Position numbers and translations under genes: made by a program
Origin: Halohasta litorea
GTDB taxonomy: Archaea > Halobacteriota > Halobacteria > Halobacteriales > Haloferacaceae
DNA length: 64,000 bases
Assembly: GCF_024494645.1 (NCBI RefSeq)
Contig: NZ_JANHDJ010000005.1
Location: 186,001-250,000 of the forward strand
Direction: 5' to 3'
Shown here: piece by piece, positions 1-64,000 of the stretch
Layout: each line of letters begins with the position of its first letter
How positions within the stretch are numbered: the first letter of the stretch is position 1
Notes under the pieces: model-generated
What the model was told of the DNA's origin: nothing
The model's database searches: none
The model's input: only the letters and a program-made list of their open reading frames with translations

Positions 1-354
1 TCATCGGATCACCCGCACGTTGGTACCGTTGGGGTTCTCGTCGAGAACCGCCTCAAGGCTTACTGCGTCGCCGACCTGTCCGATCTTCGTTTCGGCTGTC
101 GACGAGAAGTCGACGGCGGCGACGGTGACGTTCGTTTCGAGCACACCACTCCCCAGGACCTTTCCTGGAACAACGATGGTCTCATCGTCACGGGCGTACC
201 GTTCGATGCGACCGAGGTTGACTTCCGCGTGGGTGCGCCGGGGCTTTTCGAGACGGTCGGCGACGTCCTGCCAGACTGCGGCATCGGACTCGCCTGCGGC
301 CGTCTTCAGCTCGGCGATGAGACTCTGAAGTCTCGGATTCGTCTTACTGCTCAT
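1..354 (-). CDS. rpl18e: 50S ribosomal protein L18e
   Basis: 117-residue protein of the archaeal/eukaryotic L18e family, part of the large ribosomal subunit. It reads through the family body (N-terminal [11 protein letters not shown] helix, central [10 protein letters not shown] and VPGKVLGSG segments) and stops with TGA exactly at the window edge, so it is complete. The ATG is preceded by an AGGAGAT ribosome binding site. It lies 75 nt downstream of tRNA-Leu in the same direction as rpo3 and rps11/4/13, the usual archaeal order in which L18e leads into L13, S9 and rpoN genes (outside this window). Confidence 0.97.
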
Positions 355-429
355 GAGTAATCTCCTGATAGAAAGTGGAGTGCCGGAAGCAGGTTTTTAC
401 GACTCTTCGGTTCGAGTGAGTCGCAAAAT

Positions 430-513
430 GCAGGGAGCAGGATTTGAACCTGCGGACCCCTATGGGACAGCGCCCTGAACGCTGCGCCGTTGGCCTGACT
501 TGGCTATCCCTGC
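430..513 (-). tRNA. tRNA-Leu (anticodon CAG)
   Basis: 84-nt tRNA. The 7-bp acceptor stem pairs GCAGGGA with TCCCTGC. The anticodon stem CAGCG/CGCTG holds the loop TTCAGGG, giving anticodon CAG. A long class II variable arm is present, followed by a GGTTCAAATCC T arm. It sits between rpo3 and rpl18e in the same direction, so it is probably cut from the operon transcript. CCA is not encoded. No intron is visible. Confidence 0.96.
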
Positions 514-551
514 TCGCACTCCGATGTAGCCCACACCACCCTTTACCTGTT

Positions 552-691
552 TCGATCCACCACCGCCGTCGCTCTGTCATCGAGCGTCGACGTGCGTCCC
601 CTCGCCCAGCCATCGGGCGAGAAGATCGACCGCCCCGGACTGCTGGCGAGACGCGTGTCTCTCCGGCAGCGCGGGCGGTCGGGTGGATCGA
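552..691. ncRNA. Candidate structured RNA in the rpo3 to tRNA-Leu spacer
   Basis: A 140-nt stretch without a credible gene folds into a closed four-helix arrangement. A 10-bp outer stem pairs 552-561 with 682-691. Inside lie a 5-bp hairpin (570-574/582-586, 7-nt loop), a 7-bp hairpin (601-607/615-621, 7-nt loop), and a long hairpin whose base is a perfect 9-bp stem (627-635/673-681) topped by 640-643/666-669 and 648-652/657-661 with a GCGT loop. The last arm directly abuts the outer stem, as in coaxially stacked junctions. The operon transcript runs through it on the minus strand, but one T/G pair (644/665) would fit a plus-strand RNA better, so the strand is left open. Alternatives are a processing or attenuation element, or a small inverted-repeat element; no target duplication is visible. 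Confidence 0.4.
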
Positions 692-715
692 GTGTGTGGT
701 CATGTGGGGCTTGTG

Positions 716-1465
716 TTAGGCTGTGACTGCGTCGTGTAGTTCGTCCGCGCGGGCACCGAGCGATTCGGCGGCGCGAAGCACCAGTTCCTCGACCGCAAAC
801 GAGCCGTCGGTCTCTACGTGGAACACGTAGGCACCGGGCACGTCCTCGACTTCGAGCTCCTTGCCGGGGTAGCGGTTAGTGAGATCGTTGTCGAACTCGT
901 CGGTGAGCACGATCTCGCCGTCGTCGGTCTCGATTACCCCGCGAAGGATCTGCGGCTCCTGGTCGTCGAACTCGCCGATGTCGTCGACGACGCTCACACG
1001 CTGGAGGTGTCGGAACCCGACCGAGACACCGCCCTGGTGTTTGGCGTGTTCCTTGCCGTGATCGAGGACCGCGTCGGCCTCGAACTCGAGTCGTTGGCCC
1101 TCTTTGAGCTCAATGATCGGCACGTTCTCGTCGGCTGGCTCGACCAGCGCGTCGGCGGATTCGATATCCCCCGAGTAGGCCGTCGCCGGCCCCTCGACAT
1201 CGAGTGCGACCGTGACGGTGTCACCGATCTCGAAGTCGTCCAGCGGCGTGGTCAACGGGATGAGCCCGAGTCGGAGGGCGATCATCTCGTCGAACATCAC
1301 CGAGGTGTTCTCGACGAACCGGACGGTATCGATCGAGAACGTCGGCACATCGGCGATCATCGCGCGCCGGAAGCCGTTTGCGAGTGCCGGTGTCAGTCCA
1401 CGGACGAGGAATCGCGCCTTGCGATCCTCCCGTTCGATGAACTCAACGTCGAATTCCTGTGCCAT
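716..1465 (-). CDS. rpo3: DNA-directed RNA polymerase subunit D (Rpo3)
   Basis: 249 residues, homologous to the bacterial alpha N-terminal domain and eukaryotic Rpb3. With subunit L it forms the assembly platform of the archaeal RNA polymerase. The family signature [20 protein letters not shown] appears near residue 21, followed by the conserved [18 protein letters not shown] segment. The protein contains no cysteine at all, so it cannot carry the iron-sulfur cluster found in subunit D of some archaea. It follows rps11 by 6 nt, so all of rps13-rps4-rps11-rpo3 is one transcript. Confidence 0.98.
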
Positions 1466-1471
1466 GCGTCG

Positions 1472-1861
1472 TTAGACTCGCTTGTTCTTCGGGGCTCGGG
1501 TGCCGTCGTGCGGGATCGGCGTCACGTCTTCGATCCGACCGATCTCGATTCCGGCTCGGGCCAGCGCGCGGATCGTCGCCTGCGCGCCGGGGCCCGGGGA
1601 TTTGTTGCCGTTGCCGCCGGGGCCGCGAACGCGGACGTGGAGTCCGGCGATGCCCGCTGCCTTGACTTCCTCGGCGACGGTCTCGGCCATCTGCATGGCG
1701 GCGTACGGCGATGCCTCGTCCCGGTTCTGCTTCACCACGGTCCCACCGGAGGATTTGACGATGGTTTCGGCCCCCGTCAGATCGGTGATCGTGATGAGCG
1801 TGTTGTTGAACGACGAAAACACGTGGGCGATGCCCCACTTGTCGTCTGCTGTTTCACTCAT
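1472..1861 (-). CDS. rps11: 30S ribosomal protein S11
   Basis: 129 residues, small-subunit platform protein. Typical S11 motifs are visible: [22 protein letters not shown], then [20 protein letters not shown], the glycine-rich [19 protein letters not shown] loop, and a C-terminus rich in arginine and lysine ending in KNKRV. It starts 6 nt after rps4 and ends 6 nt before rpo3. Start ATG at 1861 matches the family length. Confidence 0.98.
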
Positions 1862-1867
1862 GATTGG

Positions 1868-2395
1868 TTACTCCTGAGCCTCCGCCCGTGCTGGGTGGAG
1901 TTCGTCGGCGATCGGACTGCGCTCGTCGTACTCGACGAGCGCCTCTTCGCCAGCCTCGATCTTCCGCGAGGGAGCCTTCGCGCGAGCCCCGTCGACGGTG
2001 ATGTGGCCGTGGGTGATGAACTGCCGCGCCTGCTGCGGCGTCGAAGCCAGCCCCTTGCGGTAGACGACCGTCTGGAGCCGTCGTTCGAGGATGTCGGTCT
2101 CGTCGAGCGACAGCACGTCCGTGATCGAGTCGTTCTCATCGAGGATTCCGTAGCGGCGGAGCTTGGTCAGGAACTCCGCGCCAGCCTCTTCGGCGACCTC
2201 GACGTCACCCTGCGAGTCGCCGATCAGTCGGCGGGCCTCGCGTCGGATGGATCGAAGCTCGGACTGTGCGCGCCACAGTTCCTCTTTGTTCTTCAACCCG
2301 TAGCGGCCGAGCAGACTGCTCTCGTCGGCGATCCGCTCGCCCTGGTATGGGTGGTTGGGCGTTTCGTACAGTTTGGTGTTCTGTCCGGTCGTCAT
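1868..2395 (-). CDS. rps4: 30S ribosomal protein S4
   Basis: 175 residues of archaeal S4 type (S9 in eukaryotes), which binds 16S rRNA early in assembly. The N-terminal half holds [13 protein letters not shown] and [10 protein letters not shown]; an S4 RNA-binding domain occupies about residues 104-165 ([20 protein letters not shown], then [10 protein letters not shown]). Its ATG overlaps the rps13 stop as ATGA (2392-2395), showing translational coupling. Confidence 0.98.
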
Positions 2396-2922
2396 TCCTC
2401 GTCACCTTCGCCTGCGGCCTCTTCGGCCTGTTCTTCCTTGATCCGTTCGACGTTGACACCGATGGTCCCCTCGGTACGACCGGTGGACTTGGTGCGCTGA
2501 CCGCGGACCTTCTGTCCGCGCTTGTGTCGAACGCCCTTGTAGGAATCGATCATCTGCATCCGGTTGATATCCTGGCGGCGCTGTTGCTCGAGATCGTTCC
2601 CGACGATGTGGTTGTTCTCACCGGTGTAGAAGTCGTGTTGCCGGTTGAGCATCCACTCCGGGAGGTGATCTGCGAGATTTTCGACGACGTCGACGACGGC
2701 GTCGATCTCTTCCTCGTCGAGCAGGCCGAACGTCGCCGTTCGGTCTACCCCGGAGGCGTCCGACACGATGCGTGCCGTCCGCTGTCCGATGCCTTTCATG
2801 TCTGTGAGACTGCGCTCGACTGACTTCGTGCCGTCGAGATCGGTCTGTCCGATCCGGACGAAGTAGCGGAGGTTCTCCTCTTCCTCCTCTGTCAAGCCGT
2901 CTTCTGGTTCTTCTGCACTCAT
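2392..2922 (-). CDS. rps13: 30S ribosomal protein S13
   Basis: 176 residues, the head protein of the small subunit that contacts the large subunit and P-site tRNA. Residues about 20-80 carry the helix-hairpin-helix part ([19 protein letters not shown], then [11 protein letters not shown]), and the C-terminal half carries the basic tail motif [20 protein letters not shown]. The acidic N-terminal extension ([13 protein letters not shown]) is typical of halophiles. It is the first protein gene of the operon, 22 nt after tRNA-Ser. Confidence 0.98.
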
Positions 2923-2944
2923 AGCTATTGTCAGTTGTGCGAGC

Positions 2945-3029
2945 GTTGCGGCGGGGATTCGAACCCCGGAGGCAGTGACGCCACAGAGTTAGCAACCCTG
3001 CGCCTTGGGCCAGGCTTGGCTACCGCAAC
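2945..3029 (-). tRNA. tRNA-Ser (anticodon GCT)
   Basis: 85-nt class II tRNA. Acceptor arms GTTGCGG/CCGCAAC pair perfectly, the anticodon stem CAGGG/CTCTG holds loop TTGCTAA with anticodon GCT, a long variable arm follows, and the T arm reads GGGTTCGAATCCCC. It is the first gene of the rps13-rps4-rps11-rpo3 unit and probably shares its promoter. A TTTAAGT-like box near 3112-3118 upstream could be that promoter. Confidence 0.96.
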
Positions 3030-3062
3030 CCGCTGGTTTCGTATTGTCGCCCTCATGGACTC

Positions 3063-3076
3063 GGGGCCGAAGCCCC
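3063..3076. other. Hairpin in the leader of tRNA-Ser
   Basis: Perfect 5-bp stem GGGGC/GCCCC around a CGAA loop, between the likely promoter of the ribosomal operon and the tRNA-Ser 5' end. It may mark the precursor leader or serve processing; the function is not shown by sequence. Confidence 0.35.
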
Positions 3077-3224
3077 TACAGTACTACAGTCGAAGTAACT
3101 CGACTCCACCACTTAAACATCACGAACCGCGCCGGGGGTGTCGAGTCATGACACGGTGATGAGAACCGACCGACAGGTCGCCACTGAGCGGAATATTCAT
3201 CATTGTGTATGTTATTGTGACCGT

Positions 3225-3950
3225 ATGGTCTTCGGTGATATCCTTGCGAGAATCGAAGGACGTCGCCGGAGACTGGTGTTCTACAACGTCGAGACGAGTG
3301 CCGACCACTGTGATCGAATCATCGACTACGTCGGCGTCCATGACGTCGTTATCGAATACACCACCGACGAGCGATTCCCCGAATCGACGGTCGCCATCGA
3401 AAACGGAGAGGAAACGCTCTCTACCGACGATATCGAAAGCGTTGCGGAGTATATCGATGCCTGGGAGTCGAATTTAGCGACGGTCGGCGATCAACCGGAA
3501 CTGTTCGGGGCACTCGATGAGACGCTGTTTCGCTCCTCGAACAAACGCCAGCTCCTGCTTGCCTCACGGCTGATCGAAACTCGGGCGGCCCAGGTCGGCA
3601 GCGGTCGGCTATCGGCGGGGTTCCAACAGCTCTCGTTGACACAGCCCCAACTGTCGTTTTACACCGCGCTTCCAGCCGACATCACGGTCTCGGTATACGG
3701 CGATCCCGACTGGACGCCGCCAGCCGATACCGGGTTCGAGGCGTACGCTCCAACGGACGAGACACACGGCGACTACTGGTGGATCATCTTCGATGGGACA
3801 GCCAAGCAGAGCCAGCACGCCGCCCTGCTGGCCGAAGAGCAGTCCCCCGGCGAGTACACCGGGTTTTGGACCTACCGCGAATCGATCGTCGAATCGCTCC
3901 GCGAGGTCGTCGATGGACTCGACGTACGCCGAGTGACGAGCAGAAACTAA
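3225..3950 (+). CDS. DICT-domain sensory protein
   Basis: 241 residues. The fold pattern and residues (LVFYNVETSADHCDRIIDYVG at the start, RLIETRAAQVGSGRLSAGFQ in the middle, then YWWIIFDGT and a C-terminal YTGFWTYRESIVESLREVV) match the haloarchaeal DICT family, a sensory domain associated with two-component and cyclic dinucleotide signalling. No output domain is attached. I chose the ATG at 3225 because the reading frame upstream is non-coding in character and overlaps the promoter region. It stands alone, with the tRNA-Ser operon running away from it. Confidence 0.75.
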   Translation: MVFGDILARIEGRRRRLVFYNVETSADHCDRIIDYVGVHDVVIEYTTDERFPESTVAIENGEETLSTDDIESVAEYIDAWESNLATVGDQPELFGALDETLFRSSNKRQLLLASRLIETRAAQVGSGRLSAGFQQLSLTQPQLSFYTALPADITVSVYGDPDWTPPADTGFEAYAPTDETHGDYWWIIFDGTAKQSQHAALLAEEQSPGEYTGFWTYRESIVESLREVVDGLDVRRVTSRN

Positions 3951-3977
3951 CACTCTCTCGGATCGAGCCGCACCGAC

Positions 3978-4610
3978 CTACGTTCGTATTTTGGGCTGCA
4001 TCCGGAGGTAGATCCCGCGATCACAGCAGTCGAGCAGAAATGCGGCCACGTCGCCGTAGGAGACGCTCCCGACGCCGAGTTTGACATTGCCTGTCTGATA
4101 CTGTCGGGTGGTTCGTCCCTCTCCCGTTCGGAGCACGCGGATCACTGTCCAGTCGAGGTCACGAGTCGTGATATCTTCGACATGAGTGTCAGCATCCGCT
4201 GCCACCGTCGGTTTGAGGAGTCGGATCGCCGAGGCGACGATCGTCTCGCCGATGCCATGCCGGTCACCATCGGTCTGCACTGTCGCCGGGACGACAGTCA
4301 GATAGCGATCGACACCAGCCGACTCCATCGCATCGAGAATGTGACTCCCGCCGACGGTAACGTAGTCAGCAGGCGTGCGCTTCGAGTGCTGCAGCAGGTT
4401 ACACACGGCCGTCGCGTCTTCGAGCGCCGCTTCGAGGCCACTCCCTTCGTAGACATCGGCTTCTACCACCCGGACGGAGTCGGGGAACCGTGAGGCCGGA
4501 GCCGTCGACTCGACTGCTGCGGTCACCGTGTGACCCCGTCGGATCGCTGTCTCGACGACCGCTTTACCCGTCGGTCCGCTCGCGCCGAAGACAGTCAGTT
4601 TCACAGCCAT
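3978..4610 (-). CDS. NAD(P)-binding protein, NmrA/SDR-like
   Basis: 210 residues with an N-terminal Rossmann dinucleotide site TVFGASGPTGKAVVE (GxxGxxG, residues 7-14) and the pattern of NAD(P)H-binding atypical short-chain dehydrogenases (SAGVDRYLTVVPA, DLDWTVIRVLRTGEG). Substrate is unknown. A TTATACA box at about 4627-4635 lies about 25 nt from the GTG codon two codons downstream of the ATG, so translation of a leaderless message could begin there. It converges with the DICT gene; the stops are 27 nt apart. Confidence 0.8.
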   Translation of the reverse strand: MAVKLTVFGASGPTGKAVVETAIRRGHTVTAAVESTAPASRFPDSVRVVEADVYEGSGLEAALEDATAVCNLLQHSKRTPADYVTVGGSHILDAMESAGVDRYLTVVPATVQTDGDRHGIGETIVASAIRLLKPTVAADADTHVEDITTRDLDWTVIRVLRTGEGRTTRQYQTGNVKLGVGSVSYGDVAAFLLDCCDRGIYLRMQPKIRT

Positions 4611-4673
4611 CCCTCTCGCCGATCGTGTATAAGTAGTCGGTGTATACTGTCTGTTGGGCCCACCGATCGAGCC

Positions 4674-5675
4674 TCAGGCCCCGATATACTCCTCGTTGAG
4701 TTCCCACTCGCCGTCGTCGCCCTCGACCAGATACTCGCCGTAGTAGGGGACGCGGTTGTCGACGACAGCGCGGAACGCCTCACGAATCTCCTGGCGACTC
4801 ATCTCGCCCATCGACCGGAGATCGTCGTTCCGATTGAGACACCCTTTGAGATATCCTTCATGTGTCACGCGTACGCGATGGCAGTTCGCACAAAACGTCG
4901 GGTTCTCCACGGGATCGACGATTTCGACCATCCCGCAGTCGCCGAGGTTCCCGCTGTCTGGATCGGTGCTGGAGACCCAGTAGCGTTTCCGGTCGTGCAT
5001 CTCGCGGTGTTCGACCCGATCGGCAATGTCGGCCAGCCAGTCATGGACGCGCTGGATGTCGATGTTCCACTCGGGCCGCCCCGTCAGCTCCGGCATATAC
5101 TCGATGAGTTGGAGCTGCAGTCCCTCGTTGGCGGCGACGTGCTCGACCATCCCTTCGACGTAGCCCGCGGTCTGCTCGAAGACGACCATATTTAGTTTTA
5201 CGGGGGCTAACCCGGCCGCAAGGGCGGCCTCGACCCCGTCGAGGACCGCCTCGTAGGCACCCGATTTCGTCACCGCAGCGAACTGCTCGGGATCGAGCGC
5301 GTCCTGCGAGACGTTGACGCGTTCGAGTCCCGCCTCCTGGAGCCCCTCGGCGCGACCGCGGAGGAAGGTGCCGTTGGTCGTCAACGAGACCTCCATCGAG
5401 TCGGGTGTGCAGCGGATGATCTCTTCGAGATCGGCCCGTAGCATCGGCTCGCCGCCGGTGAACTTGACCGCCTCAACGCCGAACTCCTCGACGACCTCCA
5501 GGAAGCGAACGACCTCGTCGGCGGTCATCTCGTCGTCGGCTGGCTCCATCGGCCCGCGAGTGTCGCCGAGCCCCTCGTTGTGACAGTAGACACAGTCGAA
5601 GTTACAGCGGTCGGTCAGCGAGATCCGGACGCCGGTCACCTCCCGTCCGAACTCGTCTTCGAGGGGCTCGCTCAT
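4674..5675 (-). CDS. moaA: GTP 3',8-cyclase (molybdenum cofactor synthesis)
   Basis: 333 residues. Radical SAM enzyme that converts GTP to 3',8-cyclo-GTP, the first step of molybdopterin synthesis. The N-terminal SAM cluster motif is CNFDCVYC (CxxxCxxC, near residue 24), a second cluster is bound near the C-terminus ([18 protein letters not shown]), and the [13 protein letters not shown]-contact motif is present. I chose the ATG at 5675 because the seven upstream codons are outside the family, and because a TTTAAG box at about 5698-5706 places a leaderless start there. No other mo genes are nearby. Confidence 0.95.
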
Positions 5676-5803
5676 GGAGACGTATCGTCGACACACGGAC
5701 TTAAATCAGCAGGCTCCTCGCCGCTTTTTGAAACGGATATCAGTTTCTCATCCGCGTTGATGTTAGAATAAATAGTCTCAATCGAGGCTGTCCGTACAAC
5801 TGC

Positions 5804-5917
5804 CTACGTCTCCCGACGGAGCGCGACGAGCAGCCACGAGAGGTAGCCGAAAGCCGCCAGCACGCTCCCGATCGAGCCCCAAACGATGACGGCAAACAGT
5901 GCTGACCCGACGGCCAT
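5804..5917 (-). CDS. 37-residue symporter-associated membrane peptide
   Basis: Very short gene whose ATG shares its first base with the TGA of the symporter gene (TGATG at 5915-5919), so it is translationally coupled. The product is one hydrophobic helix (MAVGSALFAVIVWGSIGSVL, then AAFGYLSWLL) with a short basic/acid tail RRET. Small accessory peptides encoded directly after SSS-family symporters are known in archaea and bacteria; this has the right place, size and topology. A role in stability or activity of the symporter is inference. Confidence 0.7.
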   Translation of the reverse strand: MAVGSALFAVIVWGSIGSVLAAFGYLSWLLVALRRET

Positions 5918-7443
5918 CAGTCCGACACCTCCCCGGCGGCCGCTTGCGGCTCCTCGGCGGTCGGCTCGTCGAACGATTCGATCTCGGTCGTCAGCGAGGC
6001 GAACTCGAAGCCCGCGTTTCCGACCGCAACAGCGAGGCCGGTCACCAGCGTCGCACCGCCGGTCGCCGCGAGGAAGGCGGGCAGCATCGCTGGCTCCGGC
6101 AGCAAGCCTCCGAGACCGGGCACGACAAGCAGCACCCCCCGAAGCATCGGGAAGTAGGCGATGCCTCCCACCAGTCCGGCGAGGCTCCCGGCCAGCGCAC
6201 CGCGTTCGGTCAGTCCCGCCGAGTAGAGCCCCCAGATCAGCGGCACGAAGACGGCTGCGGCGAGTAAGTCCGCAGTGAGAAACAGCTCCAGGACACTGTA
6301 CCCCTGTGCCCCGATGCCGATCGCCCCGAGGGCGACGAGGACGGTGAGCCCCCGGCCGACCAGCCGGAGCGATCGGTCGCCTTCGATCGCACCGAGGCGG
6401 GCGAGGTCGACGGTCACCAGACTCGAAATCGCGTTCAGCATCGTGTCGGCCGAACTCATCACCAACAGGACGACCAACAGCACCACGACGAAGGCGACTG
6501 TCTCCGGCAGTACCTCGCTGACCACGAGGAAGAACGCGACGCTCTGAGTCTCGGGGGTGACCAAGCCGAGTCCGGCAGCGGCGACGCCGAACAGCCCCGC
6601 CAGCAGTACCATCGGCACGACCGTCAGCGCGGCGACGCCGAAGGAACGTTGGAGCGTCGACTCGCCGTCGGCGGCATAGACGCGCTGCCAGATCCCCTGG
6701 TTGAGCATGTTCGCTCCGAGAACGGCGAACACGACGTAGAGGCCGAACTCCAATCCGGGCCGGAAACCCGGATCGAGCAGGGTCGGGTCGGTCGACATCG
6801 CGGTGGTGTAGATCGCGTCGGTGCCGCCCAGCGAGAGGACCGCCGCCCCGAAGCCGACCGCCAGTAAGGGGAGCACGAGGAGGGTCTGGACGGTGTCGGT
6901 GAAGATACTGGCGACGAGTCCACCGTAGGCGGTGTAGACGAGGACGAACAGACCGACCGCGGTTGCGGTCTGCCACGCCGGAACCCCGGCGACCAGTTCG
7001 AGCGAGCCCGCGATCGCGGTCATCTCCGCGGCGAGGAAGATGAACAGATAGAACACCGAGACGACCACCACGAGGAGGTACATCAGGGGGCCGAACCGAA
7101 CGAGGACGAACTCGGTCAGCGAGTGGCCCGTCGGCATCAACCCGCGGATGCGAGCGCCGACAGGGATGAAACACAGCAGCGGGATCGCGCTGCCGATGGC
7201 GTACCCCAACACGGCGGTTATTCCACCGAAGGCGGCCCCAGCCTCGGCGGGGCTAAACAGGATCCACGCGCCCATCGTCGAGGCGATGAGCGTCGCGGTC
7301 GTCGCTGCCGTTCCGGTGGAGTTCCGTGCCGTCAACAGGTCCTCGGCCGTCCCGACGCGGCCACGGGCATACCAGAGCCCCGCCGCCGTAAAGACGGCCA
7401 GCGTGGCCACTGTCGCGGCGAGGCCAACGGTCTGGGAGACCAT
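5917..7443 (-). CDS. Sodium/solute symporter, SSS family
   Basis: 508 residues with about 13 hydrophobic segments and SSS-family landmarks: STMGAWILFSPAEAGAAFGG in the early helices, YTAYGGLVASIFTDTVQTLL, GANMLNQGIWQRVYAA, and LVMSSADTMLNAISSLVTVDL (the conserved sodium-binding SSADT region). It imports an organic solute with sodium at the cytoplasmic membrane; the substrate cannot be read from sequence. An AGGAGGT site (7451-7457) stands 7 nt before the ATG. It is followed by the coupled 37-residue peptide. Confidence 0.92.
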   Translation of the reverse strand: MVSQTVGLAATVATLAVFTAAGLWYARGRVGTAEDLLTARNSTGTAATTATLIASTMGAWILFSPAEAGAAFGGITAVLGYAIGSAIPLLCFIPVGARIRGLMPTGHSLTEFVLVRFGPLMYLLVVVVSVFYLFIFLAAEMTAIAGSLELVAGVPAWQTATAVGLFVLVYTAYGGLVASIFTDTVQTLLVLPLLAVGFGAAVLSLGGTDAIYTTAMSTDPTLLDPGFRPGLEFGLYVVFAVLGANMLNQGIWQRVYAADGESTLQRSFGVAALTVVPMVLLAGLFGVAAAGLGLVTPETQSVAFFLVVSEVLPETVAFVVVLLVVLLVMSSADTMLNAISSLVTVDLARLGAIEGDRSLRLVGRGLTVLVALGAIGIGAQGYSVLELFLTADLLAAAVFVPLIWGLYSAGLTERGALAGSLAGLVGGIAYFPMLRGVLLVVPGLGGLLPEPAMLPAFLAATGGATLVTGLAVAVGNAGFEFASLTTEIESFDEPTAEEPQAAAGEVSD

Positions 7444-7552
7444 CTATCACACCTCCTGGCAGGCTGGCAAGCGGTTACAGCTCGATCCTCTGTATCGACA
7501 CGGCGAGTTCGGATTCCAACGGCTCATCGACTGAACGGTTGAGGCGGAACAG

Positions 7553-7560
7553 TATATAAT
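7553..7560 (-). promoter_or_regulatory. Putative TATA box of the symporter gene
   Basis: ATTATATA on the minus strand about 110 nt upstream of the symporter ATG. This implies a leader of roughly 80 nt, consistent with the strong Shine-Dalgarno sequence in front of that gene, which is unusual among leaderless haloarchaeal genes. Confidence 0.4.
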
Positions 7561-7674
7561 CAGCGAATACAACTCACGAATACCAGGTTGTCCGGTCGTA
7601 ACTCGGTTGGTGGTTTGTACCTATCGGTCCGCGGAAACCGGACCGGTTTTCAGCCCGCAGGGCAACTGGCGGGT

Positions 7675-7881
7675 ATGACTGACGACACCGACGACCCGGA
7701 GATCCCAATCGTCTGTGAGGCCTGTGGCACCGAGACGACTGTTGGGCTCTCGGCTGTCGCCGACCAACTCGAACGGCACAACGAAAACAGACACGACGGC
7801 GAGGAGTGTGCGGAGGTCGACCCGGCGCTCAAATCCCAGATCCAGGACTTGGTCGCCAAAGACATCGGCCTCCTGGAGTAG
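7675..7881 (+). CDS. Small zinc-finger protein
   Basis: 68 residues. CEACGTET near the N-terminus followed by HNENRH forms a C-x2-C...H-x4-H zinc site, as in many short haloarchaeal zinc-finger proteins. The rest is acidic and helical, ending QIQDLVAKDIGLLE. The ATG at 7675 was preferred because the upstream part of the frame lies in a spacer. It converges with the ABC ATPase gene, 13 nt away. Its role is unknown; DNA binding or protein contact are both possible. Confidence 0.75.
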   Translation: MTDDTDDPEIPIVCEACGTETTVGLSAVADQLERHNENRHDGEECAEVDPALKSQIQDLVAKDIGLLE

Positions 7882-7893
7882 CTGCCGACTGTT

Positions 7894-9048
7894 TTATACG
7901 ATCTGTTCGGTCGCCTCGGGAATGTCGAGCGAGCGGTTGTGAAGCGCCTGCTCAGTGTCGGCGTCGAACAGGTGGATCGCCTCCGGCGGGAACGTCGCGA
8001 CGACCGAATCGCCAGCCTGGAGCTGTCGCAGCCCGCTGACGGTCGCGGTGAACGTCTCGGGCTCGTCGAGGCCCGCTTCGAAGGTGAGATGAATCGTGTT
8101 TTCGTCGCCCCGTGGCTCGACGACATCGACGTGCATGTCGAACTCGTGGGGGGAGTCGGCGTTGCCATCGGGGTCGATTCCGATGTCTTCGGGTCTGATA
8201 CCCAGCGTGACACCGCGGGCCTCGCCGACGGCGTCGGCCTGATCCGCTGTGAGCGGATACGTGAACCGATCGCTGACCAGCCGCTCGCCGTCGACCTCCA
8301 TCTCGAAGAAGTTCATCGACGGGTCGCCGATGAACCCGGCGACAAACCGGTTGTTCGGTGTGTGGTAACACTCCAGGGGCGTGCCGACCTGCTGGAGGAC
8401 GCCGTCGTCGAGGATGGCGATCCGGTCGCCCATCGTCATCGCCTCGGTCTGATCGTGGGTGACGTAGATCGTCGTCACGCCGAGGTCCTCCTGGAGACGC
8501 TGGAGTTCGGTCCGCATCGTCGCCCGAAGCTTGGCATCGAGGTTGCTCAGCGGCTCGTCCATCAGGAACGCCTCGGGATCGCGGACGATCGCCCGACCGA
8601 GGGCGACACGCTGCTGTTGGCCGCCGGAGAGATCGGCGGGTTTCCGGTCGACCAGCTCCTCGATCCCCATCATCGCGGCGGTGTCGTCGACGAGCTCGCT
8701 GATCTCGTCGTCGTCGAGCTCCGTCGACTCTTCGAGCCCGAAGCTCATGTTCTGGGCGACGGTCATGTGGGGGTACAGCGCGTACGACTGGAACACCATC
8801 GCGATGTCCCGCTCGGCCGGGGGGCTCTCGTTGATCCGCCGCCCGGCGAGGCTGATTTCGCCGTCGGTGACCGTTTCGAGCCCGGCGACCATCCGGAGAG
8901 TCGTCGACTTCCCGCAGCCGGATGGGCCAACGAGGACGAGGAACTCGCCGTCCTCGATGTCGACCGAGACGTCGTCGACCGCGACGATCTCGTTGCCGTC
9001 GTCTTCTGTGAATACCTTCGTGACGCCGTCGAGTGTTAGTTCTGCCAT
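7894..9048 (-). CDS. Sugar-type ABC transporter, ATP-binding protein
   Basis: 384 residues, MalK/UgpC/GlcV type ATPase. Walker A GPSGCGKST (41-49), Q-loop in MVFQSYALYPHMT, signature LSGGQQQR, Walker B and switch region LMDEPLSNLDAKLR, and H-loop YVTHDQTEAMTMGDRI are intact. The C-terminal 140 residues form the regulatory OB/TOBE part (LGIRPEDIG). It powers the importer formed by the two permeases. An AGGAGGA site (9057-9063) lies 8 nt before the ATG. Last gene of the SBP-permease-permease-ATPase operon. Confidence 0.95.
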   Translation of the reverse strand: MAELTLDGVTKVFTEDDGNEIVAVDDVSVDIEDGEFLVLVGPSGCGKSTTLRMVAGLETVTDGEISLAGRRINESPPAERDIAMVFQSYALYPHMTVAQNMSFGLEESTELDDDEISELVDDTAAMMGIEELVDRKPADLSGGQQQRVALGRAIVRDPEAFLMDEPLSNLDAKLRATMRTELQRLQEDLGVTTIYVTHDQTEAMTMGDRIAILDDGVLQQVGTPLECYHTPNNRFVAGFIGDPSMNFFEMEVDGERLVSDRFTYPLTADQADAVGEARGVTLGIRPEDIGIDPDGNADSPHEFDMHVDVVEPRGDENTIHLTFEAGLDEPETFTATVSGLRQLQAGDSVVATFPPEAIHLFDADTEQALHNRSLDIPEATEQIV

Positions 9049-9081
9049 GGGTGGGTTCCTCCTGTCGAATCGGTTGTCATG

Positions 9082-10005
9082 CTATGCAGCGACCCCCTTG
9101 GCGAACTTGTCGCCGAAGAAGATGTACACCAGCAGCGTCGGCAGCGCAGCCAACAGTGCGGCGGCCATCCGCAGCGGGAAGTTCGTCCCCGACTGGGAGA
9201 CGCCGATGCCGACCAGATCTTGGGTGACGACCGCCGCGTCGCCGAACTGGACGATCGTGAGCGCGAACAGCAGGTCGTTCCAGATCTGGGTGAACTGGTA
9301 GATGAACACGACCGCGAACATCGGGATCGACAGCGGCAGGATGATCCGCCGGTAGATCGTCGACACCGATGCGCCGTCGAGTTGGGCGGCCTCGACCATC
9401 TCGTCGGAGAGCTTCTTGTAGTGCGCGCGGAAGAGTAGCGTACAGATCGGCAGCCCGTAGGCGGTGTGGGTAATGATCAGCGCGACGAGCTTCCAGTGGT
9501 ACTCCTGGACGAACGGCAGGGTCGCCAGCGGCGCGAAGACGGCCTGCAGCGGAACGACGTTGTACCAGAACTGCGTCAGCGGCACCAACACCGCTTGGTA
9601 GGGGATGAAGATCCCCGCGACGAAGAGGATGTAGATGCCGATCTGGCCGCGCCAGCTGATCGTCGTCAGCCCGAAGGCGGCCATGCTGCCGAGCAGCCCC
9701 GAGAAGATCGTCGCCGGGACGACGAGGATGACGCTGTTGACCAGGCCCTGTCCGAGCCCGTCGATGGCACCCTGCCACGGTTCCAGCGACAACGTTCCGG
9801 TTCCCGGCACCAGCGGCTCCAGCGGCGGGAGGTACGGGAAGCTCCCGGTGTAGCTCGCGGGATTGATGATCGAGGTCATGATCCCGGTCTCGATCGGGAT
9901 GAGGTAGAACACGCCCATCCCGACGAGGATGCTGTAGAGGACGACCCGTCGCAGCGAGTGGCCGAACAGCGACCACTCGCCGACTCGACCCGTCTCGGTG
10001 CTCAT
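9082..10005 (-). CDS. Carbohydrate ABC transporter permease (MalG/UgpE type)
   Basis: 307 residues with six predicted membrane segments and the cytoplasmic EAA loop VEAAQLDGASVSTIYRRIIL, which docks on the ATPase. It belongs to the CUT1 sugar permease family. Its ATG overlaps the stop of the preceding permease as ATGA (10002-10005), consistent with a fixed 1:1 ratio of the two channel subunits. Confidence 0.94.
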   Translation of the reverse strand: MSTETGRVGEWSLFGHSLRRVVLYSILVGMGVFYLIPIETGIMTSIINPASYTGSFPYLPPLEPLVPGTGTLSLEPWQGAIDGLGQGLVNSVILVVPATIFSGLLGSMAAFGLTTISWRGQIGIYILFVAGIFIPYQAVLVPLTQFWYNVVPLQAVFAPLATLPFVQEYHWKLVALIITHTAYGLPICTLLFRAHYKKLSDEMVEAAQLDGASVSTIYRRIILPLSIPMFAVVFIYQFTQIWNDLLFALTIVQFGDAAVVTQDLVGIGVSQSGTNFPLRMAAALLAALPTLLVYIFFGDKFAKGVAA

Positions 10006-10994
10006 AGTTCACCCCGCTTGTATTGGGAGTAGATGTACGGTGTAACGATAGCTAGTGCCATGATGAAGAGGATCACTGCGATAGCCGAACCGTAGGCCCA
10101 GTTCCCGTTGCTGTAGGCTTCTCTCACCATTCGGGTGGCGAGGATGTCCGCGGAGGGACCGGGCTGGTACCCCCCGTACATCGAGAACAGGAAGTCGAAG
10201 GCCTTCAGCGAGAACACCGTCAACACGACGAGTGCGCTCACGGTGGCGGTTCTGAGCTGTGGGATGATGACCCGCCAGTACATCCGAACCGTGCTCGCGC
10301 CGTCGACGCGGGCGGCCTCGAAGTGGCTGGTCGGGATCGCCCGCAGCCCGGCCAGATAGACAATCATCGCATAGCCGCTGAACTGCCAGATCAGGGCAAA
10401 CGCGACGGCCGCCAGTTTCAGGTCGGGGTTCTGGACGATCTCGATGGGACCGACGCCGACGGCCCCGAGAAAGAGGTTGACCAGCCCGGTTTCGACGTTG
10501 TACATGTAGAGCCAGAACTTCGCCGTCACAACGAACGAGAGGCTCATCGGCAGCAGGTAGATCGTCCGGAACGTGTTCTCGAAGCGGATCTCCTGGTCGA
10601 CGAGGATCGCCAACACGAGCCCAAGGGCGAGACAGACCACCGAAAAGGACACCATCAACACGACGGTGTTCCACGCCGAGTTCCAGATCGGCGAGACGGT
10701 CAGCTCCGACCACGAGGGTGTTCCGCCGAAGAAGGCGACCACGTAGTTCTCGAAGTCGAGGGCACTGTAATCGGGCGTCCCGAGACCCTGGAAGTCCGTC
10801 AGCGAGAGGACGATGTTCCAGGCGATCGCGCCGTAGATGAACAGTCCGATCAGCAGGAACGGCGGTAGCCAAAACGGGGCCGACCGCACCGAGTCGCGGT
10901 CGAGGATCGAGCCAGCCGACGTTGTGCCACCATCGGTGCGTACCTCACGGTGTTCCGAGAGGCGTCGTTTGAGTACAGTAAGTGGGTTGCGCAT
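10002..10994 (-). CDS. Sugar ABC transporter permease (MalF/UgpA type)
   Basis: 330 residues. After a basic N-terminal stretch of about 40 residues come six membrane segments, with the EAA motif FEAARVDGASTVRMYWRVIIP near residue 235. It forms the membrane channel with the downstream permease. It lies 25 nt after the substrate-binding protein gene in the same operon. The identity of the sugar is not determined by sequence. Confidence 0.94.
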   Translation of the reverse strand: MRNPLTVLKRRLSEHREVRTDGGTTSAGSILDRDSVRSAPFWLPPFLLIGLFIYGAIAWNIVLSLTDFQGLGTPDYSALDFENYVVAFFGGTPSWSELTVSPIWNSAWNTVVLMVSFSVVCLALGLVLAILVDQEIRFENTFRTIYLLPMSLSFVVTAKFWLYMYNVETGLVNLFLGAVGVGPIEIVQNPDLKLAAVAFALIWQFSGYAMIVYLAGLRAIPTSHFEAARVDGASTVRMYWRVIIPQLRTATVSALVVLTVFSLKAFDFLFSMYGGYQPGPSADILATRMVREAYSNGNWAYGSAIAVILFIMALAIVTPYIYSQYKRGEL

Positions 10995-11019
10995 AATGCG
11001 GGAGTAGAGGAGGTCCCGA

Positions 11020-12318
11020 TCAGTTGAACGCGCCGGTCAGTGCGTCAGCCGTTGCGGCGGCGTCGTAGTTTTCGAGGAAACTACTGAACGCATCGCTGAT
11101 ATTCGTCTTGACAGCCGGGGAGACAGCCAGCCCGTGTTCGACTGACGGCGGCTGGTTGTCCGCGGCGTTGAAGTCCTCGTATTGGTCCTGCTGGAACTGG
11201 TTGAGCGCGGAGACGTCGGCGTCGCTGCGCGGCGGGATCGATCCCTTCTCGGCGTTGAACAGTACCTGTCCCTCCGCGGTGCCGCAGTAGCTGAGGAACT
11301 GCCGGGTCGCCTCCGGGGAGGGGTTGTTCGCCATGTAGGGGAACGAATCCATGTTGAGGAGGTAGCTGCCGGAGGTGCCGGGGTACGTTACCTGGCCCCA
11401 ATCCTCGCCGTAATTGAATCCGTCCTCGTTGCTGTAGGCTCCCGCCGCCCAGTCGCCCTGGTGGATGAATGCGGCGTCGCCGTCCATCACCATCGTGTTG
11501 GCCTCGGTAAAGGTGATCGACGAGGAGTCACTCGGGTAGTACTCGCTGAGTTCGACCACCGATTCGAGGGCGGTTTGGACCTGTTCGGCGTCGCCGTTGC
11601 CGTTGATGAACGACTCGTAGCCGTCGATACCGGCCTGTCCGAGGAGGATCGTCTCCCAGAGCTGGACGGTCGACCACGTCCCGCTGGTCTGGTGGGCGAA
11701 GGGGACGGCGTCGGTTTCGGCGGCAATCGTCTCACAGGCACTGACGACATCGCTTGCCGACGAGAGGCTCGTAGGGTCGACGCCAGCCTCATCGAGGACT
11801 GCCGTATTGTAAAACAGGTTGTTGATCCGGTGGATGTTCAGCGGGACGGAGACGTAGCTGCCGTTGTACTGGGCCTGTTCCTGTGGGCCAGCCAGATAGT
11901 TCTCCTTGAGGTCGTCGGTCCACACGTCGTCCTCGATGTCCTCGTAGGCACCGTCGAACTTCGCTAAGTTCTTGCCGGGCCACAGCTGGAACGTACTCGG
12001 CGGGTCGTTGGCCTGGAGTTTGTTGAGGACGACCTGATCGAGGTTGCTGCGGGCCGCGCCGTCGACCGGCTCCTCGGCGAACTCGACGTCCGGGTGTTCC
12101 TCCTGGAACCCCTCGATGAGGGCCGCGATGGCGGCGTTGCCGTCGCCGGAGGACCACGCGTGGAGAAGTTCGAGCTCGTTGGCCCCGCCGTCGCCGCCGT
12201 CACCGCTCCCGTCGCTATCATCGCTTCCGCCGCTACAGCCAGCCAGCCCAGTGGTTGCGGCAACGCCAGTTGTTGTGAGGACAGTACGTCGTGAGAGTTT
12301 CGTCGGTTTGTTACTCAT
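11020..12318 (-). CDS. Extracellular sugar-binding lipoprotein of the ABC importer
   Basis: 432 residues. The N-terminus has a Tat signal (SRRTVL) joined to a lipobox TGLAGC with the lipid-bearing Cys28, followed by an acidic Gly/Ser/Asp linker; the mature domain is a family 1 solute-binding protein (ELLHAWSSGDGNAAIAAL, then EGQVLFNAEKGSIPPRSD). It captures the substrate outside the membrane and delivers it to the two permeases. GGAGA (12326-12330) is the ribosome site. The 256-nt upstream spacer is very A+T rich and is likely to hold the operon promoter. Confidence 0.95.
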   Translation of the reverse strand: MSNKPTKLSRRTVLTTTGVAATTGLAGCSGGSDDSDGSGDGGDGGANELELLHAWSSGDGNAAIAALIEGFQEEHPDVEFAEEPVDGAARSNLDQVVLNKLQANDPPSTFQLWPGKNLAKFDGAYEDIEDDVWTDDLKENYLAGPQEQAQYNGSYVSVPLNIHRINNLFYNTAVLDEAGVDPTSLSSASDVVSACETIAAETDAVPFAHQTSGTWSTVQLWETILLGQAGIDGYESFINGNGDAEQVQTALESVVELSEYYPSDSSSITFTEANTMVMDGDAAFIHQGDWAAGAYSNEDGFNYGEDWGQVTYPGTSGSYLLNMDSFPYMANNPSPEATRQFLSYCGTAEGQVLFNAEKGSIPPRSDADVSALNQFQQDQYEDFNAADNQPPSVEHGLAVSPAVKTNISDAFSSFLENYDAAATADALTGAFN

Positions 12319-12574
12319 GATTGTATCTCCGTGTAAATCTGCTCGGAACAGCCCATTTTGTGCTTGTAAGACGGTACGACAATAATTTACTCAGATGTGC
12401 ATTAATAATCATCGGATAAATTAGCACAGAACAATCACATATTTAATAAAGTTTTTTATTTATACTTTTAAGCAACATAATAAATATATGTTATGAATAC
12501 AACCGTGTTGTAATTCAGGTAGCGGACATACCACAAGTATCCGCATCGACAGTTGTCAACGGATCTCAGTCGAG

Positions 12575-14437
12575 TTACTCACTCGGTAGCCGGGTCACGT
12601 CCGGCGGTGTCTCGGCAGTGCCGTCGACGCCGGTGAACTCGAAGCGGGCACCGCCGTCGTCGCTTTCGCTGACGGTGATCGTCCAGCCGTGGGCCTCGAC
12701 CACCGTGCTGACGATCGAGAGCCCGAGGCCGGTGCCGCCGCTGGATGTGCTATAGCCGTGTTCCAGGATCGACTCGCGTTCGCCCGCAGGAACCCCCGGG
12801 CCGTCGTCCTCGACGAACAGCCCGTCGGCCAGCGGGCCGACGCGGACGGTCACCCCTCCGCCATTGTCGTCGGCCGCAGGCCGACTGCCTGGGGAACTTC
12901 GGTCCTCTCTGTCGCCGGACTGCGTCCGGCTGCTCGTTGAGCCATGCTGAATACTGTTCCGAAACAGGTTCTCGAAGACGTGCAACAGGAACTCCCTGTC
13001 GGCGAGGACCTCTCCTGGATGTTCGACTTCGAGGCTCGCCGTCCCGGTGTCGACCTGTCCCCAGGCCTGTCTGGCGGCCGATTCGACGGCGACCGGTTCG
13101 GTCGAGAGATCGCGTTGGTCGACACGCGTGAGTTCGCGGAGGTCCTCGACCATGGAATCCATCCGCCGGAGGGAATCGTCGATCTCAGCGAGGTGATCGA
13201 GGTTCTCGGTTTGCTCGGCGAGTCGGAGGTAGCCGCGGGCGACCTGCAGCGGGCTGCGGAGGTCGTGGGAGACGAAACTGCTGAACTGGTCGAGCTGTTC
13301 GTTCTGCTGTTCGAGTTGGGCCTTTTTGGCTTCGAGCTCATCGGTTCGCTCGCGGAGCTCGGCCCGCTGGCGGTTGGGTTCGGTTACGTCACGGGCGACG
13401 ACGACCGCGCCCGTCGTCATCCCGGCCGAGTTGGTGATCGGCGACCCGCGCAGATCGTAGTAGCGTCGCTCGCCGTCGACGACGAACTGGAGCGTGTTCG
13501 GGTCGGCCGTCGAGTCGGTTGGTATCCGTCGGTACTGGGCGAGCAGTTCGGGATAGTCGGCGAAGACGGTTTCGACAGCCTCGCCCGTAATCGCCGCGGC
13601 GGTGGCGGGATCGAGCAATCGGAGGGCCGCGCTGTTGGTGTACCGCAGGGTGTCGTTGCTGTCGAAGACGAAGACGGCGTCGTCCATGTTTTCGATGACG
13701 ATGCGTTCGGCCAGCGGTTGGAGTTTGAACAGCGCGCCGGTGACGTACGACCAGCCGATTGGGATCACCGCAAGCGTCGTCCCGTAGGTAATGAGCTGGA
13801 TGTGTGGCCACGGATTGAGCGACGGGAACGCGGCCAGATGATCGCTCAAAAACATCGCCGTCAGCCCGAACTCGATGCCCCCGGTGACGGTCATCGCCGT
13901 GAGCTGCGGCCGATAGACCTCCAGCGATTCGCGGAACATGACCACGATGAATACGTGGCCACCTCCGACGATCCCCAGCGTATAGCCCGCATTGAGCCAG
14001 AAGGCTGGACCGAAATCGATGTCGACGACCGGCAGCGAGGCGGTCACGGCCGGTCGCAACGCCGTCCAGTAGATCGAGCCAGGGTTCGAGACCACGAGAA
14101 CTGCACTCACCGTCCCCACCGCCACCAGCGGCCACAGGTAGCGCCGAGACAACAACCCCGGTCGGTCCGTGTACCGGGCGGCGAAGATCCAGAACAACAC
14201 CCCAATAAACGGCGTGATGGCGTGGCGGGCGACGAGCCACGGCGTCTTGGCCGACACGGTCGGCTGGAGCAACTGCAGGACGTAGCACGTCGACCAGATC
14301 GCCAACACGGCCATGACGATCGTATACTCGCGCGCACCCGGCGACTCCCGCTGATACCACGCGACAGCAGCAATCCCGATGGCCGCCACTGTCGAGACCA
14401 TCCCGAGAACCACGAACGGATGGGTCACAGCGGCCAT
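12575..14437 (-). CDS. Membrane histidine kinase with 7TM sensor and PAS domain
   Basis: 620 residues. Residues 1-225 form a seven-helix N-terminal sensor as in the 7TM histidine kinase family; about 235-350 is a PAS domain (AVFVFDSNDTLRYTNSAALR); a coiled-coil region leads to the HisKA helix with phosphoacceptor in SSFVSHDLRSPL (about H391); the HATPase has an N box (FRNSIQHG), DDGPGVP and TGLGLSIV. A low-complexity Ser/Arg/Asp insertion of about 25 residues interrupts the ATPase after the N box. No response regulator is next to it. A TTTATAA box suggests the GTG at codon 4 may be the true leaderless start. Confidence 0.93.
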   Translation of the reverse strand: MAAVTHPFVVLGMVSTVAAIGIAAVAWYQRESPGAREYTIVMAVLAIWSTCYVLQLLQPTVSAKTPWLVARHAITPFIGVLFWIFAARYTDRPGLLSRRYLWPLVAVGTVSAVLVVSNPGSIYWTALRPAVTASLPVVDIDFGPAFWLNAGYTLGIVGGGHVFIVVMFRESLEVYRPQLTAMTVTGGIEFGLTAMFLSDHLAAFPSLNPWPHIQLITYGTTLAVIPIGWSYVTGALFKLQPLAERIVIENMDDAVFVFDSNDTLRYTNSAALRLLDPATAAAITGEAVETVFADYPELLAQYRRIPTDSTADPNTLQFVVDGERRYYDLRGSPITNSAGMTTGAVVVARDVTEPNRQRAELRERTDELEAKKAQLEQQNEQLDQFSSFVSHDLRSPLQVARGYLRLAEQTENLDHLAEIDDSLRRMDSMVEDLRELTRVDQRDLSTEPVAVESAARQAWGQVDTGTASLEVEHPGEVLADREFLLHVFENLFRNSIQHGSTSSRTQSGDREDRSSPGSRPAADDNGGGVTVRVGPLADGLFVEDDGPGVPAGERESILEHGYSTSSGGTGLGLSIVSTVVEAHGWTITVSESDDGGARFEFTGVDGTAETPPDVTRLPSE

Positions 14438-14445
14438 ACAGAGAA

Positions 14446-14453
14446 TTATAAAT
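14446..14453 (-). promoter_or_regulatory. Putative TATA box of the histidine kinase gene
   Basis: ATTTATAA on the minus strand, only 9-16 nt before the annotated ATG but 18-25 nt before the in-frame GTG at codon 4. The spacing fits a leaderless transcript beginning near that GTG. Confidence 0.45.
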
Positions 14454-14519
14454 AATCAAAAATGAATCTTTCTGACTCGTTTGCAGCGACCAAAGCGGCA
14501 GCCCGGCGCCGGGCAGCGA

Positions 14520-15203
14520 CTACAGCCTATCCAGGAGCGGCTGGAACTGGCGCTGATATTCGAGCTTCGTGTAGTAGACGAGGGTTCGAAGCAGTCCATC
14601 GCGTTCGATCCGTCGGCCCGACGTTTCGACCAGGACGGCCGGACAGACGCCAGTTGGATACCGCTTGCCGAGTGCTCGGCTGAACGCCATATCCTCGTTC
14701 GGTCCCGTCGTGAACCCTCCGACATCGAAGTAGGCCTCCCGATCGACGAAGACGTTGAATCCCGGAAACGGCGGCGGCGACAACCGTGGGAGGACGTGAT
14801 TAAACAGCCGTTCGATCGGGACGGTTCGCCAACCCCCAGAAACGCGACACCGGGAGCTTGCGCCTTGCAGCCCGTGGTCGGTGACGAACGAGAGCATTCG
14901 GTCGAGATACGCGTCGCTGAGACGGGTGTCGGCATCGATAAACGCCAGCCAGCGACCCGCCGCCGACTCCGCACCGAGATGGCGGTCCTCACCCTGTCCG
15001 GTTCCGTTGCCTGCGACGACTCGGGCCCCATATTCGCGGGCGATCTCCGGCGTTTCGTCCTCGCTTTGGCCGTCGACGACAATACACTCGTAGCCTAGCG
15101 AGGCCTCCAACTGCCGGATGCTTTCGAGTGTTGCAGGGAGATACGCCGCCTCGTTCCGCGCAGGGATGACGAAACTCACCGCTGGCTCTCCGGTCCCGCC
15201 CAT
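14520..15203 (-). CDS. Glycosyltransferase family 2
   Basis: 227 residues with a GT-A fold. The nucleotide-sugar site starts at VSFVIPARNEAAYLPATLES, with VVDGQSEDET, and the metal-binding DxD is in LAFIDADTRLSD. No membrane segment is evident, so it probably acts at the inner membrane face on lipid- or protein-linked glycans, or on small acceptors. It stands alone between the kinase and the MBL hydrolase; no glycan cluster is visible. Confidence 0.88.
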   Translation of the reverse strand: MGGTGEPAVSFVIPARNEAAYLPATLESIRQLEASLGYECIVVDGQSEDETPEIAREYGARVVAGNGTGQGEDRHLGAESAAGRWLAFIDADTRLSDAYLDRMLSFVTDHGLQGASSRCRVSGGWRTVPIERLFNHVLPRLSPPPFPGFNVFVDREAYFDVGGFTTGPNEDMAFSRALGKRYPTGVCPAVLVETSGRRIERDGLLRTLVYYTKLEYQRQFQPLLDRL

Positions 15204-15244
15204 ACTGGTACTCTGTTGGGCGTCTCCGATATAATTCTGTTCGC

Positions 15245-16000
15245 CTACAGGTCGACCCGCAGCCCGTCCCGTGCGAACCGGATCTCCCCCTCGAACCCAC
15301 CGTCTGCGACCGCCTGCCGCATTTCGTCGTGGTTACCCTCCGTGTGCGGATAGAGATGGGTGAGATACAGCCGGTCGACCGCACAGTTGGCCAGCGCCTC
15401 GCCCAGTTGCGTGGGTGTCGGATGGCCCGAGACGTCGACGTCGTCGGGGAACGAACAGTCGTGGGCGAGCACTCGACAGCCGTCGGCGAACCCGGCCAAC
15501 CCGGCGAAAGCCTCCGAATCCCCGCTGAAGGCGAACACCGGCTCCGTTTCGCTGGGGTCGGCGAACCGGTAGGCCAGCCCGTCCATCGAGTGTCTGGTCT
15601 CGTGGCCCTCGACCGAGAATCCCGCGACCTCGAAGGGGTGGCCAGCGGTCACCTCTCGAATCCGGAGGTCGACCCGCCCATCGAGGTAGTCGTGGACCGA
15701 CAACAGCCCGTCGACCAACCCTTTGGTCCCCTGCGGGCCGACGATTTCGAGGTGTTCCTTCCCGGCGAGCCACCGGGCCTTCAACAGCGGCAGCAGATCG
15801 GCAACGTGGTCGAGATGGAGATGGGTTAGGAGGACGCTACCGACGCCTTCGTACCCCGTTTCGGTGTTGGCGAGACGGTGGAGAACGCCGCTGCCGCAGT
15901 CGACCAGTAGGGACTGGCTACCGGCCGAGAGGAGGAGTCCGGTCTGCATCCGATCGGCGGTCGGCATCGCGCTGCCGGTCCCCAGAAACGTGACCTGCAT
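15245..16000 (-). CDS. Metallo-beta-lactamase-fold hydrolase (RNase Z-like)
   Basis: 251 residues. MQVTFLGTGSAMPTADRMQT opens the fold and LTHLHLDHVADLLPLL supplies the HxHxDH zinc site; further ligands are in GHETRHSMDG, FSGDSEAFAG and LAHDCSFPDD. It resembles RNase Z/arylsulfatase-type hydrolases, but is shorter than true archaeal RNase Z and differs from its usual HLHGDH signature, so the substrate is open. I prefer the ATG at 16000 over a GTG two codons upstream. It is divergent from the Lhr-like gene with an 88-bp shared promoter region. Confidence 0.85.
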   Translation of the reverse strand: MQVTFLGTGSAMPTADRMQTGLLLSAGSQSLLVDCGSGVLHRLANTETGYEGVGSVLLTHLHLDHVADLLPLLKARWLAGKEHLEIVGPQGTKGLVDGLLSVHDYLDGRVDLRIREVTAGHPFEVAGFSVEGHETRHSMDGLAYRFADPSETEPVFAFSGDSEAFAGLAGFADGCRVLAHDCSFPDDVDVSGHPTPTQLGEALANCAVDRLYLTHLYPHTEGNHDEMRQAVADGGFEGEIRFARDGLRVDL

Positions 16001-16088
16001 ACACACCCGCAGGCTGCTGTCGCCAAAAGGCGTTGGGGTCGGCTGTCAACACAACCGACTTACGCGGCCGCCGACAACGGAATCCAAG

Positions 16089-18851
16089 ATGCCCTCCCCC
16101 GGCCGCGAGCGTCTCACGGCCGCAGCCGCCGACGCCGACTACGGGTTCGATCCGGCAACGGTCGAGATCGCCGACGCCGACGTGCTCGAACTGTTCGAGC
16201 CGGCTGTCCAGGAGTGGTGGGTCGAGGCGTTCGGCGCGTTCGTCGGTTCCAACGGCGGCTTTTTCACCCCGCCGCAGCGCGGGGCGATCCCACATATTCA
16301 CGACGAAACGAACGCCCTGATCTGTGCGCCGACCGGCTCCGGCAAGACGCTGGCCTCGTTTGCGGCGATCATCAACGAACTGTTTCGGCGCGAGCGCGAG
16401 GACGGTCTCGACAACTCGGTGTACTGCCTGTATGTTTCGCCGCTGAAGTCGCTGGCCAACGACATCCACCGGAACCTGACGGTCCCCCTGGAGGGGATCT
16501 CCGAGCGACTGGCCGATCGCGGCGTCGACACCGAGATCCGCCAGGCGATCCGCCACGGCGACACCGACAGCGCAGCCCGCCAGCGGATGTTGGAGGAGAC
16601 GCCCCACATCCTCAACACGACGCCCGAGACGCTGGCGATCCTGTTGAACTCCCCCAAATTCAAACGGAAACTCGAAACCGTCGAGTACGTGATCGTCGAC
16701 GAGATCCACAGTCTCGCCGAGAACAAACGCGGGACGCATCTGTCGGTCTCGCTCGAACGGCTCGAAGCCATGACAGAGGGGTCGCCGACCCGGATCGGCT
16801 GTTCGGCGACCGTCGAGCCACTGAACACTGTCGCGGAGTTTCTAGTCGGTCGCAAGGAGCCGGGCGGCGAACCACGGGAGTACGAACTGGTCGACTCGCG
16901 GTTCGTCCGGGAGTTCGATATCGAACTGGAGTGTCCGACCGACGACCTGATCGAGACGCCTCGGGAGGTCATCCAGGACCGACTGTACGACCGACTCGAC
17001 GAACTAATCGGCGACCACACGAACACGCTCGTCTTTACCAACACGCGGTCGGGGGCCGAACGGGTGCTCCAGACCCTCCGCGAGCGGTTTCCCGACCGGT
17101 ATGGTGAGACTAACTCCGGCTGTCATCACGGCAGTCTCTCGAAAGACCGCCGGAAAGAAATCGAAGAGGGGCTGAAGGCAGGCGAGCTGGAGGTGGTGAC
17201 GACCTCGACCAGTCTCGAACTCGGGATCGATATGCCGCATATCGATCTCGTCGTCCAGATCGGCTCGCCGAAATCCGTCGCCGCGCTGCTCCAGCGAGTG
17301 GGGCGGGCAGGCCACCAGCTCGGCCAGACGGTGACCGGACGGGTGATCGCCCTGGACCGCGACGAACTCATCGAGTGTGCCGTAATGCTTCAGAAGGCCG
17401 AAAAGGGCTTCGTCGACCGGGTGTTCGTCCCCGAGAACGCCAGCGATGTTGCGGCCCAACACGTCTACGGGATGGCGATCAATCACGTCCGGCGGGAAGC
17501 AGATGTCAAATCGATCCTTCGGCGGGCGTATCCATACCGTAACTACGATTCCACGGACTGGGAACGGCTGATGCGGTATTTAACCGCCGACTACGCCGGA
17601 CTCGAAGACAAGAACGTCTACGCGAAGATCTGGCGGGACACGAACGATCCGCCTGACGGCGAGCACCACTACGAGGAGTTTCCGGTCGGCGAACCGCTGA
17701 TCGGCAAACGCGGTCGGCTCGCGCGCGTGATTTATATGACCAACATCGGGACGATCCCCGATTCGTTCAGCTGTGCGGTCCACACCCGAAGCGACAGCGA
17801 GTGGGTTGGAACCCTCGACGAAGGGTATCTCGATACGATCGACCCCGGCGACGTGTTCGTCCTCGGCGGCCAGAACTTCGAGTACTGCTATCGGCGCGGC
17901 TCGAAAGTGTACGTCGAGCCGACCGCGGCGCGGCCGACCGTCCCTTCGTGGTTCTCCGAACGGTTGCCGCTGTCCTACGATCTCGGGCGGGCGATCGTCG
18001 GCTTCCAGACCGAACTCTGCGAGCGGTTCGACACTGGCGGGATTGCGGGCGTCAGGAGCTGGCTCCGGGGGTTCCCGATCGACGAACACAGTGTCCGGGC
18101 GATCAGCCGACTCTACGACGAACAGCGGCAGTATCTCGGCGAGGCGGCCGTGAGCACGGACGACCGGCTGGTGATCGAAATCGAGATTGACCGCACCGAA
18201 TACCGCCGCCGGTTTTATATCCACTCCGACTACGGTCGGGCGTTCAACGACGGCCTCTCGCGGTTGATCGCCTACCACTGCGCCCAGCACGCGACGGCGA
18301 ACGTCCAGGTCGCAGTCGCCGACAACGGGTTTTCGATCGAGATGCCGCTCAACCGGAAGGTCGACGTGGCGGGCATCATCCAGGAGCTCGACCCCGACTC
18401 GGTAGTCGAAGAGCTGCGGGCGGCCCTCGACGGCACCGACCTCCTCCAGCGGTATTTCAGGATCAACGCGACCCGATCGTTGATGATCCTCAAACGGTAC
18501 AAGGGCTACGAGAAATCCGCCGCCCAACAGCAGGTATCCAGCGAGATGCTGCTGTCGTTCGCCCAAGAGCTCGACTCGTTTGCGGTCATCGAGGAGACCT
18601 ACCGGGAGATCACCGAAGATAAGCTCAACATAACCGGCGTTACGGAGTTCTTACAGCGGGTCCAGGACGGCGAGATCGAGGTCCACACCCACACGGTCGA
18701 CTCCCCGAGCCCGCGGGCCTTCGGGCTGGCGACGCTGATGGCAAGCGACGTGGTGCTCGCCGACGACGAAAGCGCGGTGCTCCAGGAGTTCCACGACCGA
18801 GTGCTCACCGAGATCAACGATGACGAAGCCGACACAGTCCAAACCGAGTAG
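16089..18851 (+). CDS. Lhr-like ATP-dependent DNA helicase
   Basis: 920 residues, close to the Lhr-Core length. The superfamily 2 motor has the Q/TPPQ region (FFTPPQRGAIPHI), Walker A APTGSGKTLASF (about 82-93), DEIH box VIVDEIHSLAENKRGTHL, SAT motif GCSATVEPL, and motif VI QRVGRAGHQLGQ. The 300 C-terminal residues match the Lhr winged-helix/DUF1998-like beta-barrel part (YRRGSKVYVEPT). Lhr proteins unwind DNA and RNA:DNA hybrids 3'-5' in repair. I chose the ATG at 16089; the frame upstream overlaps the divergent hydrolase gene. Confidence 0.92.
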   Translation: MPSPGRERLTAAAADADYGFDPATVEIADADVLELFEPAVQEWWVEAFGAFVGSNGGFFTPPQRGAIPHIHDETNALICAPTGSGKTLASFAAIINELFRREREDGLDNSVYCLYVSPLKSLANDIHRNLTVPLEGISERLADRGVDTEIRQAIRHGDTDSAARQRMLEETPHILNTTPETLAILLNSPKFKRKLETVEYVIVDEIHSLAENKRGTHLSVSLERLEAMTEGSPTRIGCSATVEPLNTVAEFLVGRKEPGGEPREYELVDSRFVREFDIELECPTDDLIETPREVIQDRLYDRLDELIGDHTNTLVFTNTRSGAERVLQTLRERFPDRYGETNSGCHHGSLSKDRRKEIEEGLKAGELEVVTTSTSLELGIDMPHIDLVVQIGSPKSVAALLQRVGRAGHQLGQTVTGRVIALDRDELIECAVMLQKAEKGFVDRVFVPENASDVAAQHVYGMAINHVRREADVKSILRRAYPYRNYDSTDWERLMRYLTADYAGLEDKNVYAKIWRDTNDPPDGEHHYEEFPVGEPLIGKRGRLARVIYMTNIGTIPDSFSCAVHTRSDSEWVGTLDEGYLDTIDPGDVFVLGGQNFEYCYRRGSKVYVEPTAARPTVPSWFSERLPLSYDLGRAIVGFQTELCERFDTGGIAGVRSWLRGFPIDEHSVRAISRLYDEQRQYLGEAAVSTDDRLVIEIEIDRTEYRRRFYIHSDYGRAFNDGLSRLIAYHCAQHATANVQVAVADNGFSIEMPLNRKVDVAGIIQELDPDSVVEELRAALDGTDLLQRYFRINATRSLMILKRYKGYEKSAAQQQVSSEMLLSFAQELDSFAVIEETYREITEDKLNITGVTEFLQRVQDGEIEVHTHTVDSPSPRAFGLATLMASDVVLADDESAVLQEFHDRVLTEINDDEADTVQTE

Positions 18852-18902
18852 AGCGGACTGGCTGCCACTATTTATAAGCGGTTCGCCACCCGAAGACAAC
18901 CA

Positions 18903-19568
18903 ATGCGGTTCGAACAGGTGGCGGTTCCGGCTGCCGATCCGGCGGGAGTAGCCGCGTGGTATCGCTCACGGTTCGCTCCGAGCGGCGACAGTACCGCCGA
19001 CGCGTCGGCGGTTCGACTCGGCGAGACCACCCTCCAGTTCACCGACGCCGACAACGCCCCGCTGGTGCATTTGGCGTTTCGACTGTTGCTCGACGGCGAC
19101 CGGGCCGTCGACTGGCTGGCCGACCGGGCGACGATCCTCCCCGTCGAGGGCGAACCGAGCCGCCGGTTCGAGTTTTTGGACGCGACGGCGATCTACTTCG
19201 AAGACGCCGCGGGAAACGTTCTCGAAGGGCTCGCTTACGACGGTGATCCGCGCCAGCGGGCTGACTCGGGCGTCGTCGACGGGGTAACCGAGGTCGGACT
19301 CCCAGCCCAAGAACCACTGGCGCTCGTCGAGTGGCTCGAAGAAAGCGTCGGGCTCTCGGCGTGGGGCACGCCCAGCGAGTCGTTCGCGTGGGTTGGCGAC
19401 CGACACGCCCGGTTCGTCGTCATCCCGACCGGCCAGGAGTGGTATCCGACCGACCGGGCGGCGGCTCCCGCGTCGGTGTCGGTGACAGTCGCCGACGAGT
19501 CGGCTCCACGCGGTCGGTACAGTCATCCGACGTTGCCGTACGAGGTCCGCATCGTTCACAACCGGTGA
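18903..19568 (+). CDS. VOC-fold protein (glyoxalase/dioxygenase superfamily)
   Basis: 221 residues that begin MRFEQVAVPAADPAGVAAWY, the usual first beta-alpha unit of a VOC module, with YFEDAAGNVLEGLAY closing the first module (E as potential metal ligand) and a second half of similar organisation. It may be a lyase, dioxygenase or resistance protein; the substrate cannot be told. It starts 51 nt after the Lhr-like gene and could be cotranscribed. Confidence 0.8.
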   Translation: MRFEQVAVPAADPAGVAAWYRSRFAPSGDSTADASAVRLGETTLQFTDADNAPLVHLAFRLLLDGDRAVDWLADRATILPVEGEPSRRFEFLDATAIYFEDAAGNVLEGLAYDGDPRQRADSGVVDGVTEVGLPAQEPLALVEWLEESVGLSAWGTPSESFAWVGDRHARFVVIPTGQEWYPTDRAAAPASVSVTVADESAPRGRYSHPTLPYEVRIVHNR

Positions 19569-19719
19569 GAGGAAGCGACTGCTGTCCGTCCTGGACCTTC
19601 GATTGGAGACAATACCTGATGGTGGAGACAGTATCGGTGACAATAACCCGGTATCGAACCGATCAGAGCCGACTAACTGTGGGTGCCGCGACCCCCGACG
19701 CGGCTACCCGTCCGCTATG

Positions 19720-19932
19720 TCACCGGTGGGTAGCGATATCGACGACGGCCGATTCGTCGGCGATCACGAACGCCTCCTGTTTCAGGAGCTGTTCGTCCTG
19801 CGGCAAAAAGAGCAGATGGGACTGCTCTTTCTGCGTCGTCCGAATGACATCCCACTCGGTGCCGACGTATCCGAGGTCGGCTTCCGGATCGGGGTCCGCC
19901 GAAAGCGACTCCCAGTCACTGTATGCCGCCAT
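19720..19932 (-). CDS. Conserved small haloarchaeal protein
   Basis: 70 residues, MAAYSDWESLSADPDPEADL at the start and LLFLPQDEQLLKQEAFVIAD later. The acidic PDPEADLGY core and the DESAVVDIATHR end look like a small single-domain haloarchaeal protein with no assigned function. The ATG at 19932 lies 4 nt after the stop of the beta-helix gene, so the two are probably cotranscribed. Longer reading of this frame into the upstream gene is not supported. Confidence 0.7.
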   Translation of the reverse strand: MAAYSDWESLSADPDPEADLGYVGTEWDVIRTTQKEQSHLLFLPQDEQLLKQEAFVIADESAVVDIATHR

Positions 19933-19936
19933 GGGT

Positions 19937-21805
19937 CTACTGGGAGGCCTGTTCGATAGTGAGGTCGACGTGACCCTTGACTTGGAAGCTGACGAGGTCG
20001 CCGGAGAACCGGTAGCCATCGAGGCCTTTGGCGACGACACCGGTCGCGCTCGATCCGTCGACGCGGTCTTCGATCTCGTCCCACGGGCTGCCGCCGTCGG
20101 CAGTCGAACTCAGCGAGTCGCTCCGCTCGATTTCGCCGCTGACGACGACTTTGTACTGGGCGAGGTCCTCGCTGACCGTGCCGTCGAGTAGCAGGACGTT
20201 CGTGAGGTCGCCGTCGTCCGCAGTCTCGTCGGTGTCGTCCGATTGCTGGTCCTCTGTGGGTTGTTCGTCGTCAGTAGACTGGTCGTCATCGGTCGGCTGC
20301 TCGTCGGACGACTGGTCGACGAGATCGTCCGTCGAGAGCTCCTCGTCGTTGAGATACAGCGAGACGGCCCCGCTGTCGCCATCGATAGAGACCGACGTAA
20401 TGTCGCCAGCGACATCGAAGGAGTCGCCGCTGGTGCCCGCTCCCGAGAGCTGGCCCGTGGCGGTCCACGTGCCGTCGTCGTTCTCGGTCGCGCTCTCGCC
20501 GACCGAGTCGTCGTTTGCATTGTACTGATCGAGATCGTACCGTGGCGTGATCTCACCAGTGGCTGTAAACTCGTAGCTCGCGCCATCGGATGGCGATGTC
20601 GTGACGAGGAGTCGGTCGGTGCCCTCTGCAGGATCACCCGAGCCGGACGAATCCGAGCTGTCTGGATCAGTCGACCCGGTACTGTCGGACGAATCCGGAG
20701 TGTCGACCGTCGTGTCGCCCTGCGGATCCTCTCCTGTCGGTTCCTCGGCACTGCTTCCGGTTGTCACATCGAAGTTCGACGGAGCGCTGAGGTTGCCGTC
20801 GCCGGTGATGTCGATGTTCGTCCCGGTCCACGTCTCGGCGGTCTCGCCCTCCTGGTCCTGGATCGCGTCGTTGTCCGTGTTGTTCAGGATGCGAACGTTT
20901 TTGATCGTTCCCGAGCCGCCTGCTGCGGTGCCGTGGAGCTGGATCGGTATCCCTGCCCCGTCGTAGGAGTGGATGATCTCGGTGTCTTCGATCAGCTGGT
21001 TCTCACCGGGGGCACGGACACGGATCCCACGGGAGTTCTGATAGCCGCTGGGGCTTGTCCGCGGTGCCTTATCGTTGATTATCAGACAATTTCTGACGAT
21101 ACTGTCGGGTGAGCCGATACGGATACCGGAGATATTGTTGTTGTGAGAGGTACAGTTCTCGACGATGACCTGCCCGCCAGCGCCGTCATCGTAGCCGGGG
21201 GAACTCGCATAGATGCCGTTGTCGTCGAAGTTCGCGTAGTAGCAGTTGCGGATCTCGATCACACCGGCGTGGTCGCGGGGTGCGTAGAACGCTTTCGACT
21301 CCGCGCCCTCTTCGCCTCCGTCGGGGAAGTTGACGTTGTCGATGATGATGTGACCATCCGAATCCGCATCGAGGCGGAACCGCGAACTGTTCCCGGTTGC
21401 CTGGCCTCGGATGGTAAAGTTCCGAATCTCGACGGTGCCGCCGCGGGCCTTGATCGTCTGGTAGTATTCGCCAGCGACGTTGTTGAGAATCACTTCGCCC
21501 TGTCCGACGATGGCCGCGTCACTCGAGGCACCGGTGAACCCTTCGCCGTTCCAGTCGTACTCGCCCTCCGGGACGCGTACCTCGACGCCGTCACCGACGT
21601 ACTCTTCGAGATACGGGTCGATCTCGTCGCCCGCGCTGAGGCCCTGTTCGCCGAGGTCGACGACCGTCTCGGCCTGAGCCGAAACCGATGTCGTTGCCCC
21701 GACACCGAGTGCGGTCGCACCGACTGCCGCACCACCGAGCCGCATATAGTCCCGTCTGTTAAGCTGTGCTTTCTGCCCGGAATCGTCCGAGTGGCGTTCT
21801 GCCAT
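19937..21805 (-). CDS. Secreted right-handed beta-helix protein
   Basis: 622 residues. A Tat signal (LNRRDYMRLGGAAVGATAL) ends near AQA (residue 45). Residues about 50-335 are a parallel beta-helix with repeating VEIRNFTI, IIIDNVNF, VIEIRNCYY, VIVENCTSHNNN coils, similar to pectate-lyase-like proteins. A Ser/Asp/Thr-rich linker (about 340-400) leads to two copies of a beta-sandwich module separated by a second Asp/Gln/Ser linker; each ends in a DGYRFSGDL/SFDVAGDI-type strand. Likely a surface or extracellular polysaccharide-binding or -cleaving protein; catalytic residues are not evident. Confidence 0.85.
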   Translation of the reverse strand: MAERHSDDSGQKAQLNRRDYMRLGGAAVGATALGVGATTSVSAQAETVVDLGEQGLSAGDEIDPYLEEYVGDGVEVRVPEGEYDWNGEGFTGASSDAAIVGQGEVILNNVAGEYYQTIKARGGTVEIRNFTIRGQATGNSSRFRLDADSDGHIIIDNVNFPDGGEEGAESKAFYAPRDHAGVIEIRNCYYANFDDNGIYASSPGYDDGAGGQVIVENCTSHNNNISGIRIGSPDSIVRNCLIINDKAPRTSPSGYQNSRGIRVRAPGENQLIEDTEIIHSYDGAGIPIQLHGTAAGGSGTIKNVRILNNTDNDAIQDQEGETAETWTGTNIDITGDGNLSAPSNFDVTTGSSAEEPTGEDPQGDTTVDTPDSSDSTGSTDPDSSDSSGSGDPAEGTDRLLVTTSPSDGASYEFTATGEITPRYDLDQYNANDDSVGESATENDDGTWTATGQLSGAGTSGDSFDVAGDITSVSIDGDSGAVSLYLNDEELSTDDLVDQSSDEQPTDDDQSTDDEQPTEDQQSDDTDETADDGDLTNVLLLDGTVSEDLAQYKVVVSGEIERSDSLSSTADGGSPWDEIEDRVDGSSATGVVAKGLDGYRFSGDLVSFQVKGHVDLTIEQASQ

Positions 21806-21827
21806 ATTCCGTTAGGATCAGGTTGCA

Positions 21828-21837
21828 CATATAGTAA
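21828..21837 (-). promoter_or_regulatory. TATA box of the beta-helix gene
   Basis: TACTATATGT on the minus strand, 23-32 nt before the ATG at 21805. This is the spacing expected for a leaderless haloarchaeal transcript. Confidence 0.5.
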
Positions 21838-21977
21838 TTCTGACCAGTTGTATTAAGATAGTGTTCCGTTGGAGGGCTATATTATATAGATACGGACACT
21901 CACAAGCAACTGAATTTCACTTACATACCGGATACATCCCCGTACTGGGTGTCACGTGGTTCGCCGCACCTGTCACC

Positions 21978-22047
21978 GGTAGGGTACTTCGGTCGACGGC
22001 CGACCGTGTCTAACCATCTCCCATACCGGTAGTAGGAACACCCTACC
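21978..22047. repeat. Nested inverted repeat in a gene-free spacer
   Basis: GGTAGGGT (21978-21985) is perfectly complementary to ACCCTACC (22040-22047), enclosing a second perfect hairpin CGGTCG/CGACCG (about 21990-22006) and two direct copies of ACCGGTAG (21975-21982 and 22025-22032). It lies between the beta-helix promoter and the stop of the DUF6789-like gene, so it could terminate the latter transcript or be a separate structured element. Confidence 0.4.
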
Positions 22048-22065
22048 ACGCGGAGCCCGCCACAG

Positions 22066-22557
22066 TCACACTTCGTAGGCTGCGATCGAGGCGTACCGTG
22101 TGTACACCGAGCCGAGTACTGCGCCGTATACCCAGTGATTAACGAGCGTCATCACCAGATAAATCACCAATCCGACACCGCTCTGGTCGGTATAAAACGC
22201 GAGGGCGAAGCCGGTCCAGATGATCGTGCCGTATGTGACCCCCCGAAGCGGAATACTCGTCGCTGGCGGGAGGTAGTTCCCGAGTGTGATAAACAACAGC
22301 GGCAGGACCGTGATCCCACCAAGGACGAAAATCGCAACCCCGCCCCAGAAGTTCAGTCCGTAGCCGACGATGTTGGCGAACCCCGAGAACGCGACCGGAT
22401 CGAGCACGCCAAGGATCGTTGCCACGCCGAAGATCGGCTGCATGGCGATCATCCCGACGAGCCCCGAAAGACTGGCCACCGACAGCTCGCGGACGCCGAT
22501 CTGTCCCGACTCCCGTGAGATCTCTTTTGAACTGCGTGTTTCCTGTTCGTTACTCAT
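22066..22557 (-). CDS. DUF6789-like integral membrane protein
   Basis: 163 residues. A charged N-terminus (about 20 residues) precedes four hydrophobic segments (LSGLVGMIAMQPIFGVATIL, GGVAIFVLGGITVLPLLFI, and two later ones). The arrangement resembles small haloarchaeal membrane proteins of the DUF6789 family; function unknown. ATG at 22557 was preferred over an alternative four codons upstream. A TATTTAT box near 22603-22611 may be its promoter. Confidence 0.75.
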   Translation of the reverse strand: MSNEQETRSSKEISRESGQIGVRELSVASLSGLVGMIAMQPIFGVATILGVLDPVAFSGFANIVGYGLNFWGGVAIFVLGGITVLPLLFITLGNYLPPATSIPLRGVTYGTIIWTGFALAFYTDQSGVGLVIYLVMTLVNHWVYGAVLGSVYTRYASIAAYEV

Positions 22558-22638
22558 ACACACAGCCAACGGCGTGAATGCCGAAAAGTGTAGTTCAGCA
22601 GATAAATACGGTTCCGTTGGTGAGTCGGCCGTGGTGGG

Positions 22639-25329
22639 TTAGCGGTTGACCCAGTCGAGCAGCCGCTGGTAGAAGGGGTCGGTCGACAGTGCTCCTCGGT
22701 CGCCGACAAGCACGAGCCCCTTTTTCGCCCGTGTGAGTGCGACGTTGATCCGCCGATAGTCTTCGAACAGCGGCCCCGCAAGTTCGCCGGTGGCGACGAA
22801 GGAGACGACGATGATCTCCTTGCTCGACCCCTGGAAGCGGTCGACCGTATCGACAGTCACGTCGACCCGACGACTGATCTCGGCGACCTGCGCGCGGAAC
22901 GGCGCGATGACGCCGATCGCATCGGGGTCGATACCCGCTGTTAGATACTGATCGACGATCTCGGCCACCCGGTCGGCTTCGGTCGGGTTCGTGTTACCCA
23001 CGCGCGTGCCACCGGGATCGAGAAACGTGACCGAGTCCCGAAGCTCGGCGGGCAGCGAATCCGGATCGCAGAGTTCGGAGAGCGACTGGGCAGCGACAGC
23101 GCCCGTTGCAGGGCGGAGTGCGCCGTCGTAGAACTCCGCGGAAGAAAAGGCCTGGATTCGTTGGCACATCCGGTACTGCCGGGTCAACATCACTGCGGCG
23201 TCGGGATACTGCTCGATCAGTCGCTCGAACAACGACGTAGAGAGCGGATTGCCCGTTCCCGACACCTGGCCGGCGTTAGCGGCCTGGACGACCGGTGGCA
23301 GCTGTTCGTGATCGCCGACGAGGACGAACCGGTCGGCCAGATTCAGCGCGGCCATCGCCGAGGGCTCGGTGAGTTGAGAGGCTTCGTCGACGACCGCCAC
23401 GTCGAAGGCCTGTTCGCGCATGACCCGCGAGCCACAGCTGGCGGTCGTCGCGGCGACGACCGGCGCGGTTCGGAGTTCGCTCGCTCGCTCGTGGGGGTCC
23501 CCCTTCGTCTCCAACTGCACGTCCAGCATATCCTCCCGGATGCCGGTATCAGTCCCGACGCGGCAGATGTCCTCGAACCCCTGCTCACGGAGGGCTTCGA
23601 GGGCGTTGTCGACCGCCCGGTTGGTGAACGCAGTAAGGAGGACGCGGTCGCCGCGATCGACGAGCGCGCGGATCAGCCGCGCGATGGTGTAGGTTTTCCC
23701 GGTTCCAGGAGGACCGTGAATCAGCGCACAATCCTGGGCGTTGACGCCCAGATTGACCGCCTGGTTTTGGCCCTCGTTGTTGTCGATAAACGTCTCCCTC
23801 CCGTCGTCGAAGGCGGGCTCCCGGCGGCCGAAGAGGATCTCCTTGCGATCGTCGCTGCTCTTGAGGACGGTGTCGTGGAGCGCAGTCAGCATTCGGTCGA
23901 CCGAGATCTCCGAGGGGTAGACATCGAGCCGACGGAACTCGACCGGCTCGTCGGTCGTGACGACGATCTCCTCGTCGAGTTTGGTGATTCGACAGAGTTC
24001 GGCGTGGCCCGAGACGGGGTCGCCGTCGCTGGCGAGCGCGACGTCGCCCTCGCGGAGTTTCGAGACGGCCTCCCGCGGTTTGCGCGCACGAAGCTCCCAC
24101 CGGTTGCCGTCGATCTCGTTTTGTTCAATGGGTTCGAGCCCGATCAGCGCCCGATCGTCGTCGGCCCGCTCTTGGTCGCCCTGCTCCCAGAGTTTCCGGT
24201 ACTCGTCGTGGGTGGCGCGGCGTTCGGCCTCGATCGCCTTATAAAAGCGATCGAAGTACTCGCGTTCTTCCTCGGGGATGGGTCGACCCACTGCACCCGC
24301 TTTCGATTCCTGGTCGAGTCGTCCCGAGACGACCATGCAGGTGTCCTGCTCGAAGCAGTACTGGCATTTGGCGTCGGCCTCGTAGCCGGTCGGCACCTCC
24401 TCGCGGGCCTCCATGGCGGCGAGTGCGTTGCGGCTCTGGACGACGAACTCCAGGAGACCCTTCCCCATCGAGAACTCCTTGGCGGGCGAGAGATCGCCCG
24501 ACTCTTCGGTGCGTTCGAGCGTCGTGTTCTTCGTATATAAGAGGGTGCCCGTGTCGGCGTCGACGCCGCGCTCGTCGAGCATGAGGGCGTAGCTGGCCGC
24601 CTGGATCTTGTCCTGGAACCGCGGTTCACGGCTCGTATTCTTCCCCGTTTTGAGTTCGACCGGCATCCCCCGCCGGAGGGCATCGGCTCGGCCCTTGAGG
24701 CCGAACGTTGGACTGATAAGCGTGTATTCGGAGCGCCAGGCGTCTTCCTCCGTGAGGGTTCCCTGTGCGAGCCACCCCTCGATCGCCGCGGCGTTGCCCC
24801 GGACTTCGCCTTCGACCTCCGCGACATCGCGGCCGAGCAGGCCGAGTTCGAGGCCCGCCTCGGCGACCCGATCCTCGATGGCGGCATCGAGATCACGGCC
24901 GCGGAGCAGATCGCCGAATACGTCGTGGACGATGGTTCCCTTGACGACCGGATAGTTAAGCGGGATCGCCGAGAGCTTGTTGAGATAATACATCCGGGGA
25001 CACTGCACCCACGACCGGATGGCAGTCACGTCGACCAGGAAATCCGGTTCGAGAACGACGTACGACTCGCTCGTCGTGCTGTAGGTGACTCCACCATCGT
25101 ACTCCTCGACCGCCGGTTCGGTAACGATCAGATCCATCCCCGGCTCGGCGTGGTCGGCGGTGTCGGCCCACTTGGCCCAGAGGGTTACGTCGACCGCCGC
25201 ATCGCCGTTGGTCTCGCTGCCGTCGGTTGGTCGCAGCCGAAGCTCGGCGAGTTTGCGCTCGCCGTACTCGGTTTCGACCGTCGTTGGCTCGTCGACGGCG
25301 ATGATCTCGCCGCGGAGGCTCGCTGTCAC
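22639..25329 (-). CDS. Dna2-like nuclease-helicase
   Basis: About 896 residues. N-terminal 100 residues look like an OB-type nucleic-acid-binding region; next comes a Cas4/Dna2-type nuclease whose iron-sulfur cysteines are in VQCPRMYYL (about C110) and CQYCFEQDTC (about 322-331); the C-terminal half is an SF1B helicase with Walker [11 protein letters not shown] (about 539), VVDEASQLTEP, VGDHEQLPPVV and TRAKKGLVLVGD. Dna2 proteins cut and unwind flaps and resected ends. Start GTG at 25329 fits the family N-terminus; another GTG at 25362 extends it by 11 residues. Confidence 0.9.
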   Translation of the reverse strand: MTASLRGEIIAVDEPTTVETEYGERKLAELRLRPTDGSETNGDAAVDVTLWAKWADTADHAEPGMDLIVTEPAVEEYDGGVTYSTTSESYVVLEPDFLVDVTAIRSWVQCPRMYYLNKLSAIPLNYPVVKGTIVHDVFGDLLRGRDLDAAIEDRVAEAGLELGLLGRDVAEVEGEVRGNAAAIEGWLAQGTLTEEDAWRSEYTLISPTFGLKGRADALRRGMPVELKTGKNTSREPRFQDKIQAASYALMLDERGVDADTGTLLYTKNTTLERTEESGDLSPAKEFSMGKGLLEFVVQSRNALAAMEAREEVPTGYEADAKCQYCFEQDTCMVVSGRLDQESKAGAVGRPIPEEEREYFDRFYKAIEAERRATHDEYRKLWEQGDQERADDDRALIGLEPIEQNEIDGNRWELRARKPREAVSKLREGDVALASDGDPVSGHAELCRITKLDEEIVVTTDEPVEFRRLDVYPSEISVDRMLTALHDTVLKSSDDRKEILFGRREPAFDDGRETFIDNNEGQNQAVNLGVNAQDCALIHGPPGTGKTYTIARLIRALVDRGDRVLLTAFTNRAVDNALEALREQGFEDICRVGTDTGIREDMLDVQLETKGDPHERASELRTAPVVAATTASCGSRVMREQAFDVAVVDEASQLTEPSAMAALNLADRFVLVGDHEQLPPVVQAANAGQVSGTGNPLSTSLFERLIEQYPDAAVMLTRQYRMCQRIQAFSSAEFYDGALRPATGAVAAQSLSELCDPDSLPAELRDSVTFLDPGGTRVGNTNPTEADRVAEIVDQYLTAGIDPDAIGVIAPFRAQVAEISRRVDVTVDTVDRFQGSSKEIIVVSFVATGELAGPLFEDYRRINVALTRAKKGLVLVGDRGALSTDPFYQRLLDWVNR

Positions 25330-25419
25330 TACCTGCGTTCGGTGCTGAGGACTGAAAAACACTATTGATGGCCACCCCGAGTCGGAGGGTGGAAGTGGCT
25401 GCTCGGCATTCCTCTCGAT

Positions 25420-25764
25420 ATGAGTGAGTCGACTGGGACCGATTACTGGGGCGTGCTACTTCGAGCTGGCGTGGGATTCCTCGTCGCTGTATCACTGGCC
25501 GCGTCGGTTCGGCTTCTGAGTACGAACGGCCTCTCTCCGGCAGTCGTCGGCGAGATCGGTGTGACGCTCTACGTCTCCGGGCTCGTTATCTACGGACTGT
25601 TCTGGGGGAGCATGGAGAGCCAGCGCTTCCGGGTCGCGCTGTATTTCGGTGTCGTGCTGTGGGGCGGCGAACGGTTCCTCTCGGGCAACGAGTCGGTGTT
25701 CACCGTGGTGTTGCTTCTCGGCGGGATGGGGATGGTCATCCGGGAGCTCTATTTCACAGAATAA
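25420..25764 (+). CDS. Small membrane protein
   Basis: 114 residues with four predicted membrane helices (LLRAGVGFLVAVSLAASVRL, IGVTLYVSGLVIYGLFWG, VALYFGVVLWGG, VFTVVLLLGGMGMVIRELYF). I do not recognise the family. It is divergent from the Dna2-like gene with a 90-nt gap. The acidic N-terminus and codon use match the neighbours, so it is probably a real gene. Confidence 0.65.
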   Translation: MSESTGTDYWGVLLRAGVGFLVAVSLAASVRLLSTNGLSPAVVGEIGVTLYVSGLVIYGLFWGSMESQRFRVALYFGVVLWGGERFLSGNESVFTVVLLLGGMGMVIRELYFTE

Positions 25765-25846
25765 TATAATAAATTCGATATTAACGAACCGTTTATCGAT
25801 GCTGTGCCCGGACTCCAAATTATCAAATACGGATATTTGAGCGGCA

Positions 25847-25854
25847 TATATATT
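25847..25854 (+). promoter_or_regulatory. TATA box of the SpoIIAA-like gene
   Basis: TATATATT 29-36 nt before the ATG at 25883, in an A+T-rich spacer. The position suggests a very short leader. Confidence 0.5.
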
Positions 25855-25882
25855 CTACCCCACCGGTTCTGTTGGGACGGAA

Positions 25883-26242
25883 ATGACTGACTGGGAGCTG
25901 TATGTCGAAGACGGCGTTGTGGTTGCAAACTTCTCGGATGGGATGCCCTCGGATGCCGAAGAGTACACGAAAGTAAACGAACAGTTCGAGGAGCTCGCCG
26001 CACAGGGTGGCGTCAACGCCCACCTGTCGCTGTTGAATATGAGTTCGTCGCTGAACAAGGACGTCTTCGAGAAGGCCAAAGAGGCCGCTGAGGTCGGCAC
26101 CGAGTACGGGATTACGAAGTGGGCGGTCGTCTCGGATGGGATCAAAAGCATGGCACTCTCCAGTCAGGTCAAAGACGTAGCGGGCGTCGACGTCGAGACG
26201 TTCAACAACGAGGCCGACGCGCTCGCGTGGGCCGCCGAGTAG
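25883..26242 (+). CDS. SpoIIAA/STAS-like small protein
   Basis: 119 residues. The alternating pattern (WELYVEDGVVVANFSDGMPS, then HLSLLNMSSSLNKDVFEKAK, KWAVVSDGIKSMALSSQVK, and a final ETFNNEADALAWAAE) matches the short SpoIIAA-like proteins, where the last helix is typically followed by DALAWL-type residues. Such domains bind lipids or partner proteins. Assignment is by pattern only. Followed 56 nt later by the 184-residue gene in the same direction. Confidence 0.65.
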   Translation: MTDWELYVEDGVVVANFSDGMPSDAEEYTKVNEQFEELAAQGGVNAHLSLLNMSSSLNKDVFEKAKEAAEVGTEYGITKWAVVSDGIKSMALSSQVKDVAGVDVETFNNEADALAWAAE

Positions 26243-26298
26243 GCGGGCGAGGCTGTCGGGACCGATAGGCTCATTGAGTCACTGTCCCATCTGGGCGT

Positions 26299-26853
26299 AT
26301 GCGCGTCAGAGACTGGGACGATATTCTCTCGGACGTGATCGAGGGCGACCGTGACCCGGAGGGCTGGCGAGCGGTCGCCGGACAACGACAGCGCGGTGTC
26401 GGCGAGGACCTGTATCTGGGCCACCCCGCCGCCGGTGTCTTCCAGCTCAAAACCTACGCGAAGAACCCCCACGAGCTCCAGGGCGTCGGCACGCAGGTCG
26501 CCCGCCGCATCGACGACGAGATCGATTCGGTACTCCCCCACCGCGAGACCGATACCGGCCGGTTCGCGGTCCAGCAACCACCCGAAGACGAATCCGAGGC
26601 GAAGTCGATGGCGACGCGTATCCAGGAGACGCTCAAAGTCCACTCGGAGGCACCAACGACCGGCGAGGACTTCTTTACGGACATGATGGAGGCCGTCGAC
26701 AGCCCGGCCTTCGGCCCGATGGAGTACGAACTCAGCGACCGGCCGGACCGACTCGACGAACTCTCCGAGACGTTCGCGGATGCCGACGAACTCCTCTCGA
26801 AGGAACTCGACGATCTCATCGACGAGGCGGGCGTCGACCGCGGCTTCGAGTAG
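26299..26853 (+). CDS. Conserved haloarchaeal protein of unknown function
   Basis: 184 residues, strongly acidic, without membrane segments or cysteines. It opens MRVRDWDDILSDVIEGDRDP and contains RQRGVGEDLYLGHPAAGVFQL, then a long helical acidic C-terminal half. Composition and codon use are those of a stable chromosomal gene, but I recognise no motif. It converges with the rhodanese gene. Confidence 0.65.
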   Translation: MRVRDWDDILSDVIEGDRDPEGWRAVAGQRQRGVGEDLYLGHPAAGVFQLKTYAKNPHELQGVGTQVARRIDDEIDSVLPHRETDTGRFAVQQPPEDESEAKSMATRIQETLKVHSEAPTTGEDFFTDMMEAVDSPAFGPMEYELSDRPDRLDELSETFADADELLSKELDDLIDEAGVDRGFE

Positions 26854-26887
26854 CGAGTAGGACGGCCTTACTGCCGGTAAGGGCCTC

Positions 26888-27694
26888 CTACTCGTCGGTA
26901 TCTGTCGTCTCGATCGCGCCGTCGGCGTTCTCCCATTCGGTCATGCTGCCCTCGTAGACAGCCACGTCCTCGAAGCCGAGCGAGCGGAGGACGACGAAGG
27001 TATGAGTCAGTCGGCGCGAGGTATTGCAGTAGAGCACGATCGGCTGCGAGCGGTCGGTCTCGATGCCACGGTCGGCCAGCAGCGACTCGATTTCGGCGGT
27101 GGATTTGACCCCCCGAGTCTCCTCGTCGACGAGTTCCATCCAGTCGAGCCGGACTGCTCCCGGCAGGTGGCCCTCCTCGTACTCCCACCCCTCGCGGGTG
27201 TCGATGAGGGTCGTCTCGCCGCCGTCGATCGCAGCCGCGACGGCCTCGCGGTCGACGATCGGGGCGTCGGCAACGAGTCCTGGAGACTCGTAGCTCGTCG
27301 GCTCGATATCCGGGGCCGAGTCCGTGGTTTCGTACTCGCGTCGCCATGCGCTGAAATCGCCGTCCAGGAGCCGAACGTCGTCGTGGCCGTAGACGAGGGC
27401 CGTGAAGACGAAGCGGGCGGCGAACACGCCGTGGGTGTCGTCGTAGGCGACGATGGTATCGTCGGCGCTGATCCCGGCCTCGCCGAGCAGGTCGGCGAAG
27501 GCTTCGGCTCCAGGAAGCGTCCCCGGGTCCGGCGAGTCGGCGTCACGGAAGCTATCGAACGGCACTGAGACCGCACCCGGGAGGTGACCCATGGCGTCGT
27601 ACTCCCAGGCGTCGCGGACGTCGACGAGACGGACCGACGGATCGTCAAGTCGGTCGGCGACCCACGCGGCCTCGACGAGTAGATCTGCGGACAT
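26888..27694 (-). CDS. Rhodanese-type sulfurtransferase (tandem domains)
   Basis: 268 residues, two rhodanese domains. The N-terminal domain (VRLVDVRDAWEYDAMGHLPG) is non-catalytic in type; the C-terminal domain carries the active loop YCNTSRRLTHT, with cysteine followed by a basic pair. It transfers sulfane sulfur, classically from thiosulfate or mercaptopyruvate, to an acceptor such as cyanide or a carrier protein. A second, differently built rhodanese gene is divergent from it 251 bp away. Confidence 0.9.
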   Translation of the reverse strand: MSADLLVEAAWVADRLDDPSVRLVDVRDAWEYDAMGHLPGAVSVPFDSFRDADSPDPGTLPGAEAFADLLGEAGISADDTIVAYDDTHGVFAARFVFTALVYGHDDVRLLDGDFSAWRREYETTDSAPDIEPTSYESPGLVADAPIVDREAVAAAIDGGETTLIDTREGWEYEEGHLPGAVRLDWMELVDEETRGVKSTAEIESLLADRGIETDRSQPIVLYCNTSRRLTHTFVVLRSLGFEDVAVYEGSMTEWENADGAIETTDTDE

Positions 27695-27729
27695 ACTAGC
27701 TCCAAGTAGCGCAGTGGCCGTTAACCATC

Positions 27730-27747
27730 CGGCGGTGTCGACCGCCG
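27730..27747. other. Hairpin between the two rhodanese genes
   Basis: Perfect 7-bp stem CGGCGGT/ACCGCCG with a GTCG loop, near the 5' end of the minus-strand rhodanese gene. It might be an operator or leader structure for the divergent pair. Sequence alone does not decide. Confidence 0.3.
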
Positions 27748-27945
27748 CCGGGGTTCCTCGATACAGGATATTGTTGCCGTGTTTTTGGCGGGAGGGTCGG
27801 CTGTGGTCGGTGTCGGCTCGGGTCTGAGTGGGTCTCTCGCCACCGCAGCGACAACCGCTGGCAATACTCTCCGGAATCCTTCAGGACCGGCCGAAAGCGC
27901 CGTTGATACTAGTACTAAGACGGTGGGGGTTCAATCGGTGGGTGT

Positions 27946-28809
27946 ATGACAGAGTATGCGAAAGACGTGCTGGTCTCGGCTGACTGGGCCGAAGACCATC
28001 TCGACGAGTTCCAGAGCGACGACCCCGACTATCGACTCGTAGAGGTCGACGTCGACACCGAGGCCTACGACGAGAGTCACGCCCCCGGTGCCATCGGCTT
28101 CAACTGGGAGGAGGACCTCCAGGACCAGACCACCCGCGACATCCTCTCGAAAGACGACTTCGAAGAGCTGCTGGGTGCCCACGGCATCACCGAGGACTCG
28201 ACGGTTGTCCTCTACGGTGACAACGCCAACTGGTTTGCGGCCTACACCTACTGGCAGTTCAAATACTACGGCCACGACGACGTGAAACTCCTCGACGGCG
28301 GCCGCGAGTACTGGCTCGACAACGACTACCCAGTGACCGACGAGGTCCCCGAGTTCTCCGCCGTCGACTACGAGGCCTCCGGGCCGCGGGAGTCGATCCG
28401 GGCCTACCGCGACGACGTCGAAAACGCCATCGACAAGGGCCTGCCGCTGGTCGATGTTCGATCGCCCGAGGAGTTCTCCGGCAAAGTCCTCGCACCGCCA
28501 GGACTCAACGAGACCGCCCAGCGCGGCGGCCACATCCCCGGCGCACAGAACATCTCGTGGGCCGCCGTGACCAACGACGACGGCACCTTCAAATCCGCCG
28601 AGGAGATCGAGGAGCTGTACGCCGACAAAGGCATCGACGGCGAGGGAACGACCGTTGCCTACTGCCGCATCGGCGAGCGCTCGTCGGTCGCCTGGTTCGC
28701 GCTCCACGAACTGCTCGGCTACGAGGACGCCATCAACTACGATGGTTCCTGGACCGAGTGGGGGAACCTCGTCGGCGCACCGATCGAGAAAGGCGAAGCG
28801 GACGACTGA
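27946..28809 (+). CDS. Rhodanese-type sulfurtransferase (second type)
   Basis: 287 residues, two rhodanese domains, closer to the actinobacterial/haloarchaeal thiosulfate sulfurtransferases. The N-terminal domain has VEVDVDTEAYDESHAPGAIG; the C-terminal active loop is YCRIGERSSVAWF, in which the cysteine is followed by Arg-Ile-Gly-Glu-Arg. Nearby LVDVRSPEEFSGKV is the structural CH2 region. A TACTAG-containing box lies 28-39 nt upstream. It sits divergent to the other sulfurtransferase, so both may serve the same sulfur pool with different acceptors. Confidence 0.92.
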   Translation: MTEYAKDVLVSADWAEDHLDEFQSDDPDYRLVEVDVDTEAYDESHAPGAIGFNWEEDLQDQTTRDILSKDDFEELLGAHGITEDSTVVLYGDNANWFAAYTYWQFKYYGHDDVKLLDGGREYWLDNDYPVTDEVPEFSAVDYEASGPRESIRAYRDDVENAIDKGLPLVDVRSPEEFSGKVLAPPGLNETAQRGGHIPGAQNISWAAVTNDDGTFKSAEEIEELYADKGIDGEGTTVAYCRIGERSSVAWFALHELLGYEDAINYDGSWTEWGNLVGAPIEKGEADD

Positions 28810-28993
28810 GCGGAGCGAAGTCGCCGCTTCGAGTCGGAGCGGGGAGGCGAAGCCGACCCGCGGAGAAAGGCAGCGCTGAGTAAGCTCCGTTTCGACTATT
28901 TTTGAGACGCTGAGTCCGTAGCGACTGCGCTGGTTTGACACTCCTGACACCGAATCGGGTGCACTCAAGAGCCTCCGGGCTCATGAGTCGACC

Positions 28994-29629
28994 ATGACAG
29001 ACGACTTCATCGACCACGTCCAAACCGAGAACAAAACAGCCCTCTCGCGACTCGGCTCCTCGAAATCACTGTACGCCGAAACGGGCGGCGATATCGAGGC
29101 CGAAACCGTGCTTCGGGCCGCGGCGATCGCCGAAGACGCCGCCCGCGAAACGTTCGAGCTGTGGGCCGACGACGAAACCAACGAGGATGCGGCGGCCCTC
29201 TTCGGCGATCTCGCCGAACAGGAGGCCGACCACTACGAGACTGTGGCCGGGAAGCTCGACGATGCGCCGAGCGCAGCAGACGTCGACGAACTCCCGGCGA
29301 TTCAGGAGACACTCCGAACCTTCACCGCCACAGTCCAGCGGGCTGGCGGCCTGGTCGGGCGCTGTCTGGTCGCCAAAAAGTCGAAAGAACAGTACACCGG
29401 CTACTTCGTCGGCGATGCCGACCCCCGGACGGCGAGCGTGTTCCGGGATCTCGGCGACGATGTCGACGAGCAGATCGACCGCGCCGCGGAACTGGTCGAG
29501 GCAGTCTGTGAGAGCGACGCCGACCGGGAGGCCGCAGCGGCCGCAGCCAGCGAGGCGATCCAGGCGGCCTACGACGAGTACACCGACTCGCTCGAATCGA
29601 TGGGCGTCAACCCCAAACCAGTCTGCTGA
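28994..29629 (+). CDS. Rubrerythrin/ferritin-like protein
   Basis: 211 residues, mostly helical. The helix pair AAAIAEDAARETFELWAD and FGDLAEQEADHYETVAG shows the ExxH spacing of di-iron ferritin-like proteins; a further helical pair follows. No rubredoxin zinc ribbon is attached. Possible role in peroxide handling or iron storage. It follows the sulfurtransferase after a 184-nt spacer that contains a TATTTTTG T-rich stretch, and converges with gltX. Confidence 0.7.
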   Translation: MTDDFIDHVQTENKTALSRLGSSKSLYAETGGDIEAETVLRAAAIAEDAARETFELWADDETNEDAAALFGDLAEQEADHYETVAGKLDDAPSAADVDELPAIQETLRTFTATVQRAGGLVGRCLVAKKSKEQYTGYFVGDADPRTASVFRDLGDDVDEQIDRAAELVEAVCESDADREAAAAAASEAIQAAYDEYTDSLESMGVNPKPVC

Positions 29630-29639
29630 ACAACCACAC

Positions 29640-31361
29640 CTACGGATGGGTGTAGTAGACGACTGCTTCGTTGTCGGCGTGTCGGTCGACTCGCACGAAG
29701 CCGATTCGCTCGAACTGGACGATCTCGTCGACCGCGGTGTCGCCGAAGGCCGGTTCGGCGTGGCCCGTCACGTCGCCGTCGGGCGTTCGCATCGTGACCG
29801 CAACGGTGTCGTCGGCTGGCACCCAGTGGATGACCTCGACACCCTCCTCGCGGACGGCCGAGATGTCGTCACCCGTAGCGACGAACTCCTCGTCGACGTA
29901 GCGGACACAGCCGTAGCCTTTGAGCCAGATGCGCTCGCCCTCGCTCGGTAGGTCGTCGGCTTCGACGAGCACGGCGTCGCCGACCGGAATCTCGCGATCG
30001 CCACGGTCCTCGTGGTTCGGATGGAGCGGCGGGTGGCCTGCGGCCGGTTTGTCTTCGCCGACGACCGGCACACGCTGGCCGCCACGGACCAGGAAGTACC
30101 GGTTCGACTCGTCGTCGACCAGCTCGCGGTTGTTGGCATAAATCGATGACATCGCGAGGTCGACATCCGAGGTCGACATTCCGAGGCCGATCATCGACTC
30201 GACGATCGCTTCGCCCCGAATCCCGCGGCGGCGAACCGACTGGAGCGTCGGCGCGCGTGGGTCGTCCCAGCCGTCGAGTTCGCCATCGTCGATCAGTTCC
30301 TTGATCGTCGACGTCGAGAGTTTGATATCGTAGGCATCGAGTTGGACGTGACCCCAGTGCAGGACTTCGGGGTACTCCCAGTCGAAGTAGTCGTAGACGA
30401 ACTGCTGGCGTTTGGCCGAATCCTGGAGGTCGATCCCGCGAATGATGTGCGTGATACCGGTGAGGTGGTCGTCGATGCCCGACTGGAAGTCGAGCATCGG
30501 CCAACAGCGGTAGTCGGCGGCTTCCTCGCGCGGATGCGGCGTGTCGATCATGCGGAACGCGACCCAGTCCCGCAGTGCGGGATTTTTGTGTTCGATATCG
30601 GTTTTCACCCGGAGGACCATCTCGCCGGACTCGTAGTCGCCGTCGATCATCGCTTCAAATTCTTCGAGGACGGTCTCGGGGTCCTTGTCGCGGTTGGGTG
30701 AGGGGGTTCCCTCTTTTTTGAGCGCCGAGAACTCCTGGGCGGGCAGATCGCAGGTGTAGGCGCCGCCCATCTCGATCAGCTCGCGGGCGTGGTCGTAGTA
30801 GGTCTCGACGCGATCCGAGGCGCGGTAGACTTCGTCGGGTTCGAAGCCGAGGTAGTCGATGTCCTCCAGGATGGCATCGTAGGCCGAAAGGTCGGGGCGT
30901 TTGGTCTCGGGGTCGGTGTCGTCGAAGCGGACGACGAACTCGCCGTCGTAGCGCTCGGTGTAGGTCCCGATGACCGACGGCATCCGGGCGTGGCCGAGGT
31001 GCCACGGGCCGTTGGGGTTCGGTGCGGCCCGCAGGCGGACCGTGTCGTACTCCTCGACGTTCGGCAGGTCGGGCAGGGTGTGTTCGTCGGCCTCGTTTTC
31101 GGCATCGAGTTCATCGACCAACTCGGGGTCCAATTCGGCGAGTCGCTCGCGGCGGGCCTCGCGGTCCAGTCCGCCGATTTTCCCCACGACCTGGCCGACG
31201 ACGCCCGGCACCTCGTCGCCGTGCGGTCGGAACTCGGGGTTCTCGCCCATCAGTGGGCCCATGATCGCGCCCACGTCGGGGTCGCTGTCGTGTTTGAGCG
31301 CGTTGAACAGGGCGTGTTTCTCGGCTTCCCCTTTCACGCGCTCGCGGAGTTCGTCGTCCAT
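29640..31361 (-). CDS. gltX: Glutamate--tRNA ligase
   Basis: 573 residues, archaeal-type class I synthetase (GlnRS-like anticodon domain). The HIGH motif is in GPWHLGHARMP (about 114-124) and the KMSKS loop reads KLSTSTI. The N-terminal 100 residues form the archaeal extension (DELRERVKGEAEKHALFNAL). It charges tRNA-Glu, and in archaea also tRNA-Gln, whose Glu is then converted by GatDE. Converges with the rubrerythrin gene; 10 nt separate the stops. Confidence 0.96.
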   Translation of the reverse strand: MDDELRERVKGEAEKHALFNALKHDSDPDVGAIMGPLMGENPEFRPHGDEVPGVVGQVVGKIGGLDREARRERLAELDPELVDELDAENEADEHTLPDLPNVEEYDTVRLRAAPNPNGPWHLGHARMPSVIGTYTERYDGEFVVRFDDTDPETKRPDLSAYDAILEDIDYLGFEPDEVYRASDRVETYYDHARELIEMGGAYTCDLPAQEFSALKKEGTPSPNRDKDPETVLEEFEAMIDGDYESGEMVLRVKTDIEHKNPALRDWVAFRMIDTPHPREEAADYRCWPMLDFQSGIDDHLTGITHIIRGIDLQDSAKRQQFVYDYFDWEYPEVLHWGHVQLDAYDIKLSTSTIKELIDDGELDGWDDPRAPTLQSVRRRGIRGEAIVESMIGLGMSTSDVDLAMSSIYANNRELVDDESNRYFLVRGGQRVPVVGEDKPAAGHPPLHPNHEDRGDREIPVGDAVLVEADDLPSEGERIWLKGYGCVRYVDEEFVATGDDISAVREEGVEVIHWVPADDTVAVTMRTPDGDVTGHAEPAFGDTAVDEIVQFERIGFVRVDRHADNEAVVYYTHP

Positions 31362-31496
31362 TGGGTGTGGCTTTCGGGTGATCCGTCAAAAGGGGTGTGG
31401 ATCGGTGTTATCGATACAACTCAACGCTACTTCGTATCGGGTACTGGCTGTCTGAGAGTCGGAAATTCAAAAACGGCGGACAATCAATACGAACAT

Positions 31497-31652
31497 ATGG
31501 CCCTCCTCGGCCGGATCGAGACGCGGCTCACACTGTTCCTCGATCCACTCCCAAAAAGTGACCGCCTCGACAGTGGCGTAGGAAGTTCGTTTACGCTGAT
31601 GAATCGGGCAGTCGGAACGCTTGAAACCCTCTGTTCCGAACCGCAAGTGTGA
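31497..31652 (+). CDS. Possible 51-residue protein coupled to the MFS gene
   Basis: Short reading frame beginning MALLGRIETRLTLFLDPLP. Its TGA overlaps the GTG of the MFS gene (GTGTGA at 31649-31654 region, four-base overlap), as in coupled haloarchaeal genes. Codon choice is acceptable, but no family is recognised, and it may be only a leader of the MFS transcript. Confidence 0.35.
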   Translation: MALLGRIETRLTLFLDPLPKSDRLDSGVGSSFTLMNRAVGTLETLCSEPQV

Positions 31653-32806
31653 GTCGACATCGCCTCTTTGGCTCGCTGTGTGGGCTCGTCTTCTTCCTCA
31701 ATCTCGCCAGGATCGTCTTCGCGCCGCTGCTGGACGTGTTCATCGCCGAGTTCGGGATCGGCGAGGCGACCGCTGGCCTCATCGTCACGCTGGCGTGGGT
31801 CGGCAGCGCGTCGCTCCGGCTGCCAGCCGGATGGCTGCTCACGCGACTCCCCCGGCACTACCTCGTGATCGTCTCGGGGGCGATCCTCACCGGTGCAGCC
31901 GCCGCCACGGCTGCGGCAGTGACGGTCCGCCAGCTGATGATCGGCGCGTTCCTCATGGGCACCGCGTCGGGCGTCTACTTCGTCTCGGCGAACCCGCTTT
32001 TAAGCGAGCTCTACCCCGAGCGCGTCGGCCGCGTGATGGGCATCCACGGCGCGGCCAATCAGGTGGCGGCGGTGGCAGCCGCTCCCTTGGTCGCCGTCTC
32101 GCTATGGGTCGACTGGCGGCTTGCGCTGTGGACCATCGCCGTCGGTGCTGCGGTGGTGACTGTCGCCACCGTGGTCGTCTCTCGGCAGACCGAGATGCCC
32201 GAAGCCGGGGGGGCTGACCGCTCGCTCGTGGCCGGGGCGCGTTCGGAGTGGCGGATCATCCTCGCTGCACTGGGGTTGGCAGGCCTCGCGGTCTTCGTCT
32301 GGCAGGGCGTCTTTAATTTCTACGAGCTGTATATGCAGGCTCGTGGGCTCTCGCCGTCGGCGGCCTCGACGATGCTGACGATCGTCTTCGCTGCAGGGGT
32401 TCCGGCCTTCTTCGTCGCTGGCGAGCTGGCCGATGATCTCCCGTCGGTACCGCTGCTGCTCGGGATCGTCGCCTCGTTTGCCGGCTGCCTGCTTCTGGTA
32501 GTCGCTGCCGACGGGTTCGTTGCCCTCGCGATCAGTTCGGCGTTGGTCGGCTTCGTCATCCACGCGCTGTTCCCCGCGACCGACGCCTACATTCTGGGCG
32601 CGCTGCCGGATTCGGCCCGTGGGAGTGCATACGCCGTCTTCAGTACCGTCTGGATGGTCTCCCAGTCGGTGGGGTCGTCGGTCGTCGGCACGCTGATCGA
32701 ATACGGGCTCGCCTACGACACCGTGTTTACCGCCGCCGCAGGCGTTCTCTTGGCGACAGTCGTCGGGCTCAGCTTCCTCGAACGCGCCGGTCGACTCCCG
32801 AGTTGA
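31649..32806 (+). CDS. Major facilitator superfamily transporter
   Basis: 385 residues with 12 predicted helices. The loop between helices 2 and 3 reads WVGSASLRLPAGWLLTRLPR, the MFS motif A equivalent, and YFVSANPLLSELYPERVGRVMGIHG is the mid-domain segment. The central loop after helix 6 is short and charged (SRQTEMPEAGGADRSLVAGA). A drug or metabolite exporter is likely; the substrate is not defined. Start is GTG at 31649, as no ATG lies upstream in frame. Confidence 0.88.
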   Translation: MSRHRLFGSLCGLVFFLNLARIVFAPLLDVFIAEFGIGEATAGLIVTLAWVGSASLRLPAGWLLTRLPRHYLVIVSGAILTGAAAATAAAVTVRQLMIGAFLMGTASGVYFVSANPLLSELYPERVGRVMGIHGAANQVAAVAAAPLVAVSLWVDWRLALWTIAVGAAVVTVATVVVSRQTEMPEAGGADRSLVAGARSEWRIILAALGLAGLAVFVWQGVFNFYELYMQARGLSPSAASTMLTIVFAAGVPAFFVAGELADDLPSVPLLLGIVASFAGCLLLVVAADGFVALAISSALVGFVIHALFPATDAYILGALPDSARGSAYAVFSTVWMVSQSVGSSVVGTLIEYGLAYDTVFTAAAGVLLATVVGLSFLERAGRLPS

Positions 32807-33016
32807 GTGGTCGGCGCAGACGTTCGTCTCCGACTGTCGCTCCCGTCGGTCGTCGAGGTCGTACAGCGTCTCGACCAGCTGCTGCACGGCACACACCTTT
32901 TCTATACCCCAGTTTGATATTCAACCAGTGATGGTTGCGTATCAGGAGCCTACGTCCGGACAGTTGCTCGCTCCGGACACCGGTGGACGATCAGTGACGG
33001 GTCACGGGGTTCGAGT

Positions 33017-35881
33017 ATGAGCACCATGGCGTCGACTTTCGAGGCGTCGACCCTCCTGGTCGTCGGCACGAGCGACTGGCTCGACGACCTCGCCGAGGCA
33101 CTGACGACACGGACCCCGGCCACAGTCCAACGCGCCCGGACCGCAGCCGATGCCGTCGATCGGTTCGGCTCTAGGAACGTCGATTGCCTCGTCACCGAAT
33201 ACGAACTCGACGGCGGGACCGGCATCGACCTGCTGCAAACGGTGCGCGCCGACACCACGTCGCTGCCAGTTGTCATCGGGGCGACTGCGGGGAGCGAAAC
33301 CGTCGCTAGCGAGGCCATCAGGGCCGGTGTCAGCGACTACGTTCCACTGGCCGAGCCGAGCGAGCAACTGCCCGAACTCATCGACCGGATCGAGCAAGCC
33401 GTTCGGGGTGGCAGACGAACGGTAACCCAGCGAGAACGGGCCCGGCAGTTCGATGCGATTTTCGAGGACTCCCGGACGGCAACGTGGGTGCTCGACCCCG
33501 ACGGGACACTCGCCCGCACGAACCAGACCGCCCGTGAGATGGTCGACGATTCCGTCGAGGCACTTCTCGGCGACCCGTTTTGGACGCTCCCATGGTGGTC
33601 TCAATCCGATGGCACCCGACAGGATATCGAACAGATCGTCGAGACAGCCCGTGGCGGCAGCTTCGGGAACGCGGTTATCGAACAGTCGGGAGCAGACGAA
33701 CCGTGGATCATGGACCTCTCGGTTCGACCCGTCGAGAACCAGCGCGGCGATCTCGTTTCGATCGTCGTCGAAGGCGTCGATATCACCGACCGCGTCAGCC
33801 TCGAACGGGAGCTTCGCGGCTCCGAGGAGCTCCACCGGGTCACGCTCAACAACATGACCGACACGATCCTCATCACCGACGAGGACGACGCCTACACCTA
33901 CGTCTGTCCGAACGTCCACTTCATTTTCGGCTACACCGCCGAGGAGATCCACGAGATGGGGACTATCGACGAGCTGCTCGGCGAGGATCTCTTCGACCGC
34001 GAGGAGCTCGCCGCAAGCGGGACCCTCAAAAACATCGAGTGTACGGCCACCGACAAGGCGGGCACCGAACACACGCTGTTGGTCACCGTCCGGGAGGTCT
34101 CGATCCAGGGTGGGCGGCTCCTCTATAGCTGCCGGGACATCACCAAACGGAAACAGCGCGAGGAGGCCCTGACGACGCTCCAGGAGACGGCTCGGGACTT
34201 CCTGTATGCGGAAACCCACCACGAGATCGCCCAGCACATCGTCGACGATACCGCCGACGTAGTCGACCTCGATGCAAGTGCGGTCTACCTCTTCGATGCC
34301 GACACCAACGAGCTCCGACCGGCGGCCCACTCGGCACGGATGAAAACCCTCCACGGGCCACTACCGACCAGCCGTGCGGACGGCGAGACGCTCGTGAGCT
34401 ACAGTTTCGTCGAAAACGAACCGCTGTGGTACGACGACATCCACAGGGCGGATCGACTCGCGAACCGCGCGACCGACCTCCGGAGTGCGATCTACATTCC
34501 GCTCGGTGAACACGGCGTTTTCGTCGCCGGATCGGAGACCGTCGGCGCGTTCGACGAGATCACCCGCGAACTCGCCGACCTGCTGGCCGCAACCGCCGAG
34601 GCGGCTCTCGACCGAGTGAGCCGCGAGTCGAAGCTCCGCGAGCAGGACCGCACGCTCCAACAGCAAAACGAGCAGCTCAGTCGTCTGAACCGGACCAACG
34701 AGACGATTCGGCAGATCGACCAAGCCATCGTGCAGGCCGAAACCCGAGCCGAGGTCGACCACGCCGTCTGTGAACTGTTGACAGCTGATGATCGGTTCCA
34801 GTTCGCGTGGATCGGGACGGTCTCGGAGTCGACCGACACGCTCGAACCGCGGGCGTGGGCGGGCAACGGCCAGGGCTATCTCGACAGCCGTTCGTTTTCG
34901 GTGACGACATCGAACGCCGAACCGGCCGAACACACCGCGGCCTCCGGGGAGCCAACGGTGGTTCCGAACGTCGCCGCGGGGCTTCACGACGACCCCTGGC
35001 GCAAGGACGCTCTCACTCGGGACTTCCTTTCGGTGTTGAGTATCCCGCTGGTCTACAACGACCTCACACACGGCGTGCTCACGGTCTACGCCCGGAGTCG
35101 GAACGCCTTCGACGAGACCACGCGGGCGGTCATGAGCGAACTCGCCGAAACAACCGCGTCGGCGCTCAGTGCGATCGAGCGGAAGCACGCCCTGCTCACG
35201 ACATCGATGACGCGACTCGAAGTCGCGATCGACGACGGCTCGTTCGTCCTCTCGGGACTCGCTCGGGAGGCCGACTGCACGCTCTCCTACCACGGTGGCG
35301 TCCAGCAGACGAGCGACGGCCAGTACGTGTTCGTCACCGTCGAGGACGGCACTGTCGAGGCGGTCCAGGACGCCGCAAATGAACTGGTGGCCGTCGACGG
35401 CGTCCAGCCGATCAGTCGGGACGGGACCGGCAGCGTCGTCCGGCTCCAGCTCACCGAGCCGTTTTTGGCTCTGGAGTTGGCCGACCACGGGGCTGTGTTC
35501 CGCGAGGCCACCGCCGACCCCACCGCAACGACGCTCGGCATCGATATCCCGGGGAGTGTGACCGTCCGCAACATCCTCCAGCTCGTCCGCGAGACGTTCG
35601 CTGGCGTCGAGTTGCGGTCCAAACAGACGCTCGATCAGGCCGCCGAACACGACCTGTATTCGCGGTTCGTCGACGAGCTGACCGAACGGCAACTGGAAGT
35701 GATCCAGACGGCCTACTACAGCGGCTTCTTCGAATCGCCGCGGGGACAGACCGGCGAGGAGGTTGCCGAGACGTTGGCTATCTCGTCGACGGCGTTCTAT
35801 CGACATATCCGAACCGTCCAGCGAAAACTGTTCGACACCCTGTTCGAGGACGGTAGCCATCCGCCAGCGGTTGAGGGTTGA
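33017..35881 (+). CDS. Bat-like multidomain transcription regulator
   Basis: 954 residues. Domains in order: receiver-like (about 13-127), PAS (140-260), PAS (265-385), GAF (390-540), short coiled coil, GAF (575-730), Bat-specific domain (735-890), and the C-terminal HTH_10 (LTERQLEVIQTAYYSGFFES, then TFYRHI-type recognition helix) at about 893-945. In the receiver part the acceptor aspartate is replaced by Glu61 (LVTEYELDGG) and the N-terminal acidic pair is missing, so it cannot be phosphorylated normally. It resembles bacterio-opsin activator Bat; the target genes are unknown, and no opsin gene is nearby. Confidence 0.92.
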   Translation: MSTMASTFEASTLLVVGTSDWLDDLAEALTTRTPATVQRARTAADAVDRFGSRNVDCLVTEYELDGGTGIDLLQTVRADTTSLPVVIGATAGSETVASEAIRAGVSDYVPLAEPSEQLPELIDRIEQAVRGGRRTVTQRERARQFDAIFEDSRTATWVLDPDGTLARTNQTAREMVDDSVEALLGDPFWTLPWWSQSDGTRQDIEQIVETARGGSFGNAVIEQSGADEPWIMDLSVRPVENQRGDLVSIVVEGVDITDRVSLERELRGSEELHRVTLNNMTDTILITDEDDAYTYVCPNVHFIFGYTAEEIHEMGTIDELLGEDLFDREELAASGTLKNIECTATDKAGTEHTLLVTVREVSIQGGRLLYSCRDITKRKQREEALTTLQETARDFLYAETHHEIAQHIVDDTADVVDLDASAVYLFDADTNELRPAAHSARMKTLHGPLPTSRADGETLVSYSFVENEPLWYDDIHRADRLANRATDLRSAIYIPLGEHGVFVAGSETVGAFDEITRELADLLAATAEAALDRVSRESKLREQDRTLQQQNEQLSRLNRTNETIRQIDQAIVQAETRAEVDHAVCELLTADDRFQFAWIGTVSESTDTLEPRAWAGNGQGYLDSRSFSVTTSNAEPAEHTAASGEPTVVPNVAAGLHDDPWRKDALTRDFLSVLSIPLVYNDLTHGVLTVYARSRNAFDETTRAVMSELAETTASALSAIERKHALLTTSMTRLEVAIDDGSFVLSGLAREADCTLSYHGGVQQTSDGQYVFVTVEDGTVEAVQDAANELVAVDGVQPISRDGTGSVVRLQLTEPFLALELADHGAVFREATADPTATTLGIDIPGSVTVRNILQLVRETFAGVELRSKQTLDQAAEHDLYSRFVDELTERQLEVIQTAYYSGFFESPRGQTGEEVAETLAISSTAFYRHIRTVQRKLFDTLFEDGSHPPAVEG

Positions 35882-35995
35882 ATAGTACACCGCGCTTTGC
35901 AAATCACGTGTGATAGCGAACGTCTGGATATTCCCTTATACACGTATTATTCTTAAAGGAGTGCCCGGCACGGTATCCGGCACTCGTGAATCCCA

Positions 35996-36139
35996 ATGAA
36001 AGACGCCGAAATCGATCCCGAAAGCGAATCTACGTACGAGTGTTTCGACTGCGGTGACCTGATCGTCGCTGAAACCCCGCCAAGTCAGTGCCCTAACTGC
36101 GGCGGGGCGATACGGAATCGGCAGGCCACCGTCGAGTAG
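35996..36139 (+). CDS. 47-residue zinc-ribbon protein
   Basis: Starts ATG at 35996, MKDAEIDPESESTYECFDCG, and later has QCPNCGG. The two CxxC pairs form a rubredoxin-like zinc ribbon, as in the many small DUF7129-type haloarchaeal proteins. TATA-like CTTATACA and CTTAAAGG boxes lie 40-65 nt upstream. The role is unknown. Confidence 0.75.
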   Translation: MKDAEIDPESESTYECFDCGDLIVAETPPSQCPNCGGAIRNRQATVE

Positions 36140-36511
36140 TGCAAGCAGTATCTCCCACGGTGAGACTCACCACGATCTGATAACGATTCTGCGGTCTGTT
36201 GCTCGGAGTCCAAGATACCCGCCGGAGAGCATGACCGAATGTCCGATCGGCGGTCGACCACAAAGCACGGCCAATCGACAGAGTCACGACTCGATACACA
36301 GGAACAGGCCAGCGGCCGACCGAAGCTACTGGCCGGAGGAACGTGTCGTAGGACACGCGGGTAGGGGTAGCTACTATGATAGCCGCTCCCAAAATAAAAC
36401 CCGTCGACCGTTCACACCGTATACACCCTAAATTCACCGCTAACGAAGACTGGCAGCTGCCGAAGTGGCCTTCAGCCAAAGTGATATTTGTCTTACTCAC
36501 CAACATCTCGT
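36140..36511 (+). other. 372-nt spacer without a recognised gene
   Basis: No frame shows halophile-like codon use over a useful length. I see an A+T-rich patch (about 36376-36445) that may hold the promoter of the DUF2071 gene, and CTCACCAACATC before its start. A minus-strand frame covering much of it is arginine- and proline-rich and unlikely to be real. Confidence 0.5.
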
Positions 36512-37201
36512 ATGGTACTTCCCCTGGAGATGGGCTGGCGACACCTGCTGTTCGAGAACTATCCGGTCGAGCCACGAGTGATGGACGCCCACCTGCCCGA
36601 GGGGCTCGCTCCCGACACCTTCGATGGCTCGGCGTGGCTCTCTGTCGTCCCCTTTACCAACGTCGAGGTTCGCCCCGCGGGGATGCCCAAATGCCTCGGG
36701 ATTCGGCTTCCCGAACTCAACCTCCGGACCTACGTCACCCGCGACGGCGTCCCCAGTGTCTACTTTTTCAGCCTCGACGCACAGGGGATCGCCAGCGTCA
36801 TCGGCGCGCGACTGTTCCACCATCTGCCGTACTTTTATGCACGGATTGCGCTGGAGTGGGTCGACGGACGCGTCCAGTTTTCGAGCCGACGACTGCATCC
36901 AGGAGCCCGACCCGCCCACTACGAGGCGAGCTACTGGCCGACTGGCGAGCCGTTTTCGGCCCCCGACGATCCGTTCGGCGAGTTCCTCGTCGAACGCTAC
37001 CGCTTTTATACCGAGGCCCAGGACGGCTCGATTCGGTACACGGACATCGATCACGAGCCGTGGACGCTCTACCCCGCGGCCGCCGACATCACGACGAACA
37101 CACTGCTGCAAAGCCACGGCTTCGCCGAACCCGATACCGAGCCGGTCTGCTACTACAGTCCAGGTCTGGATGTGACCGCCTCACGGAGCCACCGATTGTA
37201 A
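36512..37201 (+). CDS. DUF2071 (YqjF-type) protein
   Basis: 229 residues. MVLPLEMGWRHLLFENYPVE opens the typical DUF2071 start, followed by LPEGLAPDTFDGSAWLSVVPF and the motif LNLRTYVTRDGVPSVYFFSLDA (residues about 67-90). These proteins belong to a family of small, possibly acetoacetate-decarboxylase-like beta-barrels whose substrates are unknown. ATG at 36512 begins at the conserved N-terminus. It precedes the helicase-nuclease operon by 154 nt. Confidence 0.85.
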   Translation: MVLPLEMGWRHLLFENYPVEPRVMDAHLPEGLAPDTFDGSAWLSVVPFTNVEVRPAGMPKCLGIRLPELNLRTYVTRDGVPSVYFFSLDAQGIASVIGARLFHHLPYFYARIALEWVDGRVQFSSRRLHPGARPAHYEASYWPTGEPFSAPDDPFGEFLVERYRFYTEAQDGSIRYTDIDHEPWTLYPAAADITTNTLLQSHGFAEPDTEPVCYYSPGLDVTASRSHRL

Positions 37202-37355
37202 CCCACGATCCCAGCGACTGTCGAAGCAACACCCCACCAGCCAACGCCCACCAACCACTACCCGAGCGACGCGTGGTGGGCTTCGACAGGGGAGCCATCC
37301 AAACCTATTTGCCACGGGATTCCGCTATGATACCTACGTTCATCACCGATTATAT

Positions 37356-39569
37356 ATGTCGTATGCACCATCACTTTCGGGGACGGTACATCGCCTCCCG
37401 TTTGCTGGCGGCTCGCTTGCCGCACGGATCGCTCCGATCTATCGCGCCGCCCTAGAGACTGTTGGCGGCGATCCGCGGGATATCCTGGTTCTCAAACGCC
37501 TCCCCAACGAGGTGCCGGAGTTCACCGCCGAGCTGCGGGACGTCGTCGGCTTAGAGTCCCGGCCGAACGTCAAATCGGTCGCGCGGCACGCCTCGACGCT
37601 GCTCGAAGAGGCCGCCCCACAGCTCACCCGCCTGACGTACGAACAGCGCATCGAGTTCCTCGCGGCGGTCCTACAGGGCCGCAACTGGTCGGAGTACTAC
37701 GACCGGGCCCAAGAACACGATTCGTTCGGCAGCGACGTGGGCCAGCTGCTGCTCGATGCAACCTGGCAGGGTGGCTTCGACACCGAATCGATGGGTGACT
37801 CACGGTACGACGACCTTCTCCGAGAACTGGCCGAGGTGAACCGCGCGTTTCACGACAAGCTCGCCGAGCGGGATCTCGTCGAACAGGCATCGATGGTCCC
37901 GCGTGCGGTTGAGGCTCTCGAAGACCAAACACTCCGAACGGAGATCGAACGCGAGTTCGATCTCGTCATCGCCGTCGAGTTCGAGGAGTATTCAGCAGTC
38001 GAACGCGCCTATATCGGCTCGCTGACCGCTAACGCCGAGCTGGTCTGTGTGGCCGAACAGGAGGCAAGCATCGAACGCACTGCCCGCGAAGCGGGTGGCC
38101 TCGACCGCTTTACTGACGGCCTCGAAACCGTCGATCACACTGACGACGCATCGGCCGAGACACCAGCTACCGACTCTAGGACCTCCGAAACACGGGCTGG
38201 CACACCGTATGCGGAGTTCCTGGCAACCGGCTCGGTTTCGACGGCCGCAGCGACGCCAGCCCGGATCATCGCCGCCGAGACGCTCGACCGACAGGTCCAG
38301 GAGGTCGCCAACGAGATCGAGTTCCTCCGCCACGAACACGACTGGGCCTACGACGATTGTGCCGTGTTGCTCCGGTCGGTGGGCGATCCGATGCCGCGGG
38401 TCCGGCGGCTCCTCCAGCAGTCGGGCGTCCCGACCGCCTCGGCAGGGGTCAACGGGCTCGAACAGGATCTTGCCGTCCGGGAGATCCACGCCCTCGCCCA
38501 ATATTATGCCGACGGTGACGACCAGGCCCTCGGGCTGATCGAGGCGCGGGTCCCTGATCTCGATACGAGAGTAATCGAAGACTGCGTCGATCCGACATCG
38601 ATTGCGACCACGCTCAAACAGTGGATCGTCACAACTGATTTAAAAGGGCGGATCGCCCGCGAGAGCGACGATATCGACGCCCGCGAGCAGTTCCGGAACC
38701 TCTCGCGGCTGTTGTCTATTGCCGAGTTCGTCGACACCCAGGACTTCCTCTCGAACGACTGGTTCGACTTCATCACGATGTTGGAGCGGGCGATCACCTA
38801 CGATGCACCGTACGCCCACACGGCTGAGGTGACCGTCGCCGAGGGAGGGGTGACTGTCGGCGACGTCTCGCTCCTGAAAAACGACTCGCGGAAAGCGGTG
38901 TTCCTCATCAACGTGGTCGATTCGGTGTATCCCGGCGAGGAACGCCTCACCCGCCTGTTCCCGACCGCGTGGCTCAAACAGATGAGCGGCTATCCGGACG
39001 TCACGCAGCCGACCGCCGCCGACGTGACCGAAACGTATGCAACAGCCAGCAAGCCCATCGGCGACCCCTTCGAGGCCTACCACAACCACCGCGCCCGCCG
39101 CCAGCTCGCGGTCGGCGCTCGGGCGGCCGACTCCCGGCTCTACTTCTGTCGCTACCGTACGACGCGGGCGGGAGTTGGGAAACCACACCACCAGTCGCGG
39201 TATCTCTCGGCGATCCAGGACCACCCCGAGTTGCCCACCAAGACAATCGAGGGCGCAGGCAAGGACCGGGATATCTACACCCTCGGCAGCGCCTCGACCG
39301 AGATCCTCGCCCAACCCTGGGCGCAGCTCGAATCGATCCAGGCCATCGCCAGCCAGGGCGGCAGCATCGATATCCAGGAGGCCGAAGCCAACTTCGCCGA
39401 AATCCAGGAGTTGATCGAGACCAACGAGACGGTCAGCGATCGGTTCGTCCAGGCGATCGATACCCAGTTCGACATGGCTCGCGGAGCCATCGCCCCGACC
39501 GGGCCAGAGCGTCGTGGGAGAAGCGATCCAGGAGCCACCGACGGGAGTGAGGGGGAGAAATCGGAATGA
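37356..39569 (+). CDS. AddB/RecC-like inactive helicase subunit
   Basis: 737 residues. Organised like an SF1 (UvrD/AddB) helicase without ATP-binding capacity: no GxGKT loop occurs in the N-terminal strand-helix (LPFAGGSLAARIAPIYRAAL), and the Walker B/motif III region reads FDLVIAVEFEEYSAVERAYI (about 201-220) rather than DExQD. The later motifs are clearly SF1-like: DDCAVLLRSVGDPMPRVRRL, KAVFLINVVDSVYPGEERL. The stop overlaps the next ATG as ATGA. It probably acts as a scaffold or DNA-recognition subunit, as AddB/RecC do, with the nuclease part encoded separately downstream. Confidence 0.72.
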   Translation: MSYAPSLSGTVHRLPFAGGSLAARIAPIYRAALETVGGDPRDILVLKRLPNEVPEFTAELRDVVGLESRPNVKSVARHASTLLEEAAPQLTRLTYEQRIEFLAAVLQGRNWSEYYDRAQEHDSFGSDVGQLLLDATWQGGFDTESMGDSRYDDLLRELAEVNRAFHDKLAERDLVEQASMVPRAVEALEDQTLRTEIEREFDLVIAVEFEEYSAVERAYIGSLTANAELVCVAEQEASIERTAREAGGLDRFTDGLETVDHTDDASAETPATDSRTSETRAGTPYAEFLATGSVSTAAATPARIIAAETLDRQVQEVANEIEFLRHEHDWAYDDCAVLLRSVGDPMPRVRRLLQQSGVPTASAGVNGLEQDLAVREIHALAQYYADGDDQALGLIEARVPDLDTRVIEDCVDPTSIATTLKQWIVTTDLKGRIARESDDIDAREQFRNLSRLLSIAEFVDTQDFLSNDWFDFITMLERAITYDAPYAHTAEVTVAEGGVTVGDVSLLKNDSRKAVFLINVVDSVYPGEERLTRLFPTAWLKQMSGYPDVTQPTAADVTETYATASKPIGDPFEAYHNHRARRQLAVGARAADSRLYFCRYRTTRAGVGKPHHQSRYLSAIQDHPELPTKTIEGAGKDRDIYTLGSASTEILAQPWAQLESIQAIASQGGSIDIQEAEANFAEIQELIETNETVSDRFVQAIDTQFDMARGAIAPTGPERRGRSDPGATDGSEGEKSE

Positions 39570-40486
39570 GCGATCCCGTCATCACCGCCGACGAGCTGGC
39601 GAGCTACGTTGTCTGTCCCACACAGTACGAGTTCGAACACGTGCGGCCGATCTCGCCGCGAACCGATCACTCGGATGTGACCTTCGACCGCCGCCGGGAG
39701 CTGCTGGCCGACGGTCTGCTGGCCGGGCTCACCGCCGATGTCGGTTCGCCTGCGGCCCGGGCCCGCATCGCTACCGAGCGGATCGTCGGCCAGTGGCCCA
39801 CAACGGTCGACTCGTATGTAAACGACGAGCAACAGCAGTTCGACAGCGAGCTCCTGGAGGCCGCGATTTCGAACTACTTCGAGCGGTTCGGCGCGGAGCA
39901 TGCCGAGGGACTCGTCGAGACCAATCCGGTTCTCGGCAGCAGTTTCGACGGGATCAGATACGAAACCGAGGTCGATGCCCTCGTCGAAACCGAGAGCGGA
40001 CACCGGGCGATCCGGTTCCTGCCGAATCTCTACGGGGTCCATCCGGCCTGGAAGGACGAGGGGCTCGTCGAGGCGTATCTCTCTCGATCCGAGTTCTATC
40101 CGCGGCAGATCGGCCACCTCCTCCGGGCGTGGACCGCACTGCGTGGCCTGCTGTCGGCCCACGGGATGGACGCGGACGTGGAGTTCACCTACGTCTCGCT
40201 GTTCGACGACGTACGGATCAGCTACGGGGCGGGAAGCGACCCGACCGCCTCGGTGACGATGCGACACTTCCAGGAGCTCTTCGAGTCCGAACGCGGCGAG
40301 ATTCGGACACTGCTCCGAGACATGGGGCCGAAGATCATCGACGGCGAGTACGCGATTCCGGACGCGGACCGTTCGCTGATCGCCGACAACTGCTGTGAAT
40401 TCTGTCCCTACCAGGACGCGTGCCCGGCGTACATCCGGTCGGATGTTGCGTTTGGGGATCGAGCGGTCCAGGAGGACGGTAACTGA
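39566..40486 (+). CDS. Cas4/AddB-like iron-sulfur nuclease-fold protein
   Basis: 306 residues matching the C-terminal nuclease module of AddB. Cys17 (YVVCPTQYEFEH) and the C-terminal C277-x2-C280-x5-C286 (CCEFCPYQDAC) give the four-cysteine iron-sulfur staple of Cas4/AddB/Dna2. The PD-(D/E)XK core keeps Asp137 (ETEVDALVE), but where (D/E)xK should follow, the sequence reads HRAIRFLP, so catalysis is doubtful. It overlaps the upstream gene by 4 nt and the downstream helicase gene by 1 nt (TGATG at 40484-40488). Confidence 0.75.
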   Translation: MSDPVITADELASYVVCPTQYEFEHVRPISPRTDHSDVTFDRRRELLADGLLAGLTADVGSPAARARIATERIVGQWPTTVDSYVNDEQQQFDSELLEAAISNYFERFGAEHAEGLVETNPVLGSSFDGIRYETEVDALVETESGHRAIRFLPNLYGVHPAWKDEGLVEAYLSRSEFYPRQIGHLLRAWTALRGLLSAHGMDADVEFTYVSLFDDVRISYGAGSDPTASVTMRHFQELFESERGEIRTLLRDMGPKIIDGEYAIPDADRSLIADNCCEFCPYQDACPAYIRSDVAFGDRAVQEDGN

Positions 40487-43400
40487 TGGACGACCACGAA
40501 CCAATGGACGACACACCACTGCAGCCACAGGGGAACCAGCCAGCCGTCCTCGCGGCGACCGGCGACGAGATCAAAATCGAGGCCGTCGCGGGCTCGGGGA
40601 AGACCACGACGATGGTCTGGCGAATCCGCGACGAAATCCACACACGCGAGACACCGCCCAACCGGATACTCGTACTGACGTTCGCAAAAGAGGCGACTCA
40701 TAACGTTCAAGAAAAACTCAGAGAGGAACTCGGTGCGAGTGATTCGTTCGATGTTGACGTGTACAACTACCACTCGTTTTGTTATCAACTGCTCCAGGAG
40801 TACGCGTATCATAGCGGACTCTCACCGGACTTCGAACTGATCACGGAAGACCAACGACCGCAGTTAATCGAATCGGTGTACACTAGTGTTGATTTCGAGT
40901 TCGCACCCCCCAGCTCACCAGCCGCCAGCGGCCCCGATCAAGCAAGCGTCGGCGAGCTCACCGACTTCATTGGGTCGATGCGCCGGGAGGCCATCGACCC
41001 GGCGGCGATCCGCGAGTATCTCCCGGACGACGAAACGCTGACAGAGCTGATCGACCTCCAGCAGCGTCTGGAGGGGGCCGCCCACGATCTGATCAACGTC
41101 GATGCCAACGACATCATGTGGGACGCCGAAACGATAGCCGACAACTGCGAGCAGCTCGCCCGCGTCTACCGGTTTAAGGCCACGGGGTACGACCAGGACA
41201 CCGATCTGAGCCGGTCGGTCGGAGCCCATCTCGACGCGATGACCGAGTGTGCGGACTCGGTTGCGGGCTATCTTCGGACTGAGACGAACCTCTCCTGGAA
41301 GGAGTACCGACTCCCCGAGATTCTCTTCGAAGACACCCGGGGGCCCTTCGAGGGGATCAAACAGACGCCGATGGGTCGGTTTTCGGAATACGTCACCATG
41401 CTCCGGCGGGTGCGGGCCTATATCTCGGCCTACGAGGCCTACACCGAGGAGTTGGACGACCGCGGCGCGCTGGACTACGACGAACTCATTCACAAGGCCG
41501 TCGAACTCATGAACGATTCCGAGGTCCGCGAGGACATCCTCTCGCAGTGGGATGTGGTGTTCTGCGATGAGTTCCAGGACACGGATTCCTCCCAACTCAA
41601 CCTGGTAGACGAGCTCCGGAGCGAAATGGAGATCATGGTAATTGGGGATAGTGACCAAGCGATCTACGAGTGGCGGGGACAGGACCCGGACAATATGTCG
41701 AACCTTCCGGACTCCTTCGAGGAGATCACCCTCCCGGACAACTTCCGCTCCCGGCAGGCAATCCTGGACATAACGAACAACCTCGGCCGGGACACCCAGC
41801 AGATCCACTCGAAGCGGTCGGCCGACCCGCCGAGCGTATTCAAAATCAACAGCGAGGGAGCCGAGACCGAACAGCAGGTTTCGACGACCATCTCCCAGCT
41901 GCTGGCCGACCGTATTGCGGAGTTGGAGGGCCACAGGCTGTCGGACATCGCAGTGTTAGTCCGAAAGAACCGCCACGCCAAGCAGATCGCCGATCAGCTA
42001 GATCAGGAATCGATTCCGTACACGCTCTCGGCGGGCTCCGACGAGGCGGTCAGCCACGGGTTTCAAACCGTATTGTCGTATCTTCGTATCCTGGTCGAGC
42101 CCGGCGACGACGTGAGCTGGCAGCGCGTGTTGCTGTTGCTCTACCGGGTTCCCGAGGCCGATATCGATCGGCTGCTGGCGGCTGGCGAGACGGTTCCCGA
42201 GGGGTTCGAGGCAGTCTCGCCGTCGGCTCTCGACCGTCCGGAGCGGCTCCAGGAGGCACTATCGGAGTACGAGACCCTTCAAAAGATCTCGGCGACCCAT
42301 TCCGTCTCGGAGCTCTACTCCCACATGAAACGTGAGACGAAACTGGAGTGGTTCCTCCGGGATGCCGACCGCGATCGGCTGCAGTCGATCGAACAGCTGA
42401 TCTCGTCGTTCAGCGATAGCCCGGTCCAGCTGCGGCTCACCCCCAAGTTCCTCTCGTATCTCGAACGACAGGCGGATCTGTTGACCGCCAGCGAAGAAAC
42501 TGCGACCAGTCAGGGCACCAAATCCGAGGGTGCAATCGACATCATGACTGTCCACCAGGTCAAGGGGCTGGATTTCGACACCGTGTTGCTCCCGTATCTA
42601 GCCGAAGACGAATTCGCTACCCTCTCGAACTACCAGACACATATCTACAGCTACGATATGCTGGTCGACGGCATTGAGGGAACGCTGGACGATCCGCTCC
42701 GGAGTGACATCAGCGAGGCCCAGATCGCCGAGGAGTGGCGCATTCTCCACGTCGCACTGACCCGAGCCAAAAACCAGCTGTTCCTGTTCGGCACCGATCT
42801 CCCCGAGGGGATCGGCGACGTTCCCCTCGTCGACCAACAGTTGCCGGGGAGCGAAAGCGACACACCGATCGACTGGTCGGCGTCGGGCCCGCGACTGCCG
42901 ATCTGGAGCGCCCTGACCGACAGCTACGATGCCATCGCCGAAACCGCACCCAACGAGGTCCGTGATATCACCGAGCCGATCACCCGCGGCGTCGGCGAGG
43001 ACCCCGGCACGATCACCTACTACCAGCAGCCGCTCTCGACGGCCGACGCCATCGAGCAGGTGTTGGAGTTCGCCGATGGGATGGTCGAGCGGACGCTCGA
43101 TACCAACACGGATACTGTCGATGGCAGGCGGTACGCAGACGTCCCCCTCGGCGTCGACCAGGAGATCCAACTGGCACGCCAGCACAGCCACTCGGCCCTG
43201 GAGGCCGTCAGGGACTGTGGCCGCCGTCACGTGCTTGACTACGTCGTGGACGCCTTCCCCGACCCCGTTTCGGAGCGTGACGGCCAGCGGGGAGTGACCC
43301 AGGCCGACATCGGGACGCTGTTCCACGACGTCGCCGAGCTGGCCTACTGGCGCGGCTACACTACCGTCGAGGAGTGGATAACCGCCTGCCGGTGGATCGG

Positions 43401-43923
43401 CCAGCGGTACGACGGCAGCGACTGTGTCGAGGCAGCCATCGACTGTATCGAGAGCTACTTCGAGACGCCGGTCCCCGAGTGGACGGCCGTCGGCGCGGAG
43501 GTCCCGATCGAACTCGACGAGATCGACGGTCTCACCGGCACGGTCACCGGCTACGTCGATGCGGTCTGTGAGTATCCCGACGGCGGGCTGGCGGTGATCG
43601 ACTACAAAACCTCCCAGTCGAAAAAGACGCTCGCCGAGAGCTACCAGCTCCTGTTGTACGTCCGGGGTTGTGCCGATCGATTCGAGGAGGAGATTACGCA
43701 CGCGGGATACGTGTACGTCGGCGATCCAGGACCCGCCGTCCAGCTGTTCGAAGTCGAGGAGATCGAACGGCAGTGGGACGACCTCCACGCGGATCTCCTG
43801 GCGGCCGACGCCTCGACGTTCGACGACGTCGAGGCCGGGCCCCACTGTGAGTTCTGTGAGCACCGATCGCTCGGCTGTGCGGAGCCACCGTTCGAGTACA
43901 CCGACGACCTCCGGCTCGACTGA
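40486..43923 (+). CDS. AddA/UvrD-like helicase with C-terminal nuclease
   Basis: 1145 residues. SF1A helicase with Walker A AVAGSGKTTT (33-42), Walker B CDEFQDTD (D361-E362-x-Q364-D365), GDSDQAIYEWRGQDP, TVHQVKGLDFDTV and ALTRAKNQLFLFG. The C-terminal PD-(D/E)XK nuclease has VIDYKTSQ (D1039, K1041) and a following QLLLYVRG. Cys911 plus C1121-x2-C1124-x6-C1131 form an additional iron-sulfur-type staple that classical AddA lacks. With the two upstream genes it would make a helicase-nuclease for end resection or foreign DNA degradation. Confidence 0.85.
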   Translation: MDDHEPMDDTPLQPQGNQPAVLAATGDEIKIEAVAGSGKTTTMVWRIRDEIHTRETPPNRILVLTFAKEATHNVQEKLREELGASDSFDVDVYNYHSFCYQLLQEYAYHSGLSPDFELITEDQRPQLIESVYTSVDFEFAPPSSPAASGPDQASVGELTDFIGSMRREAIDPAAIREYLPDDETLTELIDLQQRLEGAAHDLINVDANDIMWDAETIADNCEQLARVYRFKATGYDQDTDLSRSVGAHLDAMTECADSVAGYLRTETNLSWKEYRLPEILFEDTRGPFEGIKQTPMGRFSEYVTMLRRVRAYISAYEAYTEELDDRGALDYDELIHKAVELMNDSEVREDILSQWDVVFCDEFQDTDSSQLNLVDELRSEMEIMVIGDSDQAIYEWRGQDPDNMSNLPDSFEEITLPDNFRSRQAILDITNNLGRDTQQIHSKRSADPPSVFKINSEGAETEQQVSTTISQLLADRIAELEGHRLSDIAVLVRKNRHAKQIADQLDQESIPYTLSAGSDEAVSHGFQTVLSYLRILVEPGDDVSWQRVLLLLYRVPEADIDRLLAAGETVPEGFEAVSPSALDRPERLQEALSEYETLQKISATHSVSELYSHMKRETKLEWFLRDADRDRLQSIEQLISSFSDSPVQLRLTPKFLSYLERQADLLTASEETATSQGTKSEGAIDIMTVHQVKGLDFDTVLLPYLAEDEFATLSNYQTHIYSYDMLVDGIEGTLDDPLRSDISEAQIAEEWRILHVALTRAKNQLFLFGTDLPEGIGDVPLVDQQLPGSESDTPIDWSASGPRLPIWSALTDSYDAIAETAPNEVRDITEPITRGVGEDPGTITYYQQPLSTADAIEQVLEFADGMVERTLDTNTDTVDGRRYADVPLGVDQEIQLARQHSHSALEAVRDCGRRHVLDYVVDAFPDPVSERDGQRGVTQADIGTLFHDVAELAYWRGYTTVEEWITACRWIGQRYDGSDCVEAAIDCIESYFETPVPEWTAVGAEVPIELDEIDGLTGTVTGYVDAVCEYPDGGLAVIDYKTSQSKKTLAESYQLLLYVRGCADRFEEEITHAGYVYVGDPGPAVQLFEVEEIERQWDDLHADLLAADASTFDDVEAGPHCEFCEHRSLGCAEPPFEYTDDLRLD

Positions 43924-44017
43924 GTTCGATTCGACCGGTGATCGAGAGCGACTCCTGGAGACTCCACGGTCCCTGGTACTGAATGAAAACCCGACCTGGC
44001 AGCTGTTTCAGCAGGAA

Positions 44018-44025
44018 TAAAAAAT
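44018..44025 (-). terminator. T-rich terminator of the hsp20-cdc48 operon
   Basis: ATTTTTTA on the minus strand, about 29 nt after the cdc48 stop and in the gap between two convergent genes. Oligo-T tracts are the usual archaeal terminators. No hairpin is needed or seen. Confidence 0.4.
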
Positions 44026-44053
44026 CGAAGACGCTGGCCGTCTCCAGGACCGC

Positions 44054-46324
44054 TTACTGGAAGGCGGTGCCGAGATCGTCGTCCGACTCGATGTCGCTTT
44101 GGCCGAACTTGCGTTCGATCTCGTCGTAGCGCTCGCGGGTCTCGGGAGTCACGCTGGCTTGGACCTGATCGAGGGCGTCCTCGAAGTGGCCCATCGTAAC
44201 CCGGACGTTGCCGACCGATTCGGCGACCTCCTCGCGGCTGACGCTGCCGATGAACTCCCGACTGGCGGCCATCGACGCCTCGCGGCAGACGGCCTCGATG
44301 TCCGCACCGACGTAGCCCTCGGTCCGGCGGGCCAGTTTGTCGAGGTCGACATCGTCGGCCAGCGGTTTCTCGCCGGTGTGGACCTCGAAGATCTTCCGGC
44401 GGGCGTCCTCGTCAGGCACCGGCACGTGGACGTGACGGTCCAAGCGTCCGGGCCGCAGCAGCGCCGAATCGATCAGGTCGGGGCGGTTCGAGGTGGCGAT
44501 CACCACGACGTCCTCCAGTGATTCGAGGCCGTCGAGCTCGGTCAGCAGCTGGCTGACCATCCGTTCGCCGACGCCCGAATCGGTGCTCTGAGAGCCCCGT
44601 TCGGCGGCGATCGAGTCGATCTCGTCGAAGAACACCACCGTCGGGGCGTTCTCTCGGGCCTTGCTGAAGACCTCGCGGATGCCTTTCTCCGACTCGCCGA
44701 CGAACTTGTTGAGGAGTTCGGGGCCCTTGATCGAGATGAAGTTCGACTCGGCCTCGTTGGCGACCGCCTTTGCCAAGAGGGTCTTGCCGGTCCCCGGCGG
44801 CCCGTACAGCATGACACCCTTTGCGGCGGCCATGTCGAGCTCCTCGAAGACCTCGGGGTATTCGAGCGGCCACTGGATCGTCTCGCGGAGCCGTTCTTTG
44901 GTATCTTCGAGACCACCGACGTCCTCCCACGTGACATCGGGCACCTCGACGAAGACCTCGCGCAGCGCCGAGGGTTCGATTCCTTTTAAGGCTGCTTTGA
45001 GGTCGCTTTCCAGGACCTCGATCGATTCGAGGACCTCGGCGTCGATCTCGTCGCTTTCGAGGTCGAGCCGCGGGCGGATCCGTCGCAGGGCGTGCATCGC
45101 GGCCTCTTTGGCGAGGCTTTCGAGGTCCGCCCCGACGAAGCCGTGGGTGTTCTCGGCGTAGACGTCGAGATCGATCCCCTCGGCCAGCGGCATGTTGCGC
45201 GTGTGGACCTGCAGGATCTCTTTGCGGCCATCCCGGTCGGGGACGCCGATCTCGATCTCCCGATCGAAGCGGCCACCGCGGCGCAGGGCGGGGTCGATGG
45301 CGTCGACGCGGTTGGTCGCGCCGATCACGACGACCTCGCCGCGCTCTTCGAGCCCGTCCATCAGGCTCAGGAGTTGGGCGACCACGCGGCGTTCGACGTC
45401 GCCACCGGCCTCCTCGCGTTTGGGCGCGATGGAGTCGAGTTCGTCCATGAAGATGATCGCGGGGGCCTCCTCGGAGGCCTCCTCGAAGATATCACGGAGC
45501 TGCTCTTCGCTCTCGCCGTAGTACTTCGACATGATCTCCGGGCCGGAGACCGTGTGGAACGAGGCGTCGATCTCGTTGGCGACGGCCTTGGCGATCAGCG
45601 TCTTGCCGGTCCCCGGTGGCCCGTGGAGCAGGACACCCTTCGGCGGCTCGATGCCGAGCCGCTTGAACAGCTCGGGATGTCGCATCGGGAGTTCGATCAT
45701 TTCGCGGACCTGTTCGAGTTCGTCGTCGAGCCCACCGATGTCCTCGTAGGCGATATCGGGTGCGCCGCCCGAGGGTCCTGGAGCGGTTGCTTCCGAGGCT
45801 TCGCGGATCTGCTCGGCGGGTTTCTCCGAGATCTCGACCTGCGTCGAGTCAGTGACGACGACCGTCCCCGATGGCGACGTTGAGGCGATTTTCAGCGGGA
45901 CGGCCTGCGATTGGCCGCCCATGAAGCCGAAGCCCAGCGGCAGCTGGACGTTCTGACCCGCGGTGACGGGCTGGCCGCCCAGCTCACGCCGGATCAGCGA
46001 GTCGATATTCCCGCGGATGCCGAGCCGCTGGGGTAAGGCGATCGTGATCGACTCGGCCGGGTTGACCTCCGCCTTTTCGATTGTGACGCGATCGTCGATG
46101 CCGACCCCCGCCTCCTGGCGAAGCCGACCGTCGATCCGGACGATCCCGGTCCCGTCGTCTTCGGGGTAGCCGGGCCAGACGCGGGCGATCGCGGTGCCGT
46201 CGTCGCTGTCGAGCCGGACGAAATCCCCGCCGCTGAGGTCGAGTTCGTCGGCTGCGATGCGGTCGACTGCCGCGAGGCGTCGGCCAGCGTCTTTCTGTTT
46301 GAGTGGTTTGACTGTGAGTTTCAT
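44054..46324 (-). CDS. cdc48: CDC48/VAT AAA+ ATPase
   Basis: 756 residues. The N-domain (double-psi barrel plus second subdomain, residues 1-185) is followed by two AAA modules: Walker [14 protein letters not shown] and [13 protein letters not shown], Walker [13 protein letters not shown] and [12 protein letters not shown], with sensor regions GATNR and ATSNRPD. The acidic C-terminus ends DDDLGTAFQ. It unfolds or extracts proteins, feeding the proteasome. Its ATG overlaps the stop of the hsp20-like gene (46321-46324). Expressed from the promoter at 46574-46605. Confidence 0.97.
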
Positions 46325-46569
46325 TTGTCCACCGTAACCGTGAGTACGCCGTTATTCGTTGTAACCTCTGGGTCCGTTCCAGGGAGTTCAAATTCCATCT
46401 CGCTCAGACGGTCGCCGTGATCGATGACGAGGATCGCTGTCGAGCCGACGACATCCACGTCTACCTGCTCGTCGCCGACCGGGAGGTCGACCGCGAGCAA
46501 TGAGTGGTCGTCATACTCGTAGCGCCGCACGAAGCGGTCGTCATGATCGGCTGTCTGTGATTGGGTCAT
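46321..46569 (-). CDS. Hsp20-like small protein (alpha-crystallin type)
   Basis: 82 residues. [20 protein letters not shown] then [14 protein letters not shown], with the final strand [11 protein letters not shown] typical of alpha-crystallin beta-strands. It is shorter than a full Hsp20 and resembles the DUF7127 haloarchaeal group. It is the first gene of the operon with cdc48, which matches a joint role in protein quality control. In Archaeoglobus fulgidus an Hsp20 and a CDC48 also share one operon. Confidence 0.8.
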
Positions 46570-46573
46570 ATAA

Positions 46574-46588
46574 CTAACTCGTAGTTAG
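46574..46588. promoter_or_regulatory. Palindromic heat-shock operator CTAAC-N5-GTTAG
   Basis: CTAACTCGTAGTTAG, a perfect 6-bp inverted repeat with 3-nt spacer, lies just after the TATA box and before the hsp20-like ATG, over the expected transcription start. It is an exact match to CTAAC-N5-GTTAG, the motif footprinted for the heat-shock regulator HSR1 of Archaeoglobus fulgidus in front of its own hsp20/cdc48 operon. A repressor bound here would block the start site. No HSR1 gene is present in the window. Confidence 0.7.
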
Positions 46589-46597
46589 CTATGCAAG

Positions 46598-46605
46598 TAT
46601 ATAAA
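46598..46605 (-). promoter_or_regulatory. TATA box of the hsp20-cdc48 operon
   Basis: TTTATATA on the minus strand, 29-36 nt before the ATG at 46569. The operator palindrome occupies the interval between this box and the start codon. Confidence 0.65.
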
Positions 46606-46772
46606 CTTTGTCCTGACTAATCGCGGTACAGCGTCGGGGTGAAAATATAGGGTAGTATTGCGGTCCACACCAATTGGAGTCTGTTGTAGCCCGAATCAGT
46701 ATGCCGAAAGGCGGATATGTTCGCTCGTGGGACGGTCCGGCGATTTATGCCCGACTCTGCCCGAAGGGGAGT

Positions 46773-47552
46773 ATGGAGACGGTGCGCCACCACGGCCGGT
46801 CGACAGCCTACAGCTACAGCGACCGGAGCAACGGGAGCGGCCCGGGGTGCTGCTGTATTCACGGTAGTGGTGGCTCACACGCCGTCTGGAACGGCCAGTT
46901 TCAACTAGCGAGCCGGACTCCGGTGGCGGCGCTCGATCTCAGCGGCCACGGCGAGAGCGACGATATCGACGCCGACGCGGGCTACGAGACGCTGTCGGCC
47001 TACACTGATGACCTAGAAGCAGTCGTCGAGGCCACCGACTGCTCGGTGCTGGTCGGCCACTCGCTGGGCGCAGCAGTCGCCCTCTGGGCGGCTCTCGAAC
47101 GCGATCTCGACCTAGCGGGGCTCGTGTTGACTGGTGCGGGGCCCAGACTGCCGGTGTTGTCGGACCTACTCGAATGGCTCGCAGACGATTTCGAGGAGGC
47201 CGTCGAGTTCCTCCACGAACCCGACCGGCTGTTTCACGACCCCACCCCAGAACGCCGCGAGGCGTCGATCAACCGCCTGCGGAAGACTGGGCAGGCGGTA
47301 ACAGTACGCGACTTCCGGACGGCCAATCGGTTCAACGTAATCGGTCGACTCGACGAGATCGAACTCCCGGCGGCCGCAGTCGTCGGCGAGTATGACCAAC
47401 TGACACCGCTGCGATACCACCAACACTTCGGCGAAGAGCTGTCGGACTGCTCGGTGCTCCGGATCCAGGAGGCCGCCCATCTCGCCATGCTCGAACAGCC
47501 CCAGGCGTTCAACGCGGCGCTGTCGGTGTTTCTCGACCGGATTATGCGGTGA
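46773..47552 (+). CDS. Alpha/beta hydrolase
   Basis: 259 residues. HGSGGSHAVWNGQF is the oxyanion-hole region, GHSLGAA the nucleophile elbow (Ser97), EYDQLTPL the acid region and EAAHLAMLEQP the catalytic histidine. Cap helices lie between. I chose the ATG at 46773 (METVRHHGRS), which starts where this family normally does, over an earlier in-frame ATG at 46701. Substrate unknown; esterases, haloperoxidases and dienelactone hydrolases are all related. Confidence 0.85.
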   Translation: METVRHHGRSTAYSYSDRSNGSGPGCCCIHGSGGSHAVWNGQFQLASRTPVAALDLSGHGESDDIDADAGYETLSAYTDDLEAVVEATDCSVLVGHSLGAAVALWAALERDLDLAGLVLTGAGPRLPVLSDLLEWLADDFEEAVEFLHEPDRLFHDPTPERREASINRLRKTGQAVTVRDFRTANRFNVIGRLDEIELPAAAVVGEYDQLTPLRYHQHFGEELSDCSVLRIQEAAHLAMLEQPQAFNAALSVFLDRIMR

Positions 47553-47584
47553 CTAAACGGGCGTATGCAGCGACTACTCGGCGG

Positions 47585-48394
47585 TTAGTCGGTCAAATCG
47601 TCGACGCTCTCCTCGACGTGGCTGTGCTCGTCGGCGGGGAAGGCGCCGGATTCGACGGCCTCCCGGTAGGAGTCGATCGATTCGGACATCGCCGCGGCCA
47701 CGTCGCCGAACTGCTCGGCGAACGGCGGCTGGTCCTCGGTGAGCCCCATCACATCGGAACTCACCAGAACTTGGCCGTCGCAATCCGGCCCGGCTCCGAT
47801 CCCGATAGTCGGAATCTCGAGCGCGTCGGTGATCTCGGCGGCGACGTTCGCCGGGACGTGTTCGAGCACGAGCGCGAAGGCTCCGGCCTCCTCGTGATCG
47901 CGTGCGAGCGAGAGGATTTCCTCGGCGGCTTCGGTCGTGGTCCCCTGGCGGGTGTAGCCGCCGAGTTGGTTGACGTGCTGTGGGGTCAAGCCGAGATGCG
48001 CCATGACAGGAATCCCGAGTTGGGTGAGTCGGTCGGTGATCTCGACGGTGTGGGGGCCGCTTTCGAGCTTGACGGCGTCGGCTCCGGCCTCCTGGAGCAT
48101 CCGGCCCGCGTTCCGGACGGTTTCGCTGTCGTCGACGCCGACCGAGAGGAACGGCATATCGGCGACGACCAAGGCGTCGTCGGTGCCGCGGACGACCGCC
48201 GCGGTGTGGCTGACGGCCTCGTCGAGTGTAACCGGTAAGGTGTCGTCGTAGCCGAGGACCGTCGTGGCCATGCTGTCGCCGACGAGGATGAGATCGATCT
48301 CGGCGGCGTCGACGAGCCGCGCGGTCAGCGCATCGTAGGCCGTCAGCATCGTAATGGGTTTCTCGCGATTGCGGAGCCCACGGGTCGTAGTCAT
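47585..48394 (-). CDS. panB: 3-methyl-2-oxobutanoate hydroxymethyltransferase
   Basis: 269 residues. Ketopantoate hydroxymethyltransferase, which makes ketopantoate from 2-ketoisovalerate and methylenetetrahydrofolate in CoA synthesis. Conserved features are TMLTAYDALTARLVD, LILVGDSMATTVLGY, AVKLESG, IPVMAHLGLTPQHVNQLGGY and PTIGIGAGPDCDGQVLV (metal and substrate contacts). It lies behind an ACTATTTTATC box 24-34 nt before the ATG, which fits a leaderless message. Converges with the alpha/beta hydrolase gene. Confidence 0.97.
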   Translation of the reverse strand: MTTTRGLRNREKPITMLTAYDALTARLVDAAEIDLILVGDSMATTVLGYDDTLPVTLDEAVSHTAAVVRGTDDALVVADMPFLSVGVDDSETVRNAGRMLQEAGADAVKLESGPHTVEITDRLTQLGIPVMAHLGLTPQHVNQLGGYTRQGTTTEAAEEILSLARDHEEAGAFALVLEHVPANVAAEITDALEIPTIGIGAGPDCDGQVLVSSDVMGLTEDQPPFAEQFGDVAAAMSESIDSYREAVESGAFPADEHSHVEESVDDLTD

Positions 48395-48417
48395 ACACTG
48401 GCGTATGGTTCGGGGGC

Positions 48418-48428
48418 GATAAAATAGT
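48418..48428 (-). promoter_or_regulatory. TATA box of panB
   Basis: ACTATTTTATC on the minus strand, 24-34 nt before the panB ATG. The same A+T patch is about 50 nt upstream of the divergent small membrane gene. Confidence 0.5.
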
Positions 48429-48476
48429 TCGATCCGGAACCGTCACACAGTAGTAGTCCTAGCGTGAGGTGCGCCT

Positions 48477-48749
48477 GTGGCAGATCTCGTCGAGACAACC
48501 GATCCGGATGGCGTCGATTTCGGCTGGGTGATGCAAGTCACCTTTGTCGTCACCATCATCGTCGGCGCGCCAATCGTCGCCGTCCTATCGGTACCGGTCG
48601 AGCTCCCAACGTGGGGTGCACGCGTGAGCTTCGCAATCCGTGTTGGCGCACCGATCTGGTTCCTCACTGCCGTCTCGGTCTTTTCATATGCAAAATACAG
48701 ACATGATACCGAGGACGACGAGCAAGAAGTCTCGACACAACCGGAGTAG
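48477..48749 (+). CDS. Small two-helix membrane protein (DUF5822-like)
   Basis: 90 residues. The N-terminus MADLVETTDPDGVDFGWVMQ leads into two membrane helices (TFVVTIIVGAPIVAVLSVPV, then IRVGAPIWFLTAVSVFSYA) and an acidic tail. Similar haloarchaeal proteins are grouped under DUF5822; no function is known. Start is GTG at 48477 because no ATG is available upstream in frame. Confidence 0.7.
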   Translation: MADLVETTDPDGVDFGWVMQVTFVVTIIVGAPIVAVLSVPVELPTWGARVSFAIRVGAPIWFLTAVSVFSYAKYRHDTEDDEQEVSTQPE

Positions 48750-48881
48750 CCGGTTCCGACGCCGGTTTGAATACCAGTAGCCGCTGTCTACGTATCAGCA
48801 AGAATCAATCCCAATTCACAGGGAACGTCTGTCTTTTAGATGAGCGGAGGATTTGATTTTTAAAGATGTGAGAGTCTCCTT

Positions 48882-49406
48882 TTAAACAAATCTGAAGTCG
48901 ACACCTGCACGCTCGGCGGTCGTCCCGTCACGCGGCGAGTCACCGACGAAGACCGCCTCGCTGGGATCGACGCCGAGTTCAGAGAGCGTCGCCAGCAGCG
49001 GTTCCGGGTCGGGTTTGTGTGTCTCAACCGAGTCCCGACCGACCACCGCGTCGACAGCCGACGCGAGACCGTGCGTATCGAGGGCGAGATGGCAGGCGCG
49101 TTCGCAGTTGAGCGAGCAGACGCCGACCGGAACCGAGCGGTCGAGCAGTTCGTCGGCCAGCGCGAGGCGGCGCGAGTTGCGTGCGCCAGCGTGTTCATGG
49201 CGGCTGATCGTCGACTCCACTGCCTCACTGATTCCGTGGCGCTCGGCCCGCACCATGAGGTCCCAGAGATCCGCGCCGGTGGCGTCGATGCCCGCTTCGT
49301 CGTAGACCTCGATCACGTCGGTGGCGACGGTCGCCCAGTCGACGGCGAGACCGACCAGCGTCCCGTCGAGATCGTAGACGACCGCCTCGTACTCGCTCGT
49401 AGCCAT
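48882..49406 (-). CDS. HAD-family hydrolase (phosphoglycolate-phosphatase-like)
   Basis: 174 residues. VVYDLDGTLVG supplies the nucleophile and acid aspartates (Asp12 and Asp14), GVCSLNCERAC carries the motif II region, RDSVETHKPDPEPLLATL the motif III lysine, and VFVGDSPRDGTTAERAGV motif IV. The cap is small. A soluble phosphatase of small metabolites is likely. I chose the ATG at 49406, since the 28 residues upstream are not family-like. Confidence 0.85.
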   Translation of the reverse strand: MATSEYEAVVYDLDGTLVGLAVDWATVATDVIEVYDEAGIDATGADLWDLMVRAERHGISEAVESTISRHEHAGARNSRRLALADELLDRSVPVGVCSLNCERACHLALDTHGLASAVDAVVGRDSVETHKPDPEPLLATLSELGVDPSEAVFVGDSPRDGTTAERAGVDFRFV

Positions 49407-49706
49407 ACTGATTCGTGGGGCGGCGCAGTGAAATCGGTGTCGACCGCTACCGAAACTGGGGAAGACACCGATGTGTCGACACAGAGCCAATCACGATTAA
49501 TTACTATTAATTATGTATTATGTCTATTAAATAATAATATACTGCTACGAACTACGCTATAAGCAGTTATTTACTGACTACTATTCCGTATTATGTCGCT
49601 AATCAAAATTATGCTTGATTTACGGAACTATATGGTAACTAAATAATGTGCTGATGTTGCTAAGCGGTTTATTACAATAGTATCAATACCTGAAATCTCG
49701 GGCAGA
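49407..49706 (+). other. 300-nt A+T-rich spacer
   Basis: The part from about 49495 to 49640 is far richer in A and T than the surroundings, with several TATTA/TTAAT tracts. It probably contains the promoter of the copper oxidase gene (GTTTATTAC about 35-40 nt before its ATG). No gene or clear repeat is visible. The base composition change hints at recent acquisition of the oxidase gene, but is weak evidence. Confidence 0.5.
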
Positions 49707-52700
49707 ATGTCAAAAGACCACGATGAAGACAGTGACGCAGCGTCTCCCGACGCGGTGATCGAAGACCACACCGCGTTCGATCCACGCGAGCCCTCTCGAC
49801 GGGATTTCCTGTCGATGAGCGGTACACTCGCCGCGGGGTCGGCACTCACAGCCGGGGCTGCGGCCACCGAGGAGGTCGAGGCCAAGGAGGTTCCCGAAGA
49901 GCCGGACGAGGGTGGGCGCGTTCGGCACTTCGATGTCCACGCCATCGACGTCGACATCGTCTACAACCGATACGGCCTCCACCAGCCGGTCGGCGTCATG
50001 TACGCGCTCGAAGAAGACAGGAAAAAGATCAAAGAGCTCTCCGGAAAACGACCCTGTAGAAACACGGTCGTCTTCGAGGACGACGACGAGGACGACGAGT
50101 TCTTCTGCGATGATATTCCCGAGGACGAACGGGCCGACGGTGACACGCGAGTCATTCAGCCGCTCACACTTCGTGCCGAGCAGGGCGATATCATCGAGAT
50201 CGAGTTCCACAACGACCTCGACCGAGCGGCCTCGATGCACATGACTTCGCTGCCGTACGAGGTCGACGACAGCGACGGAATGCACGTCGGCGAGAACCTC
50301 GACACGACAGTCGACCCCGGCGAGTCGATCACCTACCGGTGGTACGCCTCGACGTTGGGCGGTCACTTCTTCCTCGATGGGGCGAATCAGGCCTACGACA
50401 GCGCCGAAGACCCGCCACAGGAGGCCAACTTACTGTCTCGCGGCCTCTTCGGCTCGGTCATCGTTCACCCGCAAGGATCCGAGTGGACCGACCCCTTCAC
50501 CGGCGAGGAGGTACAGGGCCGGGTTCAGGCGGACATCCACCTGCCCGATGATCTCGGCGACGAGGCCTTCCGAGCGGGCAATGTGCCCGGACTCAGCTAC
50601 CGGCAGTTCGTCATCTATTACCATACCCCCGAAGGAATGCGAACGGCCGACGGCGATAAGTTGACCTTCCCCGACAGCGACGAAGATCAGACGACTCACG
50701 CGATCAACTACCGTGCGGACCCGACCGGGAATCGGGTGCCCGACGGGAGTGACCCGGAAATCGCGGAGTCGTTTTATAACTCGTGGCTCAACGGCGATCC
50801 CGGCGGCGGCGACAACGTGTATCCGATGTACGTCGGCGATCCGGTAAACGTGCTGCCGATGGGTGCGTCGGTCGAAGAAAACCACGTCCATCACTTGCAT
50901 GGCCACCGCTGGAAAGAGACGCCGCCGGACGTTTCTTCGGGCACCGTCGACTCCCAGACGGTCGGCCTCGGCGCGGTCTACGAGAGCCCGCTCGTAATCG
51001 CCTCAAGTATCTCGACAGAAGGTATCAACGATTTCACTACCGTGCGTCCGGATCTGGAGTTCGAGGACTCCTTTGCGGTCGGGGCGGGCGGTGCACACCG
51101 GTCGACCGGCGACGTACTGTTCCACTGCCACCTGTTTCCCCATTACGGCGAGGGAATGTGGGGAATCATGCGCGTCCTCGACAAGGAGCGCAAGGGGCTC
51201 CAACCGCTGCCGACCAACGAGCCGCCGATTCCCATCGATTCGGATGTGCCCGGCTTTCCCGAGTTCATCCCGGGTGAGTTCGGTGAGACAGCGCCGTTCC
51301 CACCGTACGGCGCGGCCGGAAAGGAGGGGTTCCGCGATCCGACCGACGACGAACAGGCCGCTCTCGGCGATGACATCCTCCCCGGTGCACCGTACACAGA
51401 CCCCTGTGATCCCGACGTTGAAGCCGAAATCGAGGGCGAAAAACGCGAGTACACCATCGTCGCCCTCCCCGCCGATGTCGTCTACAACGACGTCGGCCAT
51501 CACGATCCCAACGGGATCGTGTTCGTCCTCGAAGAGAACGCCGAGCTAGTCAAAGAGGGGAAACTCAACCCCGAGCCGCTGGTCATCCGTGCCAACGTCG
51601 GCGACTGCGTCGACATCACATTGAAAAACGAGGTCACCGAGGAGAACATCGCGGCGCTGCCGGGTGACCGGTTCCCGGAGGGTGACGACGACGGCAAGCC
51701 CGAGAGCGTTCCCATCGAAGCAGGCGGGAAGTCCAATCATATCCACTTCGTTTCGTACGACCTGTTGGGTTCGGATTCACTCGCTACAGGCTTCAACTAC
51801 CGTCAGGACGCCCAACCCGGCGAGGAAGCCTTTTATCGGTGGTTTGCCGACGAAGAGGGAACCATCTTCTTCCACGATCACATCACCGGCATCGAGGACG
51901 TGATGCACGGCTCGTTCGCCTCGCTGGTCGTCGAGCCGCCGGAGTCACGGTGGCTTGATCCCTACAGCGGCGACGAGATCGACAGCGGCACCCAGGCGAT
52001 CATCGAGGTCCCCGACGGCGAGGACTACCGGGAGTTCTGTCTGGCCTATCAGGATTTCACACAGCTCGTCGACCGCGACGGAGAATTGGTCAACCGAAAC
52101 GAATCCGAACACAACGAGAACTCGGGGGTGATGGCGATCAACTACCGGAACACGCCCTACTACATCCGCGACGACGCCGATCCCGCTTACGTTCATTCGT
52201 CGTTCGTCCACGGCGATCCCTCGACGCCGACCTTCGAGGCCTACGAGGACGACCCGGTTCGGTTCCGGCTCTGGCATGCGACCTACGAGGAACAGCACAA
52301 CTTCACGATCAACGGTCGACGGTTCGATCCGGAAGGACAGGATCCCGAGGACGCCGTCACGCAGATCATCGGCACCTCGGAAGCGTTCACGCTGGATCTC
52401 CTGGAGGAACCGGACTCGATCGGCAAGGGGACGTTCATCGAGGAACTCGACGAGAACCCCGCTGGCCTCCCGATCAAGGACTATCTCTACGGTTCGATGG
52501 TCGTCGACGATCTCTGGAACGGGATGTGGGGGCTGTTCCGGGAGTTCGGCGGTCGTGTAGATCATCTCGAACCCTTACCGGACCGGAAGGCACCGAAGGA
52601 AAGAATCACCCGGAAAGAACTCGAAAAGATGGGCCACCCGGCCCCGTTCAGCGAGTTCGAGTGGAGCGAGCGGGGGCAGCTCGCCCGGCTCCTATATAAA

Positions 52701-54500
52701 AAGGGTGACGACCGGGAGTTCCCACCGGACAAAGACGCCCGACAGAACGATGCCATCACCGGCGACCCACCGGAGCTCGCACCGTCGCCCGGCAGGCCGT
52801 GTCCGAAGGACGTAGACCGCCTCGAGTTGGATGTGACGGCGTTCGATACCGAGATCGAGTACAACGACTACGGCGACGTCGACCCCTACGGCATCGCGTA
52901 TGCGATGGACGACGACGTCGAAGCGATCCGCGACGGCGACGCGCCGCTCGAACCGCTGCTGTTGCGCGCAACACAGAACGACTGCATCGATCTCACGCTG
53001 ACGAACGATATCGACTTCGATGATCTCGACAACGACCACCCACATCCCGAGATGCAGGGGCCCGACGAGGACTGGGATCGCTCGAAGCGGATCTCGCTGC
53101 ATCCCAAACAGGTCAGATACAACGTCCTCGGCTCCGACGGAACGACCGTCGGCTTCAACTGGGACCAGACGATCGGGCCGGGCGAGGAGATTACCTACCG
53201 CTGGTACGTCAACGAGGTCTCGGTCTCCTCGGTGCTCCACGATTTCGCGGACATCAGAAGCAACCGCCACCACGGAGCCTATGGTCGACTCGTCGTCGAG
53301 GAAGACGGCGTGGAGTTCCTCGATCCGCTCACCTGTGAGCCAGCGCCGAAGGGGCGGGCACACTCGGTGATGAAAAAGCGGCCCAAGGGCGACGACATCC
53401 GGGATTTCTCGCTGGCGTTTGCCGACGGGCAGTTCATCATCAACGAGGACGATCCGGACAACTGTGTGGTGCCGCCGGGACCGGATATCGAAGACCCCGA
53501 CGACCCCTGCAATCAGTTGGGTGATCCCGAAGACCACGGCTATCCGGCGATCAACTACAGTTCGGAGCCGTTTATCCGCCGATTCGAACGGGAGGATGAC
53601 GATCCGGCGAACGTGTACGACTCGGATATTCACGATGATCCGAACACGCCGGTGCTCCGTGCGCTGCTCGGCGATCCGGTGACGTTCCGAATCCATCTCT
53701 GTGCTGACAAAGCCGATGGGCTCGCGTTCCACCTCGCCGACCACCAGTGGGACCGGCTTCGAGGCGACGACGACTCCAAACTCGTCGGCGTAGACGACCA
53801 GATCAGCGTCAGCAAAACCGACCGAGTCGAACCCGTCGACGGGGCGGGCGGCATCGCCGAAAGCACTGGCGACTTCATCTACCAAGAGACACGCCAGCGC
53901 CGGAAACTCGAAGGCGGATCGTGGGGGATCTTCCGGGTCGAAGACGACCGCAAGAAGTTCCCCAGCGAGATCCATCCGCTACCGGATCGCTCGAAGACGA
54001 TCCCGATCGAACACCGACCGAACTGGATCACGATGGCGGGAGATCTGACCGACGGCAAAAAAACAGATCTCGTCGTAATCGTCCCCGACAGCGTTCGGTC
54101 TGCTGGCGATTCGAGCGGGTTCTACCTGTTCGAAGACCTCGATTCGAGGGAAGACGTGACCGACCTCGCCGGGGCCGACCACAGCGCACTCATGGAGTAC
54201 GACGACGACAAACTCATCGTGAATATGGATTCGAATGCAGTCTCCACGGCAAAACGGCTCCGGAAACTGTTCCGGAACGCGGAGCTTTCGGTCGTCGGCA
54301 CACCCGAGGAGTGCACGGTCGATTTCGATGAGTTGGCTCAACTTACCGAACTGAAACTGACGAGTAATGGAGATGAGAAATCCGGGGAAATCAGAATATC
54401 GGTCGACAGCGTCGACGTCGATGACGATTCGCTGAAACTCACGTGGGAAGACGGGTCGACGCTCACGGTGACCGAGTACGACACCCTCTTCGAGGAGTAA
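49707..54500 (+). CDS. Giant Tat-secreted multicopper-oxidase-like protein
   Basis: 1597 residues. The N-terminus has a Tat signal PSRRDFLSMSGTLAAGSALT (residues 29-48). Three repeats of a two-cupredoxin unit follow (about 74-490, 580-950, 1039-1495), each starting with a DVVYNDVGHHDP-type motif. In repeat 1, HVHHLHGH (393-400) and HCHLFPHYGEGM (473-484, T1 Cys474, His479, Met484) are present; in repeat 2, HIH (678-680) and HDH (723-725). These are the four HxH elements of one trinuclear copper site; repeat 3 lacks them. The C-terminal 100 residues are separate and acidic. It probably oxidises a metal or organic outside the cell. Confidence 0.8.
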   Translation: MSKDHDEDSDAASPDAVIEDHTAFDPREPSRRDFLSMSGTLAAGSALTAGAAATEEVEAKEVPEEPDEGGRVRHFDVHAIDVDIVYNRYGLHQPVGVMYALEEDRKKIKELSGKRPCRNTVVFEDDDEDDEFFCDDIPEDERADGDTRVIQPLTLRAEQGDIIEIEFHNDLDRAASMHMTSLPYEVDDSDGMHVGENLDTTVDPGESITYRWYASTLGGHFFLDGANQAYDSAEDPPQEANLLSRGLFGSVIVHPQGSEWTDPFTGEEVQGRVQADIHLPDDLGDEAFRAGNVPGLSYRQFVIYYHTPEGMRTADGDKLTFPDSDEDQTTHAINYRADPTGNRVPDGSDPEIAESFYNSWLNGDPGGGDNVYPMYVGDPVNVLPMGASVEENHVHHLHGHRWKETPPDVSSGTVDSQTVGLGAVYESPLVIASSISTEGINDFTTVRPDLEFEDSFAVGAGGAHRSTGDVLFHCHLFPHYGEGMWGIMRVLDKERKGLQPLPTNEPPIPIDSDVPGFPEFIPGEFGETAPFPPYGAAGKEGFRDPTDDEQAALGDDILPGAPYTDPCDPDVEAEIEGEKREYTIVALPADVVYNDVGHHDPNGIVFVLEENAELVKEGKLNPEPLVIRANVGDCVDITLKNEVTEENIAALPGDRFPEGDDDGKPESVPIEAGGKSNHIHFVSYDLLGSDSLATGFNYRQDAQPGEEAFYRWFADEEGTIFFHDHITGIEDVMHGSFASLVVEPPESRWLDPYSGDEIDSGTQAIIEVPDGEDYREFCLAYQDFTQLVDRDGELVNRNESEHNENSGVMAINYRNTPYYIRDDADPAYVHSSFVHGDPSTPTFEAYEDDPVRFRLWHATYEEQHNFTINGRRFDPEGQDPEDAVTQIIGTSEAFTLDLLEEPDSIGKGTFIEELDENPAGLPIKDYLYGSMVVDDLWNGMWGLFREFGGRVDHLEPLPDRKAPKERITRKELEKMGHPAPFSEFEWSERGQLARLLYKKGDDREFPPDKDARQNDAITGDPPELAPSPGRPCPKDVDRLELDVTAFDTEIEYNDYGDVDPYGIAYAMDDDVEAIRDGDAPLEPLLLRATQNDCIDLTLTNDIDFDDLDNDHPHPEMQGPDEDWDRSKRISLHPKQVRYNVLGSDGTTVGFNWDQTIGPGEEITYRWYVNEVSVSSVLHDFADIRSNRHHGAYGRLVVEEDGVEFLDPLTCEPAPKGRAHSVMKKRPKGDDIRDFSLAFADGQFIINEDDPDNCVVPPGPDIEDPDDPCNQLGDPEDHGYPAINYSSEPFIRRFEREDDDPANVYDSDIHDDPNTPVLRALLGDPVTFRIHLCADKADGLAFHLADHQWDRLRGDDDSKLVGVDDQISVSKTDRVEPVDGAGGIAESTGDFIYQETRQRRKLEGGSWGIFRVEDDRKKFPSEIHPLPDRSKTIPIEHRPNWITMAGDLTDGKKTDLVVIVPDSVRSAGDSSGFYLFEDLDSREDVTDLAGADHSALMEYDDDKLIVNMDSNAVSTAKRLRKLFRNAELSVVGTPEECTVDFDELAQLTELKLTSNGDEKSGEIRISVDSVDVDDDSLKLTWEDGSTLTVTEYDTLFEE

Positions 54501-54504
54501 TCAC

Positions 54505-54789
54505 TCACCGAGTAACAGGCCGACCCCAACTCTGTTGGACGACTGCAAGCCCGCCGAGCAGGAGTCGATGATCGTCAGCAAACCGTACCATCCAGCGCCG
54601 GAGTCGGCTGCTTACGCGATTCCGAAGTCGAATCCCAACGGCGACGCCGATGACGATCATCGTCGGTCGACCATCGAGCGTCGGCCCACTGGCTCCCAGC
54701 CTCGACAGCGGAACCGACCGCTGTTGGCTCGCCATGAAACCCAGCGTGAGTAGTCCGAGACCGATACGGATCGGCTCACCCGGCAACAC
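54505..54789 (-). pseudogene. Membrane-protein fragment, probably a frameshifted continuation
   Basis: 94 residues from an internal ATG; the frame is open further upstream with protein-like sequence VIVSLSAGFVGLLVLNVLPG, but has no start codon there and overlaps the end of the 126-residue membrane gene in another frame. Two hydrophobic segments are present. It may be the second half of that gene after a one-base shift, or a short separate gene. Its last 35 residues are unconvincing. Confidence 0.35.
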
Positions 54790-54833
54790 GTTGAGGACGA
54801 GCAGCCCGACGAACCCGGCAGAAAGTGAGACGA

Positions 54834-55214
54834 TTACACGCGATGGCGTCGCCCCCGTGCGATCACCACCCCTTCACGGACGAACAGACCACCGAAGACG
54901 ACGAGCCCGAGGGCGATGAGGAGTCTTCGACCGGTGAGCGGGAGCGTCTCGACTAGGAACTGTTGGCAGGCAGACCAGACGACCAGCCCGCCGCAGACGC
55001 TCATCGGGGCCCCGAGTGCGAGATCACAGTAGCGACTCCTGGCGGCTCCAACCACCAGGAGGCCGAGCAGGCTACAGAAGACCGCCGGGTCGGCGAGGGG
55101 ACCGACGACGGGAGTGTAGCTCGGCCGTGTGGTCGAGAGTGCCAGCAGGCCGACGATGACGAGCCAGACGCCGAGGAGATGGCCGACATCGCGGTCGCTG
55201 TACTGGAGGTCCAC
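54834..55214 (-). CDS. Small integral membrane protein
   Basis: 126 residues with four helices (VGHLLGVWLVIVGLLALS, VFCSLLGLLVVGAA, APMSVCGGLVVWSAC, RRLLIALGLVVFGGLFV). The C-terminus ends in the basic ARGRRHRV, where the frame may be shifted relative to the following segment. I recognise no family. ATG at 55214 starts with the acidic MDLQYSDRDV. Confidence 0.55.
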   Translation of the reverse strand: MDLQYSDRDVGHLLGVWLVIVGLLALSTTRPSYTPVVGPLADPAVFCSLLGLLVVGAARSRYCDLALGAPMSVCGGLVVWSACQQFLVETLPLTGRRLLIALGLVVFGGLFVREGVVIARGRRHRV

Positions 55215-55287
55215 ACACGGATACCGTCTTCATCAGTCCTAAAACTCCGCAAATTCCGGATGGCTGACCCACCAGATAACCCGACCG

Positions 55288-56271
55288 TCACTCCCAGAAG
55301 GGATACAGCTCGTCGGTTCCGCCGTCGGTGATTCGCTCGCCATCCAGGAGGAGTGCCCCCGAGTCGGCGGCTTCGGCTTTCGCTTCGACCTCGCCGATGA
55401 CGGCGGCCTCGATCCCCGCCTCAGCGAGCCGGGAGCGGGCCGACTCGACCGCGGCGGGCGGGAGCGTCGCAAGCAGGGCTCCGGAGCCGAATACCCCCAA
55501 CGGATCGATCCCCATCGCCGCACAGACTGTCTCGGTCTCGGGGCGAACCGGGACCGATTCGCGGTCGACGACGAGGTCGACGTCGGCTGCGGCGGCCATC
55601 TCGACGAGTCCCGTCCGGACGCCGCCCTCGGTCGGATCGTGGAGCGCGGTGGCGGACTCCCGGAGCGCCCGCGAGTCGTCGAGGATACTGATCTCCTCGA
55701 AGAATCCGGCGGCGCGGTCGATGGTCGACTCGTCGACGCCTGCGTCCCGGAGATCGTCGGCGAAATCCGTCGCGATGATGCCGGTGGCCTCGATGGCCGC
55801 ACCCTTCGTGAGAAGCACCCTGTCGCCCGATTCAGCACCGCTGGTCGGGATGTGGTGGTCGGTTCGGCCGAAGGCAGTCAGGCTCAGCAGCGGGCGGGAG
55901 AGCACCGGTACGTACTCCGTGTGGCCGCCGACGATCGTGACGCCGAGATCGGCGGCCGCCTCGTCGAGTTGGCTCGTCAGTGTCTCGATGACCTCGGCAT
56001 CGTCGTCGGGAAGAAAGATGACATTCGTCAGGAACTCGGGGTCGGCTCCCGCCGCAGCGATATCGTTGCAGGCGACGTGGACACCGATCGTTCCGGCGGC
56101 TTCCGCCGCCAGCGAGACCGGATCGGAGCTGACGACCAGCGTTTCGCCGTCGCCGAGGTCGATCGCCGCGGCGTCCTCGCCGTAGGCCGCGCCGGTCAAC
56201 AGCGCCGGGTCCGAGGCCCCGGTCTGGTCGAGAATGGTTTGCAGCGCCTCGGGGTCCAGCTTACCGATCAT
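55288..56271 (-). CDS. AIR synthase-family protein, HypE-like
   Basis: 327 residues. ATP-dependent AIR synthase/HypE fold: the N-terminal half holds GAAYGEDAAAIDLGDGETLV (nucleotide site) and CNDIAAAGADPEFLTNVIFLP, then GHTEYVP; the C-terminal half has LHDPTEGGVRTGLVEMAAAAD. It ends DELYPFWE, without the terminal cysteine motif of true HypE, which dehydrates a thiocarboxamide there. No hydrogenase maturation genes are in the window. Its actual reaction is unknown. Confidence 0.85.
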   Translation of the reverse strand: MIGKLDPEALQTILDQTGASDPALLTGAAYGEDAAAIDLGDGETLVVSSDPVSLAAEAAGTIGVHVACNDIAAAGADPEFLTNVIFLPDDDAEVIETLTSQLDEAAADLGVTIVGGHTEYVPVLSRPLLSLTAFGRTDHHIPTSGAESGDRVLLTKGAAIEATGIIATDFADDLRDAGVDESTIDRAAGFFEEISILDDSRALRESATALHDPTEGGVRTGLVEMAAAADVDLVVDRESVPVRPETETVCAAMGIDPLGVFGSGALLATLPPAAVESARSRLAEAGIEAAVIGEVEAKAEAADSGALLLDGERITDGGTDELYPFWE

Positions 56272-56316
56272 CTATCCAGGAGTCGGGAGCGGTCACTTTT
56301 GTACCTGCCGAGTCGG

Positions 56317-56877
56317 CTACTCGTCGACCAACGTGACGTCCAGTTCGGACTCGATATCGCGGATCAGCGATCCCCCGACGCCTGCGCGGGCTGCCCGGCC
56401 CTGTTCGACCGCGAGATACGCCTCGTCGTCGATGTCGAGCTCGGCGGCCAGCTCCTCGATGGTGAGTCCGGCGTCCTGTCTAGCGGCCTCGACGCGCTCG
56501 TCGTAGTCGGAGACGAGATACGGCAGCCGGTCCCGCTCGTAGTTTGTCCCCTCTTTCTCCCAGTGGGAGGAATCGCCCTTCTGGGCATCGTAGATCTCGG
56601 CCTGCTTTTGGGCGGCTCGCTTCTTCCGGTCGACCGAACTGTCGCTGCCGCTGCTGCTGCCGCTACCGCTGCCGCCGCTGCCCTGACTTTGGCCACCCTG
56701 CCCGCCGTGGCCGCCGGAGTCGCGTCGGCTGTCGTCATGGGGCGAGCAGTCGGGACACACCAGTAGTTTTGCCCCGGCGACGTTGGCCTTGCTGAGCCTG
56801 CTGCTGGCTTTGCCACAGAGTTCACAGGCATCGCCGTCGCCACCACCGCCGCCGCCCCCGGTCGAGTATTTCGCCAT
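56317..56877 (-). CDS. MBF1-like transcription factor (zinc ribbon plus HTH)
   Basis: 186 residues. MAKYSTGGGGGGG leads to a zinc ribbon CELCGKASS...CPDC (about 18-43), then a Gly/Ser/Gln-rich flexible linker (about 50-85) and, in the last 75 residues, a cro-type HTH (RVEAARQDAGLTIEELAAEL, then DDEAYLAVEQGRAARAGVG). This is the archaeal multiprotein-bridging-factor 1 layout, which binds the ribosome or the transcription machinery. ATG at 56877 starts at the conserved MAKYS; upstream sequence is spacer. Confidence 0.88.
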   Translation of the reverse strand: MAKYSTGGGGGGGDGDACELCGKASSRLSKANVAGAKLLVCPDCSPHDDSRRDSGGHGGQGGQSQGSGGSGSGSSSGSDSSVDRKKRAAQKQAEIYDAQKGDSSHWEKEGTNYERDRLPYLVSDYDERVEAARQDAGLTIEELAAELDIDDEAYLAVEQGRAARAGVGGSLIRDIESELDVTLVDE

Positions 56878-56932
56878 ACCGGTCTCTTGGGGCGAGGGGT
56901 GTTTAAGATTGGCTCGTCTGTGGGTGGAACAG

Positions 56933-56985
56933 CGCCACCGACAGCAAAACGAACGCCACCGACAGCAAAACGAACGCCACCGACA
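56933..56985. repeat. Tandem repeat of a 21-bp unit
   Basis: Two perfect 21-bp copies (56933-56953, 56954-56974) and the beginning of a third (56975-56985), each starting CGCCACCGACAGC. It fills the spacer between the MBF1-like gene and purL. The period is a multiple of three, but the plus-strand frame across it is not a convincing gene. Confidence 0.9.
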
Positions 56986-57016
56986 TCGGACAACTGCTCG
57001 ACAGCGGGCAAAAAGG

Positions 57017-59206
57017 TCAGTCGAGCGTCGACGTGATAATCTCCCGAAGCTCAGCCACCGTTTCGGCGTCGTATTCGACCGTTTCACCGGCAACACTGAG
57101 AGACAGCACACCGTCGTCGGTCGCCAAGCCGAGCGAGTCGACTGGCGCGACGCCGTCGAAGGCCTCCCGAACTGCCTCGGGGTCGGTGGTCTCGACGACG
57201 ACTCGGCCGGGCGTCTCGTCGAAGAGGTCGACCACGCTGTCGACCGCCACGTCGGCTCCCACCTCGCTGGTAATCAGTTCAGCAAGGGTGACCGCCAGCC
57301 CACCGTGGCTCACGTCGTGGCTCGCTAGCGTCGACTCCTGGTTGGCAACTGCCGCGATCGTCTCGACGACTTTGCTGGCGTTGTCGGGCAGGTCGGGGAA
57401 GGCATCGCTGCCGCCTTCCTGTGTGAGTAGCTCCGAGCCCCCGAGTGCGTCGCCAGCCGCACCGACGACGAGCAGTTCGCCCTCGCCGGAGAGTGCCGCG
57501 AGTGGCGCGTCGTACCCCGCCTTCGAGCCGACCATCGCCAGCGTCGGTGTCGGCGGAATCGGGCCCGTGTTCGAGTCGTTGTACAAGGAGACGTTGCCGC
57601 CGACCACCGGCGTCGACAGATCCGAACACATCTCCGCGAGGCCGTCGACAATGGCCTTGAAGCCGCCGTAGACCTCGGGCTTCTCGGGGTTACCGCCGTT
57701 GAGACAGTCGACCGCCGTGAGTGGCAGCGCACCCTTCGCCGCGATGTTGGTCGCGTTTTCGAGGGCGACCGCCTGGGCTCCCTTATACGGGTCGGCGGTC
57801 GTCCAGTTGGGGTTGGCTCCTGACGAAAAGGCGAGGCCGGTCCCCGCGCCGGTCGTGTCGGTGGCGTCGCCGCTGGTCTCTCTGATCGCCATGATCGCGG
57901 CGTCGTCGCCCGGTTTGAGGGCCGTGCGGACGCCGACCTCGTGGTCGTACTGGCGGTAGACCCAGCGTTTCGAGGCCGTGTTCGGACTGGCAACGACCGC
58001 GTTGATCGCGTCTTCGAGGTCGACCGCGGGCAGGTCGCGGTCGGCCTCGGTTGGCTCGATCGAATCGAGATCGTTCATCGGCGCGCCCTCCGCGAGGAAC
58101 TCGGGGTCGACGTCGACGACGACCTCGCCGTCGAACGTACAGACGTAGTTCCCTTCGCGGACCTCGCCGATCACCGAGCAGCCGAGGTCAAACCGCTCGG
58201 CGATCTCGGCGACGCGCTCTACGTCCTCGGGAGCCACCTCGTAACACATGCGCTCTTGGGATTCGGCCAGCAGGATTTCCAGGGCGTTCATGTTGGGTTC
58301 ACGCTGGTGAACCCTGTTGAGGTCGATCTCAGCGCCGAAGCCACCCTTGGCAACCAACTCGGAGGACGCGCCACCGAGGCCTGCTGCGCCGAGGTCACGG
58401 GCCGACTGGATGAGGTTCTCGTCGACCAGCGTCTCGTTGGCCTCGATCAGCAGTTTTTCCGTGTATGGGTCGCCGACCTGCACGGCGGGTCGGTCCTCGG
58501 TTTCGGCATCCTCGGCCAGATCCTCGCTGGCAAACGATGCGCCACCGAGGCCGTCGCGGCCGGTGCCGTTGCCCACGAGGACGAGTTTGTTGCCCGCTTT
58601 CTGGGCTTCGGCCGTGACGAGTCGCTCCTCGTTCGTGAGGCCCATGCAGGCGACGTTCACGAGGGGATTGCCGACGTAGTTCTCGTGGAAGTCGACACTG
58701 CCCGTGACGGTGGGGACGCCGATGGAGTTGCCGTAGTTCGAAATGCCTTCGACGACGCCTTCAAAGAGATACTGGGAGTGTTCGCGGTCGAAGGAGCCGA
58801 AATAGAGGCTATCTGCGAGGGCGATAGGGTAGGCACCCATCGACATCGTATCCCGGACGATACCGCCGACGCCGGTGGCCGCACCGTCGTAGGGGTCGAC
58901 GTAGCTCGGGTGGTTGTGGCTCTCGATGCCGAGGGTGATGTAGGTATCCGAGTAGTCGTCGGCCTCGCGGTCGTCTGCGGGGGTGTTGGCCGCGTCGGGT
59001 TCGGGGACGGCGACGACCGCCGCGTCGTCACCCGGCCCGATGACGACCTGCTGGCCCTCGCTGTCGAACGCCGACAGCAGGGGACGGGATGATCGGTACG
59101 CACAGTGCTCGCTCCAGAGGTTTTCGAACAGCGTCGACTCTGCAGGGGTGGGTTCACGGCCCAGCTCCGAAACGATGAGCTGGTGGTCGGACTCCGGGAG
59201 ACTCAT
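57017..59206 (-). CDS. purL: Phosphoribosylformylglycinamidine synthase, large subunit
   Basis: 729 residues, the small-PurL archaeal type that works with separate PurQ and PurS. It converts FGAR to FGAM with glutamine and ATP in purine synthesis. N-terminal [40 protein letters not shown], and the duplicated AIR-synthase halves with [32 protein letters not shown] and [10 protein letters not shown] are characteristic. A TTAAG-type box is at about 59233-59240. purQ and purS are not in this window. Confidence 0.97.
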
Positions 59207-59333
59207 TCAGTTCCCTGTTCAGAATCACCGGCTTAATCTCTTTCCATGTGCAGAAACGTGCATCAGCTATCGGGCTGAACAAACCGGGTGAGATCCGATA
59301 GCTCTTTGGAACACACCCCGTATACGTTCGGAT

Positions 59334-59540
59334 ATGAACGAGTATATCAAGTGGGGTGGCGCGGGCATCGCCCTCGCGCTTGTCGGTGTCGTCGCTATCG
59401 CATCCGAGATCCAACACGGCCTTTCCGCTGGCGACCCGCTGCCGGTCATCTACGGTGGAGCGGTCGTCTTCGCCGCGCTCGTGACGATCCTCATTGTCGC
59501 GCCGAGCTTCCGAGAGTCGCCCGACCCCAGCCACGACTGA
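59334..59540 (+). CDS. Small two-helix membrane protein
   Basis: 68 residues, MNEYIKWGGAGIALALVGVV then VIYGGAVVFAALVTILIVA, ending in the hydrophilic SPDPSHD. No family recognised. It precedes the PHP gene by 36 nt in the same direction. Confidence 0.6.
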   Translation: MNEYIKWGGAGIALALVGVVAIASEIQHGLSAGDPLPVIYGGAVVFAALVTILIVAPSFRESPDPSHD

Positions 59541-59575
59541 GAGCCTTTATTACTCACCTCTCGTAGGAGTCGACC

Positions 59576-60262
59576 GTGTTAACGGTCGAGCTCCATTCCC
59601 ATTCGGCGCTCTCGCATGACGGCCGCGATCCGGTCGAGCTGCTCGTCGAGCAGGCGGCGGCGGTGGGACTCGACGCCCTCGCAGTCACCGACCACGACGA
59701 GATTGACGCCTCCATCGAGGCCGCCGAGGTCGCCGCCGACCACGGCCTGATCGGCATCGTCGGGATGGAGGTCTCCAGTGCCGCGGGCCACATTCTTGCC
59801 TTCGGCATCGAAGAGCTGATTCCACCCGGACTCTCCTACGACGAAACGCTCGAACGCATCCACGATCAGGGCGGGATCGCCGTGATTCCCCATCCCTTCC
59901 AGAAGTCGCGCCACGGTGTCGCCCCCCACGTGACCGAGGACCAGCTGGCGAGCGCCGACGCCATCGAAGTGTACAACTCCCGGCTGTTCACGGGGCGGTC
60001 GAACCGACAGGCCGAACGGTTCGCCATCGAGCGCGGGCTGCCGATGACCGCCGGGAGCGACGCCCACATCTCGGAGCTGGTCGGCCAAGCGATCACCGAG
60101 GTCGGAGCCGACGACCGCACCCCCGAGGCGATCCTGGAGGCGATCCGTCACGGCCGGACCAGCGTGATCGGCCAACGAACCCCCTGGCGCGTCAGCCTCC
60201 GACAGTTCGGCGGCGGCGCGAAACGACGCATCCAACGCGCCCTCTCGGAGTTTTTTAAATGA
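59576..60262 (+). CDS. PHP-domain phosphoesterase
   Basis: 228 residues. Metal-binding PHP motifs HSHSALSHDG (residues 7-16), AVTDHDEI, the GMEVSS region, IPHPFQKSRHG and AGSDAHISELVG are in order, so the trinuclear metal site looks complete. The C-terminus is basic (RRIQRALSEFFK). Family members hydrolyse nucleotides or histidinol phosphate. Start is GTG at 59576, since the only in-frame option gives MLTVELHSHS. It overlaps the next gene as ATGA (60259-60262). Confidence 0.88.
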   Translation: MLTVELHSHSALSHDGRDPVELLVEQAAAVGLDALAVTDHDEIDASIEAAEVAADHGLIGIVGMEVSSAAGHILAFGIEELIPPGLSYDETLERIHDQGGIAVIPHPFQKSRHGVAPHVTEDQLASADAIEVYNSRLFTGRSNRQAERFAIERGLPMTAGSDAHISELVGQAITEVGADDRTPEAILEAIRHGRTSVIGQRTPWRVSLRQFGGGAKRRIQRALSEFFK

Positions 60263-61410
60263 CTGAGACGCTCCGCGGTGGGAGTCTGTCGGTGGTTCGG
60301 GCCACACTCGCCGACGCCGATCCGCTCCCGGGTGCCAGCGGCCGTGGCCCCGGTGATATGGGCGGCTTCGGCGGCGTGGTCGACGGACAAATCGTCCGCG
60401 ACGTGTTGGGTCGACAGCCGATTTATACCGACGCGGATGCTGTCGATCCGGTCGCCGAGGGTGCGTGGGCGTTCGCACCGACCGAACTGGAGACGCCAGC
60501 AGTGGTTCCACCGGGTGCCGTGCGGACAGTCGAGGGCGACAGCCAGCGGCTCGAACTCCCAGAGCCGCCTGCCGATAGTCCCGAGACGGCTCAGGCGGCT
60601 GTCTCCGAGGCACTCACCGACGCACTGGGACTCGACGGAGCCGACCGGCCGACCGACACCGCAGTCGCCTTTTCAGGCGGCATCGACTCCGCACTCGTTG
60701 CTGCCGGACTCCCCGATGCGCCGTTGTACGTCATCGGCTTCGAGGGGAGCCACGACATCGCCGCCGCACGCGAGGCAGCCGACGCGATGGGTCGCACAGC
60801 GGACCTCCACGTGATCGAACTCGACCACGCGAGGCTCCAGGAGGCGGTGCCACGTGTTGCCGACGCCATCAATCGGACGAACCCGATGGACGTCTCGATC
60901 GCGCTGCCGCTCCTGCTTGTGGCCGAACGTGCCGTCGAGGACGGCTACGACCGACTTGCGCTCGGACAGGGTGCGGACGAACTCTTTGGGGGCTATTCAA
61001 AGGTCGTCGACCCGAGCGACGACCACCGCGTCGAGGCCGAGACGGTCCGCGGGGCGGTTCGGGAGACGATCACCAGCCTCCCCGATCAACTCGAACGCGA
61101 CGTCTGTGGATTGCAGGCCGTGGGCGTCGAGCCGGTGACGCCGTTCCTCCAGGACCGCGTCGTCGATGCCGCCTTGCGACTGCCCGGCGAACGACTGGCG
61201 AGCGGCGAGGAGCGCAAAATCGCGCTGCGGGCGTTCGCACGACGGGAGGGCGTATTGCCCGAGTTAGTGGCCTCGACCGACAAGAAGGCCGTCCAGTACG
61301 GCAGCTACGTCAGCCGCGAACTCGACCGGCTGGCCCGGCAGGCGGGATATAAACGACGGATGGACGACCACGTCGGCCAGTATATCCGGTCGCTGCTCTT
61401 GTCGTCGTAA
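60259..61410 (+). CDS. Asparagine-synthase-like ATP-dependent ligase
   Basis: 383 residues. The PP-loop VAFSGGIDSALVAAGL (about 134) and later LALGQGADELFGGYSKV, EERKIALRAFAR mark an asparagine synthase C-terminal (AdaA/AsnB) domain. The N-terminal part is only about 110 residues and lacks the nucleophilic Cys2 of the glutaminase domain, so ammonia or another amine must be used. It is translationally coupled to the PHP gene. Substrate unknown; it could modify a nucleotide or cofactor. Confidence 0.82.
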   Translation: MTETLRGGSLSVVRATLADADPLPGASGRGPGDMGGFGGVVDGQIVRDVLGRQPIYTDADAVDPVAEGAWAFAPTELETPAVVPPGAVRTVEGDSQRLELPEPPADSPETAQAAVSEALTDALGLDGADRPTDTAVAFSGGIDSALVAAGLPDAPLYVIGFEGSHDIAAAREAADAMGRTADLHVIELDHARLQEAVPRVADAINRTNPMDVSIALPLLLVAERAVEDGYDRLALGQGADELFGGYSKVVDPSDDHRVEAETVRGAVRETITSLPDQLERDVCGLQAVGVEPVTPFLQDRVVDAALRLPGERLASGEERKIALRAFARREGVLPELVASTDKKAVQYGSYVSRELDRLARQAGYKRRMDDHVGQYIRSLLLSS

Positions 61411-61453
61411 CGTCAGTCACAGGATATTTTCGACCGGAGGGAGAGGTGGACCT

Positions 61454-61813
61454 ATGAGTACACAGCAGGGGACCGTTGTCCACATCTCGACCGACGAAGT
61501 AAGCAAATGGCAGATGGCACTGCGGAACCTCCAGAACCTCGTCGGCGACGAGTCGGTGCCGACCCCGCCGGAGGCACTCGAAGTCGTCATCACGGGGCCG
61601 GGCGTCCAGTTCCTCCTGGAGTCCTCGCCGGAGGCCTACAAGATCCGAAAGATGGTCGAGGCGGGTGTCACCGTCGCCGCCTGCTCGAACTCGCTGTCAC
61701 GGTTCGGCCACGATCCCGAGGCGGTCGTCGACGGCGTCAGTATCGTCCACTCCGGCGTCGCCGAGGTCGTCCGGGTCCAACAGGGCGGCACCGACTACCT
61801 CAAGCTTCCCTAA
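61454..61813 (+). CDS. DsrE-family protein
   Basis: 119 residues. TVVHISTDEVSKWQMALRNL opens the DsrE/TusD-like fold; the middle holds the strand EVVITGPGVQFLLE and the motif VTVAACSNSLSRFG, where Cys76 in a loop corresponds to the sulfur-carrying cysteine of some members. Possible persulfide carrier. It lies 44 nt after the asparagine-synthase-like gene and is probably in its operon. Confidence 0.78.
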   Translation: MSTQQGTVVHISTDEVSKWQMALRNLQNLVGDESVPTPPEALEVVITGPGVQFLLESSPEAYKIRKMVEAGVTVAACSNSLSRFGHDPEAVVDGVSIVHSGVAEVVRVQQGGTDYLKLP

Positions 61814-61936
61814 CGCCGAGTGGCTGCCCGCTTGGTCGGCGTTCGCTGATCATTCTGGGGGTTCCAGGAGACGGCGTAGTTTAGATACCGACAGGGAGAC
61901 ACACCCTTATCCCTATCCGGCACTTAAAAAGGGAGA

Positions 61937-62161
61937 ATGAGTGCTACGACAGTCTTCTCTCAGCGGTCCCCGAAGGCGATGCTCTACTGTCCCAACTGCG
62001 GATTTGCCAGCCGGATCAACGGCGAGTGGGTCATCCATCTCAACGCGAGTTCGGTCGACTACGAGTGTCCGAACTGTGAGACGATCATCGACTCACGGCG
62101 GGATGGCTCGGAGCTAACGACCCGACACGAGGGGGGACTACAGTTCAGCAATGCTGACTGA
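61937..62161 (+). CDS. Small zinc-ribbon protein
   Basis: 74 residues. YCPNCGFASRINGEWVIHLN and YECPNCETIIDSR give two CxxC knuckles of a zinc ribbon, similar to DUF8106-type haloarchaeal proteins. CTTAAAAAGG lies just before the start, with GGGAGA as a possible ribosome site 2 nt upstream. Role unknown. Confidence 0.75.
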   Translation: MSATTVFSQRSPKAMLYCPNCGFASRINGEWVIHLNASSVDYECPNCETIIDSRRDGSELTTRHEGGLQFSNAD

Positions 62162-62381
62162 GCGTTGGTGTTTGTGGGACGGCTACGCCGAGCCGACCGA
62201 CAGCAACGACGCCACGGAACGCTCCAGCAAGCCGTATATGCGTATTTTGAGCAAGAGCCGTGTCCAACTAACTTCGCGGGCGACTCCGTACAGACAGCGG
62301 GCTCGGGAGTCGGGTTCTCTCGACATGAGAAACGGACGCTGTCTATATCTCGTTAGCAGACAATACTACAGCAGAGAAGCA

Positions 62382-62774
62382 ATGACACTCAAACCACTCG
62401 TTTACGCGCTTGCAGCCGGTCTCGCAGTCTTCCTCGCCGTCGGCGTGGCTGTCACCGAACTCGCCAGCGCGTGGATCGAGTTCTCGCTGTTCGTCGGTCT
62501 CCCCGCGGGGATCGTCGCCGGTACGGCCGCCGCGGCAGCGGTGACGTTCGGACTGAGCGGGGGAGCCGACCGGCGACTGCGTCACATCGCCAGCGGGCTG
62601 GCTGGCTTCGGAGTCGGCTTCCTCCTCGCCGTCATCGGCCTTGGGGCTCTCGGCGTCGGCGTCGTCCTCAGCATGGGCGTCGCCGTGGTCGTCGGTCTCG
62701 TGGCCGCGGTCGTGGGGTACCTCCGTGGACCGACCACGCTCGACCCCACTACGGCCACATCCGAAATCAACTGA
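62382..62774 (+). CDS. Four-helix membrane protein (DUF8147-like)
   Basis: 130 residues with four hydrophobic segments (LVYALAAGLAVFLAVGVAVTE, FVGLPAGIVAGTAAAAAVTF, GFGVGFLLAVIGLGALGVGV, GVAVVVGLVAAVVGYL). ATG at 62382 lies 30-40 nt after a CTATATCTC box. Sequence upstream in this frame (62151-62381) is spacer. The family has no known function. Confidence 0.68.
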   Translation: MTLKPLVYALAAGLAVFLAVGVAVTELASAWIEFSLFVGLPAGIVAGTAAAAAVTFGLSGGADRRLRHIASGLAGFGVGFLLAVIGLGALGVGVVLSMGVAVVVGLVAAVVGYLRGPTTLDPTTATSEIN

Positions 62775-62790
62775 TGGGCCGGTCGACAGG

Positions 62791-63267
62791 TTACAAATCC
62801 GCCTCAACGACCGCCGCAATCGCCTCACAGCCGATCTCAACCGTATCCGAATCGATCTCACTCGCCCGCAGTTCGTCGGCGGTATACCACTCCCAGACAG
62901 CCGCCGCTGCTTCGCCGTCGGCGGGGTCGATGGCGCGACTGTCGACTGCCGCAAAATAGACGTGGTCGATGTGCTGGTGGCCCACGGTCCCGTCAGTGTG
63001 AATATTGATATCGTACAGCATCATGTGGGCGGGCTGCGGCAGCACCTCGCCAGCCGGGGCGTCGATGGCTGCGGTCTCCCGCAGGAGGCTCGGTTCGAGG
63101 CCGGTTTCCTCCTGGACCTCGCGGATGCCAGCCTCGTGTGGGAGTTCGTCGCGGTCGACGTGGCCGCCGGGCGGAACCCGAATGCCGAGCCGATCGTGGT
63201 GGTGGAGCGCAGTCGCACCCCTGTTGACGATATACACCGTCGACGTGAAATGGCGGGTCGTCTCCAT
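62791..63267 (-). CDS. NUDIX hydrolase
   Basis: 158 residues. The NUDIX box is GGHVDRDELPHEAGIREVQEETGL (written here by its key residues G, E, REVQEE and G at about 33-56). Other parts (RHFTSTVYIVNRGATALHHH, HIDHVYFAAVD) fit a standalone pyrophosphohydrolase of nucleotide derivatives. ATG at 63267 was preferred because it starts at the first strand. It converges with the DUF8147-like gene. Confidence 0.9.
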   Translation of the reverse strand: METTRHFTSTVYIVNRGATALHHHDRLGIRVPPGGHVDRDELPHEAGIREVQEETGLEPSLLRETAAIDAPAGEVLPQPAHMMLYDINIHTDGTVGHQHIDHVYFAAVDSRAIDPADGEAAAAVWEWYTADELRASEIDSDTVEIGCEAIAAVVEADL

Positions 63268-63331
63268 ACGAGCCGTAGCGGGACGGCTCATTCAAAGCTA
63301 CCTATTCGGCTATCACACGGTCACGGGAGCC

Positions 63332-63468
63332 TTAAAAAAGAGTAGCGGCTGCGATATCGTCGTAGTCAGGCAGGTAGTTCGTCGGCGGCGTCCGCCATCG
63401 CTGTCCTCGGCGAGCACTGCGAACTGATTTTTGACCTCTCCGATTGTCTGTCGGGGTGTTCTGTCCAA
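63332..63468 (-). pseudogene. Small gene with a probable frameshift
   Basis: Two protein-like segments occur in adjacent minus-strand frames: from a TTG at 63468, IGEVKNQFAVLAEDSDGG (to about 63395), and then in another frame TNYLPDYDDIAAATLF to the TAA at 63332-63334. Joined by a one-base shift near 63383-63396 they give a plausible acidic 45-residue protein. CTAAATC 24-31 nt upstream of the TTG could be the TATA box. A sequencing error, a pseudogene, or chance are all possible. Confidence 0.35.
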
Positions 63469-63555
63469 ACCGGATCGTAGCCCTGACAAAGATTTAGGCC
63501 GCTCTACGCGTAGTTTATCCCTATCGCTCCGAGCCTGTTCGATGTCCTGCCGCTG

Positions 63556-64000
63556 GTGGTCGTCATGGTCGCCGGGCCCCAGATCCTGAGTGCGATCTTT
63601 CTGTCGACCGGCGAGGACTGGCGGCGCAACTCCGCGGCGTTCGTCGCCGGGGCCGGGCTCTCAATCGCGCTTGTGGTTACGATCGCCTACGTCCTCGGCA
63701 TTGAGGCCATTGGACTGGGTGCGTCGAACACGACACTCAACGCGATCATCCTCGTCGTGTTGCTGGTTGCGATGGTCGACACCTACCGGACCAGACATGA
63801 AGCCGAACCGCCCGAGTGGATGGGCAAATTGGGAACTGCTAGCCCGCGGTTTTCCGTCCGCCTCGGGTTTCTCTTGTTGGGCTTTTTTCCAACCAATCTG
63901 CTCACATCGGTTGCTGTCGGCTCCTATCTCGCCGCCACCGGTGCACCGTGGGTCGACGCCCTGCCGTTCGTCTTCCTCACGCTCCTTGTCTTGGCACTCC
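63556..64000 (+). CDS. GAP-family membrane protein, truncated by the window edge
   Basis: The frame runs open from a TAG at 63511 to the end of the window and encodes VLPLVVVMVAGPQILSAIFL, then further membrane helices (AGAGLSIALVVTIAYVLG; FLLLGFFPTNLLTSVAVG). This is the N-terminal half of the GAP/SfLAP family. The family homology begins before the first available start codons (GTG 63556 and ATG 63565), so the true start is uncertain and may use a non-standard codon such as CTG at 63535. Confidence 0.6.
   Translation, partial: MVVMVAGPQILSAIFLSTGEDWRRNSAAFVAGAGLSIALVVTIAYVLGIEAIGLGASNTTLNAIILVVLLVAMVDTYRTRHEAEPPEWMGKLGTASPRFSVRLGFLLLGFFPTNLLTSVAVGSYLAATGAPWVDALPFVFLTLLVLAL

Follow-up and report, generated by a model that had tools for sequence, protein, structure and literature searches.

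The three-gene operon described here from Halohasta litorea probably encodes a three-subunit ATP-dependent DNA-end helicase–nuclease that would work like AddAB or RecBC, with the mechanism and history proposed below. Its genes, here P1, P2, and P3, lie on the forward (+) strand of the window, the whole stretch of 64,000 nucleotides that was analyzed; counts out of 76 refer to intact haloarchaeal loci only, in which all three genes are complete. The features are as follows:

37356..39569, + strand: P1 gene (737 aa ORF), predicted AddB/AdnA-type helicase-like protein with a dead ATPase, N-terminal two thirds of AddB (AF2 model, family profile, lost motifs)
39566..40486, + strand: P2 gene (306 aa ORF), predicted stand-alone AddB-type Fe-S nuclease-fold protein with D-x-K lost, C-terminal third of AddB
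39614..39616, + strand: P2 Cys17, first predicted Fe-S cluster ligand (invariant 76/76)
39974..39976, + strand: P2 Asp137, metal-ligand position retained (invariant 76/76)
40013..40021, + strand: P2 residues 150–152, R-F-L replacing the catalytic D-Y-K (motif census)
40394..40423, + strand: P2 Cys277, Cys280, and Cys286, the other predicted Fe-S ligands (invariant 76/76)
40486..43923, + strand: P3 gene (1145 aa ORF), predicted UvrD/PcrA-type SF1A helicase with a C-terminal Cas4-like Fe-S nuclease (Pfam, motifs)
40591..40605, + strand: P3 Walker A, GSGKT (G36, G38, K39, and T40 invariant 76/76)
41566..41580, + strand: P3 Walker B, DEFQD (D361, E362, Q364, and D365 invariant 76/76)
43216..43218, + strand: P3 Cys911, first predicted nuclease Fe-S ligand (76/76)
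43558..43608, + strand: P3 nuclease motif D1025 ... D1039-Y-K1041 (76/76)
43846..43878, + strand: P3 Cys1121, Cys1124, and Cys1131, predicted Fe-S ligands (76/76)

The ORF coordinates agree with the original prediction of three overlapping genes, all on the + strand, with a 4-nt ATGA overlap joining P1 to P2 and a 1-nt TGATG overlap joining P2 to P3. The proposed check of gene order across the haloarchaea was equally favorable: the three genes co-occur in the same order and with short overlaps in all 76 complete loci, and because the arrangement recurs in every one of them it is not due to chance. P1 and P2 are always two genes, with no fusion among the 76 intact loci. Gene order, coupling, and homology suggest that the three proteins are physically associated. 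No RecD gene was found in the operon or beside it, the neighbors on both sides being unrelated. Beside the window operon lie housekeeping genes (for a glutamyl/glutaminyl-tRNA synthetase and a CDC48-type ATPase), and for the flanking regulator no clear orthologue turned up in genomes of the same genus.

Searching Pfam and the PDB with the single P1 sequence gave nothing useful; a family profile and an AF2 model (pLDDT 88.5) succeeded. The model matches residues 2–768 of Bacillus subtilis AddB (Z 22–23, ~622 residues aligned), and the profile finds AddB in the PDB with an E value of 3.9e-9. The P1 core scores higher against UvrD (Z 27.7, above AddB's 23); the alignments to UvrD break off around residue 638, whereas those to AddB and AdnA alone continue to ~709. 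The DExQD motif is absent from every P1 of the 76 loci, and the Walker A pattern is matched in just two of them. The AddB match and the missing ATPase motifs uphold the earlier view of the first gene as encoding an inactive SF1 helicase-like protein, and P1 is, as modeled, an AddB-like subunit with a predicted inactive SF1 helicase fold. It was absent from all phage records searched.

The AF2 model of P2 (pLDDT 90) matches AddB residues 785–1138 (Z 14–15), so that, taken jointly with that of P1, it spans bacterial AddB from residue 2 to 1138 with a gap of only ~17 residues; this tiling therefore points to an AddB-like subunit cut at the helicase/nuclease junction. Searched by sequence against the PDB, the P2 profile gave chance matches only, and hhalign places both proteins on the same fused methanogen AddB proteins, P1 at positions 11–563 (98.2%) and P2 at positions 713–1028 (94.3%). 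The claim that AddB had been cut in two at this junction is thus supported both by the profile match and by the proposed structural comparison with AddAB and AdnAB, run on single-protein models. We consider it very improbable that P1 and P2 form no AddB-like unit and are separate accessory proteins beside a stand-alone UvrD-Cas4 helicase–nuclease, P3: solo UvrD-Cas4-like proteins resembling P3 do occur in methanogens (L124–L128) and in the literature (PMC5704561), but P1 and P2 tile AddB, are invariably neighbors whose genes are coupled to that of P3, and divide into the same clades as P3 does (below). Weak P1 matches in methanogens were considered as unsplit orthologues and rejected, being in part solo UvrD-Cas4-like proteins and in part AddB.

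A machine of the AdnAB type rather than the AddAB type, in which P1 and P2 would correspond to AdnA and P3 to AdnB, is unlikely in our judgment. Mycobacterial AdnAB (PDB 6ppj, 9np6) combines UvrD-like motors with C-terminal RecB-like nucleases, P3 is UvrD-like, P1 matches AdnA residues 22–780 (Z 21–22), and AdnA is the best structural match of P2 (residues 791–1039, Z 16.1, against 14.8 for AddB). The structural scores of AdnA and AddB for P1 and P2 are roughly tied, the P1 score being slightly higher for AddB, and the tree of P3 was built without AdnB sequences; the P1 profile favors AddB over AdnA (E 6e-4). AdnA is one chain, whereas the AdnA-like part of the operon is divided between two genes and, in the window, no longer has its nuclease motif.

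This loss separates the clades. The catalytic D-x-K of P2 (D-Y-K) is present in 28/28 loci of clade C and in 0/48 of clades A and B; it was also found in nine annotated clade C plasmid loci, some of which duplicate loci already counted. H112, D137, and the four cysteines (C17, C277, C280, and C286) are invariant in 76/76, the dead clades included, and the cysteines bracket the nuclease fold in the AddB-type pattern C ... CxxC-x5-C (76/76), the cluster itself being predicted. The description of P2 as an Fe-S nuclease-fold protein therefore holds for the fold and the four cysteines, not for the D-x-K of the window, and P2 of the window is, to judge from its motifs, catalytically degenerate. The dead P2 remains under purifying selection (dN/dS ~0.22 in the dead-P2 clades vs. 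0.12 in the active clade), and because H112 and D137 stay invariant, it may have a residual or altered metal role.

The trees of P1, P2, and P3 each set the active-P2 clade apart from the dead-P2 clades, with support values of 99 or more, and parsimony places the D-x-K change on a single event. We take this change as a loss rather than a gain on the grounds that an intact motif is the norm of the superfamily, the P2 tree itself being unrooted; the nuclease of P2 was, most parsimoniously, lost once. Without its D-x-K the window version would have one nuclease, as in RecBC, vs. the two of AddAB, and the original prediction of a complete AddAB-type machine needs amending on this point.

P3 matches UvrD-helicase (1.8e-54), UvrD_C (3.5e-35), and PDDEXK_1 (6.3e-18) in Pfam, that is, a UvrD-type SF1 helicase fused to a PDDEXK_1/Cas4-like nuclease with four cysteines. 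All tested SF1 and nuclease residues are intact in 76/76 (Walker A position 37 is mostly T across the family, and F363 of Walker B is found in 97%), and P3 is predicted to supply both the sole motor and the sole nuclease of the window's machine. Among the NCBIfam models it scores 203 bits for pcrA, 187 for rep, 157 for recB, and 135 for addA, and it fails both the RecB equivalog (cut-off 696) and the AddA equivalog (addA_Gpos, cut-off 707.65), although a methanogen AddA also falls below the addA cut-off. That control ranks addA first (346, above recB at 238), whereas in P3 pcrA outranks addA, and the identity of P3 as a true AddA was dropped. Of the proposed full AddA-like helicase with a nuclease tail, the intact helicase and the tail remain, and the assignment to AddA does not; as far as these scores indicate, P3 stands nearer to UvrD/PcrA, and its nuclease is of the Cas4-like Fe-S type. 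In its tree P3 lies near UvrD/Rep and the solo forms of methanogens, a weakly supported placement (66/55).

Like AddAB of B. subtilis (PDB 3u44, 4ceh), the operon would pair a dead-helicase AddB carrying an Fe-S nuclease domain with an active helicase–nuclease partner; it differs in dividing the AddB part between two genes, in the lost P2 nuclease motif of the window, and in a P3 that falls outside the AddA models and has Fe-S-type cysteines missing from the tested archaeal AddA. By motifs it also resembles RecBCD, in that an active P3 is joined by a partner degenerate in both domains (P1 and the window P2), just as RecC, with inactive helicase and nuclease domains, partners the active helicase–nuclease RecB (PMC1185551). 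The RecC-like part is, however, split in haloarchaea and lacks an accompanying RecD gene, and the window P2 keeps H, D, and the Fe-S cysteines, whereas RecC is without even the metal-ligating residues. P3 further resembles the UvrD-Cas4-like fusions of pfam12705 (PMC5704561), in which a helicase of the UvrD type is joined to an Fe-S nuclease resembling Cas4. Such fusions occur in mesophilic archaea and close to type III RM systems, as P3 of clade C does; they were described without coupled P1/P2 partners, and the grouping of P3 with the methanogen solo forms is weakly supported.

The original prediction had also held a complete AddAB-type machine in archaea to be notable, an argument from rarity that fails because unsplit AddB–AddA pairs are found in methanogens belonging to the same phylum (L130–L138) and on haloarchaeal plasmids (H. 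salinarum plasmid PHS3, L151); we no longer regard archaeal AddAB as unusual in itself. Such pairs have the same overall composition with AddB first in gene order, but their AddB is a single chain of 1018–1062 aa with the nuclease motif intact in most examined, and in the methanogens their AddA scores as AddA. The variant here is the split AddB with a dead second nuclease. The window's genome itself encodes a second AddB/AddA-like pair and a NurA match, and the role of the operon may for this reason be redundant. Haloarchaeal end resection has been ascribed to Mre11-Rad50, and Haloferax volcanii is said to lack HerA-NurA (PMC7776575); a search for the Rad50 zinc hook was uninformative, being negative in the control H. 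volcanii as well.

The sampled neighbor families of clades B and C are disjoint. Clade B lies at recurrent housekeeping-gene sites (CBS 30/42, ProRS 16, UvrA 13, FolC/P 13), and P1 occurs in 109/125 Natrialbaceae genomes (87%), where the dead-P2 clades dominate. The active-P2 clade C sits in defense islands (PLD 14/28, Argonaute 7, methyltransferase 6, Mrr 5), in part on the chromosome, and its plasmid loci adjoin type III RM, BREX-5, Argonaute-PLD, and SIR2. In seven clade C loci ago-agaP (APAP) lies directly upstream of P1 on the same strand with a 5-nt gap, and the APAP report mentions an unnamed helicase gene neighboring ago-agaP (PMC11442185); in the lineage of the window, neither Argonaute nor PLD adjoins the operon. 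The operon could be an anti-virus defense system in all lineages, the window included, with P3 shredding invading DNA, P1/P2 as recognition parts, and chromosomal copies as fixed defense genes. We regard this as rather doubtful, even though clade C is embedded as described, the Argonaute-PLD system APAP has been shown by experiment to be an immune system (PMC11442185), UvrD-Cas4 fusions are predicted defense parts (PMC5704561), and the operon is patchy within the window's own family: none of the sampled defense neighbors occurs at clade A or clade B loci, and the near-ubiquity in Natrialbaceae, the clade B sites, and the tRNA synthetase and ATPase beside the window operon all speak against it.

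In the end-processing machine that we favor, P3 would be the single 3'–5' motor and would carry at its C-terminus the one nuclease that is active, and the dead helicase P1 and the Fe-S-stapled nuclease-like P2 would dock together as the AddB/RecC equivalent. P1/P2 would hold the end of the duplex, separate its two strands, and guide or scan whichever of them P3 does not translocate on; starting at a double-strand end, the complex would unwind the DNA and degrade it, leaving single strands for the recombinase RadA or for destruction. In the defense-island clade P2 would be active as well, giving two cutters as in AddAB, a state taken as ancestral, and its job is most likely the destruction of foreign DNA alongside restriction–modification, BREX, or Argonaute. 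In the window lineage P2 would have lost its cutting activity, most simply in one event, and stayed on as a structural or strand-guiding component, parallel to RecC; this version most likely serves to resect or clean up the ends of chromosomal DNA.

More tentatively, and at somewhat under even chances, a haloarchaeal RecBC-like single-nuclease resection machine may have arisen independently of bacteria: the immune-linked two-nuclease and the Natrialbaceae chromosomal versions would share an ancestor, the second nuclease would have died once, and the split AddB/RecC-like part would have persisted, perhaps to control resection by guiding a strand or sensing sequence. RecBCD has been proposed to have passed through an AddAB-like state and then lost its second nuclease (PMC1185551), and the paired clades with a live or dead second nuclease offer a natural experiment on that proposal. 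The live version, through its link to the Argonaute-PLD operon, is a plausible partner for the APAP system (PMC11442185), and the near-core coupled helicase–nuclease of the Natrialbaceae is a concrete candidate for end resection.

The three overlapping open reading frames of the original prediction were recovered exactly in the window, both in their lengths and in their two overlaps:

37356-39569 (+), P1, ATPase-dead SF1 helicase-like protein of 737 aa
39566-40486 (+), P2, four-cysteine nuclease-fold protein of 306 aa
40486-43923 (+), P3, UvrD-type helicase-nuclease of 1145 aa

P3 has Pfam matches to UvrD-helicase, UvrD_C, and PDDEXK_1; P1 has none, and P2 matches solely the Fe-S end of PDDEXK_1, under the cut-off. 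Homologues of P1 occur in 74/194 sampled halobacterial genomes (38/65 genera), and when 295 genomes of the phylum were searched by profile, no orthologue turned up beyond the haloarchaea, the matches there being weak ones of SF1 or AddB type. We compared 78 loci together with the window: 76 loci including the window encode all three genes with order and strand unchanged, the remaining three being a P1 fragment alone, a locus running off its stretch, and one with a shortened P3. Most of the overlaps measure 1, 4, or 8 nt, and no fusion within the operon was seen among the loci compared.

Confident AlphaFold models of P1 (pLDDT 88.5) and P2 (pLDDT 90.1) were aligned with Bacillus subtilis AddB, P1 8-709 matching residues 2-768 (Z 22-23, 621-629 residues aligned) and P2 1-296 matching 785-1138 (Z up to 14.8). 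P1 scores higher against UvrD (Z 27.7), but that alignment ends near P1 residue 638; P2 also aligns with AdnA 791-1039 (Z 16.1). A PDB search with the P1 profile matched AddB (E 3.9e-9), and against fused methanogen AddB proteins, hhalign placed P1 on the N-terminal part (98.2% at 11-563) and P2 on the C-terminal part (94.3% at 713-1028). Given the residues covered by each protein, AddB is broken where predicted, at its helicase/nuclease junction, in the stretch from residue 768 to 785.

The inactivity predicted for P1 is borne out by its motifs, as DExQD is absent from every member and a Walker A pattern is present in two only. P3 retains all tested SF1 and nuclease residues and four Fe-S-type cysteines (76/76 each). 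P2 was expected to be an Fe-S nuclease-fold protein; the fold and the four cysteines hold (C17, H112, D137, C277, C280, and C286 are invariant, 76/76), but the catalytic D-x-K motif is missing from the window's P2 and from all members of clades A (which includes the window) and B (48/48), whereas clade C has D-Y-K at this position throughout (28/28). The motif is also intact in 9/9 annotated plasmid loci, some of them sequences counted already. Clade C is separated from A+B in the P1 (99/99), P2 (100/100), and P3 trees (C 100/100, A+B 100/99), with one change needed for the motif. With outgroups the P3 tree shows C and A+B as sisters, and for the direction of this change we therefore rely on the intact motif, which is the norm of the superfamily. 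Median P2 dN/dS between close pairs is 0.22 in A+B and 0.12 in C; the degenerate P2 is maintained by selection.

P3 itself is a helicase with a nuclease, as proposed, but not an AddA by curated models: NCBIfam ranked pcrA (203 bits), rep (187), and recB (157) above addA (135), compared with addA 346, recB 238, and pcrA 237 bits for a control methanogen AddA (L130). In the tree it lies away from AddA, near UvrD/Rep and methanogen solo UvrD-nuclease proteins, with weak support. The Fe-S cysteine pattern, not found in the archaeal AddA proteins tested, occurs in 2/3 methanogen solo forms and one Deinococcus AddA. In architecture, P3 agrees with the UvrD-Cas4 fusions reported in mesophilic archaea and near type III restriction-modification genes (Hudaiberdiev et al., PMC5704561).

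AddAB-type machines had been regarded as unusual in archaea; this does not hold, and they are not new there, unsplit pairs being present in methanogens and on haloarchaeal plasmids. For the split AddB, the nuclease loss, and the three-gene operon we found no published description in an incomplete coverage of the literature, and an earlier one may exist. The plasmid pairs (L151 1931-8615, Halobacterium salinarum plasmid PHS3; L152 1772-8591) are annotated merely as nuclease and helicase, and a BrxA gene adjoins one. The window's genome encodes a second overlapping AddB-like/AddA-like pair (L144 6882-12370; contig C23, about 606.9-612.4 kb): P0007, 863 aa with a nuclease motif, which has homologues in 69/145 haloarchaeal genomes and no NCBIfam or PADLOC name, and P0008, 966 aa. 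A third, very divergent AddA-like protein encoded there is P0009 (1159 aa; L145 2430-5909, contig C1). A NurA-family match is found in the same genome (L167; contig C28 4692-5642) and in the Haloferax volcanii control, the latter at odds with a review stating that H. volcanii lacks NurA (PMC7776575). The plasmid AddA of Deinococcus deserti (L154 3968-7252) is annotated as three genes and is possibly broken, and the PLSDB plasmid entry NZ_CP030101.1 (L155; 2.9 Mb, Listeria) is evidently a chromosome.

Clade C plasmid loci adjoin type III restriction-modification-like genes, BREX-5 genes, a Piwi-domain gene with a PLD gene, or an exonuclease/AAA pair with SIR2. At seven loci (L080, L086, L087, L089, L090, L094, L096) ago and a putative agaP lie directly upstream of P1 with a 5-nt gap, apparently forming a five-gene operon, ago-agaP-P1-P2-P3, with the active-nuclease version; the PLD gene is taken here as agaP from the ago-PLD arrangement. 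The ago-agaP pair is an experimentally shown immune system, whose authors noted an adjacent helicase gene (PMC11442185). In six clade C loci a convergent 375-aa gene without Pfam or PADLOC match abuts P3 (e.g., L078 12378-13505). No such defence neighbours were found beside clade B loci, which adjoin genes for a CBS-domain protein (30/42), prolyl-tRNA synthetase (16), UvrA (13), and folate metabolism (13). In genomes of few contigs, chromosome-sized contigs hold 19/20 clade B loci and also 8/14 clade C loci, so clade and replicon do not correspond strictly.

Among 125 genomes of clade B's family, taken as Natrialbaceae, 109 encode a P1, whatever its clade. The nearest relatives of the window's operon (59-64% identity) belong to that family; its flanking genes are housekeeping genes, and within the window's own genus the operon is absent from two well-assembled genomes. 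We infer that it was likely acquired from a Natrialbaceae-like source.

Fe-S clusters in P2 and P3, complex formation, enzyme activities, any Chi-like control, and biological role are matters of prediction. The window's operon would encode a RecBC-like machine, in which P3 would be the motor and sole cutter and P1/P2 an AddB/RecC-like partner holding and guiding DNA. RecC has an inactive nuclease-like domain, which forms an aperture for one strand, and an AddAB-like stage in the past of RecBCD was proposed by the author of that study (PMC1185551); in the haloarchaeal clades, both stages are found side by side.
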